A stretch of 64,000 nt of DNA, taken from positions 310,001-374,000 of the forward strand of contig NZ_CXWE01000007.1 of assembly GCF_001404515.1 (NCBI RefSeq). Direction: 5' to 3'. This document shows positions 1-64,000 of this stretch, in pieces. The stretch's first letter is position 1; every line of letters starts with the position of its first letter. The translations under genes were made by a program, and so were the position numbers. The notes beneath the pieces were generated by a model that did not search any database, had not been told where the DNA came from, and saw only the letters and a list, made by a program, of their open reading frames with translations. The stretch comes from Roseibium album (lineage in GTDB: Bacteria > Pseudomonadota > Alphaproteobacteria > Rhizobiales > Stappiaceae).

Positions 1-486
1 GATGCCGGGCGTGAACTCGATCCGATCATCATGAGCCTTGCCGTTTGGGGTCAGAAATGGTCGCGGGATATGGAAACCGAAGATCTTGATCCGGCATTCC
101 TGGCGTGGAGCATGCACACAAGGCTGAATGTCGAGGCCATGCCCGCGCACCGTATTGTCATGGAATTTGCCTTTTCCGGGACGCACAAGGGCTTGAGCCG
201 CTTCTGGCTTGTGGTTGAAGACGGTCGCGTCGACATGTGCCTTAAGTATCCCGGTCTGGAGGTGGATGTCGCCATCTCTTCGGATATCAGGTGTTTTTTT
301 CAAGCAGAAGACGGCATACGAGATCTGCGCAGCGAAATTGCCAGCGGTCAGGTGTCCGTGTCTGGCTCGACGGCCTATCGCAGGGCACTGCCCGACTGGT
401 TGATGTTGAGCGCATTGGCACAATTTCCCAGACAAACCGGTAACGAGGCAGGTGCCGGCGAACCGCATATTGCGCGGACGGGTTAA
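1..486 (+). CDS. HxlR-type regulator with C-terminal SCP2-like domain (5' partial, adapter-corrupted)
   Basis: The frame is open from base 1 and ends at TAA 484-486, so the start lies upstream of the window. The first visible residues (AGRELDPI then a WG-x-KW stretch) look like the end of an HxlR winged-helix domain. The rest resembles the SCP2-like sterol-carrier fold appended to many actinobacterial and alphaproteobacterial HxlR regulators, ending in a PDWLMLSALAQF segment. Between SSDIR and LRSEIASG the protein reads CFFQAEDGIRD, the peptide produced when Illumina P7 adapter plus poly-T is translated, so those ten or so residues are not biological. Family spacing suggests the adapter replaced rather than inserted sequence (inference). 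The family assignment is moderately sure; the protein sequence as given is certainly wrong at 294-324. Confidence 0.7.
   Translation, partial: DAGRELDPIIMSLAVWGQKWSRDMETEDLDPAFLAWSMHTRLNVEAMPAHRIVMEFAFSGTHKGLSRFWLVVEDGRVDMCLKYPGLEVDVAISSDIRCFFQAEDGIRDLRSEIASGQVSVSGSTAYRRALPDWLMLSALAQFPRQTGNEAGAGEPHIARTG
294..324 (+). other. Illumina P7 adapter sequence with 5' T-run (artefact)
   Basis: A run of seven T (294-300) is followed at 301-324 by all 24 bases of the Illumina P7 flow-cell primer, beginning CAAGCAGAAG and ending ATACGAGAT. The grafted flow-cell oligo has the same poly-T then P7 layout. A perfect 24-base match in the canonical orientation is not expected by chance. It sits in frame inside the partial HxlR gene and yields the well-known contaminant peptide FFQAEDGIRD; the +2 frame gives the companion contaminant FFKQKTAYEI. 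Confidence 0.97.
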
Positions 487-560
487 CAATAGCCGGATGG
501 CGCGTACCAATGCGTCATTGTGCCATCGGTCTCCGTTGTCACTCATGTCGCGCCCATTGC

Positions 561-605
561 AGCGGACCGGAGTGCAGCGGACCGGAGTGCTGCAGACCGG
601 CGTGC
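561..605 (+). repeat. Three tandem copies of a 15-bp unit
   Basis: Units at 561-575 and 576-590 are identical (AGCGGACCGGAGTGC); the third at 591-605 differs at four positions (TGCAGACCGGCGTGC). The array lies in the 311-base stretch between the HxlR-type gene and the reductase gene. Nothing else coding is evident there apart from the promoter near 746. Confidence 0.8.
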
Positions 606-745
606 GGGGATCGCGCGATCCCGATAGCAACATGATGTGTCGATCAATTGTTGTCGTCGTCCGCAAGGATGCGATTGTCCGGCACCGCAATTCGGCATCC
701 TCACCAGGCTAAAGAGAATGGATGAAACAACCTTTCGGAGTGCGG

Positions 746-782
746 TTGACGATTGTCGCCACAATAATTATACACTGTATAA
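746..782 (+). promoter_or_regulatory. Sigma70-like promoter with palindromic operator over the -10
   Basis: TTGACG at 746-751 is followed after 17 bases by TATACA at 769-774, a good -35/-10 pair for the reductase gene starting at 798. A perfect 15-bp palindrome (TTATACACTGTATAA, odd centre, 768-782) covers the -10 element. Since a TetR-family gene is the second gene of the unit, this is the natural candidate for its autoregulatory operator (inference). Confidence 0.6.
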
Positions 783-797
783 AAAGAGGAGGAAATC

Positions 798-1331
798 GTG
801 CCGACCGGTCACACGATGATGGCAATGTCGCTTGATGGTTTTGTCGCGCGAAAGGATCACACCCTCGATTGGTTGATGAAGCTCGACACCGAGGGTGAAG
901 ACTACGGATTTGCCGCTTTTCAGAACAGCATCGATGTCATCGTGATGGGCTCCGGCTCCTTCAGGACGGTCCTGGGATTTGGCGAATGGCCGTATCGGAA
1001 ACCGGTCATCGTAATGAGCAGGTCACTTGCCGATGATGAGATCCCCAAAGACGTGAAGTCCAAGGTCGAGCTGAGCCGGCTCTCACCGGCCGAACTCATG
1101 TCGCGTCTCGGTGAGCGTGGTATTGGCCGGGTCTATGTGGACGGCGGCGCTATCATCCGATCGTTCATGCGCGAAGGCCTGATTGCAGACATGCGGGTTG
1201 CGATTGCTCCTGTTCTCATTGGTGAAGGTATCCGCATGTTCGGAGAACTGGATCGTGACATCGACCTGAGACTCGAAAGCGTGGACCGGTTCAAGTCGGG
1301 ACTGATCCATATGTACTACGTGGTGATTTGA
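798..1331 (+). CDS. Dihydrofolate reductase family protein (RibD C-terminal-like)
   Basis: This is a 177-residue protein of the DHFR/RibD-C reductase superfamily, typical of the small YwjB/YyaP-type NADPH reductases whose substrate is usually unknown. Visible hallmarks are the MSLDGFVA strand near the N terminus, the VIVMGSGSFRTV segment, the RVYVDGGAIIRSFMREGLI helix region, and the late IAPVLIGEGIRMFG strand. The GTG start at 798 is chosen because AGAGGAGGA sits 5-13 bases upstream. It is 3 bases upstream of a TetR-family regulator, with which it forms a probable two-gene autoregulated operon. It is not a folate-pathway FolA; antifolate resistance should not be assumed. Confidence 0.85.
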   Translation: MPTGHTMMAMSLDGFVARKDHTLDWLMKLDTEGEDYGFAAFQNSIDVIVMGSGSFRTVLGFGEWPYRKPVIVMSRSLADDEIPKDVKSKVELSRLSPAELMSRLGERGIGRVYVDGGAIIRSFMREGLIADMRVAIAPVLIGEGIRMFGELDRDIDLRLESVDRFKSGLIHMYYVVI

Positions 1332-1334
1332 GTC

Positions 1335-1910
1335 ATGTCGTCAGGCAGGCTCATAGGGCGTCCGCAGAAGGGCAGTCGCTCCATTTCCAGGGAACATATA
1401 CTTTCAACCGCACTTCCGTTGCTCAATGAGCAAGGTTTGGAAGCAGTGTCTTTTCGGCGTTTGGCCGATGCGCTGAACGTGACCGCGATGGCGATCAAAT
1501 ACCATGTCGGCAGCCACAGGAGTTTGATTGCCGCGCTGATACGAACCGCTTTCGAGGGTACCCTTACTCATATCGAAGGCAACACCCCGGAAGAACGTCT
1601 CAGACACATACTCTCAACTTACTGCACCCGGGCCTTGGAAAATGCGAACGTTGTGCGCTGCATCCTGAACGATCCATCCTTGATGAGCGGCGAGGTCGTT
1701 ACGGTCACGGAAGAGATCCGGAAAAACACCAGAATGCTTAACGATGGCGACGAGCAGGACGTGCTGCTCAATCTGCTGGTCGACTACACACATGGCTTTG
1801 TTTTTTCCGCAGTTGCAGCGCCGTCAAATCATGGTCTGACCCTGGACGATTATCTGCGGAGTGTCGATTGGGTGCTGAAAGCAGGTCAGTCCGCACAAGT
1901 TTCAAATTGA
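1335..1910 (+). CDS. TetR/AcrR family transcriptional regulator
   Basis: This 191-residue regulator has an N-terminal TetR HTH (about residues 17-62: REHILSTALPLLNEQGLEAV, then FRRLADALNVTAMAIKYHV) and a helical C-terminal ligand domain. It starts 3 bases after the DHFR-like gene stop and most probably represses both genes through the 768-782 palindrome. Effector unknown. The recognition helix region (VTAMAIKYHVGSH) fits the family's T-x-x-A-I-Y-x-H-F pattern with K before Y. Confidence 0.88.
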   Translation: MSSGRLIGRPQKGSRSISREHILSTALPLLNEQGLEAVSFRRLADALNVTAMAIKYHVGSHRSLIAALIRTAFEGTLTHIEGNTPEERLRHILSTYCTRALENANVVRCILNDPSLMSGEVVTVTEEIRKNTRMLNDGDEQDVLLNLLVDYTHGFVFSAVAAPSNHGLTLDDYLRSVDWVLKAGQSAQVSN

Positions 1911-2119
1911 AGTTCCGAGCGGATCGTTCGTGTCTGTTTTCTGAATGTATTCCGGGACTGGCCGCTGTCCGGACCGGCTCGTATTGGCTTTTGCATCCGG
2001 TAGTGATGACGCCTTGCCACCTCTCTTTGGCTACTGGACCTTGATCGATCGTCGGCTTATGTTGCACCTGCGAAGTAAGCGGGACCTTGGCGGGAACTGA
2101 AGGTCTGGGAGGGCAAACA

Positions 2120-2971
2120 ATGATAATCTGCCGGACAAAGGCGGATATGCGCGAAAACGTGCGGAATTGGAAACAGGTGGGACAAACGGTCGGACTCGTG
2201 CCGACAATGGGATACTTGCACGAAGGGCATCTTGCTCTGGTCCGTATGGCGATCCAGAAGGCAGACCGGGTCGTTGCAAGTATTTTCGTGAACCCCACTC
2301 AGTTCGGTCCCAATGAAGATCTGGCGACCTATCCACGCGACGAGAAACAAGATCTCGGCCTTCTGGCAGCGGAGGGGGTGGACGCAGTGTTTCTGCCTAG
2401 CGAGGAGGAAATGTACGGCGCGGGCGGTGGAACTCATGTCGACGTGCCGGACCTGTCTGGAATCCTGCAAGGAGCCCTGCGTCCAGGGCACTTTCGTGGA
2501 GTCTCGACTGTCGTGACCAAGTTGTTCAATATCGTTGCACCGGACATCGCCGTCTTCGGCGAGAAGGACTACCAGCAACTCACACTTATCCGTCAGATGG
2601 TTCGTGACCTCGACATGCCGCTGGAAATCGTCGGCCACCCGACCGTGCGCGAAAGCGATGGTCTGGCAATGTCTTCCCGGAATGTTCGTCTCTCGGAAGA
2701 TCACCGGTCTGAAGCCGTCATGCTCAATCGCGCGCTCGATCGGGCACAGGAGTTTGCAAAAACAGGGCCCGCAATTGCCGAACTGGAGGCCGTTGTCATG
2801 TCTCGACTCGCGCAGGCCCCATCCGCGGAGGTCAAAAGCGTCGACATCCGTGATGCTGTGACCCTGGGTGAGCTGCAAGGCGCATTGGATCGTCCGGCCG
2901 TCGTGCTGCTGGCGGTACGTTTCGGACCTGTTCTCCTGATTGATCAGCGCGTCATCGCGCCGGTGACCTGA
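2120..2971 (+). CDS. panC: Pantothenate synthetase
   Basis: PanC condenses D-pantoate with beta-alanine using ATP (AMP-forming), the last step of pantothenate synthesis in the cytosol. The nucleotidyltransferase signature [13 protein letters not shown] lies near residues 31-43, followed by [27 protein letters not shown] and the SSRN motif, all expected in the family. The ATG at 2120 is preferred over an in-frame upstream start at 2087 because GGGAGGGC lies just before it and the resulting 283 residues match the usual length. It is 17 bases upstream of panB and presumably cotranscribed. The preceding 209 bases (1911-2119) contain no gene I can support. Confidence 0.96.
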
Positions 2972-2988
2972 AGCTGAAGGGACTTTTC

Positions 2989-3798
2989 ATGAGTGTTCAA
3001 AAACCTGTCCGCCGCCTGACCGCGCCGCAAATCGCGAAACGCAAGGGCGGGGATCCCATCGTCTCGTTGACGTCCTATCATGCGCACACGGCCGCTATCG
3101 TCGATAACTACGCCGATTTCATTCTCGTTGGCGACAGCCTTGGGATGGTCATGCACGGAATGGAATCGACGGTCGGTGTCACGCTCGATCTGATGATCAT
3201 GCACGGCAAGGCGGTCGTCCGCGGCACCAAGAAAGCGCTTGTTGTTGTCGACATGCCCTTTGGCACTTATGAGGAAAGTCCTTCAGAAGCTTTCCGCAAC
3301 GCAGCACGCGTCATGAAAGAGACCCAATGCGGCGCGGTAAAGCTGGAAGGTGGTGTCCGCATGGCCGAAACCGTTCACTTCCTCACTGAGCGCGGAATTC
3401 CCGTGATGGCTCATATCGGCCTGACGCCGCAATCGGTCCACGTCATGGGCGGTTTCAAGACGCAAGGAAGGCACGAGGATGACTGGGATCAGCACTTCGA
3501 GGACGCATCAGCTGTTACCGAAGCAGGTGCATTTTCGGTTGTCCTGGAAGGTATGGTTGAACCGCTTGCCGCGCAGATCACCAGGGAAATCCCGATCCCG
3601 ACCATCGGCATAGGCGCATCCGCGGACTGTGATGGCCAGATCCTGGTGCTGGAGGATATGCTTGGCCTCAATCCGGCACCACCCAAATTCGTCAAGGTCT
3701 ACGGCAATCTTGGTGGCCAGATCGAGGCAGCGGTGAAAGCCTATTCGGACGAGGTCAAGGACCGCAAGTTCCCTGCCGAGGATCAGGTGTATCGTTGA
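2989..3798 (+). CDS. panB: 3-methyl-2-oxobutanoate hydroxymethyltransferase
   Basis: PanB transfers a hydroxymethyl group from 5,10-methylene-THF to 2-oxoisovalerate to make ketopantoate, a Mg-dependent TIM-barrel reaction. Supporting segments are [11 protein letters not shown] near the N terminus, LVGDSLGMV (metal-binding Asp), VKLEGG, HIGLTPQ, VLEGM with the catalytic Glu, and IPTIGIGAS. The 269-residue length is typical. Start ATG 2989 follows AAGGGAC by a suitable gap. It is the second gene of the panC-panB operon; the third pathway enzyme, ketopantoate reductase, is not in the window. Confidence 0.96.
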
Positions 3799-3869
3799 CG
3801 ATGTGCAAGCCGTGAATAGACGCCCGATTTCCGGCTGCGCCATTCCGCTGGACAAACTATTGTCAGGTC

Positions 3870-4937
3870 ATGCTGATGATCCGATCCGATTTCGACACGC
3901 TGTATGAAGCGCTCCTCAATCGCGACCCGTCCTATGACGGGCGTGTCTATGTCTGTGTGGCCTCTACCGGCATCTTCTGCCGGCTGACTTGCCCGGCACG
4001 CAAACCGAAACGCGAAAACTGCACCTTTTACGAAACTGTTGCCGAATGTATCGACGCCGGCTTCCGCCCGTGCAAACGGTGCAAGCCGACAACACCGCAA
4101 GCAAGTGCGGACCCGGTCGTAAAGCCCCTGATAGAAGCCCTGGAAGGAAAGCCGGGATATCGTTGGCGCGAGCCGGATATCGTCCGGATGGGATTGGACC
4201 CATCAACGGTACGGCGGGCCTTCAAGCGCCATTTCGGCATGACTTTTCTGGAAATGGCTCGACAGCGGCGATTGCAGGAAGGTTTTTCGACATTGGCCGA
4301 GGGCGGCAAGGTCATCGATGCGCAAATCACCGCTGGCTTTGAATCGCCAAGCGCCTTTCGCGAGGCGTTTGCCAAAATACTGGGGCAGGCGCCGGGAACA
4401 TTTTCGCAGGACCCCATGTTGTTTGCCGATTGGGTGCCATCTCCGCTCGGTCCGCTGATTGCAGTGACGGACAGGACGCAACTGCATCTTCTGGAGTTTC
4501 TGGACCGCAGGGCCCTGCCGGCGGAATTCAGAAAGCTCCATGGTTTCGCAAAAGGCAATATCGGCTTCGGGCGCACCGAAATAACCGACCAGATCCAGGA
4601 TGAATTGCGACTGTTTTTCGACGGCAGTTCCGGCGTCTTTGAAACGAAGCTTGCGCTGCACGGCTCGACATTCACGCGGGATGTCTGGCGGGAACTTCTG
4701 AAAATTCCGGCCGGAGGCACAAGGAGTTATTCAGAGCTTGCAAGAGAGCTGGGAAGACCTGAAGCTGTGCGCGCGGTTGCCAGGGCAAACGGTGCGAACC
4801 AGATCGCGATTGTAGTGCCGTGCCACAGGGTGCTGGGAGCGGACGGATCGCTGACCGGGTATGGCGGTGGGCTCTGGCGCAAACAGCGTCTCATCGAACT
4901 TGAGCGGAGCTACTCCAGCAATCAAAATCCGATTTGA
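3870..4937 (+). CDS. ada: Bifunctional Ada: alkylation-response regulator and O6-methylguanine-DNA methyltransferase
   Basis: This complete three-part Ada protein is 355 residues long. Residues about 10-75 are the zinc phosphotriester-repair domain, with four cysteines C37, C41, C68 and C71 in FCRLTC and PCKRC. Residues about 85-180 form an AraC-type HTH. The C-terminal domain is the methyltransferase, with the suicide cysteine C318 in VPCHRV and the RAVARANGANQ helix before it. Methyl transfer to the N-terminal cysteine converts Ada into an activator of alkylation-repair genes in E. coli. A second ATG two codons in (3876) is an alternative start. No alkA or alkB neighbour is present; the gene is monocistronic and convergent with the ABC operon downstream. 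Confidence 0.95.
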   Translation: MLMIRSDFDTLYEALLNRDPSYDGRVYVCVASTGIFCRLTCPARKPKRENCTFYETVAECIDAGFRPCKRCKPTTPQASADPVVKPLIEALEGKPGYRWREPDIVRMGLDPSTVRRAFKRHFGMTFLEMARQRRLQEGFSTLAEGGKVIDAQITAGFESPSAFREAFAKILGQAPGTFSQDPMLFADWVPSPLGPLIAVTDRTQLHLLEFLDRRALPAEFRKLHGFAKGNIGFGRTEITDQIQDELRLFFDGSSGVFETKLALHGSTFTRDVWRELLKIPAGGTRSYSELARELGRPEAVRAVARANGANQIAIVVPCHRVLGADGSLTGYGGGLWRKQRLIELERSYSSNQNPI

Positions 4938-4939
4938 TG

Positions 4940-4965
4940 GTTGGCATTGCCGGCCGGATGCCAAC
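4940..4965. terminator. Inverted repeat between convergent genes
   Basis: GTTGGCAT (4940-4947) and ATGCCAAC (4958-4965) form an 8-bp stem with a 10-base GC-rich loop, in the 37-base gap between the converging ada and ABC ATPase genes. There is no clear T-run on either side, so termination is inferred from position only. Confidence 0.4.
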
Positions 4966-4974
4966 TGGCCGTGA

Positions 4975-5724
4975 TCAGGATTTTCCCGAAACACCTGTTA
5001 TCATGGAGACGATCTCGTTCTTGTCGGTTTTGGCAGTCTCGCGCACGCCGATCTGTTGTCCACGCCTCAAGACGCAAATCCGGTCGGCAAGGCGGAAGAC
5101 CTGGTCGAGGCTGTGGCTGATGATCAAAATCGCGAGGTTCTTTTCCTTCAGCGCGGCTACCTGTTCCTCCACCTTTGCCGTTTCCGCGACACCAAGGGCT
5201 GCGGTCGGCTCGTCCAGCAGCACCAGCTTGCTTGCCCAGTGCGTGGCGCGCGCAATTGCTATTCCCTGTCGCTGACCGCCGCTGAGATCCCGGATTACGG
5301 ACCCTGCGGACGGAATACGCACGTCCAGCTCATCGACCAGTTGCTGGCATTCCCTGTGCATGCGTTTCCTGTCGAGCAGACCGAAGGGCGGCTTGATCAG
5401 TTCCCGGCCGAGGAACATGTTCATGTAGACTGGCTGCTGGTCCGCAAGGGCAAGATCCTGATAGACCACCTCGATCCCCAAGCTGCGTGCGGAACTGGCG
5501 TCTGAAAAGGAGACGGGATCGCCGTCCAGGCGGATCTCGCCGGATGTGGGGCGGTGCACCCCGGAAACAATCTTGACCAGCGTAGACTTGCCGGCACCGT
5601 TATCACCGACAAGCGCGGCGATTTCGCCCGCATGTAGATCGAGCGAAAAATCCTCTATCGCGACAATGCCGCCGAAAGCCTTGTGAATGTTGGCGAGCGA
5701 AAGGACGGGGGCTTGTAGGTTCAC
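4975..5724 (-). CDS. CUT2-type sugar ABC transporter ATPase (single domain)
   Basis: This 249-residue nucleotide-binding subunit has Walker A GDNGAGKST, signature LSGGQRQGIAIARA, and Walker B LVLLDEPTAAL followed by the switch histidine in IISHSLDQV. Most ribose-type (RbsA) ATPases are fused double domains of about 500 residues; this one has only one, as in FrcA-like systems, so it presumably homodimerises. The GTG start overlaps the stop of the upstream PLP-protein gene (GTGA), indicating translational coupling. With the permease at 6947-7900 and the binding protein at 8027-9097 it completes the importer. Substrate not deducible. Confidence 0.9.
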   Translation of the reverse strand: MNLQAPVLSLANIHKAFGGIVAIEDFSLDLHAGEIAALVGDNGAGKSTLVKIVSGVHRPTSGEIRLDGDPVSFSDASSARSLGIEVVYQDLALADQQPVYMNMFLGRELIKPPFGLLDRKRMHRECQQLVDELDVRIPSAGSVIRDLSGGQRQGIAIARATHWASKLVLLDEPTAALGVAETAKVEEQVAALKEKNLAILIISHSLDQVFRLADRICVLRRGQQIGVRETAKTDKNEIVSMITGVSGKS

Positions 5725-6932
5725 GGACGAAACGCTCCCGGCCAGGAGACCTGATCCCCAAAACCGTTTTCTATTGTCGTAACGGCGGGGTTGCCCGATG
5801 CGACACCTGAGAGGCCGACCACAAGCGCTCGCGTGACGAAGGCCTGGCCGCGAAAACCGAATATGACCGTGTCACCTGGCTCCGGCGGTCTCGGGCCGGT
5901 GGCGTCGATCATCGCATAGTAGTCGATGGCGGAATAATCGGGGATCTCGACATCGCGTAGCGCAGACCGGTCCGATGTCGGTTCCGGACCGACGATCGCC
6001 CGCACCTGATAATCCGGAAAAACAGGATCAATATAAAGACCGCCACCAAAGCAATAGGATTTGCCGCCATGATGGTGGGAGACTTCGGAAAGGTAGAGAA
6101 CAGCGGGATCCTCCGGCAGGTCCTCGACCGCATGCAGAGGCGTTGTGCCGTGGAGCCCGTTGCCCGGTTCGCACTGGGTCGCACCCGATGCCGCCAGTGC
6201 CGCGACCACGGCAGAGGAGGTCGTGCCGGGTGCATTGATCTCGATACCGGTCCTGCCGGCCTTCGCCAGGGCATCCGCTGCCCGGCCGAGGGTTGCCAGG
6301 TTCGGTGTCTGTTTTACCTTGCGGGCCTCAAGATCGAACAGCAGCGCTGGAAAGGTCGTGATGCCCGCGAAGCGAGCGCCCTCCATATCATCAAGCCGCT
6401 CTGCTATCGCGACAATGTCTTCAGCCGCAAACCCGCCCTCATGGCCACGGTAAAACGTATCGCCTTCGGTCTGGATTCGCGCCAGTAGATTTTGTTCGCG
6501 GCTCGCCGAGCGTGCTGCCGATGCAGCTTCCCCGGCTTTTGTGTCTGAAAAGACGGTCCAGTAGTCCGGTTGCAGTTTGGTACCGGCATAGGCCGCTTCA
6601 TGTCGGGGGATCTGCACCAGGTGTCCCAGATGGCCTGTTTTGAGACCGGCCCGGTCGCAGGCAAGCGCGCAGGCCATGTCGACGGCAACAGCCCGGTCGA
6701 TGCCGCCGCGCATGACAGCCTGGCAAAAGCCGGAATGCCGTCCGACCTGCTTGGTCATCGCGAAGGTCTTCAGGCCATGTCTTTGCGCCTCATGTTGGAA
6801 AAGGCGTGCGTTGCGTTCGACCGCATCAAGGTCGAGTACATAGGCATTTGCCGGAATGCGTCCTGCCTGATGAAGTTCCATCGCGGCTTCGATGAATGCC
6901 GGATTACGGCGGATTAAAACGTCAAGAAACAT
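5721..6932 (-). CDS. YhfX-like PLP-binding protein of the alanine racemase fold (fold type III)
   Basis: This 403-residue protein has an N-terminal PLP barrel: AYVLDLDAVERNARL, then FAMTKQVGRH with the likely Schiff-base lysine K61, and the INAPGTTSS and EPGNGLHGTTP segments in the second half. The C-terminal part (about 300-403) looks like the beta-domain of YhfX-like proteins, which are annotated as putative racemases. It lacks obvious alanine racemase catalytic-tyrosine context that I can point to, so the reaction is unknown. It sits between permease and ATPase genes of an importer and after an M20 deacylase, suggesting it acts on the imported compound, perhaps an amino acid or amino sugar derivative. 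Confidence 0.75.
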   Translation of the reverse strand: MFLDVLIRRNPAFIEAAMELHQAGRIPANAYVLDLDAVERNARLFQHEAQRHGLKTFAMTKQVGRHSGFCQAVMRGGIDRAVAVDMACALACDRAGLKTGHLGHLVQIPRHEAAYAGTKLQPDYWTVFSDTKAGEAASAARSASREQNLLARIQTEGDTFYRGHEGGFAAEDIVAIAERLDDMEGARFAGITTFPALLFDLEARKVKQTPNLATLGRAADALAKAGRTGIEINAPGTTSSAVVAALAASGATQCEPGNGLHGTTPLHAVEDLPEDPAVLYLSEVSHHHGGKSYCFGGGLYIDPVFPDYQVRAIVGPEPTSDRSALRDVEIPDYSAIDYYAMIDATGPRPPEPGDTVIFGFRGQAFVTRALVVGLSGVASGNPAVTTIENGFGDQVSWPGAFRP

Positions 6933-6946
6933 CTGTCTTCTCCGAG

Positions 6947-7900
6947 TTACCGGCTCGTGTCGCGCAGCGAAACGGCGACCGCGATCAGGATAATCAGCCC
7001 GCGGACGATCATCTGGTCGGAAACATCAAGACCCATGAGGATCAGTCCGTTGTTGAGCATTCCCATCAGAAGCGAGCCGAGCAACGCGCCGATGATCGAT
7101 CCCTTGCCGCCGTTCAGGGCCGTACCGCCGACAATGACAGCGGCAATTACGGTCATCAGATCGCTCTCGCCGAGTGTGTATTTTGCGGCCTGGAGGCGAC
7201 CGGCATAGAGTAGCCCCGCCAGCCCGGCCATGGTGCCGCACAGCGTCAATACACCCAGGCGGATCCGGGGCACCTTGATCCCGGAGACCTGCGCAGCCCG
7301 GGCATTGTCGCCCGTTGCGAGCACATGAGCACCGAACCGCGTGCTGCGATAGACGATGTGTCCGATCGCGACCGCAACGATGGTCCAGAGGACGAGCGAG
7401 GGTATGGAAAACAGTTTCCCGGATCCGAAGATGCCGGTGAATGTGTCGTTCAGTACAGGAATGGACCGCAGATCCGTCATTGAGCGTGCAATGCCGGCAA
7501 ACAGGCCCATCGTGGCCAGTGTGACCAGAAACGAAGGCAGGCGAAGATAGGCAACCAGAATACCGTTCATCGCTCCAATCAGCGCGCCTGCGCCTAGCCC
7601 GGCCAGGATGCCAACAGCCATGGGGAAGCTCTGCATGGCAACTGCGGCAGACAGCGCCGAGACAGCCACGACCGATCCGAAACTCAGATCGATCTCGCCT
7701 GCGGACAGGGCAAATACCAGACCGATGGCCATGATCGTGGCCGGTGCGGTCTGCAGCACGATGTTGGTCAGATTGCGCGAGGTCAGAAAGCCATCGTCAT
7801 AGAGCGTAGCCGCAAAGAACAGGAAGATGGCCAGAAAGCCCACATAGATTACGGATCTCTGCAGATCCAGTCGCCGCAGCAGCGAAAGGGAGGAGCTCAT
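6947..7900 (-). CDS. CUT2-type sugar ABC transporter permease
   Basis: This 317-residue integral membrane protein of the RbsC/FrcC family has about eight to ten hydrophobic segments. The family signature around SAGEIDLSFGSVVAVSAL corresponds to the conserved G-x-IDLSVG motif, and GAMNGILVAYLRLPSFLVTL and IVGGTALNGGKGS are the cytoplasmic-loop and late-membrane motifs. It lies 14 bases upstream of the PLP-protein gene and 126 bases downstream of the binding-protein gene. It forms the membrane channel with itself and the ATPase at 4975-5724. Confidence 0.92.
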   Translation of the reverse strand: MSSSLSLLRRLDLQRSVIYVGFLAIFLFFAATLYDDGFLTSRNLTNIVLQTAPATIMAIGLVFALSAGEIDLSFGSVVAVSALSAAVAMQSFPMAVGILAGLGAGALIGAMNGILVAYLRLPSFLVTLATMGLFAGIARSMTDLRSIPVLNDTFTGIFGSGKLFSIPSLVLWTIVAVAIGHIVYRSTRFGAHVLATGDNARAAQVSGIKVPRIRLGVLTLCGTMAGLAGLLYAGRLQAAKYTLGESDLMTVIAAVIVGGTALNGGKGSIIGALLGSLLMGMLNNGLILMGLDVSDQMIVRGLIILIAVAVSLRDTSR

Positions 7901-8026
7901 CGCAGTCTCGTTTTGCCGGTTTTCCGAGGATCGAAGGTCGACATCTTTGGTTCTTGCCCGAGTGATTGAAAGCGAAGGATGATCGAATGAACCGGCGGGC
8001 AGCAGGCTGCCCGCCGCTTGGCCGGG

Positions 8027-9097
8027 TTAATTCGCGGAGGAAACGCTTGCCGGCGGATCGATGTTCAATGATTTCTTCCAGCCTTCGGCAACCGTGTCTG
8101 CGGTAACCGTTATGGCCGGTGCGACGACGAAGGGCGGTACATCCGTGCCGACAAGACGCAGGGCAGCGGCGGCGGCCATGGCGCGCCCGAGTTCGTAAGC
8201 CTCGTCTGCGACGATTGCAGCGACGTTACCACCGCGAACCATATCGACGGCAACCGGCTCGGACAGGTCGAGTGTCACGATCTTCGTGCTCTTGTTGCCG
8301 TTCGCCCGCAAGGCCGCCAGCACGCCTTCTGCCGGTCCTGCCCAGGTTACGTAGATGCCACCAAGATCCGGGTTCTTCAGAAGCATCGCATTGGCGATTT
8401 CCTCGGCACGGGCCGGGTCGCTGATACCCTGTTCGGCGACGATTGAAATGTCCGGATAGTCGTTTTCGATCGTTGTCTTGAAGGCGTTGTCCCGCTGATT
8501 GGTCACGTAGTAGTCGGCATCGTGGTAGATCCAGCCGACGGTTCCCTTGCCGTTCATTGATGACGCAAGGGCGTCGGCCGCCTGCTTGCCCATCTGGAAA
8601 AGGTCGTCGGTGACGATGGCTGCGTAATCCCGTGGATGTTCGTACCCGGAGGGCAGGTTGGACAGAAAGACAAGCGAAACACCACTGTCGCGCGCTTCCT
8701 TGAATGCCGCTGCGGATGTAACCGGATCAAGCGGCAGAGACAGGATGATGTTCGGTTCCTTTGCGAGCGAAGTTTCGATGTCACTGCGTTGCTTCGCTGC
8801 ATCGAAACCTGCACTGGCAGTCGCCACGACCTCAATTCCGAGGCGTTTGAACTCGTCACTTGCACCTGCGGTGACGGCGTTCACGAAATCCGACTGGTCG
8901 TGCCACAGGAGCGCGGCCTTGTAGTTGCCGGACCGAATGGCGTCCACTTTGTCATCCGCGACGACGACAGCGGAGGAGGGAGTTGCGTTTTCGTTGTTCG
9001 GTCCAATGGTTTCAGCCAGGGAAAAACTGGACAGGGAGGCGAAGCTCAGCAGCCCGAGAAGGGCGGATGAAGCCAGATTTTTTGCAGTCAGTCTCAT
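8027..9097 (-). CDS. Periplasmic sugar-type binding protein (Peripla_BP_4 family)
   Basis: This 356-residue secreted binding protein has a Sec signal peptide: MRLTAKN, then a hydrophobic core, with probable cleavage after SLA before ETIG. The mature part shows the two-lobe type I fold of RbsB-like proteins: KAALLWHDQSDFVNAV, DIETSLAKEPNIIL, GIYVTWAGPAEGVLAAL, KIVTLDLSEPVAVDMVRGG. The start at 9097 is chosen over an in-frame start at 9265 because AGAGGG precedes it and the signal peptide begins there. It is the third gene of the ROK operon. Ligand unknown; the ROK regulator suggests a sugar or amino sugar. Confidence 0.9.
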   Translation of the reverse strand: MRLTAKNLASSALLGLLSFASLSSFSLAETIGPNNENATPSSAVVVADDKVDAIRSGNYKAALLWHDQSDFVNAVTAGASDEFKRLGIEVVATASAGFDAAKQRSDIETSLAKEPNIILSLPLDPVTSAAAFKEARDSGVSLVFLSNLPSGYEHPRDYAAIVTDDLFQMGKQAADALASSMNGKGTVGWIYHDADYYVTNQRDNAFKTTIENDYPDISIVAEQGISDPARAEEIANAMLLKNPDLGGIYVTWAGPAEGVLAALRANGNKSTKIVTLDLSEPVAVDMVRGGNVAAIVADEAYELGRAMAAAAALRLVGTDVPPFVVAPAITVTADTVAEGWKKSLNIDPPASVSSAN

Positions 9098-9120
9098 TGG
9101 TAACCCTCTGGTATTGGTGT

Positions 9121-10380
9121 TTATGGTGCTTCTTCCAGGCCGCAATAGTCGGCCACGAACAGCGCGAAAGCCCTGACGGCTGCCAGATAGCTCTCCACGT
9201 CGATGCGCTCTTCGAATGTATGCGCCAGGCTGATATCGCCCGGTGCGCAATAAACGGCCGGGCATCCGATCTCGTTGACAAGAAACGGCATTTCCGACCA
9301 GTAGGGTGCTCCCCCGATGGCTCCACCGTGATCAGTCGTCCGGCGAATGCTGTCTGAAAGACGGACCGCGGTCGGATCATCTTGCGGGATCTCGACAGGC
9401 GAACCGCCATATCTGTGATCCCGGCCGGCGGGATATTGAATATCAATCGTGATGCCGTCCGCGACCGGAGCGGATCGGACAACGGTCTCAAATGCACTGA
9501 CGGCAACATCGAGGTTTTCACCGGGTCGGAGTTTCCGGATCAGGGAAATTCGGCACGACCCGGGAACGGCGATGTAGCCGCCACCTTGTATGTCCGTTAC
9601 GAGAATGGAAGAGGCACCCACAAGATCATGTTTCGGACCGGCCGCCAGGTCGTCTTCGTGTGCCCAAAGACATTCCAGAACCGAATGGGTTGCCTTCAAG
9701 GCGTCGGTCCCGAGTTCTGGTGTCCCAAAATAGGCCGACTTGCCGGTAACCGCGACGTCGGCAATGAAAAATCCGATCTGTGCCGTGCAGACATCGAGCT
9801 TTGTCGGTTCGAGGTAGACTGCAAAATCAGGCCGGCCGATGTCACCCGAAGTGACACGCTTCACGAGGTCGTGGGCGCCGGCAGAGACCCCGGTGCCCGG
9901 CTCGCCGCTTTCTTCATCGCCAATGAATGCAAATGACAGACCGCCTGCCGGTCGAAAACCTGCGCGTTGCAACAGTCTGACCGCGCCCAGTGCAGAACAA
10001 ATACCGCCCTTCAGGTCGCACGCACCGCGACCCCAGATTTCGCCGTCGATCAACGCGCCGGAAAACGGATCCTGCTGGGGCTTGCCTTGCCAGTTTTCTT
10101 CCCAGCCGCGTACATGAACCGTGTCCGTGTGCCCCACGAACATCAGTTTAGGGTCCTCATCGCCATTCTTCCCGGTACGGCCCCAGACATTCATACGGCC
10201 GGGCAGAAACTCTCCGGATCCGGTTTCAAGTCCGAGTGTTTCCAGCTGTGATTTCAGGAAGAGTGCAAAGGCGCTTTCGTTTCCGGTGACGCTCTCAACG
10301 GCGATGGCCTGCTGAAGCAGTTGCAGGTCTGCGTCCCGGTCCTGATGGGCCTCAAGGCTGGAAAGGAGATCCCGGGCCAT
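9121..10380 (-). CDS. M20-family zinc peptidase/deacylase (ArgE/DapE-like)
   Basis: This 419-residue di-zinc hydrolase has metal and catalytic residues at the expected places: GHTDTVH, GRGACDLKGG with the bridging Asp, the Glu pair in GDEESGE, YLEPTKLD, and the C-terminal LAHTFEERI histidine. M20 enzymes remove acyl or aminoacyl groups from amino acids (acetylornithine, succinyl-DAP and others). The start ATG at 10380 overlaps the ROK stop (TGATG); a GTG one codon earlier is possible. Its place between a ROK regulator and an importer suggests it deacylates the imported compound, which would fit an N-acylated amino acid or amino sugar, but this is inference. Confidence 0.88.
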   Translation of the reverse strand: MARDLLSSLEAHQDRDADLQLLQQAIAVESVTGNESAFALFLKSQLETLGLETGSGEFLPGRMNVWGRTGKNGDEDPKLMFVGHTDTVHVRGWEENWQGKPQQDPFSGALIDGEIWGRGACDLKGGICSALGAVRLLQRAGFRPAGGLSFAFIGDEESGEPGTGVSAGAHDLVKRVTSGDIGRPDFAVYLEPTKLDVCTAQIGFFIADVAVTGKSAYFGTPELGTDALKATHSVLECLWAHEDDLAAGPKHDLVGASSILVTDIQGGGYIAVPGSCRISLIRKLRPGENLDVAVSAFETVVRSAPVADGITIDIQYPAGRDHRYGGSPVEIPQDDPTAVRLSDSIRRTTDHGGAIGGAPYWSEMPFLVNEIGCPAVYCAPGDISLAHTFEERIDVESYLAAVRAFALFVADYCGLEEAP

Positions 10381-11594
10381 CACGCGACACCTTTCTTGAA
10401 GGTTTCGACGGAGGGTGGCGGAACTGAAATTTCAACACCCTTCAAGCCTTCGGCGAACAGTGACAAGTGCAATCGGGAAAGGGCAACCGATGCGCCGCCT
10501 GCAAGCGCCGCATGGTTTCCAAGCGTTGATTTTTCGATCAGCACAGGGCGTGGAAAACACATCGACAAGTATTTTTTAACGCGGTTGAAAAGCTCTTCCC
10601 GCGCTCCGATGGAGCCACCTATCACGATGCACGAGGGATCCATCACGGCAGTGAGGGCGGCTGTTACGCGAGCGATCTGTCTCGATGTCTGGTCCAACGT
10701 CTCCTGTGCGTCCGCGTCTTCCTGGTTGGCGGCCTCGAATATTTCCGGAACACTCCGGTTTCTGCCACTTTTCTTCCGATACATCTCGGTGATGGCATGG
10801 GTTGCCGCGACGCGTTCAAGCGCACCGGTTTTCAGGCTTTCCGGTTCAAACGGATCAGCTCCGAAGGGCAGATAGCCAATTTCTCCCGCGGCACCACTGG
10901 CACCTCTGTGAAGCTGCCCGCCGACAACGATCCCTGCGCCGATCCCGGTGCCAATGGAGACATAGACAAGGTCATCCTTCTCGCCGCGTTTTGTAAGCCA
11001 GTGTTCTCCAAGCGCCGCCAGGTTCACGTCGTTTTCGACGAAAACCTCGATACCGAGTTGGCGCCGCCAGAGGTCTGGCGCATCGATACAGTCGAGACCT
11101 GGGATATTGGGAGCCATCCTGATCTGTCCTGTTCCGGGATCAGGGACACCCGGCACACCGATGACGGCAACACGCGGCAGTTTCGAGTTGAGCTTCGCCC
11201 CACCGGCCGCTCTTTGAACCAGATCGGTGACATGCCTGATGACGGCCTCACCACCGGACTTGTCAGTCGGTTCCTCCAGTTCGTTGACTACGGCGCCGGT
11301 CAGGTTGCAGATCGCGACACGGATCTTCGTGCCGCCAAGGTCCACACTCGCGACCGAGGCGGCGTCCGGTACGATTTCGTAAACGACGGCCCGGCGCCCG
11401 ATATGCCCTTCCGTCTGACCGACGGTTCTGACCCAGCCTTCAACTTCCAGGTTGCCGACGATTTCCGAGACCGTCTGCTTGGAAAGGCCCGTGATTTTCG
11501 AAGCGCTTGCCCGGGAGATGGGGCCGAAGCTCGCGATTGCCTGAACCACCGCGCTCAGGGACATTCGCCTGGATATATTGGAAGGATCGGCCAC
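10380..11594 (-). CDS. ROK-family transcriptional regulator
   Basis: This is a NagC/XylR-type regulator of about 404 residues. An N-terminal winged HTH (about 15-65, with the ASKITGLSKQTVSEIVGNLE recognition region) is followed by a sugar-kinase-like ROK domain: SVDLGGTKIRVAI, ENDVNLAALGEHW, VSIGTGIGAGIVV, GAAGEIGYLP. The usual CxCGxxGCxE zinc motif that follows GEIGH in ROK proteins is absent here; the stretch reads PFGADPFEPESLKTGALE with no cysteines. I prefer GTG 11594 (GAGAG upstream); TTG at 11606 is an alternative. First gene of the operon, directly behind a xylO-like operator, so autoregulation and control of the transporter are likely. Confidence 0.88.
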   Translation of the reverse strand: MADPSNISRRMSLSAVVQAIASFGPISRASASKITGLSKQTVSEIVGNLEVEGWVRTVGQTEGHIGRRAVVYEIVPDAASVASVDLGGTKIRVAICNLTGAVVNELEEPTDKSGGEAVIRHVTDLVQRAAGGAKLNSKLPRVAVIGVPGVPDPGTGQIRMAPNIPGLDCIDAPDLWRRQLGIEVFVENDVNLAALGEHWLTKRGEKDDLVYVSIGTGIGAGIVVGGQLHRGASGAAGEIGYLPFGADPFEPESLKTGALERVAATHAITEMYRKKSGRNRSVPEIFEAANQEDADAQETLDQTSRQIARVTAALTAVMDPSCIVIGGSIGAREELFNRVKKYLSMCFPRPVLIEKSTLGNHAALAGGASVALSRLHLSLFAEGLKGVEISVPPPSVETFKKGVA

Positions 11595-11606
11595 TGGTTC
11601 TCTCAA

Positions 11607-11631
11607 TTAGTTCGTTCAGTAACCGAACTAA
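11607..11631 (-). promoter_or_regulatory. ROK/XylR-type operator palindrome
   Basis: TTAGTTCG (11607-11614) and CGAACTAA (11624-11631) are perfect 8-bp arms separated by nine bases. The 25-bp layout and outer TTAGTT...AACTAA match what I remember of the Bacillus xylO operator bound by the ROK protein XylR. It lies immediately upstream of the ROK gene start, as expected for autoregulation. The region from 11632 to 11876 holds no other site I can support. Confidence 0.65.
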
Positions 11632-11876
11632 ATAGAAAACTGGCCACTTGTCAAGTCGTAGTCACCGGTTTTGCCAGCACCAGAAGCGTGCCATGGCGGC
11701 GAGAGAACCGTAATCTGCCGGTTCGAGGACAGGTCTGGGTTGTGGTAGGGTGCCCGTGCCTAAATCCGTTTATCTGAATGCGGGCGTCTGAATATGGCGC
11801 TCAAGCCGGGCTGTCATGTTTCGCGCTGTTTTCGATCTGGATCTTCGGTATTTTGAATTGGGATATTGGGGGGAAT

Positions 11877-13508
11877 ATGGACATTCACGCTGCCGTCAGG
11901 GAATTGGGACCCGGTGATGTGCTGGCTCTCGAAGCCGCGTGTTTTACCGACCCGGTTGTAATAAATGGCATCAGCGGCACGCGTGAAAAACCCGTTTGCA
12001 TCCGCGGAGAAAAGCCGGTTGCCCCGGATGTGAACAAGATGGCGGCCAAACGATCGCCGACTGTTTTCGGCACCAGGGAAACTTTCGAAGAATTCAATGT
12101 TCAAGCCAACAGACTGGCGCGGGCGCATGAAGCGGCTGGAAACTATCCCGGCCTCTACTTCATGGCCGACAACGCCCATCTTGTCCTGCGTGACTGTCAG
12201 TGGATCGTGTTGGAAGACCTTACATTCGAAAACTGCTGGCCAACTGCGATCTATATCGAGAATTGTCAGCACATAACGATCAGGGGCATCCATTTCCGCG
12301 GTGGAACCTTTGCCATCGGGGCAACGGGAGCCGACACGCGACACCTCCTGATTGAAAACTGCGACTGGATCCAGGACCTTGGTTGTCATGGAGACATTCA
12401 GGTCCGGTCCATCAGGGACAACGGATACCTGCTGGATGAAAGGGAGGTCGACGGTTGCCATCTCTGGCGAAAAACGCATTTTAACCAGATTCATTCCGAT
12501 GTCAGTGTAACGGGCGAATTCGTCCAGCCGGACGATTCACGCGCCTATGACGGTGACTTTTTCCGGGCATGGACCATTGCCGGATATGTCATCCTGCGCA
12601 ACAACTGCATCGTGGACGCTTTTAACGGCATCCATTTTTTCAATCAGGCGTCGAAGGATACGCGGCATCGTCATTCAAGGAATGTGATGATCAGCGACAA
12701 CTGGTTTGTCCGCATTCGCGACAATGCGGTCGAACCTGAGAACTATGCCTTCAACTGGACAGTCAGACACAACAAGTTCGTCGATTGCTACGCGCCCTTC
12801 TCCCTCGAACCGGAGCAATCCGGATTTTTCTACATCTATGGAAATCTCGGCTGGAGCCGTGAGCGGCCGGGACCCGACCCGGAGGATCCGTCGACAGGCC
12901 GCCTCTTCAAATTCGGAACGAACCACGAAGCGGTCGGTCCGCATTATGTCGTGCATAACTCCTGGTTCGTGCGCAATCCGATATTCAAGAAAAAGCGGAT
13001 ACGAAATTTCCATCACCTCAACAATGTCATTGCATATAACGAGGACGCTCTGTCGATTTCACTCAACCAGGTCAATCCATTTGGCAAGGACTGGCAGGCA
13101 CGGCATGACCCGTCTTCGGATTGGGAAACCATCAAGTCCATTGAGAAAAGAAGATTCACCAAGGCCTGGACGGAACTGGACATTACAGTTGACAATGACA
13201 TGGTCGGACATCCGGCATTTCCGCTTGAACTCCAGTCCGCCGGGTACCCGCTTGGCCCCAGATCTTCCGGCGAGGTTCCGAGGTTCTCAAAGGCGCTTCA
13301 TGGTCGCCCGGAAGGATTGAAACTGAACAATGCAATGAATGCTGCCAGGGTGACGTTACGACTGCCAGATGGTGACAAGGTGAAAACATTCCCAGACGAA
13401 TTGCCTCCGCTGGATGTCGGTGCATGGCAGGGCAATGAACTTTTTCGGCTACCCGAACCGCTGTTTGTACGGGATTGGGAATACCCGTTACAGCCAGAAA
13501 TGTCCTGA
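11877..13508 (+). CDS. Right-handed parallel beta-helix protein, polysaccharide lyase-like
   Basis: The protein has 543 residues from ATG 11877, which follows a GGGGGG ribosome-binding stretch; an upstream in-frame start at 11778 has no Shine-Dalgarno. The N-terminal ELGPGDVLALEAACF ... GTREKPVCIRGEKP pattern resembles the chondroitinase-B/PL6-type helix entry. This is followed by repeated strand-turn units with Asn and Gly ladders (WIVLEDLTFENC, HITIRGIHFRGG, HLLIENCDW, YVILRNNCI, NVMISDNWF). No signal peptide is seen, so the protein is probably cytosolic, unusual for a polymer lyase. The next gene (13589) is an NAD-dependent 3-hydroxyacid dehydrogenase homologue. Exact reaction unknown. Confidence 0.65.
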   Translation: MDIHAAVRELGPGDVLALEAACFTDPVVINGISGTREKPVCIRGEKPVAPDVNKMAAKRSPTVFGTRETFEEFNVQANRLARAHEAAGNYPGLYFMADNAHLVLRDCQWIVLEDLTFENCWPTAIYIENCQHITIRGIHFRGGTFAIGATGADTRHLLIENCDWIQDLGCHGDIQVRSIRDNGYLLDEREVDGCHLWRKTHFNQIHSDVSVTGEFVQPDDSRAYDGDFFRAWTIAGYVILRNNCIVDAFNGIHFFNQASKDTRHRHSRNVMISDNWFVRIRDNAVEPENYAFNWTVRHNKFVDCYAPFSLEPEQSGFFYIYGNLGWSRERPGPDPEDPSTGRLFKFGTNHEAVGPHYVVHNSWFVRNPIFKKKRIRNFHHLNNVIAYNEDALSISLNQVNPFGKDWQARHDPSSDWETIKSIEKRRFTKAWTELDITVDNDMVGHPAFPLELQSAGYPLGPRSSGEVPRFSKALHGRPEGLKLNNAMNAARVTLRLPDGDKVKTFPDELPPLDVGAWQGNELFRLPEPLFVRDWEYPLQPEMS

Positions 13509-13588
13509 AGGCATACCGCCAGGAGGGCTGCCGCTCTGCCCCGGTCTGGCTCATTTGAACTCTCCGATGCGGACGAGGAGGAACGACT

Positions 13589-14455
13589 GTGGTTGTTGGA
13601 GTGATCGGTCTCGGAATCATGGGGAGCGCATACGCTCGCAATCTCATTCGATCCGGTGAAACCGTGTTTGGTGTCGACCCGTCTGAAACTGCGCGGGCCA
13701 AGCTGGCGGAGGAGGGAGGTTCGGTATTCGAAACGCTCGGTGACTGGGTTTCAGATTGTGACGCAATCGTACTTTCGCTGGCCGCACCGCATGTGCTCGC
13801 TTCGGTCTGCGAGAAGTTGGTAACCGGACTCCGGCCAGGGCAGGTCGTTGTCGAGACCGGAACATTTTCCCTGGCGGACAGGGAGGAGGCCAGATCGCTC
13901 CTGGAAAAATCCGGCGCGGTCCTGTTGGACTGTCCTGTCAGCGGAACGGGTGCCCAGGCTGCTGAAGCCGATCTCGTGATGATGGCGTCCGGGCCAGAAG
14001 AGGTGGTCGCGGAAATCCGACCCCTTCTGGAAAAATTCACGCGCATGGTGATGTATGTCGGTGACTTCGGAAACGGAACGAAACTGAAATTCGTCGCAAA
14101 TCATGCCGTAGCAATTCACAATGTCGCAGCGGCCGAAACGCTGAACTATGCCGATGCACTCGGTCTGGAGCGCGACACGGTCTATCGATTGCTGTCGTCT
14201 GGTGCGGGGCAGTCTCGCATGTCAGACCTGCGCATGCCCTTGATGATCAACGGCGCTTACGATCCGCCTTCCGCCAGTCTGAAAATGTTTGAAAAGGATC
14301 TGCGGATTATTGGCGAAGATATTGAAGATAAGGGTGTTTTTGCCCCTTTGTTCGAAGCTGGCAGGTCCGTTTATGACGCGACTGTCGACGAATTGCCCAA
14401 TCAGTTCGATACGGCTTCGGTTTTTGAAACCTACAAATCGAAGTCTGAAAGATAG
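13589..14455 (+). CDS. NAD(P)-dependent oxidoreductase, 3-hydroxyisobutyrate dehydrogenase family
   Basis: This 288-residue beta-hydroxyacid dehydrogenase begins with a Rossmann GLGIMGSAYARNL motif. It has the conserved substrate loop DCPVSGTGAQAAEADL (family D-x-PVSG-x-x-x-A-x-x-G-x-L) and the catalytic lysine region NGTKLKFVANH. The usual Gly in the AxxG part is Glu here. GTG start 13589 is preceded by GAGGAGG. It is 80 bases downstream of the beta-helix gene and possibly cotranscribed. The family includes 3-hydroxyisobutyrate, tartronate semialdehyde and 6-phosphogluconate-like enzymes; the substrate cannot be read from the sequence. Confidence 0.85.
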   Translation: MVVGVIGLGIMGSAYARNLIRSGETVFGVDPSETARAKLAEEGGSVFETLGDWVSDCDAIVLSLAAPHVLASVCEKLVTGLRPGQVVVETGTFSLADREEARSLLEKSGAVLLDCPVSGTGAQAAEADLVMMASGPEEVVAEIRPLLEKFTRMVMYVGDFGNGTKLKFVANHAVAIHNVAAAETLNYADALGLERDTVYRLLSSGAGQSRMSDLRMPLMINGAYDPPSASLKMFEKDLRIIGEDIEDKGVFAPLFEAGRSVYDATVDELPNQFDTASVFETYKSKSER

Positions 14456-14760
14456 GACCTCCGTCGGCATGGCGCGATGGTCTTTCCGTCTGGGAAATCG
14501 GGTGCGATCTTCCAGCGTCCTGTCTGTTGGACACTTGGGGAAAGCTTCAATCAAGGTCTGAACACGCTTGATTCGTGTCGGATCGCGTCTGAATTGCCGT
14601 CGAAGCTACCCGCTGGGTGAATGTGAAGCAGAGTAGATATGCAGAAATGTTAGTGCGATTTCATGTTTGGGTCATTGAAATATTAATCTCTGTCGCTTAA
14701 GTGTCGCCTCAAATGGAAACACCATCATCCCGGACATTGCCCGGGCGACAGGAGGTCGGC
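14456..14760. other. Intergenic region, 305 bases
   Basis: I see no gene here. The part after about 14630 is AT-richer (TCATTGAAATATTAATC near 14672-14688) and presumably holds the promoter of the 40-residue peptide gene at 14761. No confident -35/-10 pair could be assigned. Confidence 0.5.
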
Positions 14761-14883
14761 ATGACCCGTGATGAACTTATTCGTGAGTACAAAGAGCAGA
14801 GCGGATCCTGGCAGGGTCTGGTCGGCGTATACGCCGTAATCGTCGGCGTAATGGCTCTGTCCGGCTATCTGATGGTCGGCTAG
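14761..14883 (+). CDS. Forty-residue single-span membrane peptide
   Basis: The peptide begins MTRDELIREYKEQS, a charged amphipathic head, and continues with one hydrophobic segment of about 20 residues (VGVYAVIVGVMALSGYLMVG) that runs to the C terminus. ATG 14761 is preceded by CAGGAGGTC, a near-perfect Shine-Dalgarno, which argues for real translation. An upstream in-frame start at 14701 has no such signal. A strong rho-independent terminator follows 32 bases after the stop, making this a compact independent gene. I do not recognise the family; the topology is probably N-in with the C terminus at or in the membrane. Confidence 0.65.
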   Translation: MTRDELIREYKEQSGSWQGLVGVYAVIVGVMALSGYLMVG

Positions 14884-14914
14884 GCAAGCGCCTGCCTGTT
14901 CAATGAAGACATTG

Positions 14915-14946
14915 AAAAACCCCGGGACCCTGGTCCCGGGGTTTTT
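14915..14946. terminator. Bidirectional rho-independent terminator
   Basis: Fifteen-base arms AAAAACCCCGGGACC (14915-14929) and GGTCCCGGGGTTTTT (14932-14946) pair perfectly. The stem is GC-rich and flanked by A5 and T5, so it works on both strands. It ends the small peptide gene (plus) and the Dpp-like operon (minus, stop at 14959). Confidence 0.92.
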
Positions 14947-14958
14947 CATTTTGTGGTC

Positions 14959-16617
14959 CTAGACATTCGCGGCTTCGCCGATGGAGTCGGTTCCCCTCTC
15001 CTCCAGCAAGGTCGTCAGCCAGTTGGGGTCCATTTCGGGCACCGAAGACAGCAGAAGATCCGTATAGGGATGGTGTGGCGGGGTGAACATTTCGTCCTTT
15101 GCCCCCTGCTCAACCACCTTGCCCCTTTGCATCACGACCACTTCGTCGGCAATCGAGCGCACGGTCGCCAGATCGTGGGTGATGAACATGTAGGCCAGAT
15201 TGAAGTCTTCCTGCAATTTGTCGAGAAGCTTCAGGATGCCTTCCGCGACAAGCTGGTCGAGCGCGCTTGTCACTTCGTCGCAAATGATGAAGGACGGGTC
15301 CGCCGCCAGCGCGCGCGCAATTCCCACACGCTGCTTTTGACCGCCGGAAAGCTCTGGCGGGTAGCGGTTGTAGAACTTCGCCGGATCCAGCTCGATCAGG
15401 TCCAGAAGTTCGTCGACACGGTTCTTCAACTCCGCTCCGCGCACGCCACGATAAAATTGCGCCGGGCGTCCGATAATCTCGCTGATCTTGATCTTTGGAT
15501 TCAGCGCGGTGTCCGCCATCTGGTAGATCATCTGCGCTTGGCGCAATTGATCCTTTGTGCGGTCCTGATAGCGGGGCGGCAAGGATTCACCATTGAACTG
15601 GATCTCGCCTTTCGTCGGTGGCAGCAGGCCGGTAATACACCGTGCGGTCGTCGACTTCCCGGATCCGGATTCGCCCACCACCGCGACTGTCATGCCCGGG
15701 TAGATGTCGAAAGAGACATCATCAAGCACCTTGATCTTGCCGTAGGCTGCATCCACGTTCTTGACAGAGACAATAGGTATTGACCCGGCCTCCGTCGGGC
15801 GTTCCTTCTGAGGACGCTTGAAACTGCGCACTGCCCAAAGGCTCTTGGTATAGTCTTCGCTCGGCGCATCCAGCATCTGCTCCGTAGGCGCTTCTTCGAC
15901 TTCCTCGCCTTTCAGCAAGACCTTGATCGTATCTGCCATCTGCGCAACGACCGCGAGGTCGTGCGTGATATAGATCGCGGCCGTATTGAACTGGTCGACA
16001 ATGTCCCTGATCGCGGCAAGAACCTCGATCTGGGTCGTCACGTCCAGCGCCGTTGTCGGCTCGTCGAAGATGATCAGGTCGGGACGGCATGCCATTGCCA
16101 TGGCAGTCATGGCGCGCTGCAGCTGTCCACCCGAAACCTGGTGCGGATACCGGAAGCCGATTTCATCCGGATTGGGAAGCCGGAGGCGGTGGTAAAGCTC
16201 CATTGCATCCTCTTGCGCTTCCACGCGCTTTTGGATGCGGTACTGGATCGGGGCTTCGGTGTGCTGATCGATGATCCGGTGGGCCGGATTGAAGGACGCG
16301 GCGGCAGACTGCGCCACATAGGCAATCCTTGACCCGCGCAGCGCACGCAAATCTCCTTCCGGTGTCGTGGTCAGTTCCATGCCGTCAAACTCGATGGAAC
16401 CACCGGAAATCCGGCAACCGTCCCTGGCAAATCCCATCGCGGCGAGCCCGATGGTGGATTTGCCCGCACCCGACTCTCCGATCAGGCCGAGAACCTCGCC
16501 TTTGTGGAGAGTGAGATCGACACCATGAACGATCTCGATCCACTGCTCATCCGAATAGCCTTCGATCCGAAGGTCCTTGACTTCAAGAAGCACATCTTTT
16601 TTAGGGACCATGCTCAA
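14959..16617 (-). CDS. Dpp/Opp-type ABC transporter ATPase, fused double domain
   Basis: This 552-residue protein has two complete nucleotide-binding domains. The first (about 8-255) has Walker A GESGAGKST, signature VSGGQLQRAMTAMAM and Walker B LIIFDEPTTALD. The second (about 285-530) has GESGSGKST, LSGGQKQRVGIARAL and FIICDEVTSALD, where Glu-Val replaces the common Glu-Pro. The fusion of DppD- and DppF-like halves is common in Rhizobiales. Its start overlaps the upstream permease stop by 4 bases. It powers the importer formed by 16614-18645 with the binding protein at 18825. Confidence 0.93.
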   Translation of the reverse strand: MSMVPKKDVLLEVKDLRIEGYSDEQWIEIVHGVDLTLHKGEVLGLIGESGAGKSTIGLAAMGFARDGCRISGGSIEFDGMELTTTPEGDLRALRGSRIAYVAQSAAASFNPAHRIIDQHTEAPIQYRIQKRVEAQEDAMELYHRLRLPNPDEIGFRYPHQVSGGQLQRAMTAMAMACRPDLIIFDEPTTALDVTTQIEVLAAIRDIVDQFNTAAIYITHDLAVVAQMADTIKVLLKGEEVEEAPTEQMLDAPSEDYTKSLWAVRSFKRPQKERPTEAGSIPIVSVKNVDAAYGKIKVLDDVSFDIYPGMTVAVVGESGSGKSTTARCITGLLPPTKGEIQFNGESLPPRYQDRTKDQLRQAQMIYQMADTALNPKIKISEIIGRPAQFYRGVRGAELKNRVDELLDLIELDPAKFYNRYPPELSGGQKQRVGIARALAADPSFIICDEVTSALDQLVAEGILKLLDKLQEDFNLAYMFITHDLATVRSIADEVVVMQRGKVVEQGAKDEMFTPPHHPYTDLLLSSVPEMDPNWLTTLLEERGTDSIGEAANV

Positions 16618-17678
16618 ACCTCCTTAAGGCCGGAGGACCGGAAAAGCATCCAGTCAACGACGAAGTTAACCGAAACCGTCAGCAACGCGATAGCAGCTGC
16701 CGGAATGAGGGGTGTCAGTTCGCCAAACGAAATCAGCGTGGCGTTTTCGCGCACCATGGAGCCCCAGTCGGCGGTCGGCGGCTGGATACCGAGACCAAGG
16801 AACGAGAGACCCGCGATCAGAAGGAACACGAAACAGAATTCCAGGCCGAATTCAGCGACCAGTGGTGCGGTCGAATTCGGCAGGATTTCCCTTCGGATCA
16901 GGTACCAGTTGCCTTCCCCGCGCAGTTTTGCAGCCTCGATGTAATCCATCACGACGACATTGCCCGCAACGGCTCGCGTCAGACGGAAAACGCGCGGGGA
17001 ATAGATCAAGGCGACGATGATGACAATCACGAACAGGCTCGTGCCGAAGATACTCAGCATCAGCAGCGCGAAGATCAGCGAGGGAACCGACATGATCACG
17101 TCGGCGACCCGGCCCATCAACTGGTCGAACCAACCCCCCTTGGTTGCTGCCAGCAGACCTGTCAGCGCTCCGAGGATGAAGGCAAGACTGGTTGCCACCA
17201 GGGCAAGACCGACGGTGTTGCGCGCACCGTAGATCAACCGGCTGAACATGTCGCGCCCGAGCTGGTCTGCTCCGAGCAGCATGTTTTCATCCGCCGGCGC
17301 GAAGGCGGAGGAAATGACCTCTGCTTCGCCAAAAGGGGCAATGATAGGCGCGAAGATCCCTGCAATGGCGTAGGTGAAGATCACGAACATGCCGAACGCG
17401 GCGGTCAGGGGAGCCGTGCGAAGTTCCTTTGCAACACCGTCCGACGCGATGATGATCAGAAACTCACGGAAAGCGTAGGACACCCCGGCCGCCAGTGCCA
17501 GGAGACCGGCCGCGACTGTGATGAAACGCAAGGCACCGACACCACCAACGATCCCGGTGACGAAGGAAATGAGTGTGAGGGAAAAGATCAACAGGAACAG
17601 TTGTCTTTTCTTGAAATAGGCTGCGAGACAGGAGGCCCCAATCAGCAGCGCATAGTATCCGATGACGAATGTACTCAT
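16614..17678 (-). CDS. Dpp/Opp-type ABC transporter permease (DppC-like)
   Basis: This 354-residue permease has the binding-protein-dependent transport motif around YIEAAKLRGEGNWYLIRREILPNS (EAA loop) and the GADQLGRDMFSRLIYGARNTVGLAL segment typical of DppC/OppC. An extra pair or more of hydrophobic helices at the N terminus (about residues 1-85) precedes the usual six-helix core, longer than the common 280-300 residues. The gene lies 10 bases downstream of the DppB-like gene. It pairs with that permease to form the channel. Confidence 0.92.
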   Translation of the reverse strand: MSTFVIGYYALLIGASCLAAYFKKRQLFLLIFSLTLISFVTGIVGGVGALRFITVAAGLLALAAGVSYAFREFLIIIASDGVAKELRTAPLTAAFGMFVIFTYAIAGIFAPIIAPFGEAEVISSAFAPADENMLLGADQLGRDMFSRLIYGARNTVGLALVATSLAFILGALTGLLAATKGGWFDQLMGRVADVIMSVPSLIFALLMLSIFGTSLFVIVIIVALIYSPRVFRLTRAVAGNVVVMDYIEAAKLRGEGNWYLIRREILPNSTAPLVAEFGLEFCFVFLLIAGLSFLGLGIQPPTADWGSMVRENATLISFGELTPLIPAAAIALLTVSVNFVVDWMLFRSSGLKEV

Positions 17679-17688
17679 GTCGCTGCCC

Positions 17689-18645
17689 TCACTTCGGATG
17701 CCGCAAACGCGGATTGGTCAAGATTGATCCGACATCTGCTGCCAGGTTGAGCAGGATGAAGGTCGCAGCGAAGATGAGGCAACATGCCTGGACTATCGGG
17801 AAGTCGCGTTTGGAAACAGCGTCGACGAGGAGCTGGCCGACACCCGGATAGACGAAGACAACTTCCACCAGAACCACACCGGTAATCAGGTAGGCAAGGT
17901 TCAGCGCTACCACATTGATGATCGGTGCCCAGGCGTTGGGAAGCGCGTGTTTGACGATCACCTTCCAGGGCGGCACGCCTTTGAGCCGGGCCATTTCGAT
18001 ATATGGCGATGCAAGGAGGTTGATGATTGCGGCCCGGGTCATACGCATCATGTGCGCGGTTACGACCAGAACCAGCGTCAACGCCGGAAGGAATGTCCTG
18101 TGAAGCAATTCGCCGAAACTCATGTCTGTACTGAGACTGGCGATGGCAGGGAAATAGTTGGTCTTCACGGCCAGGTACAGGATCAGGATGTAGCCGAGGA
18201 AGAATTCCGGAGAGCTGATGGACGTGAGGGTCACGACATTGGCGACACGGTCGAACAGCGTGTTGCGCAGCAAAGCCACGATGACGCCCAGTATGATCGA
18301 GATCGGTACAGCTATGACTGCCGCATATGTCGCAAGGAAAAGCGTGTTGATAAAGCGGCCGCTGATCGCTTCACTGACGCGTTCGCCTGATATGAGCGAA
18401 ACACCGAAATCACCGGTGAGGGCACCTCCGAGCCATTGGAAATATCGCAAGATCGCGGGCTGATCGAGGCCCATCTTTTCGCGTAATGCAGCCACGGTTT
18501 CTGGTGTTGCTGCTTGGCCCAAAACGGCCTGGGCGATATCGCCCGGCAGCAGCTCAACCGCGAAAAAAATCAGGATTGAGATCACCAGAAGAGTGACCAC
18601 ACCTAAGCCAAGTCTCTTTAGGACCAGCTGTAGGATGTCCCCCAT
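17689..18645 (-). CDS. Dpp/Opp-type ABC transporter permease (DppB-like)
   Basis: This 318-residue protein has the DppB/OppB N-terminal helix (VTLLVISILIFFAVELLPGD), the LREKMGLDQPAILRYFQWL loop and the EAA-loop region YIEMARLKGVPPWKVIVKHALPN. Six membrane segments are expected. It lies 179 bases downstream of the binding-protein gene, with a stable hairpin between them. That arrangement is typical where the binding protein is made in excess over the membrane subunits. Confidence 0.93.
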   Translation of the reverse strand: MGDILQLVLKRLGLGVVTLLVISILIFFAVELLPGDIAQAVLGQAATPETVAALREKMGLDQPAILRYFQWLGGALTGDFGVSLISGERVSEAISGRFINTLFLATYAAVIAVPISIILGVIVALLRNTLFDRVANVVTLTSISSPEFFLGYILILYLAVKTNYFPAIASLSTDMSFGELLHRTFLPALTLVLVVTAHMMRMTRAAIINLLASPYIEMARLKGVPPWKVIVKHALPNAWAPIINVVALNLAYLITGVVLVEVVFVYPGVGQLLVDAVSKRDFPIVQACCLIFAATFILLNLAADVGSILTNPRLRHPK

Positions 18646-18761
18646 TTGTCCCTCCAGAATAAAGACGTCCGGTACCCCAATTGACCGGATTCGTGTCGGG
18701 TGCGGATCTCGAACAGATCCTGAATTTGTCTTTTTGAAATACCCGACAGTCTAGTGCGGAA

Positions 18762-18779
18762 CCGCCCTCAAAAGGGCGG
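18762..18779 (-). promoter_or_regulatory. Intercistronic hairpin between binding-protein and permease genes
   Basis: CCGCCCT (18762-18768) and AGGGCGG (18773-18779) form a perfect 7-bp GC-rich stem with a CAAA loop. It lies in the 179-base gap downstream of the solute-binding protein gene, with no strong T-run. Such hairpins commonly stabilise the upstream transcript or partly attenuate read-through, which would raise binding protein over permease (inference). Confidence 0.6.
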
Positions 18780-18824
18780 CCCCATGTTGAAAGCGGCGAG
18801 CCAGGCCCGCCGCGATCTCAGATA

Positions 18825-20435
18825 TCAGCCTTCGAACCACCAGCGGTGTGTTCCCCGTGCGCCGTCCGTCTCCCAGGACGAGGCAACACTCGGGCCGTGC
18901 TTGACGTTCTTGCGGCGAGCGTAGACGAAGTTGACGAACATCGGGATGATTGTGCCGCCGTCGTCACGCGCGAGCGTGCACATTTCGTGATACATCTCGC
19001 CCCGCCTTGTTTCGTCGAGCTCCGCCTTGGCCTGAAGCAGCAGTTCGTTGAAGCGCGCATTCTTCCAGTGCGCTTCGTTCCAGGCAGCGTCGTCCTTGTA
19101 GGCGAGCGTGAACATGTTGTCCGGTGTCGGGCGCGCACCCCACTTGACGAACACCCAGGGCTTCTTGAGCCAGACATCCGACCAGTAGCCGTCGTTTGCC
19201 TCACGAACCGGCTTGATGTCGATGCCGGCCTTTTTCGCCTGCTCGGAGTAGAGCACGATCATGTCCACTGCGCCCGGCAGCACGCTGTCCGCAGCGGACA
19301 GGCTGACCGAAAGATTGTCCACACCAGCCTGCTTCAGGTGCCATTTGGCTTTTTCAGGATCGTATGTGCGCTGTGGAATATCTGCCGGGAAGTAAGGCAT
19401 GTTCGGCGAGACGTGGAAATCGTTGCCCGGGGTGCCGGTGCCGAAAACGATCTTCTCGACGATTTCCTCGCGGTCGATCGCCAGCTTCAGCGCCATGCGT
19501 ACGTCGACATTGTCGAACGGTGCAACATCGCAGAACATTGGCAGTGTGATTGCCGATCCCGAAGGAATGTTGTCGAGTTCAACATCCGGATGACGCTGCA
19601 GCAGCGCCATGGTCTTCAGGTCCACGGATGAAATCGCATCCACATCACCGGTTACAAGTGCGGTCTGGCGGGCGTTCGGATCGTTCAGGACCGTCATGTC
19701 AATCCGGTCGAACCACGCTCCCTCGCGGTGCCAGCCGTCGTGACGGACAAGGGTTGTGCCAATGCCGAATTCGTTCTGCTCGATCTGGTAGGGGCCGGCG
19801 CCGACACCGCTTTCCCAGTCCACCGAACCATCATCCTTTGCCGGCAGCATGACGAGATGGTAGTCGGTCATGATCCACGGCAGATCGGCAAAGCCCTGGT
19901 CGAGCTCGATCACGATGTGCTTGTCACCATCTACCTTGATGTCGACGACACTATCGAGGAGAGCCTTGGCGGCCGATGTCGATTTCTCGCCGCGGTGGTG
20001 ATTCAACGAAGCAACGGCGTCATTCGCGGTAAACTTACGCCCATCGTGGAATACGGCATCGGTATTGAGCTCGAACGTCCAGACTTTGGCATCCGGGCTT
20101 GCTTCCCAACCGGTCGCCATATCGGGACCAAGGCCGTTTTCTTCCGTAATTTCGGTTAGATAGCTGCGGTGCGTGTGCGCCAGCTGAATGGAATAGACAC
20201 TCTGATAGGTGCCTGGATCGTGGTTATCGCTCGTGTTGCCGTCGTGTACGCCGTAGCGGAACGTTCCACCACGCTTGGGTTGTGCCTTGGCTTGCGAAGT
20301 CCAAAGTCCGGTTGCCGTGGAGGCCGTCACGCCCGCGAGCATGGAGTATTGCAGGAACTCACGTTTTGAGATGCCGCCGGTACGGGCCGCTTTCTCAAGA
20401 TTGTTCAGTAACTCCGGGTTTTTGGATTTTGTCAT
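18825..20435 (-). CDS. Dpp/Opp-type extracellular solute-binding protein (SBP family 5)
   Basis: This 536-residue binding protein of the DppA/OppA/NikA family has a Tat-like export signal: SKREFLQYSMLAG resembles S-R-R-x-F-L with Lys in place of the first Arg, then a hydrophobic stretch ending in QAKAQ. The mature start KRGGTFRYGV and the VWTFELNTDAVFHDG-K-FTANDAV segment are family landmarks. ATG 20435 is preceded by AAGGGGAG. It is the first gene of the operon, transcribed from the AT-rich region upstream. Neighbouring betaine genes make an amine or peptide-like ligand possible, but the ligand cannot be inferred. Confidence 0.92.
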   Translation of the reverse strand: MTKSKNPELLNNLEKAARTGGISKREFLQYSMLAGVTASTATGLWTSQAKAQPKRGGTFRYGVHDGNTSDNHDPGTYQSVYSIQLAHTHRSYLTEITEENGLGPDMATGWEASPDAKVWTFELNTDAVFHDGRKFTANDAVASLNHHRGEKSTSAAKALLDSVVDIKVDGDKHIVIELDQGFADLPWIMTDYHLVMLPAKDDGSVDWESGVGAGPYQIEQNEFGIGTTLVRHDGWHREGAWFDRIDMTVLNDPNARQTALVTGDVDAISSVDLKTMALLQRHPDVELDNIPSGSAITLPMFCDVAPFDNVDVRMALKLAIDREEIVEKIVFGTGTPGNDFHVSPNMPYFPADIPQRTYDPEKAKWHLKQAGVDNLSVSLSAADSVLPGAVDMIVLYSEQAKKAGIDIKPVREANDGYWSDVWLKKPWVFVKWGARPTPDNMFTLAYKDDAAWNEAHWKNARFNELLLQAKAELDETRRGEMYHEMCTLARDDGGTIIPMFVNFVYARRKNVKHGPSVASSWETDGARGTHRWWFEG

Positions 20436-20926
20436 ACTTACTCCCCTTATGGATTTTTTTCAGGCACAAGGCCTGCGAGTTTCCCAAATGTAGCTTCAGC
20501 ATTTTTCCGGTATTTGCAAAGCTCATATGCGACATATAATCAGCAAAACACGAACACTGCCGATTCCGCTACCCTTTGGATGAAATTATTCCTTTCATTT
20601 TTTCGATCTTGATTAAATCCAATTTTTCCGCATTGCGGCACAGGATTTGACCAGTTGCTTCAATTTTGGGCAGCGGCGCACATTCTGGGTGCATGTTGAG
20701 CTGCTAATATTATTGAATACTTTAGTATCATCTTGCAACGACCCTGAAATTAACATTATTTAACTTTTAGCATCATTATCTTCCAAGTTTTCAGCCGCTT
20801 CCCGTCAATTGTGGCAAGAAAATTGTTGCGATTCACACGGGAGTGTTGTGAGCGTTGAATCAGAAACGGCACCGTTCGCAAGGGGACTTTGAGCATGTCG
20901 ACAGGCATTTCTCATCCTTCATGAAA
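20436..20926. other. Intergenic region, 491 bases, AT-rich
   Basis: This lies between the upstream end of the Dpp-like operon and the 3' end of the CoA-transferase gene, both on the minus strand. It is clearly AT-richer than its surroundings (20560-20800), consistent with a promoter region for the binding-protein gene. No ORF, hairpin terminator or RNA gene could be supported. Confidence 0.5.
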
Positions 20927-23404
20927 CTATTCCGGAAGATATTTCTCCGACCATTGTTCTGCGGCGGAGCCTTTGGCGATCATCGCGTCGATTTCCCGTG
21001 CCTCATAACCCAGTTCTGAGAGGATATCCCTGGTATGAGCCCCGTATTTGGGAGCCGGGCCGGGAACAACAACCTGTGCCTGTTCAGGGCGGACGGCATT
21101 GGGAGCAACAAGGTCAACCCATCGCCCCATCGGGTGCGCGTCATGACGGATCGCGCTGAAGGTACCGGAACGAATGTCGGCCTCACCCTCACTCTCCTTC
21201 TTGAGCGCTGCCTTTCGCGTTGCATGAAGAGAGCTTAGGGGCACAACGGCCGCCGCCGTTCCTGAAAAACGTTCAGCCCAGTACCTTATCGGTTGCTGCA
21301 GAAAGCGAGTAGTCAGTGTCTCCTCAAGGTCGGTTTCTTGAGCATTGAACAGGTCATGAAATTCAGGAACGTGGTTCAAACTGCTCTGCTGTAACGTAGG
21401 GGCCGCAAAGAACATCCAGCCGTCTGCTGCCTGATAGCACCTGTAGAACGTTCCCCATCCGCGCACATGACGACCCGAAGGTTCGTCAAAGGGCGCCCGG
21501 CCGTTGAAATCGTACATGAATTGGGCCTGGATCAATTCGCCGGCAGAAGCGAGCGACGCCCTGGCAATGCCGCCACAGCCGGTTACGCGCAACCGTTCCA
21601 AGGCGGCTCCGAGCGCCGCACAACCGCAAAAACCGGCAAGGACGTCAATCGTGCCGAAATGTGCGTGTTCTTCCGGCGTATCCGGACCGCCGCCAAATCG
21701 GGTCATGACGCCTGTAGCCGCCTGGGCCAGATCATCATAACCGAGATGGTCCGATTTCGGACCGCGGAGTGGTGCGCCAAAGGCGTCCAGTTGAACGAGT
21801 ATCAGCTTTGGATTGATCTCGGCCAACCGCTCTTCGCTCAAACCAAGAGACAGACGCTGCTCGTCCGTTCCGTTCATTGTCACGACATCTGCCTCCGACA
21901 ACAGTTTCCAAAGCGCGCTTTGGCCTTCGGCCGTGCGCAGGTTCAACAGGATGCTTCGTTTGCCACGTTGCGCCTGAAGCCCGAACACGACTGCATTCCA
22001 CGGATCAACGGATGGCGAGACCGGTTGAACAAGGGTGACCTCCGCTCCAAAGCGCGCGACCGTCGAGCCGATGGTCGGCCCTGCAATCACGTTTGTCAGA
22101 TCAAGAACCCTGAGCCCGTCCAGCCAGCCGCCAACTTTCGATACCTGCTGCGTTCTTGGAGGTTCCAACAGAAGTTCAGGCAGGGCGGGGCGCATGTCGT
22201 CTGGCAATGGACCAGGCCGCTTGTTGACCGCGTCGCCATCACAAGATAGCCAGCAGATGTTTCCCATCTGACGCATTTTGCCATGGCGTGGGTCGTCGAC
22301 TTCCAGGACCAGACCGGACTGAAGCGCGTGTGGGTCCTTCAGCCATTCCCGGGTGCTGCGCTGTGTGGTTGCAGGCGCTTTCGCGGCACCAAACAGCGTT
22401 TCCCATTCATGTGAGGGCCGGGTTAGGAACGCTGCCTTCATGGCATCCGAGATCCTGCCGCGATCTTGCGTCCCGACGGGATAATTTCGAAGGGCCCAGT
22501 CCGATGGCCAGTCGCCTCTATCGAGGTATACGTCGAAATCCGGCAGATCCTTCAACAGCTCCTGCAGACCCAGGAGTTCCAGGACCCGGCGCGGATGCGT
22601 CACGATCGAGCAGGCAACCACATAAAAGCCGCGCCCGTCCGCGCACATGTAAGTGCGATAAAAGGGGTCGAGAAACTCCGAGAGTTCCGGATAACTCAGA
22701 TTGTTGGGCAGTCCAAGCCGCTCGCGGCGTTCCAATTCCAGTTCGCGTGGCGACTTGTAGCGATCCGGATAGTCCTCGATCTGCTCGCTGTTGTAGACCA
22801 GCCCTTCGAACAGCGCCGATGCGAGTGGCACTTCGATATGGTCACCGCCCAGTTGCTCCCGCGCGCGAAGCGCGAACAGGACCGACATTGCTCCGAATGC
22901 TGCGCCGTAGGCGGACGCCAGTCCGAGTGGTGTAAAGGACGGGTTGATGCCCATCAGACGGCGGTTAAGTCCCATATCCGTAAACTGACCGGTTCTTGCC
23001 GCGATCACGGCTTCCCAGGCTGCAATCTCCCGCAATTCCGGATCTGTGGATGCAAATCCTGGCAGCGACAGGGAGATGATCGCCGGATTGGCGCGGCGCA
23101 AAGATGAGGGGCCAACGCCAAGCCTTGCCATCACGCCGGGGCGAAAATTGTCGATGACAACATCTGATCTCGCGGTCAACTTCAGAGCCGTTAGACGGCC
23201 TTCTTCCGATTTGAGATCGAGCGTCAGCGCCCGCTTACCCCTGGAAATCATGTCGAAGACCGGGGCCTTCCATCGCGGGCCTCCGGGTGGATCGATCCGG
23301 ATCACTTCGGCGCCAAGATCGGAAAGCATCATTCCGACCAGTGGCCCAGCCAGGTAGTGCCCGAAATCAAGCACCCTGATGTGCGAAAGCGGCCTTTCCT
23401 GCAC
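20927..23404 (-). CDS. Tandem-domain class III CoA-transferase (CaiB/BaiF family)
   Basis: This 825-residue protein is built of two full CaiB-like domains, about 1-400 and 425-825. Each has the N-terminal RVLDFGHYLAGP / RVLDLTNVIAGP and GAEVIRIDPP / GAEVTLVQP motifs. Class III enzymes shuttle CoA between carboxylates through a catalytic Asp in a V-D-V-S-L context. Here the matching positions are E191 in HIEVPL and R615 in IARASL, so neither half keeps Asp by my alignment. GTG start 23404 has GGAGGG 7 bases upstream. It diverges from a GbdR-like regulator gene. A role with carnitine-like or betaine acids would fit the context; the reaction is unproven. Confidence 0.85.
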   Translation of the reverse strand: MQERPLSHIRVLDFGHYLAGPLVGMMLSDLGAEVIRIDPPGGPRWKAPVFDMISRGKRALTLDLKSEEGRLTALKLTARSDVVIDNFRPGVMARLGVGPSSLRRANPAIISLSLPGFASTDPELREIAAWEAVIAARTGQFTDMGLNRRLMGINPSFTPLGLASAYGAAFGAMSVLFALRAREQLGGDHIEVPLASALFEGLVYNSEQIEDYPDRYKSPRELELERRERLGLPNNLSYPELSEFLDPFYRTYMCADGRGFYVVACSIVTHPRRVLELLGLQELLKDLPDFDVYLDRGDWPSDWALRNYPVGTQDRGRISDAMKAAFLTRPSHEWETLFGAAKAPATTQRSTREWLKDPHALQSGLVLEVDDPRHGKMRQMGNICWLSCDGDAVNKRPGPLPDDMRPALPELLLEPPRTQQVSKVGGWLDGLRVLDLTNVIAGPTIGSTVARFGAEVTLVQPVSPSVDPWNAVVFGLQAQRGKRSILLNLRTAEGQSALWKLLSEADVVTMNGTDEQRLSLGLSEERLAEINPKLILVQLDAFGAPLRGPKSDHLGYDDLAQAATGVMTRFGGGPDTPEEHAHFGTIDVLAGFCGCAALGAALERLRVTGCGGIARASLASAGELIQAQFMYDFNGRAPFDEPSGRHVRGWGTFYRCYQAADGWMFFAAPTLQQSSLNHVPEFHDLFNAQETDLEETLTTRFLQQPIRYWAERFSGTAAAVVPLSSLHATRKAALKKESEGEADIRSGTFSAIRHDAHPMGRWVDLVAPNAVRPEQAQVVVPGPAPKYGAHTRDILSELGYEAREIDAMIAKGSAAEQWSEKYLPE

Positions 23405-23500
23405 GATAAGCCCTCCGACTTGTTCTCCTCGGGAAACAGATTATTTAAGCGGGGGAACAAAGCTGTGCCGATTCTGCCAAAAAGCTGTCCCTATCTGCCA

Positions 23501-24436
23501 ATGCCTGACTTCAATGTGACAATTCTGCTCTCCGGGTCCTTCTCGAACATGGTATTGGCCTGTCTGCTGGAGCCTCTGCGGGTCGTGCGGGACCGCGCCG
23601 GAGCAGGGATCTGCTGGAAGATCGCGACAGAGGCAGACACCGAAGTCAGCAGTTCGAGTGGGATCAAGGTCTCTCCGGACACTCGCCTCGCAGATGCCGG
23701 GCCCGCGGATCTCGTGTTTCTGATCTCGGGAGACAAGTTTCGTGAGGGCAATGCGCTGATAGCGCTTCGCCGTTACCTTTCCTCACTCACTCAGGACTGC
23801 ACGATCATCGCCGCGGACACAGGCGCCTGGAAACTTGCAATGTTGGGCTGTCTCGACGGACGTTCGGCAACCCTTCACTGGCAGTTGCTCGACGAGTTCG
23901 CCGAGACTTTTCCCAAGGTGCGTGTCCTGTCTGACCGTTTCGTCAAGGATGGCCGCTTCTGGACATGTGGCAGCGCGTCTGCCGCACTCGACCTGATCCT
24001 CAACTATATCGGTGACCGGTTTGGTCAGGCTGCTGCCTTCGATGCAGGGGCGATGTTCCTTCACGACAACGCACGCCGGTCAGGCGCTTCCGGTTTCGAT
24101 CTGACGCTGGCATCGAGCGCACCGCACCAGCTGAAGCGGATAATCCGGGTGATGTCCGAAGCGTTGGAGCAGACGATGACGATCGCCGACATTGCCCGTG
24201 CCGTGAACATGTCCGAGCGATCGCTTCATCGCCTCGTTGTCGAGAAACTGCAGATGCCTCCCGGGAAATACTACCTTCTCATGCGCCTTGACCGGGCAAG
24301 GCAGCTTGTCCTCTTTAGCGATCTGTCCCTGAACGATATTGCACTGCGCTGCGGTTTTGCCGGTGCCTCGACCCTGATCCGAAGCTTCAAGGCACATCGC
24401 GGGGTGGATCTGAGGAGCTTGCGCAATCGAGGATGA
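23501..24436 (+). CDS. AraC-family regulator with GATase1-like sensor (GlxA/GbdR-like)
   Basis: This regulator of about 311 residues has an N-terminal DJ-1/PfpI-like domain (FNVTILLSGSFSNMVLAC, LACLLEPLRVV, LISGD, CLDGRSATLHW) and a C-terminal double AraC HTH (MTIADIARAVNMSERSLHRL and LNDIALRCGFAGASTLIRSFK). GbdR, SouR and CdhR of pseudomonads, which sense glycine betaine, sarcosine and carnitine, have this architecture. The true start is uncertain; ATG 23501 gives the normal length, and upstream codons would run into the divergent CoA-transferase start. It is followed after 146 bases by the mttB-hpbD-SDR-SDR genes, its likely targets. Confidence 0.87.
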   Translation: MPDFNVTILLSGSFSNMVLACLLEPLRVVRDRAGAGICWKIATEADTEVSSSSGIKVSPDTRLADAGPADLVFLISGDKFREGNALIALRRYLSSLTQDCTIIAADTGAWKLAMLGCLDGRSATLHWQLLDEFAETFPKVRVLSDRFVKDGRFWTCGSASAALDLILNYIGDRFGQAAAFDAGAMFLHDNARRSGASGFDLTLASSAPHQLKRIIRVMSEALEQTMTIADIARAVNMSERSLHRLVVEKLQMPPGKYYLLMRLDRARQLVLFSDLSLNDIALRCGFAGASTLIRSFKAHRGVDLRSLRNRG

Positions 24437-24582
24437 TGCGTTTTCGGCCCGGAGGAGTTCCTGTAGATCGCCGAATAATGCGGCAATGTCGGAAAATGCG
24501 CCCCGTGTTCGGTTTCGGACAGGAAAATGCGGCTCCGAACGAGCAGGCTGAAGTTAAAGCAGACCAGAATTCGGAGACATTC

Positions 24583-26130
24583 ATGAATGTTGCAGCTCGC
24601 AGCCGTAGCGGTGGCCGGGCAGGCCGCAGGGCCCTTCGGACCGCTCCCGACCACGACATGCTACCCGGACTTGCCCGGAACCTGCCGCTGTGCGAACCAC
24701 TCGATGAAGATCAGATCCGGAAACTCGACGACGCGTCGATGTCGATCTTGGAGGATGTCGGCATCATCTTTCGTGATCCGATCGCTCTGGACGATTGGAA
24801 GAAGGCCGGCGCCAGGGTCGATGGAGAGAGGGTTTATCTTGACCGCGAGCATGTACGCGAACTGATCAGGACCATTCCCTCCAGTTTCACCTATCACGCC
24901 CGCAACCCGAAGAAGAACGTTCCCGTAGGTGGCAATCGAACGATCTTCGTTCCGATGACCGGTGCACCCTTCCTGCGTGACCTGGACGGCGTCCGGCGCA
25001 ATCCGATGCTGGATGACCTGGCCATGTTTCACAAGCTGAGTCACATGCTTCCGGCGATCCACTCCAGTGCACACCACATCGTGGAACCTTACGACCACCC
25101 TATCAGCCACCGCCACCTCCGTATCACCTATTCCTCGATGAAACATTCCGACAAGACATTCATGGGCATGACGACAAGTCCGAAGAATGCGGAAGACGTC
25201 ATGGACATGTGCGCGATCCTGTTCGGCGAGGAATATCTGGAAAATCATCCGGTCACGACCGGAAACTGTAACGGCAACTCACCGCTTGTCTGGGACGAGA
25301 CCATGCTCGGCGCCATGCGGGCCTTCAGCAAGCGGAACCAGCCCGTTCTTTGCTCACCCTTTGTGCTTGGTGGCGCCAATACACCGGCATCTGTCGTTCC
25401 GGCGGTGGCGCAGCTCAACGCGGAGGCTCTCAGCGCACTCGCCTATACCCAGGTGATCCGCAAAGGTGCGCCTGCAATATACGGGCACTACCTGTCGACG
25501 GTGTCGATGAGATCCGGCGCTCCGATGGCCGGTACGCCTGAAATCAGCCTGATGAATTTTCTCATCGGGCAACTGGCCCGGTACTATGACGTCCCGTGGC
25601 GCAGCTCGGGATCACTCGGCGGAGCGAAAACCTTCGACGCGCAGGCCGGATACGAAAGCGCCACAACCCTGAACGCGGTCATCCATGCAGGTGCCAACTA
25701 CATCTGGCATGCGGCGGGCTGGAACGAGGCCGGCATGCATTGCTGCGTTGCCAAGTTCATCGTTGATGCCGAACAGTGCGCGATGGTCTATCGCATGGCG
25801 GAGGGGCCTCGCTGGGACGATTTCGACGAGGCACTCGCCGCGGTGCGTGATGTCGGCCCGGGCGGTCATTACCTCGGCCATCCCCACACCCAGGAGAACT
25901 TCCAGCGGGCTTTCTTCATGCCGGACATGTTCGACAACAATTCGATCGAACAATGGAAGGCGGAAGGGGAAGTCGAGATTACCGAGCGGGCCCTGAAACA
26001 GGCCAGAAAGCTTTTGTCCGAATATCAGGAGCCGAAACTCGATGAAGCCAGAAACGAGGCGTTGCTCGATTATATTGCCCGCCGCGAGCGTGAAATTCCA
26101 GCGGAAGACGCCCTGAACCAGGACTACTGA
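24583..26130 (+). CDS. MttB-superfamily methyltransferase, non-pyrrolysine (first copy)
   Basis: The 515-residue protein belongs to the trimethylamine:corrinoid methyltransferase superfamily (COG5598). It reads through with no in-frame TAG, so it is of the non-pyrrolysine class that includes glycine betaine (MtgB), proline betaine (MtpB) and carnitine (MtcB) methyltransferases. Landmarks shared with the second copy at 41546 are GNCNGNSPL, the [18 protein letters not shown] segment, and the C-terminal [13 protein letters not shown] 24583 follows CGGAGA. It precedes an HpbD-like epimerase by 59 bases. No corrinoid-protein or RamA-like gene lies in the window, so its methyl acceptor is unknown. 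Substrate most likely a quaternary amine. Confidence 0.88.
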
Positions 26131-26189
26131 CGATCGCCGGGAGAGGCGTCCTGTCCTTCCCGTTGTCTCCCAGCATTTCGGAATGCCAG

Positions 26190-27293
26190 ATGAAAATCAA
26201 ATCGGTCGAGATATTTCGCCACGATCTTCCGGTGAAGAACGGGCCATACACGATGGCCAACGCACAGGTCTGGGCTCTGGAATCGACATTGGTCAAGCTC
26301 GTTGCCGACAACGGTAAAGTTGGCTGGGGTGAGACATGCCCGGTCGGACCGACATATGCCGAAGCACATGCGCGCGGTGCGCAGGCTGCGCTCAGACAGT
26401 TGGCCCCGGCATTGATCGGCAAAGAGATCCAGCCGCTGACAATCAACAGGCTCATGCATGGTCAGCTCAACGGGCACAATTATGCCAAGGCAGCAGTCGA
26501 CATTGCCGCCCACGATCTGTTGGCAAGACACTACGATATCCGGGTTGCCGATCTGCTGGGTGGCGCGACACGGGAACGATTGCCGTCTTACTATGCGACA
26601 GGCGTAGGAGCGCCCGACGACATCGCGAGGCTGGCCGCGCAGAAACGGGATGAGGGATACCCGCGTCTGCAGATCAAGGTCGGCGGCCGTCCCGTGGAAC
26701 TCGATATCGAAACGATCCGCAAGGTCTGGGAAACGGTTTCAGCGTCTGGCATGCGGCTCGCCATCGACGGCAACCGGGGATGGACAACACGCGACGCGCT
26801 CCGTGTGAGCCGGGAATGCCAGGACATTCCATTCGTGATGGAGCAACCCTGCAACAGGATCGAGGATCTGGAAAAGATCCGGCCGCAGGTTTCCCACGGC
26901 ATTTACATGGATGAAAGCGGCGTCGATCTTGCCACCGCAATTCAAGCCGCAGGACGCGGGCTGGTAGATGGTTTCGGCATGAAGGTAACGCGGATCGGCG
27001 GTTTGCAGCAGATGGCCGCATTCAGGGATGTCTGTGAAGCATTCAATCTGCCCCATACATGCGATGATTCCTGGGGTGGTGACATCATCGCGGCCGCCTG
27101 CACTCATCTCGCCGCCACTGTGAAGCCGTCGCTCCTTGAAGGTGTCTGGCTTGCCGAACCCATGATCGAAACGCCCTATACGATAAATGAAGGCGTGAAA
27201 ATTCGCGAAGGCCACATCCGATTGCCGCAGGGCGCCGGACTTGGCATTGAGGTGAACGAAGCACTGTTCGGTGCGCCCATCGCCTCGTTCTGA
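26190..27293 (+). CDS. hpbD: Enolase-superfamily epimerase, HpbD-like (4-hydroxyproline betaine / proline betaine 2-epimerase)
   Basis: This 367-residue protein is of the muconate-lactonizing subgroup. Catalytic bases are K163 (QIKVGG) and K265 ([11 protein letters not shown]), and metal ligands D193 (AIDGN), E218 (VMEQP) and D241 (MDESG). These numbers and the surrounding [21 protein letters not shown] and [12 protein letters not shown] segments agree with what I remember of Pelagibaca HpbD, which racemises C2 of hydroxyproline betaine. Under catabolic conditions this leads to D-hydroxyproline. The start ATG 26190 matches the HpbD N terminus. It lies between an MttB homologue and two SDR genes, and an oxidase, DapA-family lyase and aldehyde dehydrogenase follow within 8 kb. 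Confidence 0.85.
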
Positions 27294-27307
27294 CCGGGAG
27301 ATCTCAC

Positions 27308-28039
27308 ATGCGATTTTCAGAAAAGCGTGTTCTGGTGACCGGAGCCGCAGGCGGCATCGGTCAGGTAATCACGAAGATGCTGCGGGCCGAGGGTGCAAGA
27401 GTGGCTGCCGCTGATCGAAACTGCGATGGCGTTGCGGCTGATGCGGTATTTGCCGGAAACCTGCTGGAGGCATCTTACGCTGACCGGCTGCCGGTGGTGA
27501 CGGCGGAGGCACTCGGCGGTCTCGATATCATCATCAACAATGCGGGCGTAATTTCCCGGGGCCCCGTGACCGAAACCAGTGATGCGGATTGGACGCTTTC
27601 GGTCGGTGTCAATGTGGAGGCACCTTTCCGGATCTGCCGCGCAGGTATTCCGATTATGGCTGCATCCGGTGGCGGCGCGATCGTCAATCTTGCATCGTGT
27701 TGGGGCGTGAACCCCGGTCCGAACCACGCGCTTTATTGCATGACAAAGGCCGCGATTGCCTCTCTGACCCGGTGTATGGGTCATGACCATGCCCATCAGG
27801 GTATCAGGATCAATGCGGTTTGCCCGAACGAAGTCGACACACCGATGTTGCGTTCCGGTTTCGAACAACGCGGCTTTGACCCGCAATCGGCAATCGAGGA
27901 ACTCGGCAAGACCGTTCCACTCGGACGGGTCGCCGCGCCCGCCGATATTGCGGAGGTCGTGTTGTTTCTTGCGTCCGACGCGGCCCGCTACATGTGTGGA
28001 TCCCTTGTCGAGGTCAATGGCGGAAAGTCGGTATCATGA
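27308..28039 (+). CDS. Short-chain dehydrogenase/reductase
   Basis: This 243-residue classical SDR has TGAAGGIG cofactor motif, NNAG, catalytic Ser in NLASCWG, and Tyr-Lys in YCMTK. The Asp after the second strand (AAADRN) suggests NAD preference. The start is 14 bases after the hpbD-like stop with GGGAG upstream. The stop overlaps the next SDR start (ATGA), so the two are translationally coupled. Substrate unknown; in context an alcohol or hydroxy group on a betaine or proline-derived intermediate. Confidence 0.88.
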   Translation: MRFSEKRVLVTGAAGGIGQVITKMLRAEGARVAAADRNCDGVAADAVFAGNLLEASYADRLPVVTAEALGGLDIIINNAGVISRGPVTETSDADWTLSVGVNVEAPFRICRAGIPIMAASGGGAIVNLASCWGVNPGPNHALYCMTKAAIASLTRCMGHDHAHQGIRINAVCPNEVDTPMLRSGFEQRGFDPQSAIEELGKTVPLGRVAAPADIAEVVLFLASDAARYMCGSLVEVNGGKSVS

Positions 28040-28770
28040 ATCGGTTCGAAGGCAAGGTTGCGATCGTTACCGGAGGGCGCAGCGGGATCGGCAGGGCCAT
28101 TGCCATGCGGCTGCGCGACGAGGGCGCCCGGGTGTTCACCGCACAGCGTGGCAAGGACCCTGACTTCGAACATGTGCCTGCAGACTTTGCAGATTTGGCT
28201 ATGCCCGAACGCATTGTCGGTGAAATTGCCGCGCGCGCGGGCCGATTGGATGTGCTCGTCAACAACGCAGGGATCATGCAGGAAGCCGTCGCAGAAGAGA
28301 TGGATCTTGACGACTGGCAGCGCTCTTTGAATGTCAATCTCACTGCGCCGTTCCTTCTGATCAAGCACGCGCTGCCGCATCTCAGGCAAAGCCGTGGTGC
28401 CATTGTGAACGTGGGATCCATCGAAGGCATCAGTTGCAATGCCCATCACGCCGCCTATTCGGCGTCGAAAGCGGGGTTGCATGGATTGACGCGTGCGGTG
28501 GCTGTTGATCATGGCAAGCATGGCATCAGGTGCAATGCCGTCGCGCCGGGCTGGATCGATACCGACCTCAATCTCGATTTCATCAACGCGATGCCGGATC
28601 CGGACGCCTTCAGGCGGGATGTCGGTGCTCTCCATCCGGTTGGACGAACCGGAAAACCGGCAGAAGTGGCCGCCCTTGTTGCGTTCCTCGCTGCTGAGGA
28701 GAACGGATTTGTCACGGGGCAGACTTATGTCGTGGATGGCGGGCGAATGACCCGGTTGAGCCTTCCCTGA
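28036..28770 (+). CDS. Short-chain dehydrogenase/reductase
   Basis: This 244-residue classical SDR has TGGRSGIG, NNAG, VGSIEG with the catalytic Ser, and YSASK with the Tyr-Lys pair. The segment after beta2 (FTAQRGKD) has Gln-Arg rather than Asp, which may favour NADP. ATG 28036 overlaps the stop of the preceding SDR by 4 bases. It is the last gene of the mttB-hpbD-SDR-SDR unit and is convergent with a LysR gene. It is similar to but clearly distinct from its neighbour, so the two may act on different stereoisomers (speculative). Confidence 0.88.
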   Translation: MNRFEGKVAIVTGGRSGIGRAIAMRLRDEGARVFTAQRGKDPDFEHVPADFADLAMPERIVGEIAARAGRLDVLVNNAGIMQEAVAEEMDLDDWQRSLNVNLTAPFLLIKHALPHLRQSRGAIVNVGSIEGISCNAHHAAYSASKAGLHGLTRAVAVDHGKHGIRCNAVAPGWIDTDLNLDFINAMPDPDAFRRDVGALHPVGRTGKPAEVAALVAFLAAEENGFVTGQTYVVDGGRMTRLSLP

Positions 28771-28829
28771 GCCGAAGCAGTTCGATTTAAGCCTGTCCAT
28801 CAATTGATCCAACATGCGATGGATGCACT

Positions 28830-29711
28830 CTAGATGATGGTCTCCGGCTGGCGTTGGTACACTGCACGAATAGCTGATTTCATAGAATTGATCAGGTTCG
28901 CATCCTGTTGGTCACCGACACCGACAACAAGTTTGGATGAAGGAGTTGGCGAAAATCCGTGAACCTCATCGAGGATCGTCATCGAACCGTCGATCGAGGA
29001 ACGACCGAGCAGACCGACAGCGACACCTGCCTCGACTGCCGCCTTTACTCCCGCCACGCTCTGGCTGGAATAGGCAACGCGGAAGGCTTTGTCACTCGCG
29101 GAAAGGGATTTGATTGCCGCGTCCCGCCACCAGCACGCACGGTCGAACAACGCCACGGGCAGAGGATCTGTCTCCAGAAGGTTCCTGTGCTTGCTGCTGA
29201 CCCAGTGCGTGGTGTCCTCGAATACGACCTCTTCGCTTGAAGACGGATTCTGAACCTCGTAGACAGCGAGATCAAGTCTGCCGCTGGACAGCATTACCGG
29301 AAATTCCGGGCTCAATGAGCAGGTCACGTCAAGCTGAACCTGCGGGTTCGCCTGTACGAACCTTCCGACGATCTGCGTCAGTTTTGTTCTGCCGTGATCG
29401 TCCGGGATTCCAAGCCGCAATGTCCCGCTCAGGGACGTGGACGTGAGGTCGCGCAGCGTCGCATCCAGCCTTGCGGTTACTTCCCTTGCCACCGGAAACA
29501 ATTGTTTTCCCGCATCCGTCAGGGTGACGCCGCGGCCGGTTCTGTGGAACACCGGTTGGTCGACGATCTGCTCAAGTCGCGCCATCTGGAGGCTTATTGC
29601 GGACTGAGACCTTCCGATTCTCAGTCCGCCCTCCGTGATGCTGCCTGTTTCGGCAACGGCAAGAAAAGTGCGCAAGAGATCACTGTCGAGATGTTGCATC
29701 GGTTTTACCAA
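28830..29711 (-). CDS. LysR-family transcriptional regulator
   Basis: This 293-residue LTTR has its HTH in residues about 8-65 (LLRTFLAVAETGSITEG, RSQSAISLQMARLE), followed by a periplasmic-binding-like effector domain. An ATG four codons in (29699) is an equally good start, as neither has a strong Shine-Dalgarno. It is divergent from the permease gene at 29792, with a T-N11-A box between them, so that permease is its most likely target. The effector is unknown. Confidence 0.9.
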   Translation of the reverse strand: MVKPMQHLDSDLLRTFLAVAETGSITEGGLRIGRSQSAISLQMARLEQIVDQPVFHRTGRGVTLTDAGKQLFPVAREVTARLDATLRDLTSTSLSGTLRLGIPDDHGRTKLTQIVGRFVQANPQVQLDVTCSLSPEFPVMLSSGRLDLAVYEVQNPSSSEEVVFEDTTHWVSSKHRNLLETDPLPVALFDRACWWRDAAIKSLSASDKAFRVAYSSQSVAGVKAAVEAGVAVGLLGRSSIDGSMTILDEVHGFSPTPSSKLVVGVGDQQDANLINSMKSAIRAVYQRQPETII

Positions 29712-29728
29712 TATCAGAAATTAAAGAT

Positions 29729-29747
29729 ATTCGTTTTTCTTATGAAT
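29729..29747. promoter_or_regulatory. LysR-type box (ATTC-N11-GAAT)
   Basis: ATTC (29729-29732) and GAAT (29744-29747) are perfect dyad arms around 11 bases, the classical T-N11-A LysR recognition layout. It sits in the 80-base AT-rich gap between the divergent LysR and permease genes. Confidence 0.55.
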
Positions 29748-29791
29748 GATTTGCTTCTATCGTGCAACCACAAACGATAGGAGCCAAAAAA

Positions 29792-30823
29792 ATGGATGTC
29801 CGTGGCACTGCTTTGACCGCGATCAGGATCCGGTCGCTTCGACTGGCTGCTTGCGTCGCTCTGATGATCCTGCCCGTCGCCATCTGGCCGGGTTTTTTCT
29901 GGGAAGGGTTCAAATTCTCGATACTTGGTCTTGTTGCCGTCTCGCCGCTAGTCGTTCCCGGCATTGCGCTGACGGCGTGGATCATCGCCAGCGGCGCGGA
30001 CAGCAAGATAAGGCTCGCGTTCGAGGGCAATCATGGTCGATCAATTCTTATGGCCTCGTTGATCGGGGCAATTACGCCGGTCTGTGGCGTCACCGTGCTT
30101 CCGCTTATGGCAGGACTTCTGGGAGCCGGTGTTCCTTTGGCACCCGTCATGGCGTTCTGGCTGTCGTCACCGATCACTGATCCGGCGATGCTGGCGACAA
30201 CAGCGGCAACACTTGGAATGCCGTTTGCGATCGGCAAGACGCTGGCAGCCTTCGGCATGGGTCTGCTTGGCGGCTTTGTCACATCGCTGGTTTTTCGACA
30301 GCAAAGCGGCATAACTGCCTTGAGATCCAACAGGTTGACAGTGTCGTCTTCCGCCTGTGCCTGCGGACAGGACAACGGTTTCAACCCGTATGTCTGGCAG
30401 GACAGTGAAAGGACTACCGTCCTGAAAAGGCAGGCTTATTCGACAACGCGCCTCATCCTGATCTGTCTGATACCGGCCTTTTTTGCCGAATATGCACTCA
30501 ATACAGCTCTCACGCCCGGAGCGCTTGCGACCTATGTCGGAAACGACAATTGGTGGTCGATACCCATGGCGGTCTTTGTCGGCGCACCGGCATACATTGA
30601 CGGCTATGCGGCTCTGCCTCTGACCCGCGCCCTTCTGGACAACGGCATGGCAGCAGGTGCCGCGATGGCGTTTCTCGTTGCAGGAGGGGTAGTCAGTATC
30701 TGGGGCGCTCTTGCGATCTTCCCGGTTCTGCGGCTGAAGCCGTTTCTGCTGTACCTGGTGCTGGCGGTGATCGGGTCACTTTTGTCCGGTTACCTTTTCG
30801 AGTGGTACTTCCGAACTGCTTGA
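29792..30823 (+). CDS. Permease of the DUF318/ArsP-YraQ family
   Basis: This is a 343-residue polytopic membrane protein with about eight hydrophobic segments in two halves. ITPVCGVTVLPLMAGLLGAG with ...FWLSSPITDPAM corresponds to the conserved cysteine-containing helix and P-x-T segment of the COG0701 permeases. The C-terminal FLVAGGVVSIWGALAIFPVLR is also family-like. The central cytoplasmic loop carries SSACACGQDNG, a Cys-x-Cys motif that might bind metal or metalloid. ArsP exports trivalent organoarsenicals, but that role is not established here. ATG 29792 follows TAGGAGCC. Divergent from a LysR gene; unrelated in kind to the surrounding betaine genes. Confidence 0.68.
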   Translation: MDVRGTALTAIRIRSLRLAACVALMILPVAIWPGFFWEGFKFSILGLVAVSPLVVPGIALTAWIIASGADSKIRLAFEGNHGRSILMASLIGAITPVCGVTVLPLMAGLLGAGVPLAPVMAFWLSSPITDPAMLATTAATLGMPFAIGKTLAAFGMGLLGGFVTSLVFRQQSGITALRSNRLTVSSSACACGQDNGFNPYVWQDSERTTVLKRQAYSTTRLILICLIPAFFAEYALNTALTPGALATYVGNDNWWSIPMAVFVGAPAYIDGYAALPLTRALLDNGMAAGAAMAFLVAGGVVSIWGALAIFPVLRLKPFLLYLVLAVIGSLLSGYLFEWYFRTA

Positions 30824-30828
30824 ACGAT

Positions 30829-32172
30829 CTACTCTGCCGCCGCCCGCCATTCCTTCCAGCGCAGGACCATGTTGGCTCCGATCTCGCGAAAGGGCTGCGG
30901 CGGCAGTTTCGTCGGCGAAGCCTCCGTGCCGAAGTGGCGGGTGATTTTACTGGAAACGCCAAAGGCAAGATCTGCAGCGCCAATACCGGTAAGGGTTCCG
31001 CGCGCTGTGCCGAGGCCGTTCTGTACACAGCCGGAAAATACACCGTCCTCCAGTTCCCGCATGACAGCCACCGAATTGAGACTGAGGCACAGATGCCCAG
31101 CCCACCTGTATTCCATTTGCATTCCTGCAAGCTGTGGAAACCGTTGATCGAATTTCCGCTGCATCACGCCCGCCGCCCGCTCCAGGCTTTTCGGTTCAGG
31201 GCGCATGTTCGGTTTCAGAAGCGCGCAAGTGCGCGTCACGATCCGGTTGCCGCCTTGGTCAGTATCGATGCGGCGCATTGTCGTTCCCATCGGATCCGAA
31301 GGCGTCACGCCCCATCTCGGGGAGCCGCCCAGTCTTGAAACGGCGTCGGCGTCCAGTTCCGGCGTCATGACGGCGAACAGGAAGAGTTGCATCAACCGGT
31401 CGCGTTCAAAGCCGAAGCTTTCAAGGTGACCATTCACGGTCAGTATTATCTTCTGTGTCGCAATGTCGCCTTCGGGTGTGACGACCTTCCACGCGCCTCC
31501 CTGGCGTAAAAACCGATGTACGGGACTATGTTCGAAAATGCGGACACCGACACGCCGCAACCCGTCCACCAGCCCGCGAACATACCCCGCGGGCTGAAGC
31601 ATGATGGTGCCGGGCGTATAGAGCCCGGAAAGATAGTGACGGCTCCCTGTGATCTCCGTCATCTGTGCGGCATCCAGCATGTCAAAGGCCTCGCCGAGAC
31701 CTTGGAGATGTGTTGCATAGCTTTCGTTGTGCTGGACGGCCTTGGCGCTGGCCGCACCGTTGATCTTGCCGGCACGATCAAAGAAATTCGGATTGATGCC
31801 GTAGTCTTCAACTGCTTCACCGGCAAAGGCGATCGCCTGCCGGTTCAAGGATGTGATCGCCTGGTCATCGCCCGCACCTGCATAATCTTCCGAATTCAGC
31901 TCATGCGGCAGATCGATCATGAAACCTGAATTCCGGCCGGCGGAACTTTCCGCAACTCGGCAGGCATCCAGAACGGCAATTTTCAGGGCAGGATCAATCT
32001 GGGTCAGGCGCCGTGCTGCAGACAGCCCCGCAAAACCCGCGCCGATGACGACAACATCGGCGGTTGTCGAGCCTGCCAGGGTCTGAGGCGCGGGCTGGTC
32101 CGCCAGTATCCGGTTCCAGGCTGCGGGTCCTGGCAAGTCCGGCAACGTCTTGGCGGACCAGGTTGATGTCAT
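30829..32172 (-). CDS. FAD-dependent amine/amino-acid oxidase (DAO family, PuuB-like)
   Basis: This 447-residue flavoenzyme has an N-terminal dinucleotide-binding motif DVVVIGAGFAGLSAARRL at about 39-56 and the SSAGRNSGFM segment characteristic of PuuB/glycine-oxidase-like DAO proteins. Family members oxidise the C-N bond of amines and D- or N-methyl amino acids. It is the last gene of the GntR-dapA-ALDH-oxidase operon; its start overlaps the aldehyde dehydrogenase stop (ATGA). Given the HpbD-like epimerase nearby, oxidation of cis-4-hydroxy-D-proline to pyrroline-hydroxycarboxylate is a reasonable hypothesis. Gamma-glutamyl-polyamine oxidation is the alternative suggested by the PuuC-like partner. 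Confidence 0.82.
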   Translation of the reverse strand: MTSTWSAKTLPDLPGPAAWNRILADQPAPQTLAGSTTADVVVIGAGFAGLSAARRLTQIDPALKIAVLDACRVAESSAGRNSGFMIDLPHELNSEDYAGAGDDQAITSLNRQAIAFAGEAVEDYGINPNFFDRAGKINGAASAKAVQHNESYATHLQGLGEAFDMLDAAQMTEITGSRHYLSGLYTPGTIMLQPAGYVRGLVDGLRRVGVRIFEHSPVHRFLRQGGAWKVVTPEGDIATQKIILTVNGHLESFGFERDRLMQLFLFAVMTPELDADAVSRLGGSPRWGVTPSDPMGTTMRRIDTDQGGNRIVTRTCALLKPNMRPEPKSLERAAGVMQRKFDQRFPQLAGMQMEYRWAGHLCLSLNSVAVMRELEDGVFSGCVQNGLGTARGTLTGIGAADLAFGVSSKITRHFGTEASPTKLPPQPFREIGANMVLRWKEWRAAAE

Positions 32173-33674
32173 CCGACAGCCTCGTCCTCGTCGTCGGACA
32201 GATCCAGCCAGATCGTTTTGATCTGCGTGTACTGGTCGTGGGCAGCAAGGCTGTTGTCCCGCCCGCCAAAGCCGGACTGTTTGAAGCCGCCGAACGGTGT
32301 TGCGATATCACCTTCACCGAAGCAGTTGACGGTGACGGTTCCCGCGCGAATGGCACGCGCGCCGCGCAGGGCCTTTTTGGCGTTGGCTGTGAAGATCGAA
32401 GCGGCCAGTCCGTATTCGGTGGAGTTTGCCAGCTCGATTGCCTCGTCGAACCCCTTGACGGTCATGACATTCAGCACGGGCCCAAAGATTTCTTCCTGCG
32501 CAACGCGTGACCCGCGCGAGGCTTCCAGAATGGTCGGTTCGACAAAGGCACCGTCATGAGCCTTGCCGCCCATCAGTACGGTTGCCCCGGTCTCCAGATA
32601 GGAACAGACCTTGCCGAAGTGATCTGATGACACCAGTGCCCCGACCCGGTGCTCGGGATCAAGCGGGTCGCCCATGGTCCATTCCCGGGCATGTGCGAAG
32701 ATCCGCTCCAGCAATGCGTCCTTGATCTCCTCTTCGACGATCAGGCGTGAGCTTGCCGAGCAGTTTTCACCCATGTTCCAGAACGCGCCATTGACCACGT
32801 GAGCGGCAACGCGGTCGAGATTTTCGGCATCCCTCAAAACGACGCTCGGGTTCTTGCCTCCCATTTCCAGAACCACTTCCTTCAGGTTGCTGTCGGCCGC
32901 ATACCGCAGGAAACGCCGCCCGGTCTCGGTCGAACCGGTGAAGGAAATCATGTCGACGTCCATGTGCCGGCCGAGCGGTTCGCCGACTTCCGGGCCGGTT
33001 CCCGGCACAATGTTCAGGACACCGCGCGGAATACCGGCTTCCATTGCAAGTTCGGCAACGCGCAAGGCAGTCAGTGACGTTTCTTCAGCCGGTTTCACCA
33101 CGACCGAACACCCTGCTGCCAGCGCCGGTCCGATCTTCCAGGCAAGCATCAGCAGCGGGAAGTTCCAGGGAAGAACTAGGCCGACGACACCGACCGGTTC
33201 GCGCACGATCATGGCGATATGATCGTCGGAAGCCGGCGAAACCTGATCATAGATCTTGTCAATGGCTTCCGCGTGCCACTTTATGCAGCTGATCGTTTCG
33301 GGAACATCGACAGTTTCGCAGTCGAATATTGTCTTGCCGCTGTCGAGGCTTTCCATCACCGCAAGCTCTCGCCGGTTGCGGGTCAGCAGTTTTGCAAAGC
33401 GGATCAGAATGTCCTTGCGTTCCGATGGATGCAGTTTCGACCAGCGTCCGTCGTCAAAGGCTTCGCGTGCTTTCACAACGGCGAATTCGACGTCCTCGGC
33501 GCCGCAGGCCGCGACCTCTGCAAGGGTGTCGCCCGTCGCGGGATTGACGGTTGAAAACGTCTTGCCCGAATGCGCGGGCCGGTAACTGCCGTCAATGAAC
33601 GCGCTGGTCGGCAGAGCAAGTTTGGCCGCGAGCGTTTTGTATTCCTCGCGCGTCAGAAGATCCGTCATGCTCAT
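32169..33674 (-). CDS. NAD(P)-dependent aldehyde dehydrogenase (PuuC-like; possible 2-oxoglutarate semialdehyde DH)
   Basis: This 501-residue ALDH has the catalytic Cys305 (MGENCSASS), general base Glu270 (LEMGGKNP), and the oxyanion Asn171 in PWNFPLLM. The FTGSTETGRRF cofactor loop and GGFKQSGFGG C-terminal motif are present. Overall it resembles gamma-glutamyl-aminobutyraldehyde dehydrogenase PuuC. It is coupled by 4-base overlaps to the DapA-family gene before it and the oxidase gene after it. In a hydroxyproline pathway it would oxidise 2-oxoglutarate semialdehyde to 2-oxoglutarate; that is inference from context only. Confidence 0.85.
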   Translation of the reverse strand: MSMTDLLTREEYKTLAAKLALPTSAFIDGSYRPAHSGKTFSTVNPATGDTLAEVAACGAEDVEFAVVKAREAFDDGRWSKLHPSERKDILIRFAKLLTRNRRELAVMESLDSGKTIFDCETVDVPETISCIKWHAEAIDKIYDQVSPASDDHIAMIVREPVGVVGLVLPWNFPLLMLAWKIGPALAAGCSVVVKPAEETSLTALRVAELAMEAGIPRGVLNIVPGTGPEVGEPLGRHMDVDMISFTGSTETGRRFLRYAADSNLKEVVLEMGGKNPSVVLRDAENLDRVAAHVVNGAFWNMGENCSASSRLIVEEEIKDALLERIFAHAREWTMGDPLDPEHRVGALVSSDHFGKVCSYLETGATVLMGGKAHDGAFVEPTILEASRGSRVAQEEIFGPVLNVMTVKGFDEAIELANSTEYGLAASIFTANAKKALRGARAIRAGTVTVNCFGEGDIATPFGGFKQSGFGGRDNSLAAHDQYTQIKTIWLDLSDDEDEAVG

Positions 33675-34588
33675 GCTCCCGCCGTAATGTCTTCAATTGT
33701 GGATTTCAGAACCCGGATAACCTGTTCCAGCTGCCGCTTGTCGTCCTTGTTGAGCGCTTTCAGCGGCGGGCGTGGCGGGCCTGCGTCGAGGCCGGTCATT
33801 TCGACACCGTGCTTGACGCATTGAATGAACTTTCCACCCTGCTCAAGGACACGCATCAATGGCATCATTGCCGACATGATCCTGCGACCCTTGGAAAAGT
33901 CACCTTCAACGGCACAGGCCTTGTAGAGCGCGACATGCTCGTGCGGCAGGAAGTTCGATCCGGCACAGACCCAGCTGCGCGCACCCCAGGCAAAAAACTC
34001 CAATGCCTGGTCGTCCATGCCGCAGGACATCTGGATGTGCGGGTAATCTCGCGCCAGAAGGTGCACCCGATTGATGTCGCCCGAGCTTTCCTTGATTGCG
34101 CAGACATTGCGCGAACGGCCAACGCGGTCGAGAAATTCCTCACCCATGTTGACACCCATCCGGCCCGGGTAGTTGTAGAGCATGATCGGCAGGTCTGCGG
34201 CCCTGTCGATGGTCAGTACATTCAGGGCATTTTCCCGCTCCGTGGGCACTGCATAGGGCGGGGTTGCGACAAGAAGGGCATCTGCACCCATTCCAGCGCC
34301 CCCTTCGGCGAGCGCGATCGAATCCGGCGTCCGCATGGTGCCGGTGCCGACAATGAGAGGGAGGCGTCCGTCGAGTTTGTCCTTGGTGAACCGGGCAAGT
34401 TCAAGACGTTCTTCAACCGTCTGGGTATAGTTCTCGCCGGTCGAGCCGCCGGATATCAAACCCTGTACGCCACTGTCTACCAGATGATCGATCACTCGTT
34501 CCAAGGCGCTCCACACGACACGACCGTCGTCGTCATAGGGGGTGACCACGGGCGTATAAATGCCCTCGAAAGCCATTATGGGTGTCAT
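33671..34588 (-). CDS. DapA-family lyase/deaminase (candidate pyrroline-4-hydroxy-2-carboxylate deaminase)
   Basis: This 305-residue class I aldolase-type TIM barrel of the dihydrodipicolinate synthase superfamily has Schiff-base Lys166 in CAIKESSGD, catalytic Tyr138 in LYNYPG, and the GGSTGE loop at 47-52. It is not the housekeeping DapA, judging by its place after a GntR gene and before aldehyde dehydrogenase and amine oxidase genes. One superfamily member, LhpC/HypD-type deaminase, converts the pyrroline from D-hydroxyproline to 2-oxoglutarate semialdehyde, which fits the gene set. Other aldolase activities remain possible. ATG 34588 follows GAGGAAAAA. Confidence 0.85.
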   Translation of the reverse strand: MTPIMAFEGIYTPVVTPYDDDGRVVWSALERVIDHLVDSGVQGLISGGSTGENYTQTVEERLELARFTKDKLDGRLPLIVGTGTMRTPDSIALAEGGAGMGADALLVATPPYAVPTERENALNVLTIDRAADLPIMLYNYPGRMGVNMGEEFLDRVGRSRNVCAIKESSGDINRVHLLARDYPHIQMSCGMDDQALEFFAWGARSWVCAGSNFLPHEHVALYKACAVEGDFSKGRRIMSAMMPLMRVLEQGGKFIQCVKHGVEMTGLDAGPPRPPLKALNKDDKRQLEQVIRVLKSTIEDITAGA

Positions 34589-34595
34589 TTTTTCC

Positions 34596-35318
34596 TCATG
34601 CGGATTTCTGTTTCGCCGTTACACCCAGCGGGGCGCCGAGAGGTGCCTCAAGCCCGTCAGGCATCACGAACAATTCGATCTGGTCGCGCGACAGGGCCCA
34701 GTGTTCCAGCGCCAGTTCACTTGCCCGGTCCTCGTCGCCGGTTTCGATACAGGCGATCATTTCGTCATGCTGCTGGCAGGCAAGGGCAAGCCGGTCATCC
34801 TTCGCACCGGATTTCGGGCGAAAAAACGTCATGGCAATGCGGGTGTGATCGATCAGGAGCCGGTCAAGGCTCGCCAGGAGGTAGCTGTTGCCGGCCATCT
34901 GCCCGGTGATCCGGTGGAACTTGTCGTTGGTGAGCGCACGGTCTGTTGTATCGCCTGTTCTCAGGGCGGTCCGGAAGGCTTCCTGCGCGCTTTTGAGATC
35001 TTCGATCTGCGAAGGCCTGGCATTTTGAACCGCAAGCCGCAGGACGGCACTGTAGATCAGTGGCGCTGCGAGAAAGAAGTCTCGCAGTGTGTAGTGCGAC
35101 ATGTCGGAGACACGCGCACCGCGGTTCAGCTGCAGCGTGACATAGCCTTCCCCCGAAAGCTGCTGCAGCACCTCGCGCAAAGGTGTTCGCGACAGGCCGT
35201 ACCGGTCACAAAGCTCGCTCTCCTCCAAAGCACTGCCCGGCTGGCGCTCAAGCGTTAGAATTTCGCGCTTCAGATCCTCATAGGCAACCGATTTGGCTGT
35301 GCCGCGCACGTTGGGCAT
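34596..35318 (-). CDS. GntR-family regulator, FCD (FadR) subfamily
   Basis: This 240-residue regulator has an N-terminal winged HTH (YEDLKREILTLERQPG, LCDRYGLSRTPLREVLQQL) and an all-helical FCD domain with the metal/ligand residues in NDKFHRIT and the QQHDEMI / ALEHW histidines. ATG 35318 has CGGAGCGG upstream and gives the normal length; a much longer in-frame extension lacks support. It heads the operon of DapA-family, aldehyde dehydrogenase and oxidase genes 7 bases downstream, and is divergent from an AraC-family gene. A dyad at 35352-35372 is its probable operator. Confidence 0.9.
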   Translation of the reverse strand: MPNVRGTAKSVAYEDLKREILTLERQPGSALEESELCDRYGLSRTPLREVLQQLSGEGYVTLQLNRGARVSDMSHYTLRDFFLAAPLIYSAVLRLAVQNARPSQIEDLKSAQEAFRTALRTGDTTDRALTNDKFHRITGQMAGNSYLLASLDRLLIDHTRIAMTFFRPKSGAKDDRLALACQQHDEMIACIETGDEDRASELALEHWALSRDQIELFVMPDGLEAPLGAPLGVTAKQKSA

Positions 35319-35351
35319 GGAACCGCTCCGTTTCGATTTTTGTTGACCTGC

Positions 35352-35372
35352 TTGTATACATGATGAATACAA
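35352..35372. promoter_or_regulatory. Candidate GntR operator (TTGTAT-N9-ATACAA)
   Basis: TTGTAT (35352-35357) and ATACAA (35367-35372) are perfect arms in the AT-rich gap between the divergent GntR (start 35318) and AraC (start 35448) genes. A further half-site-like TTATACAAAT lies at 35387-35396. FCD-type GntR proteins commonly bind TTGTATACAA-like dyads, so binding and autoregulation are plausible. Confidence 0.5.
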
Positions 35373-35447
35373 TAGCAACACAATAATTATACAAATGCGC
35401 TTGCCGCCTTCATGAGCATGAGGCGACAGAGGCCGGAGAAAAGCGAC

Positions 35448-36425
35448 ATGTCCCGCACCATCGACGTCACCTTTCTTTTGCTTGATGATTTTTCCCACAT
35501 TGCTTTCTCCTGCGCTGTCGAGCCACTCAGGATTGCCAACCTTCTTTCAGGCAAGGAGTTGTATCGATGGCAGCTGGCGTCGCCTTCGGGAGAAAGCGCG
35601 ACCTGTTCGAACCGAACAGTCACCCTGGTTGATCAGGGTCTTGAGCCCTTGCCGTCAAGAAGCAGTCTTTTTCTGATTTCGGGTTTGAATGTCGGGGAAA
35701 GGGCGTCTGCGGACGTTCTGTCCTTCATTCGCCGGGAACGGTCCCGCGGAACCTTGATCGGTGCGATCTGTTCCGGGGCCTTTGTTCTGGCCAAGGCAGG
35801 CCTTCTGGATGGCAGGCGTGCAGCAATGCACTGGGCTTTCCATGACAGTTTTCAGGAGAATTTTCCCGATGTCGAGCTGGTGCGCAATGTGTTTGTTGCC
35901 GACGAAACCTTCGTTACAGCCTCTGGGGGGACAGCGGCAACAGACCTGATGCTGCACCTGATCGGAGAAACGCACGGGATGGATCTCGCCATGGCGATCG
36001 CCGACCAGATGGTCTATTCGGGCGTTCGTCCGGCACATGCCACGCAGCAGATATCCGTGCAGGCGCGCTACGGTATCCGCAATCCGCACATTGCCGAGGC
36101 GATCCGGTTGCTCAATGAAAGCGCACCGTATTTCATGCCAACCTCCGAGATCGCACGCCGTATCGGTATTTCAACACGACAACTGGAAAGACTGTTCCAG
36201 AAGCATCTGAAGATGTCGCCGAAGAAATACGCGATAAACCAGAAGCTCACCAAGGCCCGGAACCTGCTCCTTCAGACCGAACAGTCGATTTCGGAAATCG
36301 CTCTGGCCTGCGGCTACGAGTCTCCATCCCACTTCATTCGTACCTATCAGAACCGCTTCGGCGTGACCCCGCACAATCAGCGGGTCTTCACGCAGGGCGG
36401 TCAATCCGTCCACCAGATGGCGTGA
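35448..36425 (+). CDS. AraC-family regulator with GATase1-like sensor (GbdR-like, second copy)
   Basis: The 325-residue protein has a DJ-1/PfpI-like domain (VTFLLLDDFSHIAFSC, EPLRIANLL, CSGAFVLAKAGLLDGR-R-AAMHW) and a C-terminal AraC pair of HTHs (PTSEIARRIGISTRQLERLF, ISEIALACGYESPSHFIRTY). It is closer to GbdR/CdhR consensus than the copy at 23501, since it keeps the CSGAFVLA nucleophile-elbow-like segment. Start 35448 is favoured by CGGAGAAAAG upstream; ATG 35412 is an alternative. It is divergent from the GntR operon and is the nearest candidate regulator of amine-catabolic genes. Convergent with the 36441 gene. Confidence 0.88.
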   Translation: MSRTIDVTFLLLDDFSHIAFSCAVEPLRIANLLSGKELYRWQLASPSGESATCSNRTVTLVDQGLEPLPSRSSLFLISGLNVGERASADVLSFIRRERSRGTLIGAICSGAFVLAKAGLLDGRRAAMHWAFHDSFQENFPDVELVRNVFVADETFVTASGGTAATDLMLHLIGETHGMDLAMAIADQMVYSGVRPAHATQQISVQARYGIRNPHIAEAIRLLNESAPYFMPTSEIARRIGISTRQLERLFQKHLKMSPKKYAINQKLTKARNLLLQTEQSISEIALACGYESPSHFIRTYQNRFGVTPHNQRVFTQGGQSVHQMA

Positions 36426-36440
36426 ATCATCCGGCTTTCC

Positions 36441-37529
36441 TCACTTCGGATAAATCAGTTCGTCGGCAAACAGCTTCAGTACATTGGCAACGTTGTGGTC
36501 GCCCTCGGCACGCGCCTTCTTGGAGATATCCGTAAGCAGAGCGCGGGCAAGCATGGATGGTTTGCCGATGCGTAGCGCAGCCTTGAAGACAGCCTCCGCT
36601 TCTGCCTGTGTTGTACCGGTCTTGGCGGCGACGCTCTTGCAATACTCCTCCAGGCCGCGCCTGGCGTCCTTCTGCCCCTTGCGCCAGTGGGTTTCCAGCT
36701 TGTCGGGGTCCGTCCGCCATTGTTCGGGAGCTTCTTCGTTGCGCTTGACGAATGTCGGACAGCTCACCGGCTTCATGCCGCCGAAGACCCAATAGGTCGT
36801 GTAGTAGGCCATGCTGATACCGCCGTAGACCCGTGCGCCGGAATCCATGGCGTGGCCAAGTGCACGATAGAATCCATAGACCATCAGGAAAGGTGCCAGC
36901 ATGCTCATGTAACCGAATACGGTGGCGGCCGCAGAGCCGGCAGCCGCGAATGTGAGCGACATTTTCACGATCTTGAAGCCATTCAGTCCGATTGTGATCA
37001 GCTTCTCGCGCTGTTCGACCGTCAGGCCGGCGCCACCATCCGTATAGGCGCCCTTGTTGGCTTTCCAGATGTCTTCCAGGATCTGCCGGTAGTAGGTTTC
37101 TTCCTGGGAAGTAATACTCTGTGTTGCCTTGATCTTGTCGATCGTGCTGTCAATGACGTCTTGCTTGGTGATGGCTCCGCCCTTGCCCTTTTCGTCGTCT
37201 TCCTCGGGCTGGGGGCCTGGATCGGGCGGAAACTCGGGGATGGACATCTGCGCCCATATACCTTCCGAAGATGGATCGTTCAGCGCGATGATCGTTTTTG
37301 CCGCAGGGTCGACACGGGCATCGGGCCAGCGAAAGCCGAGCACGGATTTCTGAAAGTCCTTGATCATCCCTCGGGTCTTCGGACCGGACTGCCCGTCGAC
37401 CACGAGCGGAATGCGCGGTGAGTGCATGAGGTCGTTGAGCCGTTGCTGGACAGCGACAACGTCCTGCGCGCGGTTCTGGCCGCTTCGCCCAACAGAGGCA
37501 GTGATCCCGATTGAGGAATAGATCGGCAT
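36441..37529 (-). CDS. Peptidoglycan-binding-like N domain with membrane segments, unknown function
   Basis: The protein has about 362 residues. Residues about 20-85 look like a PG_binding_1 fold (DVVAVQQRLND, VDGQSGPKTRGMIKDFQ). A Pro/Asp/Glu-rich linker (about 97-118) leads to a helical region, then two hydrophobic segments around residues 185-225 (MSLTFAAAGSAAATVF, MLAPFLMVYGFYRAL), and a charged, helical C-terminal part. No export signal is visible. I do not recognise a family; the layout recalls exported cell-wall-associated or effector-like proteins but nothing shows that. ATG 37529 has only a weak Shine-Dalgarno (GGGAT); the in-frame ATG 37556 is an alternative. Confidence 0.6.
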   Translation of the reverse strand: MPIYSSIGITASVGRSGQNRAQDVVAVQQRLNDLMHSPRIPLVVDGQSGPKTRGMIKDFQKSVLGFRWPDARVDPAAKTIIALNDPSSEGIWAQMSIPEFPPDPGPQPEEDDEKGKGGAITKQDVIDSTIDKIKATQSITSQEETYYRQILEDIWKANKGAYTDGGAGLTVEQREKLITIGLNGFKIVKMSLTFAAAGSAAATVFGYMSMLAPFLMVYGFYRALGHAMDSGARVYGGISMAYYTTYWVFGGMKPVSCPTFVKRNEEAPEQWRTDPDKLETHWRKGQKDARRGLEEYCKSVAAKTGTTQAEAEAVFKAALRIGKPSMLARALLTDISKKARAEGDHNVANVLKLFADELIYPK

Positions 37530-37906
37530 GGCGGGTATCCCGGAAAAATGTTGCAAATTGCCGCCGGATCTACGTAACCGTTCAGATCAGTTGGCGTATG
37601 ATGATCAAATAATCTTTCAAATATCTACAAGGCGAGGTGTCAAAAGAAGTTTTGATACTCCTTCAACTTAGGAACAGAAATACTCACTTCCAACAATTAG
37701 TTTGTATCATTTGTATCTAATGTAACCGGCATGTAAGCCATGTACGGAATGCCCGAATGCATTGCCGAAAACACAGAAAGCCGGAACGCCAGACCGACGC
37801 CAGTGTCGTCGCCCGGACGCGCGTGTGAGCCTCGGGCAGCAAAAGCGCCTCAAGGAAACACGGCGGCTTTGACCCGAATGCTGCAGGGAATTGTCAAGCG
37901 AGTGCG
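37530..37906. other. Intergenic region, 377 bases
   Basis: The part at 37600-37740 is AT-rich and unlike its GC-rich flanks. On the minus strand TTGACA (37643-37638) followed after 16 bases by TTTGAA is a weak promoter candidate for the 36441-37529 gene. The remainder up to the stop of the DMGDH-like gene at 37907 shows no gene or clear terminator. Confidence 0.4.
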
Positions 37907-40372
37907 CTAGGCGCGCATGTTTGCCCCGTTCGCGTCATAGATCGGAGATCCCAGGATTTCTGCGTCGAAGAACTCTCCTAGAATTTCTACCTGCAGAGAA
38001 GTCCCCGGCGTGCTGTATTCCGTGGAAACATAGCCCATTGCCATCGAACGCTGGACATGGTGCGCAAAACCGCCGGAAGACACATATCCGACGGCAATAC
38101 CGTCCTTCAGGATCGCCTCATCAGTCGACACGTCTATTCCATCGACATCGATCGTCATGGTCACGAGCTTCCGCTGGACACCCTCGTCGCGAAAAGCTTG
38201 CGTTGCCTTCTTGCCGACGAAGTCCTTTTTCCAGTTGATGAAAATGTCCAAGCCGCTTTCGACGGCGTTGAAATCGGGCCGATAGTCTTGCGTCCACACG
38301 CCCCAGCTCTTTTCCAGGCGCATCGACATGAGGGCACGCGCGCCGTACCAGCGATAGCCGAGATCAGCGCCGGCAGCCTCGATGGATTCGGCGAGACGGA
38401 GCAGGTATTGAGGGCGGCAATAGATCTCGTAGCCGAGTTCGCCTGAAAAGCTGATCCGGTTGAGAATGACCGGTACGCCGGCGACAAAGCTATGGCGTAC
38501 ATCACGGAACCTGAAGGCTTCCGCCGAAATGTCTTCACGCATCAGCCGCCGTAGCAACTCGCGGGAATTCGGCCCCGACAATGCGACGCCGTGCCAGTCG
38601 TCGGACACGTTGGCGTAGGACACATCCTCCGGCAGATCACGCTCGAACCACCGTCGATGCGCTTCCTGCATTGCTCCCGATCCGAACAGCATGAAGTGCC
38701 CTTCCTCGAGGCAAGCTACGGTCAGGTCGCCGTAAAGCCGGCCGGCTTCGGTCAGCATCGGCGTCAGCGTCAACCGGCCCGGCTTGGGTACATGGCCTGC
38801 CAGAACACGGTCAAGATAGGCACGCGCACCGCTTCCCTTGAATTCATGCTTGGCGAAATTGGCGATCTCGATCCCGCCGACCGCCTCGCGCACGGCATTC
38901 ACTTCCCGGGCGACATAATCGTGACTGCGATTTCGCTGAAAGGTTGGGTCCTCTCGCGCATCCTCAGGCCCGTCGGCGAACCAGAGCGCATTTTCCAGAC
39001 CGAAGCCCTGTCCCATCACGGCGCCCCTGGCAACCAGTCGGTCGAACAGTGCAGTCGTCTTCTGACGGCGCCCCCTGGGCAGCGTCTCGTTCGGAAATGT
39101 CATGACGAAACGGCGTTCGTAATTCTCGGTCGATTTGACGGTTCCCCAGTCGGGTGTCGCAAAGTCGCCGAAGCGGGCAACATCCATTGCCCAGACATCG
39201 ATCGAAGGCTCGCCGTCGATCATCCACTCCGCCATGGTCAGGCCGACACCGCCACCCTGGCAGAACCCCGCCATGACGCCGACGGCGCACCAGTAGTTGC
39301 GCATGCCCGGCACGGGACCGATCATCGGATTGCCATCGGGGCCGAAAGTGAAGGGACCATTGACGATGTTCTTGATGCCGGCATTGCCCATGGCCGGAAT
39401 ACGCTCGAAGGACATTTCGAGACGGTCCGCAACACGATCGATATCCGGTGGCAGCAATTCATGACCGAAGCTCCAGGGGGTTCCGTCAACCATCCAGGGC
39501 GTGCCCTTCGGTTCATAGGTCCCGAGCAGCATGCCGTGACGCTCCTGACGGAAATAGATATTGGCTTCATAGTCGATCCCGGCAGGCAGTCGCCCTGGCT
39601 CGCCCTGCTTCATCCTTTCCTCGATCTCCGGGATCGTTTCGGTGATCAGATAGTGGTGCTCCATGGGCTGCACCGGCAGGTGCACGCCTTGCATGATGCC
39701 GACTTCCCGAGCCCACAGGCCACCGCAATTGACGATATGTTCGGCGTTGATGACGCCTTTGGGAGTGGTCACATCCCAGGATCCGTCCGTGCGCTGCGTC
39801 GTTACGGTTGCCGGCGTGTGGGTAAAATAACGGGCGCCGTGATGTTGCGCTGCCTTGGCGAAGGCATAGGTCGCGCCTGACGGGTCGAGATCTCCGTCCT
39901 GATCGTCCCAGAGTGCTGCGTGGTAGTGTTTCGGGTCGATCAGTGGATGGCGTTCTGCAACTTCCTTGGGACTGATGAACTCCTGGGAGAGGCCCATGTA
40001 GCGCGCCTTGGAACGTTCACGCTTGAGATAATCGTACCAGTCCCTGGTCGATGCCAGGTAGAACCCGCCGGTGATGTGAAGCCCGACACTGTGCCCGGAG
40101 ATCTCCTCGATTTCCCGGTAGAGATCAATTGTGTAGGACTGCAGGCGCGAGATGTTCGGGTCGGAACTGATAGTATGAATCTGTCCTGCCGCGTGCCAGG
40201 AGGATCCGGAGGTCAGCTCGTCACGTTCCAGGAGCACGACATCCTTCCAGCCGAACTTCGCCAGGTGAAACAGGATCGAGCAGCCGACGACCCCGCCGCC
40301 AATCACCACGACCCGCGCGTGACTTGGCAGTTTCTTGCCGCCACCGGTTTCGTCTTTCTGGATCTCGGGCAT
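37907..40372 (-). CDS. Dimethylglycine/sarcosine dehydrogenase-like flavoprotein with GcvT domain
   Basis: This 821-residue protein has an N-terminal DAO-type FAD domain (VVVIGGGVVGCSILFHL at about 21-37) and a C-terminal GcvT/aminomethyltransferase domain (about 430-821; LSGPNSRELLRRL, FSGELGYEIYC, GARALMSMRLEKSWG). His60 in SGSSWHAAG is at the covalent-flavin position of mammalian DMGDH/SARDH. These enzymes oxidise N-methyl groups and pass the one-carbon unit to tetrahydrofolate. ATG 40372 follows TGAGGAG. It is the third gene of the mttB-enolase-dmgdh operon. Substrate may be a tertiary or secondary N-methylamine produced by the MttB protein. Confidence 0.88.
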   Translation of the reverse strand: MPEIQKDETGGGKKLPSHARVVVIGGGVVGCSILFHLAKFGWKDVVLLERDELTSGSSWHAAGQIHTISSDPNISRLQSYTIDLYREIEEISGHSVGLHITGGFYLASTRDWYDYLKRERSKARYMGLSQEFISPKEVAERHPLIDPKHYHAALWDDQDGDLDPSGATYAFAKAAQHHGARYFTHTPATVTTQRTDGSWDVTTPKGVINAEHIVNCGGLWAREVGIMQGVHLPVQPMEHHYLITETIPEIEERMKQGEPGRLPAGIDYEANIYFRQERHGMLLGTYEPKGTPWMVDGTPWSFGHELLPPDIDRVADRLEMSFERIPAMGNAGIKNIVNGPFTFGPDGNPMIGPVPGMRNYWCAVGVMAGFCQGGGVGLTMAEWMIDGEPSIDVWAMDVARFGDFATPDWGTVKSTENYERRFVMTFPNETLPRGRRQKTTALFDRLVARGAVMGQGFGLENALWFADGPEDAREDPTFQRNRSHDYVAREVNAVREAVGGIEIANFAKHEFKGSGARAYLDRVLAGHVPKPGRLTLTPMLTEAGRLYGDLTVACLEEGHFMLFGSGAMQEAHRRWFERDLPEDVSYANVSDDWHGVALSGPNSRELLRRLMREDISAEAFRFRDVRHSFVAGVPVILNRISFSGELGYEIYCRPQYLLRLAESIEAAGADLGYRWYGARALMSMRLEKSWGVWTQDYRPDFNAVESGLDIFINWKKDFVGKKATQAFRDEGVQRKLVTMTIDVDGIDVSTDEAILKDGIAVGYVSSGGFAHHVQRSMAMGYVSTEYSTPGTSLQVEILGEFFDAEILGSPIYDANGANMRA

Positions 40373-40383
40373 CTCGGATCTCC

Positions 40384-41559
40384 TCAATCGAGTGGCAGTC
40401 GCCTGAACCGGCCAGGCAGTGCGGGGTCGCGAAAATGGTCGAGTGGCCCGTTTTCGACCAGGTGCCGGTGCCAGTGCGCCAAGGCATCACGGTCCAGTGT
40501 GACACCAAGCCCGGGTCCTTCGGGAACGGCGATCACATTGTCGGTCTGCCGGAACGGGCCACCCTCGATGACGTCACCTACCTGCCAGCGGAACAGGGAT
40601 TGGCTCGGCTCGGTTATCCAGGGCATGGCTGCAGACATGTGCAGATAGCCGGCGGTCGCGATCCCGGCATCACCGGAATAGCACCAGAAGCCGACACCCA
40701 TGGCTTCGCAGGCGCCGATAAAGCGGACAGTTCTGGAGATACCGCCAAGCACCGCGAAATTTGTGACAATGTAGTCCGGTACGCCAAGTGCGACGGCGCG
40801 ACGGATGTCCGGAGCATGCGTCGATATCCGGATGGAGGAATGCCTGCGGAGTTGGGCCATCTCCTCGAATGTGGCGACCGGGTCCTCGTAGTTGCGGATG
40901 TCGAATGGTTCGATTTCACGGAAGATCCGGATCGCACTCGGCAGCGACCATTGCATGTTGCTGTCCAGCCTGATCATGTCTTGCGGCCCGAGCGCAGCAC
41001 GCAGTCTCCTGACGGTTTCGATTTCCAGGTTCGGGTCACCCAGTATCAGCTTGCCTTCGAACATGGTGGCACCGTGTTCCTCGCGCATGCGGACGCAATA
41101 GTCGGCGATCTCCTCCGGACGCATTTCTCCGCCCTCGCGAAAGGCGAAGTATTCCGTGAAGGGGATGTTCTTGCGCACAGCACCGCCAAGAAGACGATAG
41201 AGCGGTTCGCCCGTGACTTTGCCGCGCAGGTCCCACAGGGCGATTTCGATGGCTCCGAATGCCTTGACCACGGAACTGTCGTCCGTGTTCTGCACGATCT
41301 GCCAGGGCGGTACGCAGAGGTTCTCGCAACCTGCAATATCCAGCGGATCTTCTCCGATCAGCCGTTCACCCATTTCCCTGATGGTCGAAAGCACATCGAC
41401 CGACGGCGCTTCTCCAAGACCGACAAGGCCCTGATCGGTCTCGACCTCGATAACGGTCTTTGACGTGCCGGGATAATGTCCGCCGGTCCACCACATCGGT
41501 TTTTCCAGCGGGATATTGACGGGCGTCGCCCTCAGGCCGGTGATCCTAATACCAGGCAT
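40384..41559 (-). CDS. Enolase-superfamily protein, mandelate racemase/glucarate dehydratase-like, function unknown
   Basis: This 391-residue protein has the enolase-superfamily capping domain and barrel. K170 (FEGKLIL), D199 (RLDSN) and E225 (YEDPV) fall at the second-strand base and first two metal-ligand positions. At the third ligand it reads ISTHAPD, and where a glucarate dehydratase has its catalytic His (HSNSHLGIS) it has WCYSGDAGIA. The active site is therefore not a standard dehydratase or epimerase. ATG 41559 has GGAAGAG upstream and overlaps the mttB stop by 14 bases; the next gene begins 11 bases after its stop. Its fixed place between mttB and a DMGDH-like gene suggests a role in the same demethylation route. 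Confidence 0.8.
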   Translation of the reverse strand: MPGIRITGLRATPVNIPLEKPMWWTGGHYPGTSKTVIEVETDQGLVGLGEAPSVDVLSTIREMGERLIGEDPLDIAGCENLCVPPWQIVQNTDDSSVVKAFGAIEIALWDLRGKVTGEPLYRLLGGAVRKNIPFTEYFAFREGGEMRPEEIADYCVRMREEHGATMFEGKLILGDPNLEIETVRRLRAALGPQDMIRLDSNMQWSLPSAIRIFREIEPFDIRNYEDPVATFEEMAQLRRHSSIRISTHAPDIRRAVALGVPDYIVTNFAVLGGISRTVRFIGACEAMGVGFWCYSGDAGIATAGYLHMSAAMPWITEPSQSLFRWQVGDVIEGGPFRQTDNVIAVPEGPGLGVTLDRDALAHWHRHLVENGPLDHFRDPALPGRFRRLPLD

Positions 41560-43060
41560 CGGGCAACTCTTCCTTTCGCCTGGCAACAAATGCTTCCAGC
41601 TCCTCACGTGTCGCCTCGTCCATCTTCGGTGGCTGGTAGTCGGCGAGCATGGTCTGCCAGCGTCCAAAGGCGCGTTGGCGCATGTCCTTCGAGCCACCTT
41701 CCTCCCAGCTCTCGACATTTTCACTGTCGGAAAGCTTCGGCTCGTAAAACGCCGTCTGGTAGTTCCGCATGGTGTGAGCCGATCCAAGAAAATGACCACC
41801 GGGTCCAACTTCGCCGTAGGCATCCCTCGCGAAGGCTTCCTCCGACGTGTCGAGGCCGCCCGATAGGACCTTTTGATACGACCCGAGACGATCGGCATCC
41901 ATGATCAGCTTTTCAAATCCGGTACATAGGCCCCCTTCGAGCCAACCGGCGGCGTGCATCACGAAATTGGCTCCTGCCAGCATGGTGGAATGCATTGAGT
42001 CGGCGCTTTCATAGGCGGCCTGTGCGTCCTCGATCTTGGAAGCGGTCAACGAGCCTCCACACCGCAGTGGCAGGCCGGCACGCCGTGCAAGTTGGCCGAT
42101 GACATAGTTCGAAACGACAGGTTCAGGCATGCCGAAGGTCGGGGCCCCGCTTTTGAGGCTCATGGAGCTGAGAAAGTTTCCAAGTACGAATGGTGCACCG
42201 GGCCACACGATCTGCGAAAAGGCGCAGACCATCATCGCTTCGGCCATTGCCTGGCAGACCGAAGCTGCTGTCGAAACCGGACCCATCGCGCCGGACAATA
42301 TGAACGGCACGACGACAATTCCCTGACCGCGTCCGCAATAGGCACGCACTGCCTCGCTTGCCACCTTGTCCACCAGGAGTGGAGAGTTGGTGTTGACGTT
42401 GCCCATGATTACGCAGTTTTGCGCCATGACCTCCTGACCGAAGACGATTTCAGCCATGTCGACGCTGTCCCTAGCCCGGCTCATTTCGGTAATTGCGCCA
42501 AGGTGTGGTTTGTCGCTGAGCGTCATATGCGCGAACAGCATGTCGAGGTGGCGTTTGGATACCGGCACATCACAAGGTTCGCACGTGACGAAACCGCCAT
42601 GGTGCAGAAAGGGATGCATATAGGTGAGCTTCACCAGCTTCTCGAAACTCGCGATATCTCCGTATCGGCGCCCACCTTCCAGATCGCGGACAAAGGGGGA
42701 TCCGTAGACTGGTGCGAACACCTGGTTTTTGCCACCAATGACGACGGACTTTTTCGGATCACGCGCCAGCTGCGTGAATTCGCGGGGAGCAAGGGCACAA
42801 AGCGAGCGGATCCAGGCCGCGTCGGCACGCACGATGTCGCCGTCGATTTTCGCACCGGCGTCTCTCCAGATCCGCACCGCTTCCCGATCATCGCGAAAGG
42901 CAACGCCGACATCCTCGAAGATCCAGTCGACCTGGGCTTCCAGGGCGGCCAGCCGCTCTTCGTCCAGGAGATCGAAATAGGGAAGCACACGTTTGACAAA
43001 CGGGGCTGCCACCTGTGTGTTTTCAACGCGGCCGCGCGCCGCGCGCGAACGTCTCGCCAT
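41546..43060 (-). CDS. MttB-superfamily methyltransferase, non-pyrrolysine (second copy)
   Basis: This 504-residue paralogue of the 24583-26130 protein shares GNVNTNSPL and VGPGGHFLGSAHTMRNYQ with the first copy's GNCNGNSPL and [18 protein letters not shown], and the same C-terminal RRKEELPDA. No internal TAG is present. The two copies are otherwise strongly diverged, so different substrates are likely. ATG 43060 with AGGTGACAGG upstream is chosen over an ATG five codons earlier. First gene of an overlapping mttB-enolase-dmgdh operon, divergent from a LysR gene whose box lies at 43140-43160. No corrinoid protein is encoded nearby. Confidence 0.88.
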   Translation of the reverse strand: MARRSRAARGRVENTQVAAPFVKRVLPYFDLLDEERLAALEAQVDWIFEDVGVAFRDDREAVRIWRDAGAKIDGDIVRADAAWIRSLCALAPREFTQLARDPKKSVVIGGKNQVFAPVYGSPFVRDLEGGRRYGDIASFEKLVKLTYMHPFLHHGGFVTCEPCDVPVSKRHLDMLFAHMTLSDKPHLGAITEMSRARDSVDMAEIVFGQEVMAQNCVIMGNVNTNSPLLVDKVASEAVRAYCGRGQGIVVVPFILSGAMGPVSTAASVCQAMAEAMMVCAFSQIVWPGAPFVLGNFLSSMSLKSGAPTFGMPEPVVSNYVIGQLARRAGLPLRCGGSLTASKIEDAQAAYESADSMHSTMLAGANFVMHAAGWLEGGLCTGFEKLIMDADRLGSYQKVLSGGLDTSEEAFARDAYGEVGPGGHFLGSAHTMRNYQTAFYEPKLSDSENVESWEEGGSKDMRQRAFGRWQTMLADYQPPKMDEATREELEAFVARRKEELPDAWY

Positions 43061-43139
43061 CCTGTCACCTTTCACTGGACCAATCCTGTGACGCTACTGT
43101 TTTCGAGGCATGTTGTGACGATTGAAAAATGTCACTCTA

Positions 43140-43160
43140 TGCATAAACTGAAGTTATGCA
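43140..43160. promoter_or_regulatory. LysR box overlapping the LysR start codon
   Basis: TGCATAA (43140-43146) and TTATGCA (43154-43160) form a perfect dyad around seven bases. Read as GCAT-N11-ATGC it is a classical T-N11-A LTTR site. The right arm contains the ATG (43156-43158) of the LysR gene, so bound protein would block its own expression while lying about 80 bp upstream of the mttB operon start. Confidence 0.65.
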
Positions 43161-44061
43161 GAATCTCTGGAAGATCGTCGGTTCTCCGCGCTACATTCTC
43201 ATTTTCGAGGCGGCTGCCAGGCATGGCTCGTTCACCCGGGCGGCTGCAGAACTGAATGTCCAGCAACCGGCCGTCAGCGCGGCGGTCAAACGGCTTGAGC
43301 AGGCTCTCGGTGCTCCACTCTTCCGCCGGTCGCACAAGAAGGTGGAGCTGACACCGGCCGGAGCCCGGTTCTATGCGGAAACGTCCAAGGGGTTGCATCA
43401 GATCCTTGAAGCGGCGCATGCAGTCCAGGCGGGAGCCCGGAACGCTATCGTCACCCTCTGTGCCTCGACCGCCTTCAACACCTACTGGATGATGCCGCGT
43501 CTGAGAACCTTGCGTGACCTGCACCCGAATATCGACCTTCGCCTGCAATCCAGCGACCGTGAGCCGGATATAGACGATGGTGGCATCACACTGGCGATAC
43601 GACGGGGCGACGGGCGTTGGCCGGGATGTCACGCCGCGCTGATTGCCGAGGAGACTATCTACCCGATTGCCAGTCCCGCTCTGATGACGGCTGCTGAGCT
43701 CCGGCACAAGGCGGATATTCTCGGTCATACGCTGATCCACCTGGAAGAACCCGTCCGTGAGCGCCCCAGCTGGAAGGACTGGTTCGATGCGCAGGGATGC
43801 AATGTTGCGATCCCGCCTTCAGGCTTGCGTTTGAACGACTACGCCCTGGTTCTGAATGCCGCCATTTCCGGTGAAGGCATTGCATTCGGGTGGAACCACC
43901 TGGCTCGTCCGCTGGTCAGGAAGAAGCTGCTTAATGCCCGAATGGACTGGAGCTGGCGGACTGGCATGGGATTTTATCTCGTCTGGTCGAAATCCCGTCC
44001 TCTGAGTGAAAATGCAGAACGCGTGCGGAAGTGGTTCGTGTCCGCGGCTGCGATCGAATGA
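43156..44061 (+). CDS. LysR-family regulator (GcvA-like)
   Basis: This 301-residue LTTR of the GcvA group has its HTH in residues about 10-67 (YILIFEAAARHGSFTRAA, VQQPAVSAAVKRLE) and effector domain with LCASTAFNTYWMMPRL. It begins SPRYILIFEAAARH, typical of the GcvA-like LTTRs that neighbour amine and glycine-cleavage-type genes. It is divergent from the mttB-enolase-dmgdh operon across 95 bases, and a perfect box overlaps its own start. Probable activator of that operon with autorepression (inference). Confidence 0.92.
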   Translation: MQNLWKIVGSPRYILIFEAAARHGSFTRAAAELNVQQPAVSAAVKRLEQALGAPLFRRSHKKVELTPAGARFYAETSKGLHQILEAAHAVQAGARNAIVTLCASTAFNTYWMMPRLRTLRDLHPNIDLRLQSSDREPDIDDGGITLAIRRGDGRWPGCHAALIAEETIYPIASPALMTAAELRHKADILGHTLIHLEEPVRERPSWKDWFDAQGCNVAIPPSGLRLNDYALVLNAAISGEGIAFGWNHLARPLVRKKLLNARMDWSWRTGMGFYLVWSKSRPLSENAERVRKWFVSAAAIE

Positions 44062-44143
44062 CCGAATTCTCACAAGGGTCAGCTTTTCGGCGACCTAAAC
44101 AGCGGGTGCGTATACGGAGGTCGGTGTGGCTAATGTCACGATG

Positions 44144-44670
44144 TTAAAACCCTCTTCCAGTCGGTTTTTTGTTTTCGCATCTGCCGGACACCGCTGCAAG
44201 GCCTGCAAGACCCGACACGGCGCCTGGCAATTGAGCAGCGACAGTTGGATTGACAACGAGAACCCCGATCATGGCTGCTACTGCAAAGGGGAAGGCCTCA
44301 ACATCACTGAAACGGGTAACAAACAAGTAACTGATGTAAGCTCCATCTGCGAACCCGTAGTCGGACGCGTCAAAAGAGGCATTTCTGCCGCCATCGGATG
44401 CAATTCGTTTCGACCCTGAAACGGCGAAGGTCCCCCACCGGACAGCGAAAATCGGTTACAACGCCAATATTGACTCCGAAACTGGGTGAAAGGAGCACAA
44501 ATTGTTGCCAGCAATTACACCGCTTGCGTCAAAGGTCGTTTGAACGACAAACGCGGTGCCGACAACTGCGGCATCGTCGAATGTCAAATCTGCATCTGTC
44601 ACAGGTGCTGCTTGGGCGACGCTCGCCTATGTCATGACCGCAGAGACAGCAACAAAGATTGGTTCATTTG
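44144..44670 (-). pseudogene. Decayed secreted-protein gene with signal peptide and PEP/VPLPA-CTERM-like tail
   Basis: A single minus-strand frame from about 44670 to TAA 44144 contains two in-frame stops, TAG at 44627-44629 and TAA at 44456-44458. It reads like an exported protein: a hydrophobic IFVAVSAVM then stop, ASVAQAAPVTDADLTF (a plausible signal-peptidase site after AQA), and a long middle with SFDASDYGFADGAYISY. The C-terminal QLPGAVSGLAGLAAVSGR and lysines recall the P-L-P-x-x-x-x-L-L-x-x-G-L-x-x-L-A...R-R-K sorting tail. The only uninterrupted piece is 44144-44326. Loss of function is inferred from the stops; the tail assignment is tentative because the hydrophobic stretch is short. 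Confidence 0.42.
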
Positions 44671-44671
44671 A

Positions 44672-44698
44672 AACTCCCGGAACTCCCGGAACTTCCGC
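44672..44698 (+). repeat. Three tandem 9-bp units
   Basis: AACTCCCGG occurs at 44672-44680 and 44681-44689, with a degenerate third copy AACTTCCGC at 44690-44698. It lies next to the N-terminal end of the decayed gene, where it would translate as VPGVPG-like residues on the minus strand. Confidence 0.7.
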
Positions 44699-44825
44699 AA
44701 GTTTCGAAAGGAACAGTGTTAGGGTGGTTTTGGGAACAAGCCTCCACGTTACCCAAATGGGTAAAGCAATCGGCGAGAAAATGTGGAAGTTTTCGGGTGA
44801 GTGATTGTAAGCAAGGTATTTTAAA

Positions 44826-46403
44826 TTGCCGGGTAATTTGCATTCAGAATTCCAGCGAGTGTTTTCCGTTCTTCCGGATGACCTGGTGCAAGCTGCCTCA
44901 GACGAAGCCCTGAGAAGATTGAAGTCGGAGCAACATGAGGTCAATCCAACGCTGAAGTGGGCCGATTTCACCAGGTCCGGCCGGTTTCTGCGTGGGGGTT
45001 CCACTACGTTGTCGGATTACCTGACCCGTTTCGTCAGCGAGCCCTCGAGCGATCTTGTCCTCGGCGAAATGGCAAGTGTCGTGGCAGACGGTGGCGCGGA
45101 GGCGGGGCGGGTCCTGTACCAGCGAGACACAAACACGTTTTTCTGGTTCCTGCCTGTGTATGATGCACCGGCCCACTCCGGATCCACGCCATTCGTCCGC
45201 GGTTTCAGGATCAATCAGGAGACATTCGATTCAGTCGTCATGCACTTCAACAGCGGGCGCGGACTGACGGCATCAGAGCGACGTGTGGCCTTTCAGTTGC
45301 TGGGCGGCTTGTCACTTCGCGAAGCATCTGAACTCGACGATGTCGGGATAGAAACCAAACGTGCGCACATCAAAAGTGCGTCCGCAAAGATGCAGTGCAA
45401 TGGCCAACTGGATCTGGTGCGCATTCTGCTGGGGCAGATGGTGCATGTTCTGAATCTCTCCAACGACGTTTCGCAGCAGGCAAAGGTCATCGAGGGATTT
45501 CTGGCGGACCATATCAAGCAGGGCGCTTCACTCCTGGTACAAAGCAGAGACGATGGCGAAAAGATCTATGTGATCGAGATTGGGCCCGAGACCGGAATCC
45601 CGGTGCTCGTTTGTCATGGAATGATGTTCGGTATGCTGATTTCCGGCGTGCTGGAGGATTTGTGCACCCATGGCATCCGTCTGGTTATCCCGGTGCGCCG
45701 CGGATATCTCGATGCACGCCCTGTTCTGGGGCTCCGGGCAAAAACGCACCATGTGGAAGCCAGCCTGAAGGACCTAGAGTTCCTGATGCGAAACATGCCC
45801 TCGGGTCAGAGGTTTCTCCTTGGGCAATCCTTTGGAGGTGCCCTGTCGCTTGAATTTGCAAGTCGCTTCCCGGACCTGGTCGATAAACTGATACTCGTCT
45901 CGACAAATCTTGCGCACGCAAATCCAGACAAGGAAGGCATCGCGAGCAACCTCTACAACGCATATCGGCGGTTGATCGAAACAGAAAGTCTTGCGCGTTC
46001 GGTGACACTGGAATTCAGTGCTCACTACCCTGACGAAAACCGGTCACGCTGGATCTTGCATCGCATGTTCAGCGCGAGTGCGTCGGACCTGGATGTATTG
46101 GAAGGCAAGGGCAATGCATCGCCCGTGTATGGATGGTTTTCCGAATTGTACCAGACATCGGTGTCCGGAATTGCCGAAGACTATTCCTTCGCGCTGCAGC
46201 GCCTTCGGCTTCCAGGTCAAACCAAGGCAAAGCTCCTGATTCTGCATGGAAGCGAAGATCCCCTGACCGATCTTGAAGATGTCAGGGAGGTGGTGTCAGA
46301 CCGGCCGGATGCGCTGGTTCTGCCAGTTGAGGGAGCCGGACATTTTCTTTCCGCATCCCACAGCGACAGTTTGTGGAAACATGTAAGGCAGCACGTCCAG
46401 TAG
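44826..46403 (+). CDS. LuxR-type HTH fused to alpha/beta hydrolase
   Basis: The protein has 525 residues. The N-terminal 145 residues match no domain I know. Residues about 147-205 look like a LuxR-type HTH (LTASERRVAFQLLGGLSLREASELDDVG ... KRAHIKSASAKM), with E-x-x-V-x-x-L-L-x-G as in GerE-like domains. Residues about 245-525 are an alpha/beta hydrolase with nucleophile Ser335 in LLGQSFGGAL, acid D477 or D481 (HGSEDPLTD), and His505 in EGAGHF. The start is TTG 44826, with GCAAGG upstream and a stop codon only six codons before; TTG 44838 is the alternative. No ATG fits. A hydrolase domain may act as ligand sensor for the HTH (inference). Confidence 0.75.
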   Translation: MPGNLHSEFQRVFSVLPDDLVQAASDEALRRLKSEQHEVNPTLKWADFTRSGRFLRGGSTTLSDYLTRFVSEPSSDLVLGEMASVVADGGAEAGRVLYQRDTNTFFWFLPVYDAPAHSGSTPFVRGFRINQETFDSVVMHFNSGRGLTASERRVAFQLLGGLSLREASELDDVGIETKRAHIKSASAKMQCNGQLDLVRILLGQMVHVLNLSNDVSQQAKVIEGFLADHIKQGASLLVQSRDDGEKIYVIEIGPETGIPVLVCHGMMFGMLISGVLEDLCTHGIRLVIPVRRGYLDARPVLGLRAKTHHVEASLKDLEFLMRNMPSGQRFLLGQSFGGALSLEFASRFPDLVDKLILVSTNLAHANPDKEGIASNLYNAYRRLIETESLARSVTLEFSAHYPDENRSRWILHRMFSASASDLDVLEGKGNASPVYGWFSELYQTSVSGIAEDYSFALQRLRLPGQTKAKLLILHGSEDPLTDLEDVREVVSDRPDALVLPVEGAGHFLSASHSDSLWKHVRQHVQ

Positions 46404-46533
46404 GCTGCGCGTATCAATTGAACGTGCCATCTGCTTCCCGGTTCAACCTGCAGCCTTGGAACAATACTGGTGGATTGGAGCTTCCTGGTGGTCGGTTAAG
46501 GTTTGCTCCAATTCAGCAAGGTTCAACAAGCCA

Positions 46534-47928
46534 TTAACCGGGGGAAATCATCTGGTCCGGGCGGACGAGCCGGTCAAATTCCTCGGCGGTGACATAACCC
46601 AGGTTGAGAGCCTCTTGCCGCAGCGAAGTGCCGTTCTTGTGCGCGGTCTTCGCGATTTCGGTTGCCTTGTCATATCCGATGGCAGGTGCCAGTGCAGTCA
46701 CCAGCATCAGCGATCGTTCCATCAGGGCCTTGATGTTGTCTTCGTTTGCCGTGATGCCGGCAACGCAGCGATCGGTAAAGCTGATACATGCGTCCGACAG
46801 TAACCGGATCGATTGCAGCATCGCGTAGGCCATGACGGGCTTGTAGACGTTCAGTTCGAAATGGCCCTGGCTGCCGGCAATGGACATCGTCGTCTCGTTG
46901 CCGAAGACCTGTGCACACACCATGGTCATGGCTTCGCACTGGGTCGGGTTGACCTTGCCCGGCATGATGGACGACCCGGGCTCGTTTTCGGGTAGCGACA
47001 GTTCACCCAGCCCGGATCGCGGTCCGGACCCCAGCAGCCGGATGTCGTTCGCGATCTTGAAAAGGGACGTCGCAACGGTGTTGAGCGCGCCATGCGCATA
47101 GACATAGGCATCGTGTGCTGCGAGTGCCTCGAACTTGTTCGGTGCGGTCCGGAAAGGCAGGCCGGTAATGGTTGCGACTTCTGCGGCAAATTTCTCGGCG
47201 AAGCCCTTTTTGGTGTTGAGGCCGGTGCCAACGGCCGTCCCCCCCTGCGCAAGTTCATAAAGGCCGTCGGATGCTTCGCCGACGCGGCCGATTCCTTTTT
47301 CGATCTGAGCGGCATAGCCGCCAAATTCCTGACCAAGAGTGAGCGGCGTCGCATCCTGGGTGTGGGTTCGCCCGATCTTGACGATATCCGCCCATTCTTC
47401 CGACTTCGCGCTCAGGGCCGCCTTGAGGTGGGCAAGGGCGGGCAGGAGAGACTTCTGGATTTCACGAGCGGCGGAAATGTGCATTGCCGTTGGAAACGTG
47501 TCGTTGGACGACTGGCTCATGTTGCAATGATCGTTGGGGTGCACAGGTGTCTTCGACCCGATCTTGCCGCCAAGTATTTCAATCGCCCTGTTGGCGATCA
47601 CTTCATTTGCATTCATGTTCGATTGCGTGCCCGACCCGGTCTGCCAGACAACCAGCGGGAAATTGTCGTCAAACTTTCCGGTGGCAACCTCGCCGGCGGC
47701 CTGATCAATGGCCGCTGCCAGATCCGGTGCCAGCTTGCCCTGGTCCTTGTTCACCCGTGCCGCGGCCTGTTTGATGATCCCGAGTGCATGCACCAGCGGC
47801 AGCGGCATGGTTTCACCGCCGATCGGAAAGTTGATGAGCGAGCGGGCTGTCTGCGCGCCGTAGTATTTGTCACCCGGAATATCCAGAGCACCGAACGAGT
47901 CGCTTTCCTTGCGGTCTGGTTTGGACAT
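46534..47928 (-). CDS. fumC: Class II fumarate hydratase
   Basis: This 464-residue FumC interconverts fumarate and L-malate in the TCA cycle without an iron-sulfur cluster. Signatures present are [28 protein letters not shown], the [16 protein letters not shown] segment and the mobile SS-loop [13 protein letters not shown]. Length is normal. ATG 47928 is preferred with GAGGTG upstream; an ATG five codons earlier is possible. It is a single gene with no obvious operon partner. The 130 bases between it and the hydrolase-fusion gene contain only a loose GGTTAA/TTAACC dyad near 46495-46540. Confidence 0.96.
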
Positions 47929-48326
47929 GATCACCTCTTGCAAACTGGGAGTTTCAGGTCGAATTTGACTGGTGTTTCAGGAACTGGCGTCAAGATCGTC
48001 CGGGCTTGTTCCATCGGCAGGGTTCGGGAAATTGCATTTGTCCGAATGAACCCTGTTCGAGCGCAACCGGTTGAATTGACACCGGCCGCAAATCTCACTG
48101 TGCAGTATGTGCACGCATTTGATCTGGAATACGACCCTTAAATTTGCAGCGTGACCGACTTCGATCATTGGCGCAGCCGTTTCACCGGTGGCCGCAGCCT
48201 TTGTGACGACGAGGCGTCAGCAGTGGACTGGATCGGACATGGAACCTCATGCCATGATCCGCGTGTCTTGCCGTCACGGCGGTGCCGACCTGGCTCTCAG
48301 CCAATCCGAACAAGGGGGACCGACAT
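47929..48326. other. Intergenic region, 398 bases
   Basis: This is the divergent gap between fumC (minus) and the phosphodiesterase gene (plus), so both promoters should lie here. No confident -35/-10 pair, hairpin or small gene was found. The only other notable point is a GGGGGAC ribosome-binding stretch at 48313-48319 that sets the TTG start of the next gene. Confidence 0.45.
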
Positions 48327-49118
48327 TTGAAAGTGGAAATCGATCCGGGCCGGAACATTGAGGTGTTGCACATTACAGACACCCATCTGGCTCCTGAAAC
48401 AGCACCGTCTGTCCCGCCGAAATCGTTGGCTGATGCCGCAGCGATGCTGAATGGATCGACAACGGATGAAACCTTTGAACGCATTCTGGAAAGCGTTTCG
48501 GATGTCGGGTTTGATCTGGTTCTGCACACCGGTGACCTGCTCGAAAATGCCGATGAAGCGGCATACGAAAAAGCGCTCGATCAACTGGCGCGGCTCGAAA
48601 GACCGCTGCTGGTCTCACCCGGAAATCATGATGATCCGGAGATGCTCGGCGCGAAACTGCAGCAAAACGGAATCGAAAGACGCTGCATTGATGCAGGGAA
48701 TTGGCGAATTGTCGTGCTCGATTCCAATTTGGGCGACCAGGGCGGGCTATTGGGTGAAGCTGAACTCTTGACACTCGGCGGGTTGGCAAAGGAGTGGGAC
48801 GGGCACGTCCTGGTAGGTCTTCATCATCCGCCGCTTTCAACCTGCGCGGACCCTGATTGCACACTTGCAGATGCCGACGCGTTCCTGGATGTCGTCAACA
48901 GCGCAGGGAATGTTCGCGCCGTTGCAAGCGGTCATCTTCATTCCGCATCGGAGGCTGAACGCACCGGCGTCAAATATCTTCTCGGTCCTTCAACATGTCT
49001 GCAGCTGGTTCATGAACATCCACTGCCCGAACACAATCGAACGCCCACAAAAGGTGGCTTGAGACGAATACAGCTGCTGCCAACGGGCGAGGTGCACTCG
49101 ACGCTTCACTGGATATGA
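48327..49118 (+). CDS. Class III cyclic-nucleotide phosphodiesterase-like metallophosphoesterase (CpdA family)
   Basis: This 263-residue calcineurin-like phosphoesterase has the full set of metal motifs: HITDTHL, HTGDLLE, SPGNHDD, GLHHPP and ASGHLHSA. This order and length match CpdA, which hydrolyses cAMP, but members also act on other phosphodiesters. The start is taken as TTG 48327 because AAGGGGGAC lies 8 bases upstream; a GTG at 48282 has no such site. Single gene, not clearly linked to its neighbours. Confidence 0.87.
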   Translation: MKVEIDPGRNIEVLHITDTHLAPETAPSVPPKSLADAAAMLNGSTTDETFERILESVSDVGFDLVLHTGDLLENADEAAYEKALDQLARLERPLLVSPGNHDDPEMLGAKLQQNGIERRCIDAGNWRIVVLDSNLGDQGGLLGEAELLTLGGLAKEWDGHVLVGLHHPPLSTCADPDCTLADADAFLDVVNSAGNVRAVASGHLHSASEAERTGVKYLLGPSTCLQLVHEHPLPEHNRTPTKGGLRRIQLLPTGEVHSTLHWI

Positions 49119-49641
49119 GCCCGCTTCGAAAACACCGTCATTTTTGTTGGCAGGGCTGTGCCCGCGTCACCGCTACAAGCTATTTCCGTGTCTGCAGGCC
49201 GAATAGTCACGATGGCGGACCACTTCCGTAGCGGAGGATCACGCCGTCCTTGCCAGTGTGAATGTTCTGGCCTGTCTCGTCCTCCTGGACCGCAACCTTA
49301 CCATCAGAGAATCTCAGTGATCCTGGGATGTTCGGGTGAAGTCGAACGGATCGAATTCTGCTACCGCGAAATGGAACACTGACACAATTCGATCATGAGG
49401 CCCTGTCGGTTTCTGTTTCGGTGATCTGATTGATCAGAGGAAAAACGGAAGGGTGCGCGCGTCCTGCATTTGTACAAAGGCCCCAAATTCAAACGTCACC
49501 TCAGGTTCTACGTCCCAGAAAGGTCGCATGACTGGATCGCGCGCCCGCAACTTGTTTTTGACCGTTTTTCGCCATGCTCCCGCAAGCCGATGCTCGTTGG
49601 CGATCGAGTAGATGTCCGGCAAGAACGGTCGGTGTCCAATG
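49119..49641. other. Intergenic region, 523 bases
   Basis: Convergent gap between the phosphodiesterase gene (plus) and the NicX-like gene (minus). The longest minus-strand frame (49434-49679) would encode 81 residues with no recognisable motif and overlaps the end of the next gene; I do not call it. No terminator hairpin with T-run was found. Confidence 0.45.
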
Positions 49642-50721
49642 CTATTGTGATAGGCCGACCGGAAGCGGGTGTTCTGCAAGAAGCGTCGACAATTCCGGCC
49701 TTGCTTTCACAACTGCGGCAGTTTGCTCAAAATTTTGCGGCTGCAGGCATCCATCGCGCCACAGTGCCTTGCCATCGAAGGCAATTGTCGGATCCAGAAC
49801 CATCCAGCAGATTTCGCCCGGAGGCGAGCTTCCGCATGTGTGAAAGTGCAGAAAGCGCGGATTTCCGAAAATATTGTTTGACCAACGGTCAGGATCATCA
49901 TCGATATTGCCTTCATAGAAACATGCCGGATGAATGCCGGCATGCCACGAGTGAATGGCATCCTTATCGAGATCAAATTGATCCGCTACCTTGAAATAGT
50001 GGTCTTCAATTGTCTTGACGCTGTGCCGGTCACCCTCAAATCCTACAATTCGCCCCCTGTCGACATGCGCCATAACAACACCGTCGATACGCACAGATGC
50101 GGGTGAATAAGATCGCGAACCGGTGGGTGTCAGCCAGCGCTTCAGCGCCACCTGACCGCTGATCGAACGTGTAAGGACTGGCTGCGGTACGCAGAGGGGA
50201 AATCTCTTGACCGAGACTTCTCCATCAACAACATCCTCCATCTCAACCCGGCCTTCCAGGCGCGTGCCCAGGGGACAGATGATCGACACGCGATCCGAAG
50301 TTCGTGCCACCGCGTCGACTGACGTCTTCATCGCAACCATGGCATCATGGTTTGTTGCCGCGTAGGCGGATTTCAGTGACTTCTGGTTCCGCACATAGAG
50401 CATGGCAACATTTTTGCCGGGCAGCTTGTCGGCAAACCTGTCCTGATCACCGATACGGGCGAGAAAAACAATCGTATCGTGTGCAGCCAACTGGTCTTCA
50501 TAGTCCGCCGGGAGTGTGTCGTCAGGGGCGCCGACAAGAATTGTCGATACACGGCACCCGGACTCCTCAAGAGCGGTCTTGATAAGGCCGGGAGCCGCTG
50601 TGTCGTACCAGCCGAGCGCCGGATTCTCGCAAACAATCAGAACGAAGTCACCGGCCTTCACCTTCATGCAATTCTGCAGTAGGTTTTGGACGCCGCCTTT
50701 CGTTTTGAAAGGTGTCCTCAT
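49642..50721 (-). CDS. NicX/M29-aminopeptidase-like protein, function unknown
   Basis: This 359-residue protein opens LLQNCMKVKAGDFVLIVCEN, like the N terminus of M29 and 2,5-dihydroxypyridine dioxygenase (NicX) proteins. It continues with an ISGQV...AHVDRGRIVGFEGDR...VKTIEDHYF segment that resembles the NicX C-terminal half. In NicX the iron ligands are two His and one Asp; here HSWHAGIHP may supply one, but the C-H-L-D stretch is replaced by ICWMVLDP, so the metal site is altered or absent. It is the last gene of a six-gene operon and overlaps the XRE-cupin gene by 4 bases. The fold assignment is tentative. Confidence 0.5.
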   Translation of the reverse strand: MRTPFKTKGGVQNLLQNCMKVKAGDFVLIVCENPALGWYDTAAPGLIKTALEESGCRVSTILVGAPDDTLPADYEDQLAAHDTIVFLARIGDQDRFADKLPGKNVAMLYVRNQKSLKSAYAATNHDAMVAMKTSVDAVARTSDRVSIICPLGTRLEGRVEMEDVVDGEVSVKRFPLCVPQPVLTRSISGQVALKRWLTPTGSRSYSPASVRIDGVVMAHVDRGRIVGFEGDRHSVKTIEDHYFKVADQFDLDKDAIHSWHAGIHPACFYEGNIDDDPDRWSNNIFGNPRFLHFHTCGSSPPGEICWMVLDPTIAFDGKALWRDGCLQPQNFEQTAAVVKARPELSTLLAEHPLPVGLSQ

Positions 50722-51299
50722 CGCTGCACCTCGGCCTGCACTGTCAGGAATCTGAATTCAGGTGTGTGCACTGACAGGATTCCATGACGCATCTCGGCGT
50801 CGACGCAAATGCTGTCTCCCGCCCGCAAGGTGAATTCCTGTTTCCCATAGCCGTACACGGCCTCTCCCTCGAGCGCGTGAACGAAGACGACACCATTGCC
50901 CACGTAGACCGGCGGAATGGCCTCCTGGCGTTTTAGTGTCACGATGCGGGCGCCGAACTGCAGATCACGCCGCAGATGAATCGCGAGGTTTTCGTATTCA
51001 TGAACATGTTCGTCGACGATACGGGTCGATTTGAGGCCTGCACCGTTTTCAACAAACGTGTAATCCGTGTAATTCGATGTTGTTTCACGAAACAGGCTTA
51101 CAAGAGGAATTTTCAGTGCGGTGGCCAGCGCGCTCAGCGTTGAAATCGACGGTGAGACCTGTCCGCTTTCGATTCGGCTTATCATCGCGCCGGAAACGCC
51201 GGACAGTGCGGCAAGATGCCTGGCGGAAAATCCGTTTCGAAGTCTGAAATCCTTGAGTGCGGCGCCGATTGCACCGTCGATGTCATTGTTCATATTCAC
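50718..51299 (-). CDS. XRE-family regulator with C-terminal cupin
   Basis: This 193-residue protein has an N-terminal HTH_3 (about 12-66; LKDFRLRNGFSARHLAALSG, ISRIESGQVSPSISTLSAL) and a C-terminal cupin (about 115-185; VVFVHALEGEAVYGYG, LRAGDSICVDAEMRHGIL). PuuR and similar repressors of amine and amino acid catabolism share this form. It overlaps the oxygenase gene before it (ATGA) and the NicX-like gene after it by 4 bases each. It thus sits inside the operon it presumably regulates. Confidence 0.9.
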   Translation of the reverse strand: MNMNNDIDGAIGAALKDFRLRNGFSARHLAALSGVSGAMISRIESGQVSPSISTLSALATALKIPLVSLFRETTSNYTDYTFVENGAGLKSTRIVDEHVHEYENLAIHLRRDLQFGARIVTLKRQEAIPPVYVGNGVVFVHALEGEAVYGYGKQEFTLRAGDSICVDAEMRHGILSVHTPEFRFLTVQAEVQR

Positions 51300-52264
51300 T
51301 CGGTTTTCCGGTAGGCGAAGGCGCGGTCAAACCGCCACTGAAGGTATTCACCGCAGGTCGTGGCACTTTCGGCAGGCATATGACCGGCACCGAAGATTTG
51401 CCGCGCATCAATAACGGTTTCAGGGTTCGGATCAAATGCCAGCACCAGCGAAAGACGTTCCCGACCGGAGCTGTTCACGACCCTGTGCGGGGTCGACTTG
51501 TAGGCGCCGCCGGTCCACCGGGCAAGAAGATCGGCAACGTTGACGATCAGGGTTCCCTCGATGGGGGGAGCCTGCAGCCATTCGCCGTCAATGTTCTCGA
51601 TCTGGAGACCGCCGACAGCGTCCTGGCACAAAAGTGTCAGGACGCCGAAATCGGTGTGGGGACCAACGCCGAACTGGTCGGCCCCCATGTCTTCCGGTTG
51701 GGCCGGATAGTAGACGAACGAGGCCCTGCTCAACGGACGTGAGGCTGTTTTGAGGAAAAATCCCTCTTCAAGTCCAAGACCAAGCGCGAAACCGCGCATC
51801 AGATGATGCGCCACCTCATGCGCCTGGCGGAAATAGTCCATGGCCGCCGGTTCGACATCCGGAAGGAACTCGGGCCACTGGTTGCGGCCTCTGAGCGGAT
51901 GATCGGCAACAGTGTCGCCGTTTTCATCTTGCATGCCCCAAACGAAGCTCTCCTTCAGGTCCGCCTTCAACTTGTCGCCCATTTTGGCGCCACCCGAAGC
52001 CAGCCATCCGCGATGGCTGGCGGACACACGTACGGTTTCTTTCTGCTCCGGCGGGCTTCGAAAAAAGTCGAAGGCAAGGTTGCGGGCTGCCGAGATGCAG
52101 GTCTCCGGAATGCCATGACCGCTGATATAGATGAATCCCAGACCGGTACTGGCCGCGTGCAGATCTTTGGCCACCGAATGCGGATCGGTTCCGTCTCGCA
52201 GGGAAGTGATGTCGATGACCGGGATCTCGTTCGAGTCCATCGGTTTGGCTTCAGCGTAGACCAT
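51296..52264 (-). CDS. 2-oxoglutarate/Fe(II)-dependent oxygenase, isopenicillin N synthase-like
   Basis: This 322-residue member of the plant-type/IPNS-like oxygenases has a DIOX_N domain at residues about 13-120 and a catalytic domain after 175. The iron triad is H203, D205 (GPHTDFGVLTLL) and H260 (STPHRV), with R270-x-S272 as the co-substrate site. Such enzymes hydroxylate or cleave small molecules in the cytosol. ATG 52264 follows AGGCGG; an in-frame start five codons earlier exists. It is 60 bases downstream of the AhpD-like gene. With the amino-acid-type importer of the same operon, an amino acid or heterocycle is a likely substrate. Confidence 0.9.
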   Translation of the reverse strand: MVYAEAKPMDSNEIPVIDITSLRDGTDPHSVAKDLHAASTGLGFIYISGHGIPETCISAARNLAFDFFRSPPEQKETVRVSASHRGWLASGGAKMGDKLKADLKESFVWGMQDENGDTVADHPLRGRNQWPEFLPDVEPAAMDYFRQAHEVAHHLMRGFALGLGLEEGFFLKTASRPLSRASFVYYPAQPEDMGADQFGVGPHTDFGVLTLLCQDAVGGLQIENIDGEWLQAPPIEGTLIVNVADLLARWTGGAYKSTPHRVVNSSGRERLSLVLAFDPNPETVIDARQIFGAGHMPAESATTCGEYLQWRFDRAFAYRKTE

Positions 52265-52324
52265 GTTTCCGCCTGTCATTAGAAGAATTATTGCATTCTA
52301 TGCAAAACTTTTATCCATATGCAA

Positions 52325-52903
52325 CTACTTCGATGCGTAATATCCGACGGTATCTCCGTCTGTCGTGACCCCGAGGCCGTTCAGATGCCTGTTCACATAG
52401 TTGAAATAGCCGATGATCTGGTTGGCCTCCAGGATCTGGCCGTCATCCGCGCCGAGGTCACGCAGGGCGACAACATCCGATTTGGTCATGTCGGCGGGAC
52501 GCAGCGTAAGCTTTTCAGTGTAATTCAGCAGTTCCAGTTCCAGGCCTGAAAACGCATCTTCGGGCTGCCGAGCAGTGAGGGCCTTTTCAATTTGATCCGC
52601 CCGTGCGTCGTCGCCGATCAGATGGCGCGCATTTGCCCAATGATTGGCAAGCGAATACGGGCAGCCGTTCAGGATCGAAACATATGATGAAATGGTTTCC
52701 TGAAGCCATTCGGGCAGTGTGTTGGCGTCATCGTGCAGCGCGGCCCGGTAGAGGATGACGTGGCCCTTCATTGAATTGGGCCGCAGGGAATGCACGCGCA
52801 TCACATTGTCGACCGTGCCGTGCGGTGTTCGCGCTAGCTGAAGCACTTCCGTCAATTCGGCATCTGCGTCCTCGTCGGAGATCATTTCGATCCAGGCTGC
52901 CAT
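52325..52903 (-). CDS. AhpD/carboxymuconolactone decarboxylase-like protein (peroxidase-related)
   Basis: This 192-residue all-helical protein of the AhpD-like superfamily, peroxidase-related branch. The redox motif reads NGC81-P-Y-S84 ... H88, so the second cysteine of the usual C-x-x-C is serine. Without the pair it is unlikely to act as an alkylhydroperoxidase disulfide enzyme, though Cys81 and His88 could still do chemistry. It lies 8 bases downstream of the permease gene and 60 upstream of the oxygenase. Confidence 0.82.
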   Translation of the reverse strand: MAAWIEMISDEDADAELTEVLQLARTPHGTVDNVMRVHSLRPNSMKGHVILYRAALHDDANTLPEWLQETISSYVSILNGCPYSLANHWANARHLIGDDARADQIEKALTARQPEDAFSGLELELLNYTEKLTLRPADMTKSDVVALRDLGADDGQILEANQIIGYFNYVNRHLNGLGVTTDGDTVGYYASK

Positions 52904-52911
52904 GGTATCTC

Positions 52912-53658
52912 CTAACCACGTTGATCTGACTGCAATTTACGCTCCAGCCAGCGGACACCGGCCGAAACGATCAAAATCAGGACAAGGTACTCAAGAACAA
53001 GCACCGTATAAATTTCCAGGGGCCGGTATTCAACGACGACGAGTTCGTTCGCTTTTCGGGTAAGTTCCTGCATCCCGATCACAGAGACGAGGGAAGACAT
53101 TTTCAGCATGTAAACCAGCTGGTTCCCAAGTGCCGGAAGTATCCGGCGCACGGCCTGCGGAAGAATGACGTACATCATCATGTCTGTGTAGCTGAGCGAA
53201 ATGGAGTGTGCGGCCTCGTACTGGCCCTTGTCGATTGACTGAATGCCTGCGCGAAAGATTTCGGCTTCAAACGCGCTGTCGGAAAGGGCAAGCGCGATCA
53301 CGCCGGCCCAGAAAACCGTGATGGACAGCCCTGTCATCTGAGGCAGTCCGTAATAAACCCAGAGGATCAAGACCAGAATGGGTACGGCTCTGACCAGTTC
53401 CACGTAGACCCTGTTGAACCGCCTGAGTGCCCGATTGGCCGACAATGCCGGCAACGCCACAGCAAGGCCTATGACGATGGAAATCACGATCGCCGTGAAG
53501 GACAGAAGGAGCGTGTAGTAAAGCCCGCTCAGTAGAAATTTGAGATTGTTCCATCCTGCAGGCACCGTCGGATCAACAACATACCAGCCCCAATTCCCGG
53601 AGCAGCCCGTGAGCAGCAGGGTCAGGCAGCAAAGACCTGCAAGTCGGCAGAATGTCAT
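52912..53658 (-). CDS. Polar amino acid ABC transporter permease with N-terminal lipobox
   Basis: This 248-residue HisM/GlnP-type permease has the core GLYYTLLLSFTAIVISIVIG, AVPILVLILWVYYGLP, and the EAA loop YEAAHSISLSY...MMMYVILPQAVRRILPALGN. Unusually it begins LAGLCCLTLLLTGC19S, a perfect lipoprotein signal, followed by WGWYVVDPTVPAGWNN before the first permease helix. If processed, the permease would be lipidated at Cys19. ATG 53658 has AGAGGG upstream. The gene is 17 bases after the ATPase gene; only one permease gene is present, so it would form a homodimer. Confidence 0.9.
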   Translation of the reverse strand: MTFCRLAGLCCLTLLLTGCSGNWGWYVVDPTVPAGWNNLKFLLSGLYYTLLLSFTAIVISIVIGLAVALPALSANRALRRFNRVYVELVRAVPILVLILWVYYGLPQMTGLSITVFWAGVIALALSDSAFEAEIFRAGIQSIDKGQYEAAHSISLSYTDMMMYVILPQAVRRILPALGNQLVYMLKMSSLVSVIGMQELTRKANELVVVEYRPLEIYTVLVLEYLVLILIVSAGVRWLERKLQSDQRG

Positions 53659-53675
53659 CTGGCCCTCTTTCTGTC

Positions 53676-54404
53676 TCAATGCGCGAGAATTTTTGAAAGA
53701 AAGTCCCGGCACCGTTCTGTGCCGGGATTGCTGAAGAACTGTTCCGGCGGTGCCTTTTCGACGATCTCGCCATGATCCATGAACACCATTGTGTCGGCGA
53801 CGCGTTTCGCAAAGCCCATTTCGTGGGTTACGCAAATCATCGTCATTCCGCTTCCCGCGAGCTCGGACATGACATCAAGAACCTCGTTGATCATTTCCGG
53901 ATCGAGTGCGGATGTCGGCTCATCGAACAACATGATTTGCGGTTCCATACAAAGCGATCGGGCAATGGCAACCCGCTGCTGTTGGCCACCGGAGAGCTGC
54001 CGGGGAAACTTGTCTGCCTGTTCGGGAATGCGAACTCGCTCCAGATAAGCCATGGCGAGTTTGTCGGCGTCCGGTTGCGACAGTTTTCGGGTTCTGACCG
54101 GTCCCAGTGTCAAATTCTGCTTGACGGTGAGGTGCGGAAACAAATTGAATTGTTGAAAGACCATTCCGACCGAGGAACGTACTGCACGCAAACTCGAGCT
54201 TGTATGTGTCAGTCTGTTGTCCGCGACTTCAATCAGGCCCTCATCGTGCCGTTCAAGCCCGTTTATGCATCGTATCAACGTTGACTTGCCGGAGCCGGAT
54301 GGTCCGCACACCACCACCTTTTCGCCCGTAAGCACTTCAAGGGAAACGTTTTTCAGGGCGTGAAAGTCACCGAATGTCTTCGAAATATTTTCAACTTTGA
54401 TCAT
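53676..54404 (-). CDS. Polar amino acid ABC transporter ATPase (GlnQ/HisP-like)
   Basis: This 242-residue ATPase has Walker A GPSGSGKST, Q-loop FQQFNLFPHLTV, signature LSGGQQQRVAIARSL, Walker B IMLFDEPTSALD and the switch His in VTHEMGFAKRVAD. Strongly GlnQ-like over its whole length. ATG 54404 (AAGG upstream) is preferred to an in-frame start 16 codons earlier. First gene of the six-gene minus-strand operon, divergent from the binding-protein gene at 54550. Confidence 0.94.
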   Translation of the reverse strand: MIKVENISKTFGDFHALKNVSLEVLTGEKVVVCGPSGSGKSTLIRCINGLERHDEGLIEVADNRLTHTSSSLRAVRSSVGMVFQQFNLFPHLTVKQNLTLGPVRTRKLSQPDADKLAMAYLERVRIPEQADKFPRQLSGGQQQRVAIARSLCMEPQIMLFDEPTSALDPEMINEVLDVMSELAGSGMTMICVTHEMGFAKRVADTMVFMDHGEIVEKAPPEQFFSNPGTERCRDFLSKILAH

Positions 54405-54549
54405 GGCCTTCGCGGACAAATTCAACATTGCACAAAAGGAAGTCTTGACCATTAGTTAGTCATGTATTTGAGTGTAGTGCAATAAATTTATCAACTGGCA
54501 AAACTGCAGTGCACAACGGACCATTACCTCATCCTGAGAGGAGAACGGC

Positions 54550-55326
54550 ATGAAACTGATCAAGACAACAGCCACGCTTTGCTTTCTGGCACTTGCCACC
54601 CTTCCGGCAACGGCTCAATCAGCGCTCAACGACATTCTGAACAACGGTGTTCTCAAGGTCGGCACCACCGGCGACTGGAACCCCATGACGATGAAGGACG
54701 TCGCGAACAACACCTATACCGGTTATGACATCGACGTCATGACCGAACTGGCAAAGGATCTCAATGTCGAGGTCGAGTTCGTTCCGGCGGACTGGAAAAC
54801 GCTGGTCAGCGGTGTCACCGCAGGCAAATATCACCTCACCGGATCGGCGTCTGTTTCTCCCGCACGGGCGAAGGCGGCCGGATATTCCACGTCCTATTTC
54901 TCGCTGGCAACCGTCCCGCTCATTCTTGAAACGAGTGCGGAAAAGTTCAAGGACTGGGACGATCTCAACAAGAGCGATGTAACCGTCGCGGCAACGCTCG
55001 GCACCACCCAGGAAAAACAGGTCAAGGACTTCTTCCCCGATGCGCAGCATCAGATCGTCGAAGCGCCGGCGCGTGATTTCCAGGAAGTGCTGGCGGGACG
55101 CGCCGACGCGCATATCACGTCCAACGTCGAAGCACTCAAGCTCGTTGAAAAATACCCGCAAATGATGATCGTGCCGGTGAGCGCACCCAAAGCGCCGACC
55201 CCAATTGCAATGCTGCTGCCACAGGGCGACCAGGTATGGATCAACTATGTAAACACCTGGATTGCCCTCAAGGAAGAGCGCGGGTTCTTTGATGCCCTGG
55301 GCAAGAAGTGGCGCCTCAAGGAATAG
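54550..55326 (+). CDS. Polar amino acid-type periplasmic binding protein
   Basis: This 258-residue SBP family 3 protein has a Sec signal peptide MKLIKTTATLCFLALATLPATAQS with likely cleavage after TAQ or AQS. The mature part shows LKVGTTGDWNPMTM, YTGYDIDVMTELAKDL, VEFVPADWKTLVSGVTAGKY and the hinge-region ATLGTTQEKQ. The TTGDWxP and DWKTL segments are also reminiscent of cyclohexadienyl dehydratase PheC, which shares the fold. ATG 54550 has GAGAGGAGA upstream. It faces the transporter operon and is followed by the GST and creatininase genes; it delivers substrate to the 52912/53676 importer. Confidence 0.9.
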   Translation: MKLIKTTATLCFLALATLPATAQSALNDILNNGVLKVGTTGDWNPMTMKDVANNTYTGYDIDVMTELAKDLNVEVEFVPADWKTLVSGVTAGKYHLTGSASVSPARAKAAGYSTSYFSLATVPLILETSAEKFKDWDDLNKSDVTVAATLGTTQEKQVKDFFPDAQHQIVEAPARDFQEVLAGRADAHITSNVEALKLVEKYPQMMIVPVSAPKAPTPIAMLLPQGDQVWINYVNTWIALKEERGFFDALGKKWRLKE

Positions 55327-55385
55327 GTCTTGAACGCCGATAACGCGGAGAGGGGCATTCGAACCGGAATGCCTCGCCACCTTAC

Positions 55386-56012
55386 ATGTTAAAGCTGTTC
55401 GCTATCCCCGTGAGCCTTTACTGCGCCAAGCTTCGCATCGCGCTCCGTCACAAGGAACTGGTTTGGGAAGAAGTACCTCCGCCAGGCGGCTACGGGTCTC
55501 AAACCTACAAAGATCTCGTTCCCGGCGGCAGTTTGCCCGCCCTGCAGCATGACGGACATTTGCTTAGCGACTCCGAAGCAATTGCCGAATACATCAATGA
55601 AGTGTGGCCCGCGCCCGAGATGTTGCCGGGCGACAGCCTTGAGCGCGCCCGAATTCGCGAACGGTCAAGATTTCACGACACCCGGCTTGAACCGGCCTTG
55701 CGTGCGCTCTTTCCGATGATCGGGCTCGGTCCCAGCACGCAAGCTGTTTCTGAAAAGTGGGATGCCCTGGCCGAAAGACTGGCGCAAATGGAAACACTGC
55801 TCCCGGAAACCACACCCCGGCTGACGCTTGCTGATTGCGGTATGCCGGTCACCTGCCGGTGGATCAACGAACTGACGGAGCATTTCCGGACGGCTCCCGT
55901 CCTGAGTTCCCGCATGCAGCGCTACCTCCAGGGCCTGAATGCGCACAAGGCTGTTTCCGATGAGCTTGCGCAATATGGGCCACGCCTCAAGGCATGGATG
56001 GCAACCAGATGA
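55386..56012 (+). CDS. Glutathione S-transferase family protein
   Basis: This 208-residue cytosolic GST has a thioredoxin-like N domain (FAIPVSLYCAKLRIALRHKEL, with Ser10/Tyr12/Cys13 region as the active site and the LVPGGSLPALQHDGHLLSDSEAIAEYI glutathione-binding stretch, cis-Pro then S-E) and a helical C domain with LTLADCGMPV. Zeta- or maleylacetoacetate isomerase-like in general form. It ends by overlapping the creatininase-family gene start (ATGA). Its presence in the cluster suggests an isomerisation, ring-opening or ether-cleavage step. Confidence 0.9.
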   Translation: MLKLFAIPVSLYCAKLRIALRHKELVWEEVPPPGGYGSQTYKDLVPGGSLPALQHDGHLLSDSEAIAEYINEVWPAPEMLPGDSLERARIRERSRFHDTRLEPALRALFPMIGLGPSTQAVSEKWDALAERLAQMETLLPETTPRLTLADCGMPVTCRWINELTEHFRTAPVLSSRMQRYLQGLNAHKAVSDELAQYGPRLKAWMATR

Positions 56013-56749
56013 GGCTTGATCTTTGCAGCTGGCTTGAGGTGGAAACGTATCTCGAACGCAGCCGGACCATCATCCTGCCTGTCGGCTCGACCGAACAGCA
56101 CGGCCCCATGGGCCTGATCGGTACGGACGCACTGTGTGCCCAGACCATCGCCCGACATGCCGGAGAGCGAACCTCAACACTTGTCGCGCCCACGCTCGCC
56201 TTGACGCCTGCGCCTTTCAACACGGCGTTTCCGGGAACAATTTCAGTGTCGGTTGCGACATTCAAGGCAATGGTGTCAGAGATCGTTTCGTGCCTGCACG
56301 GTCAAGGGTTTCAAAGGTTCTATTTCCTGAACGGCCATGGCGCGAATCTGGAACCGGTTGGCCAGGTAGCCGGTGAGACCGAAGTCGTTGAAAGCCTGGA
56401 TATCCGAATCCGCTCCTGGTGGGATTTCGAGGCCGTGGGCAAGCTCCGAAAGGACCTCTACGGCGATTGGGAGGGCATGCATGCAACGCCATCGGAAGTT
56501 GCGATCACCCAGGCTACCCATCGCGTTTTGCCTCCGGGTGCCGCATCGGCACCGCCCCAGAAATTGTCGGCGGAATATATCAGGAACCATGCGGGTGACC
56601 GGCACGGCCCGCCTGACGAACACCGCCGCGCTTTCCCGGACGGGCGCGTGGGATCTCATTCGGCGCTTGCAACAGCGGAACACGGCAAGGCTCTGCTCGA
56701 GGCAGCGGTGACAGGTTTTGCCGAAGATCTGGAAAACTGGTCGCGCTGA
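56009..56749 (+). CDS. Creatininase-family amidohydrolase
   Basis: This 246-residue protein has the family's metal motifs: LPVGSTEQHGPMGLIGTDAL (Glu, His, Asp), NGHGAN with the His ligand, and HATPSEVAITQ with the terminal Glu. The family includes creatininase, mycofactocin MftE peptidase and formylamino-pyrimidine deformylases, so the reaction is hydrolysis of an amide or cyclic amide. ATG 56009 overlaps the GST stop by 4 bases. Third and last gene of the binding-protein-GST-creatininase unit. It completes a set of transport, oxidation and hydrolysis genes for an unidentified nitrogen compound. Confidence 0.88.
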   Translation: MRLDLCSWLEVETYLERSRTIILPVGSTEQHGPMGLIGTDALCAQTIARHAGERTSTLVAPTLALTPAPFNTAFPGTISVSVATFKAMVSEIVSCLHGQGFQRFYFLNGHGANLEPVGQVAGETEVVESLDIRIRSWWDFEAVGKLRKDLYGDWEGMHATPSEVAITQATHRVLPPGAASAPPQKLSAEYIRNHAGDRHGPPDEHRRAFPDGRVGSHSALATAEHGKALLEAAVTGFAEDLENWSR

Positions 56750-56769
56750 TTTAACAACGAAATCCTGCG

Positions 56770-57024
56770 GTTGCCGATCCAAGTTGTTCCGGTGACCAGG
56801 CAGAGCGGCGTCACCAGTTCCCGGGACAACAGCCATGCCTCCGGGGCAACTGTGCTGCCCATCGAATGTCCGACGAGACAGACGCCCAGCAGGTTCAAAA
56901 CTCTGGAAAACGTGGTGACCCTGGTTCCACAGGTATGGATGCCGGGTTTGCTCTTTCCCTTCGCCCGGTCATGCCCGGAGAGGTCGATCGCATGGACGGC
57001 CAAATTTGGAAAGATTGAAACGGC
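56770..57024 (-). pseudogene. Remnant of an alpha/beta hydrolase gene
   Basis: The minus-strand frame reads VHAIDLSGHDRAKGKSKPG, then TTFSRVLNLLGVCLVGHSMGSTVA and LVTPLCLVTGTT. This is the strand-loop, nucleophile elbow (GHSMG) and following strand of a typical alpha/beta hydrolase. The N-terminal HGxxG part and the Asp/His end of the fold are missing, and the frame runs on without homology into the antisense of the creatininase gene. It is therefore a fragment, about 85 residues of a normal 260-280. No functional start is apparent. Confidence 0.6.
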
Positions 57025-57153
57025 CGGGTCGCAGTGTGTGTCCTCAATTGAGGATTGATCTTCTTTGACGGCAGCTTCATCTGCTCCTCGCCGTCCAATC
57101 GGAAGCTGGCCGGGATTGCCTGCGCTGCCTGGCATGCACCGGCGAACATTGGT

Positions 57154-57969
57154 TCAAACCAGTTTATGCATGGCTTCGATCTCGGTTGTGCCGACCCGGT
57201 CCAGAATGCTGCCGCGCAGCTTGCGCATGGCTCCCAGCCACTTGTCGTAGTCGCCGGACTTGAACTGGATATACTTCGCCACGTCAGGATGAGGCAGAAT
57301 GAGGAAAGTTTCTTTTTCAACACCCTGAACGACTGTCTCCGCCAAGGCTTGCGGAGAAATCACGCCCGGCAGATCGCTACCGGCATTTTCGTCCCCATAT
57401 CCCAGCATCGGCGTTGCCACATATTGGGGGCAGATGACAGATACCTTGATACCGTCTGCGCCATGCGTGATGGCAAGAGATTCCGCAAAACCGACCGCTG
57501 CGTGCTTCGTTGCCGAATAGGCCGCGTTTCCGATCTGGCTCAGCAATCCGGCGGCGGAAGCCATCTGAAGAAGATAGCCTTCACCTCGTTCGATCATGCC
57601 GGGCAGCACTGCACGGGCAGCATATACGTGGGCCATCACGTGAATATTCCAGCTCCTGTTCCAGACATCGTTGCCGGCGGAGGCTGAGTGAGACGGTTCG
57701 TTCAGGCAAATGCCCGCATTTGAACAGAACAGGTCCACCAGTCCGAATTGGCTTTCGACAGCAGCAACGACGGCCTGGACATCGGTCTCCTTGGTGACAT
57801 CGCAGCCAAGTCCAAGGCCGCCAATTTGCGACGCCGTTGCCTCGGCTCCGGACTTGTCCAGGTCCGCCACGGTGACCCTTGCGCCTTCTTCTGCAAACTT
57901 TCTGGCCAGGGCCGCACCGATGCCGCCAGCCCCGCCCGTGATGATGACGTTTTTGTCTTTCAGTTTCAT
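57154..57969 (-). CDS. Short-chain dehydrogenase/reductase
   Basis: This 271-residue classical SDR has TGGAGGIG, Asp in VADLDKS (NAD preference), SNAG for NNAG, Ser in QMASAAGL, and Tyr-Lys in YSATK. ATG 57969 is preceded by AAGGAA; a 22-codon upstream extension in frame has no support. The extended C-terminal part (after 220: FLILPHPDVAKYIQFKSGDYDKWLGAMRKL) resembles SDRs acting on acyl or alcohol substrates, but the substrate is unknown. It lies downstream of a hydrolase remnant on the same strand. Confidence 0.88.
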   Translation of the reverse strand: MKLKDKNVIITGGAGGIGAALARKFAEEGARVTVADLDKSGAEATASQIGGLGLGCDVTKETDVQAVVAAVESQFGLVDLFCSNAGICLNEPSHSASAGNDVWNRSWNIHVMAHVYAARAVLPGMIERGEGYLLQMASAAGLLSQIGNAAYSATKHAAVGFAESLAITHGADGIKVSVICPQYVATPMLGYGDENAGSDLPGVISPQALAETVVQGVEKETFLILPHPDVAKYIQFKSGDYDKWLGAMRKLRGSILDRVGTTEIEAMHKLV

Positions 57970-58493
57970 GGATGTTCCTTGAAATGAACTGGAGAAGAAA
58001 CGGAAGCCGGAGGGCAGGGCCGGCAAGTGTGACAACGAGGCAAATTATCACGGATATCGCGACGACAATTGGAACGGCTCTTCTGATCGCGTCGTTGATC
58101 AGGCCACTTTTCCGGACCGATTGCACCACGCAGAGGTTAAGGCCGAATGTCGACAAGGAACAGAAAGGCATTTGCCGCGCGCTCCCGACGGTCCTGCGCC
58201 GTTATGGGGGGCATGGCCTTGATCCTGACATCTGCAGGTCAGGCGCTGTTCTCCTGGGACGAAAAGCTTGGGGTTTTTCCTTGGCGGACGCTTCCGATAT
58301 TGAAGGTTCAATCGCGGGAAAAAGTCGGGAACAAACCCGAGATGCATATCAGGCAGGCGCTGTTGCAATATCGTGCAATAGCCTGGCTTGGCAGGGTCCT
58401 GATTAAGCGTCGGACCTTGAAAGAACCCGTCGGTGACAGGTCGGTCTGTCAGTTCCGCAGTCGCTTTCTCAAATCAGCAGAGTATGTGAAACA
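57970..58493. other. Region without a supported gene, 524 bases
   Basis: This lies between the SDR start and the tRNA-Ser. A minus-strand frame upstream of the SDR encodes a hydrophobic stretch (IVVAISVIICLVVTLAGP, near 57998-58080) that could be a small membrane peptide, but it has no good start or Shine-Dalgarno and runs into the SDR start. A plus-strand frame from 58147 reads through the tRNA and is rejected. Confidence 0.4.
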
Positions 58494-58583
58494 TGGCGGA
58501 GAGAGGGGGATTCGAACCCCCGGAACGCTTGCGCGCTCAACGGTTTTCGAGACCGCCCCGTTCAACCACTCCGGCACCTCTCC
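58494..58583 (-). tRNA. tRNA-Ser(CGA)
   Basis: This is a class II tRNA of 90 bases including an encoded CCA (TGG at 58494-58496 on the plus strand). Acceptor strands GGAGAGG and TCTCTCC pair with one G-T. The anticodon loop CTCGAAA gives anticodon CGA (codon UCG). The long variable arm (GAGCGCGCAAGCGTTC region) and T-arm GGGGGTTCGAATCCCCC are clear. It lies just upstream of the ribosomal protein genes on the opposite strand. Confidence 0.97.
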
Positions 58584-58832
58584 GCGGCACTTTCGACAAA
58601 ACGGGTCTCAAGTGGCGCGGAACATAGACAAGCTCTTTCGCGCCTGCAAGACCCGATTTGCATTCTTCACCGCCTACGTTGACTTTTTGCGCGCATATTC
58701 ATAACGGCTGAAATTCAAGGCGGATTTCCAACCGTCCGGAGAGTGACCGGTGATGGGGACCCCTGTGGGAATTGAGGCTGTCCCGGAGTGGTCAATCGGG
58801 CGCGCGCGTCCTTCAGTCTGCAATAATTCCGT

Positions 58833-58860
58833 TTGACAACAAGAGCTGGGCGGCTATATT
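58833..58860 (+). promoter_or_regulatory. Strong sigma70 promoter for rplU-rpmA
   Basis: TTGACA (58833-58838), a 16-base spacer, then TATATT (58855-58860). It is the best consensus promoter in the window and lies 213 bases upstream of rplU, leaving a long leader. The remaining 58584-58832 stretch shows no gene. Confidence 0.75.
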
Positions 58861-58867
58861 GCGCGGG

Positions 58868-58900
58868 CTCGAAAAGGTTCATCTTTTTCGAGTTTTCTTT
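58868..58900 (+). promoter_or_regulatory. Terminator-like hairpin in the rplU leader
   Basis: CTCGAAAA (58868-58875) pairs with TTTTCGAG (58885-58892), with one more G-T pair and a 7-base loop, and is followed by TTTTCTTT (58893-58900). It lies about 8 bases after the -10 box, so it falls at the very start of the transcript. An attenuator or 5'-stabilising hairpin controlling L21/L27 synthesis is possible. Confidence 0.5.
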
Positions 58901-59073
58901 GTCGATCTAGGCCTCGCGGGCTTTTAGCTTCACGCAACCCGACACAAAGATCTGCCTGCCGGATGACAATCCGGAGGGGCAGGCGCCTCAGTTTGACCTG
59001 AATGCAGCCGGTGCTGCTTGAGCCGAATGGCCTGCACCGGCGTGTCAAAAACGAAAAGAAGGACGTGCGCGAC

Positions 59074-59745
59074 ATGTTCGCTGTAATCAAAACTGGTGGC
59101 AAACAGTACACTGTTGCCGCAGACGACCTCCTGAAGGTCGAGAAACTTGACGCCGAAGCCGGCAGCACCGTCACTTTTGAAGACGTGCTCATGGTAGGCA
59201 ACGGCACGGACACCACCGTTGGGGCTCCGACCGTGGAAGGTGCCAGCGTTGTTGCGGAAGTGGTCGATCAGGGCCGTGGCCGCAAGATCATTATTTTCAA
59301 GAAGCGCCGGCGCCAGAATTCCCGCCGTCGCAATGGTCACCGTCAGTCCTACACCCTCGTCAAGGTGACGGACATTCTGACGGGTGGTGCAAAGCCGGCC
59401 AAGAAGGCAGCGCCGAAAAAGGCTGCGCCGAAGGCCGACGAGCCGAAAGCCGAGGCAGCTCCGAAAGCTGAAGAAGCCAAGGCAGACGTGAAGGAAGCCA
59501 AAAAGGAAGAAGCAGCCGTTGAGCCGCTCTTCACCGCACCGGAAGGCAAGGACGATCTGAAGAAGATCTCCGGCGTCGGCCCGGTTCTTGAGAAGAAGCT
59601 GAACGCTCTGGGTATCACCACCTATGAGCAGATCGTCAACTTCTCAGCGGAAGACATCGCCCGCGTTGATGAGGTCCTGAATTTCAAGGGACGTATCGAA
59701 CGCGACAACTGGGTTGAGCAGGCCAAGGAACTGGCAGGCAACTGA
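59074..59745 (+). CDS. rplU: Large-subunit ribosomal protein L21 with C-terminal helix-hairpin-helix extension
   Basis: Residues 1-103 are canonical L21 ([43 protein letters not shown]). They are followed by an Ala/Lys/Glu-rich linker (about 108-160) and a compact C-terminal domain (about 165-223) with [18 protein letters not shown] and LGITTYEQI, a helix-hairpin-helix of the kind seen in H3TH domains. Total 223 residues against about 103 for E. coli L21. Such extensions are known in alphaproteobacterial L21; their role is not established as far as I know. ATG 59074 precedes MFAV, the family start. Upstream promoter at 58833, rpmA 53 bases downstream. Confidence 0.95.
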
Positions 59746-59798
59746 GCCGCCGTTTCTCACCTGTTGATTAAGTATTCGAAGAACGAGGAGTTCTAACG

Positions 59799-60068
59799 AT
59801 GGCACACAAGAAGGCAGGCGGTTCATCCCGCAACGGCCGCGACTCAGCTGGCCGCCGTCTCGGCATCAAGAAATATGGCGGGGAAGCCGTGATTCCCGGC
59901 AACATCATCGCTCGTCAGCGTGGCACCCAGTGGCACCCGGGCACCGGCGTGGGCATGGGTAAGGATCACACCATTTTCGCGACCGTGGAAGGCAAGGTTC
60001 AGTTTAAGGCGGCAGCCAACAAACGAACCCTCATTAATGTGGTCCCAGTGGCGGAAGCTGCGGAGTAA
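59799..60068 (+). CDS. rpmA: Large-subunit ribosomal protein L27
   Basis: This 89-residue L27 starts [16 protein letters not shown] and has the [10 protein letters not shown] and [10 protein letters not shown] motifs. The flexible N terminus reaches the peptidyl-transferase centre. There is no N-terminal extension of the firmicute type that requires processing. ATG follows CGAGGAG. It is cotranscribed with rplU and followed by a hairpin terminator at 60156. Confidence 0.97.
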
Positions 60069-60155
60069 AGCCGACGTGAATTTTCGAAACGCCGGCGTCC
60101 CACAAGACCCCGGCAGTTCGAGACAGGTCAGCAACCAGAGACCAGTCGAAGATCC

Positions 60156-60190
60156 AAGGGGGAGATGGGGCGCCATCTCTCCCTTGATTT
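60156..60190 (+). terminator. Terminator or attenuator after rpmA
   Basis: A 13-bp stem (60156-60168 with 60173-60185, one G-T pair) has a GGCG loop and is followed by GATTTGTTTT. The downstream GNAT gene's Shine-Dalgarno begins about 15 bases after the stem, so this may separate rplU-rpmA from the GNAT-obgE genes or let only part of transcription through. Confidence 0.7.
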
Positions 60191-60209
60191 GTTTTGCCTG
60201 GAGGAAAAG

Positions 60210-60815
60210 ATGGTTGTTGAAAGCGATGGATTGTTAGACGAAAGCAGTTTGGCAGCGGCCCCGTTGCCGCAGGAAGCGGTTCATGTACGGCTCGACAAGC
60301 CGCGCAAGGACGATGTGGCCGACCTGGTGTTTCTGGCCAACAACAAGACCGTGGCGGCGAACCTTGCCGCGATGCCTCATCCGTTCACACTCGACAATGG
60401 CCGCACCCTGATCGCACGGGCCGGGCAGGTGCGGAAAAATTCCGCCCTCTTCGCCATTCGCCTGAAGAGCACCGGCCGCTTGATCGGCGTTGCGAAATAC
60501 GCAGCGGTGGAAGAGGACGGCGTCGTCCATGTCGGCTACTGGCTGGGCGAGCCCTTCTGGGGTCGAGGTTACGCAACGGAGGCGGTGCATTCCCTGGTGG
60601 ATCACGCTTTTGCGTATAACGACATCGAAGAGCTTCAGGGGTCGTGCAGGGTAACCAATCCGGCTTCGCGCCGCGTCCTGGTCAAATCCGGGTTCCAGTA
60701 TCGGGATCAGGCGATGATCCGTTCCGTCGGTGCGGGCGGCTCCGTACCGATCGAGCGGTACACACTGGAAAGAGCTGTTTGGAAATCCTTGAAAGGCTGG
60801 GGGCAGGGACGATGA
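60210..60815 (+). CDS. GNAT-family N-acetyltransferase (RimJ/RimL-like), first of three
   Basis: This 201-residue acetyltransferase of the ribosomal-protein/antibiotic-type GNAT group has VHVRLDKPRKDDVADL at the N end. The core HVGYWLGEPFWGRGYATEAVHSLVDHAF contains the acetyl-CoA pyrophosphate-binding Q/R-x-x-G-x-G/A-type motif, here WGRGYA, and NPASRRVLVKSGF is the late motif. ATG 60210 follows GGAGGAAAA. Its stop overlaps the next GNAT start (ATGA). Substrate unknown; a place between ribosomal protein genes and obgE is compatible with ribosomal protein or tRNA-related acetylation. Confidence 0.9.
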   Translation: MVVESDGLLDESSLAAAPLPQEAVHVRLDKPRKDDVADLVFLANNKTVAANLAAMPHPFTLDNGRTLIARAGQVRKNSALFAIRLKSTGRLIGVAKYAAVEEDGVVHVGYWLGEPFWGRGYATEAVHSLVDHAFAYNDIEELQGSCRVTNPASRRVLVKSGFQYRDQAMIRSVGAGGSVPIERYTLERAVWKSLKGWGQGR

Positions 60816-61381
60816 CCATATTGCCGGAATTGAGAACACGGCGCCTGATATTGCGGCCAATCGCCATGTCGGATGCAGAAGCAATCATGGAACTTGGTGG
60901 CAAGGACTTCGAGGTCGCCCGGTGGATGACGTCCTTTGCCTGGCCTTACGAAGATGGTTCTGCCGAAGCCTTTTTGTCGACAGTCGTCGGCAAGGACCCG
61001 CTGAAGACCGAGGCGGTATATGCAATCACGCTTGGCGGCGTGTTCATTGGTATCGCGGCCGTCGAGGCGCCGGGCGATCTTGAGGACCTGTCCGATCATC
61101 CCACCATCGGGTACTGGATCGGTCGGGCGTTCCAGGGGCACGGCTATGCCAGCGAAGCGGTGGAGGCAATCATCGACTGGGCCTTTGCCGCCTATGGCAG
61201 CGATGCCATAGCAGCCCGGGCCTTTGAGGACAATTTCCGTTCCAGGGGCCTTCTGCGCAAGCTCGGGTTCAAGCCTTACAGCATCACCGAGCGTTTCTCC
61301 AAGGCGCTTGACCGGAGGGTCTCCAATGTTGTCGTGCGGCTGTCTCGAGCCGATTTCGAGGCGCGGAAGGAAGCCGCATGA
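60812..61381 (+). CDS. GNAT-family N-acetyltransferase, second of three
   Basis: This 189-residue protein has the RimJ/RimL-type start LRTRRLILRPIAMSDAEAI, core IGYWIGRAFQGHGYASEAVEAIIDWAF and late motif FRSRGLLRKLGF. It is translationally coupled on both sides by ATGA overlaps. It is diverged from its neighbours, so the trio is not a recent duplication. Substrate unknown. Confidence 0.9.
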   Translation: MTILPELRTRRLILRPIAMSDAEAIMELGGKDFEVARWMTSFAWPYEDGSAEAFLSTVVGKDPLKTEAVYAITLGGVFIGIAAVEAPGDLEDLSDHPTIGYWIGRAFQGHGYASEAVEAIIDWAFAAYGSDAIAARAFEDNFRSRGLLRKLGFKPYSITERFSKALDRRVSNVVVRLSRADFEARKEAA

Positions 61382-61923
61382 GCAAGCCGGTCATCAGGAC
61401 AAGCCGACTGGTTCTCCGGGCGCCGAACCCGGAGGATCTTGACCGGTGTGCTGTTCTTCTCGGCGACTATGAAGTTGCCAAGATGTTGTCGCGCGTACCG
61501 TACCCTTATGATCTCGAACTGGGGCGGCAGCATCTGGCAAGATCCGTGAAACGTTGGGAAAACATCGCGGACGCGGATGAACTCGGCTTTCACATTGACC
61601 ATGAAGGCGATTTGATCGGAGGTGTCGGCTTCAAAAAGTTGCAGGAGACCCCGGAGATCGGCTATTGGCTGGGGCGCCCTTATTGGGGCAAGGGGTTCAT
61701 GAGCGAGGCTCTGGATGCAGCTATCGGCTGGATGTTCGAAAACACCGGACACGAACGGCTGGCCTGTGAAGCCATGACGGAGAACCAGGCCTCGATCAAG
61801 GTGATGGAAAAAGCCGGATTTCGGCCGGTTGGCGAAGTCGGTTGCGCAAGCGTGTCACGCGGTGAAACCCTGCCGGCCATCAGAAGTGAAATGACGCGAA
61901 CAGACTATTTGAGCAGTCTTTGA
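61378..61923 (+). CDS. GNAT-family N-acetyltransferase, third of three
   Basis: This 181-residue protein has RTSRLVLRAPNPEDLDRC, the acetyl-CoA site IGYWLGRPYWGKGFMSEALDAAIGWMF and NQASIKVMEKAGF. ATG 61378 overlaps the previous stop by 4 bases. It is 45 bases upstream of obgE, with which it is probably cotranscribed. GNAT genes next to obgE are common in Hyphomicrobiales; their targets are not known to me. Confidence 0.9.
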   Translation: MSKPVIRTSRLVLRAPNPEDLDRCAVLLGDYEVAKMLSRVPYPYDLELGRQHLARSVKRWENIADADELGFHIDHEGDLIGGVGFKKLQETPEIGYWLGRPYWGKGFMSEALDAAIGWMFENTGHERLACEAMTENQASIKVMEKAGFRPVGEVGCASVSRGETLPAIRSEMTRTDYLSSL

Positions 61924-61944
61924 CCAACCATGGTCATGGCCTGA

Positions 61945-63014
<1,070 letters not shown>

Positions 63015-63015
<1 letters not shown>

Positions 63016-64000
63016 TGTCGGTTTCAGCCTCCCGAAGTCTCAGCTCCTTCAAGCGGATTGTTATCAAGATCGGTTCTGCTCTCCTGGTCGAAAAGGGAGA
63101 GTTGAAGCGCGACTGGCTGGAGGCTCTTGTTTCCGACATCGTGCGGCTAACGACCGAAGGCGCCGACATCCTGATCGTGTCGTCCGGCTCGATCGCCCTT
63201 GGACGGGGCGCACTTGGTCTGCCGAACGGACCGCTGAAACTGGAAGAAAGCCAGGCGGCGGCGGCTGCAGGACAGATTGCACTGGCGCAGGCCTATGCCG
63301 GGGCGCTCGGCAGGCACGGAAGAAAAGCAGGCCAGATCCTGCTCACGCTGGGAGATACGGAGGAACGGAGGCGTTATCTCAATGCCCGGGCAACCATCGG
63401 AACCCTTTTGAAGATGGGCGCCGTACCGATCATCAATGAGAACGATTCCGTCGCCACGTCCGAGATCCGCTACGGTGACAATGACCGCCTGGCCGCCCGT
63501 GTCGCGACCATGGCGAGTGCCGACTGCCTTGTGCTGCTGTCGGATATCGACGGGCTCTACACCGCGCCACCTGCGCAGAACCCGGATGCCGTCTTCCTGC
63601 CTGAAGTTTCACGCATAACTGCGGAAATTGAAGCGATGGCCGGAAGCGCCGGATCAGAACTGTCCCGTGGCGGTATGAAAACCAAGATTGATGCAGGCAG
63701 GATCGCAACAGCCGCCGGAACTTCCATGGTCATCACCTCGGGCAAGGAATTGCATCCGCTGTCGCGTCTGACAGAAAGCGGGCGGGGAACATGGTTTCCG
63801 GCACTCGCGACCCCGGCAAGCGCGCGCAAGGCGTGGATCGGCGGTCATCTGGAAACGCGCGGTGACGTTACACTGGATGAAGGAGCGGTCAGGGCAATGA
63901 AGTCCGGCAAGAGCTTGCTGCCGGCAGGTGTCATTTCTGTCTCCGGTACGTTCTCTCGTGGTGATGCCGTTGTCCTCCTCCGTCCGGACGGAAGAACGAT
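63015..64000 (+). CDS. proB: Glutamate 5-kinase (3' end beyond window)
   Basis: ProB phosphorylates L-glutamate to gamma-glutamyl phosphate, the first committed and feedback-inhibited step of proline synthesis. The amino-acid-kinase domain is complete: [68 protein letters not shown] and [17 protein letters not shown] domain has begun at about residue 285 ([20 protein letters not shown]). The family length is about 370, so roughly 40 residues are missing. It overlaps obgE by one base. proA would be expected next. Confidence 0.96.

Follow-up and report, generated by a model that had tools for sequence, protein, structure and literature searches.

Exact Illumina P7 oligo in a regulator gene of a Roseibium album genome: probable mispriming at a native look-alike site

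The window, meaning here the whole stretch of 64,000 nucleotides of Roseibium album DNA (genome G000) that was analysed, opens within the 3' part of a regulator gene (Table 1). With the start codon placed, by our choice, 246 bases upstream of the window, the whole gene encodes 243 aa. A Pfam search of this protein returned HxlR (PF01638) at residues 18–104 with E = 7.6e-22 and 77.4 bits against a cut-off of 20.8. No other family, SCP2 included, was obtained at E ≤ 0.001, so that of the HxlR/SCP2-type protein proposed in a previous, sequence-only reading the HxlR part was borne out and the SCP2 part was not. The frame is open within the window and at the P7 site translates as CFFQAEDGIRDLRSE. 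Embedded in it is the 24-base Illumina P7 oligo (CAAGCAGAAGACGGCATACGAGAT), present at 24 out of 24 bases and preceded by seven T, both as the sequence-only reading had recognised. On the grafted oligo P7 is preceded by a spacer of ten T, and we read the T-run as that spacer. Reading frame and length are conserved despite the P7 sequence. Downstream of the gene, at 555–569 of the window, 15 bases of a short GC-rich repeat are present that are missing in the relative G030.

Table 1. Features at the P7 site, in positions of the window.
Feature	Position	Strand	Basis
3' part of HxlR-domain regulator gene	1..486	+	open frame, gene extent, Pfam
Overwritten columns, 11/20 differing from G030, all matching P7 or T	292..311	+	ungapped comparison
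Run of seven T, read as grafted-P7 spacer	294..300	+	sequence and G030 comparison
Illumina P7 oligo, exact	301..324	+	0 mismatches, single copy in genome
Native 13 bases equal to P7 3' end, presumed priming site	312..324	+	identical in G030

Allowing up to 3 mismatches, P7 has no second match in the window; in the entire genome (6,901,692 bases) this site was the sole match at up to 2 mismatches, a threshold at which the P5 oligo gave no match. Even the 12-base 3' end of P7 is found only once in the genome, at the same place. A chance origin of the match was rejected as 0 out of 100 shuffled sequences gave any match. The site lies roughly 310 kb into a contig of 413 kb, that is mid-contig, and gene sequence follows P7 directly, with no index and no read-2 or transposase adapter. 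The exact P7 copy is a laboratory artefact and not biology.

The native form of the site was sought by searching 61 genomes with bases 1–290 of the window. Seven genomes matched, own genome included, one of them (G002) over 27 bases only, and the closest relative was G030 with 96% identity over the queried bases. The G030 gene aligned across the P7 site ungapped, with neither insertion nor deletion, and its neighbourhood matched as a single block, 3,306 aligned bases long, that spans the site at 91.9% identity. As this alignment is ungapped and contiguous, the flanks in the window belong together and the frame is kept, and the suspicion that the two sides had been joined falsely is not upheld. 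Differences from G030 amounted to 11 in the 20 overwritten columns versus 20 in the 386 flanking bases (10 in 186 upstream and 10 in 200 downstream). The native G is retained at 291 and 293, and the T at 292 could instead be a natural difference. The full P7 is absent from the native gene of G030, only its last 13 bases being found there, and this 13-base word occurs once in the G030 genome, at the orthologous place. G030 is identical at 312–324, so this 3' portion of the apparent oligo is native sequence. Comparison with a close relative's orthologue, which had been recommended, thus returned a native site. It reduced the estimate of about ten replaced residues to five that differ from G030; these five are identical across all five aligned relatives. 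The warning that the protein record is unreliable here proved justified.

Among 45 genomes of the genus the 13-mer was present in five, two of them with P7 (G000 and G028) and three without (G030, G033 and G034). The look-alike site alone is therefore not sufficient. In the class Alphaproteobacteria, P7 was found in 2 of 385 sampled genomes, and in the other P7 genome of these, G347, it is followed by an index and a transposase adapter. The congeneric G028 carries an exact P7 after eight T that then continues into genomic sequence (L305, C20:51780-51803, minus strand) at a distance of 386 bases from a contig end. It also has a P7 with one mismatch where another contig starts (L306, C26:5-28). 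Both of these direct junctions were left out of the comparison with native counterparts described below. Base 22 is the only position at which P7 differs in L306 (C) and likewise in Rhizobium phage Palo (L294) and Salmonella phage SPFM13 (L295), both of which have T. The grafted P7 oligo presumably has 8-oxo-guanine at base 22, which would fit the T in the two phages.

The usual appearance of P7 copies was surveyed in 120 genome-contig stretches and 120 viral-contig stretches, with adapters scored at up to 3 edits for two adapters. Among the matches listed, adapter followed 118 out of 124 P7 copies in the genome contigs and 117 out of 123 in the viral contigs, where the scan pattern demanded five T. 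Clear direct junctions of P7 to genome numbered, among the matches listed, four in genome contigs (L051, L086, L098 and L122) and five in viral contigs (L145, L152, L179, which is phage Marfa, L192 and L201). The other adapterless genome-contig copies were L058, with an index and a partial transposase adapter, and L097, which ends 9 bases past P7; the sixth adapterless viral copy, L176, has an index and a truncated read-2 adapter. A T-run of at least seven stood before 71 of the 77 genome-contig copies with at least 12 upstream bases, again among the matches listed. As these genome-contig copies are mostly ordinary adapter copies, such a run does not tell the flow cell from PCR. In a phage collection, 61 of 50,697 records matched a doubled P7 query at E ≤ 1. 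Inspection of 17 sites in 16 of these 61 records gave 10 with index and adapter and 7 direct junctions, of which Palo, with its one mismatch, is one. Several of the full P7-index-adapter copies in phage records lie within annotated genes.

Direct junctions with a native counterpart were obtained at eight independent sites, the window with G030 included. At six of the eight, the native sequence agrees with P7 in 13–14 of its final 15 bases, a match that 0 of 127,832 positions reached in the null, for which this window alone was used. The metagenome-assembled genome (MAG) Ww503 matched at 9/15 bases ungapped, or at 8 + 9 paired bases with a one-base bulge, the null covering ungapped matches only. 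The match of IMG/VR contig L145 is weak (11/15), 19 of the 127,832 window positions doing as well. The native form was located in L261 for L145, on another contig of its own and in G449 for Ww503, and on a different contig of the same MAG for Ww118. In Paenibacillus sp. GM2 the native site lies 118 bases from the artefact and the sequence that follows is nearly the same. Klebsiella phages Marfa and EI share one site, native in HMGUkp2 and Clarke_MM3 and, with a 12-base match, in AmPh_EK29. The Vibrio phage D173 group has its native form in D68 and 219E41.2, and in E. coli O157 typing phages 7 and 8 the junction falls within phiV10-type DNA. The counterparts of GM2 and Ww118 were first found by searching for P7-like sequence, those of the other six without using the match. 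For direct junctions L098, L152, L192 and L201 a native counterpart was searched for and not found, and for those of Saba and Palo only distant relatives were found (63% and 75%).

As in the window, T precedes P7 and genome follows directly in Marfa, EI, D173, GM2, Ww118, Ww503, typing phage 7 and L145; typing phage 8 shows the same direct fusion with masked N instead of T. Marfa, EI, D173 and L145 are furthermore collinear overwrites like the window. GM2 differs in being a false partial duplication, seen 118 bases after the native look-alike in a contig of 3.6 Mb (L122, NZ_LN831279.1), and the junctions of Ww118, Ww503 and typing phage 7 are contig ends whereas the site in the window is internal. 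The record ends of typing phages 7 and 8 that lie beside P7 (KP869105.1 167312-167735 and KP869106.1 79-502; L302 and L293) are identical to phiV10, which looks like assembly cross-contamination.

One-for-one replacement of bases was seen in five internal records at four sites, namely G000, Marfa together with EI, D173 and L145. In all five the replaced block did not extend beyond the interval from -13 to +17 relative to where P7 starts; every change at -14 to -1 was to T. D173 differs from D68 at 16 of 1,226 positions, each of them inside the block. An isolated T is found at -13 in D173 and L145, followed by native bases, and at -9 in the window, flanked by native G's; this mosaic of T and native bases appears to fit a column-wise vote better than a single physical junction. 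Eleven Vibrio phage records shared the D173 form at a single site, with 99.8–100% identity. Seven further Vibrio phage records were at 98.3–98.7%, and both of the two that were fetched were native.

What is established for the site is an exact P7, a 13-base match that is native in the relative and occurs just once, collinearity, and recurrence at other native look-alikes. These features are very probably accounted for by P7 mispriming at such a look-alike and a subsequent collinear overwrite of an otherwise ordinary, intact gene. As the native 13-mer of G030 was found once, at this place, P7 most likely misprimed there. The oligo would anneal by mistake at the 13 bases that equal its 3' end and be extended, either on the flow cell or in a PCR with bare P7 primer, yielding products in which P7 is joined directly to genome without index or read-2 adapter. 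The resulting reads would lead from the right flank across the native match to P7 and on into the T spacer, and would be overlooked by trimming aimed at the read-2 or transposase adapter. Once placed collinearly, these misprimed reads could then outvote the native bases in approximately 20 columns, giving substitution with no indel. We consider it likely that direct P7 junctions represent a general, sequence-predictable consensus error at look-alikes of the P7 3' end, by which finished genomes can be silently overwritten over approximately 20–35 bases.

Another source of P7 in assemblies is ordinary read-through, in which untrimmed P7-index-read-2 adapter is assembled and unrelated flanks become falsely joined. 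This is the common form, as the adapters after most P7 copies among the matches listed in both surveys attest, but it is highly improbable here since neither index nor adapter follows P7 in the window and since G030 has both flanks contiguous, with 13 of the 24 P7 bases as native sequence. Reads with P7 might also have overwritten the columns with the oligo placed by chance or ligation rather than by priming on the native match. The priming step is one that we infer, and, as L145 shows, even a weak match can suffice; placement of this kind is nevertheless improbable, given that the site is the only 12-mer match to P7 in genome G000 and that 6 of the 8 independent cases have a match attained nowhere in the null.

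Virtually no credence is left for real biology, in which the strain would have acquired the P7-like sequence through mutation. The open frame and conserved length are what such a history would leave, but the sequence is that of an exact synthetic oligo, the changes are crowded into the overwritten columns relative to the flanks, each being to P7 or T, and the five altered residues are invariant in the aligned relatives. The artefact has a well-supported cause in mispriming at the look-alike with subsequent overwriting.

In practical terms, neither a variant at 292–311 nor the protein record should be relied on; gene, frame and flanks remain usable. The same error is found inside named phage and bacterial records, including the 11 Vibrio phage records. 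Because length and frame can survive this error, quality checks may let it through and it may be mistaken for a real, even shared, variant. If the general reading is true, affected sites could be forecast from genome sequence, length and sometimes frame would be kept, and such errors would evade trimming aimed at the read-2 adapter.

Adapter contamination of microbial assemblies despite trimming is known (Moeller et al. 2024, PMC11536531), so the kind of error is not new. A native-site version of P7 contamination was not found described in the literature searched, and may still have been published; the excerpts consulted of PMC3163567 bring up mispriming solely in connection with mixed sequencing primers. 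According to excerpts of PMC11536531, contamination was counted there by the 12-base start of the read-2/read-1 adapter, a screening word that is absent from the P7 site of the window, and was concentrated at contig ends, breaking contigs. The window resembles the cases in those excerpts in that Illumina library sequence has been built into a published microbial genome, and differs from them in that P7 stands alone, mid-contig, on a native look-alike and with the contig unbroken.
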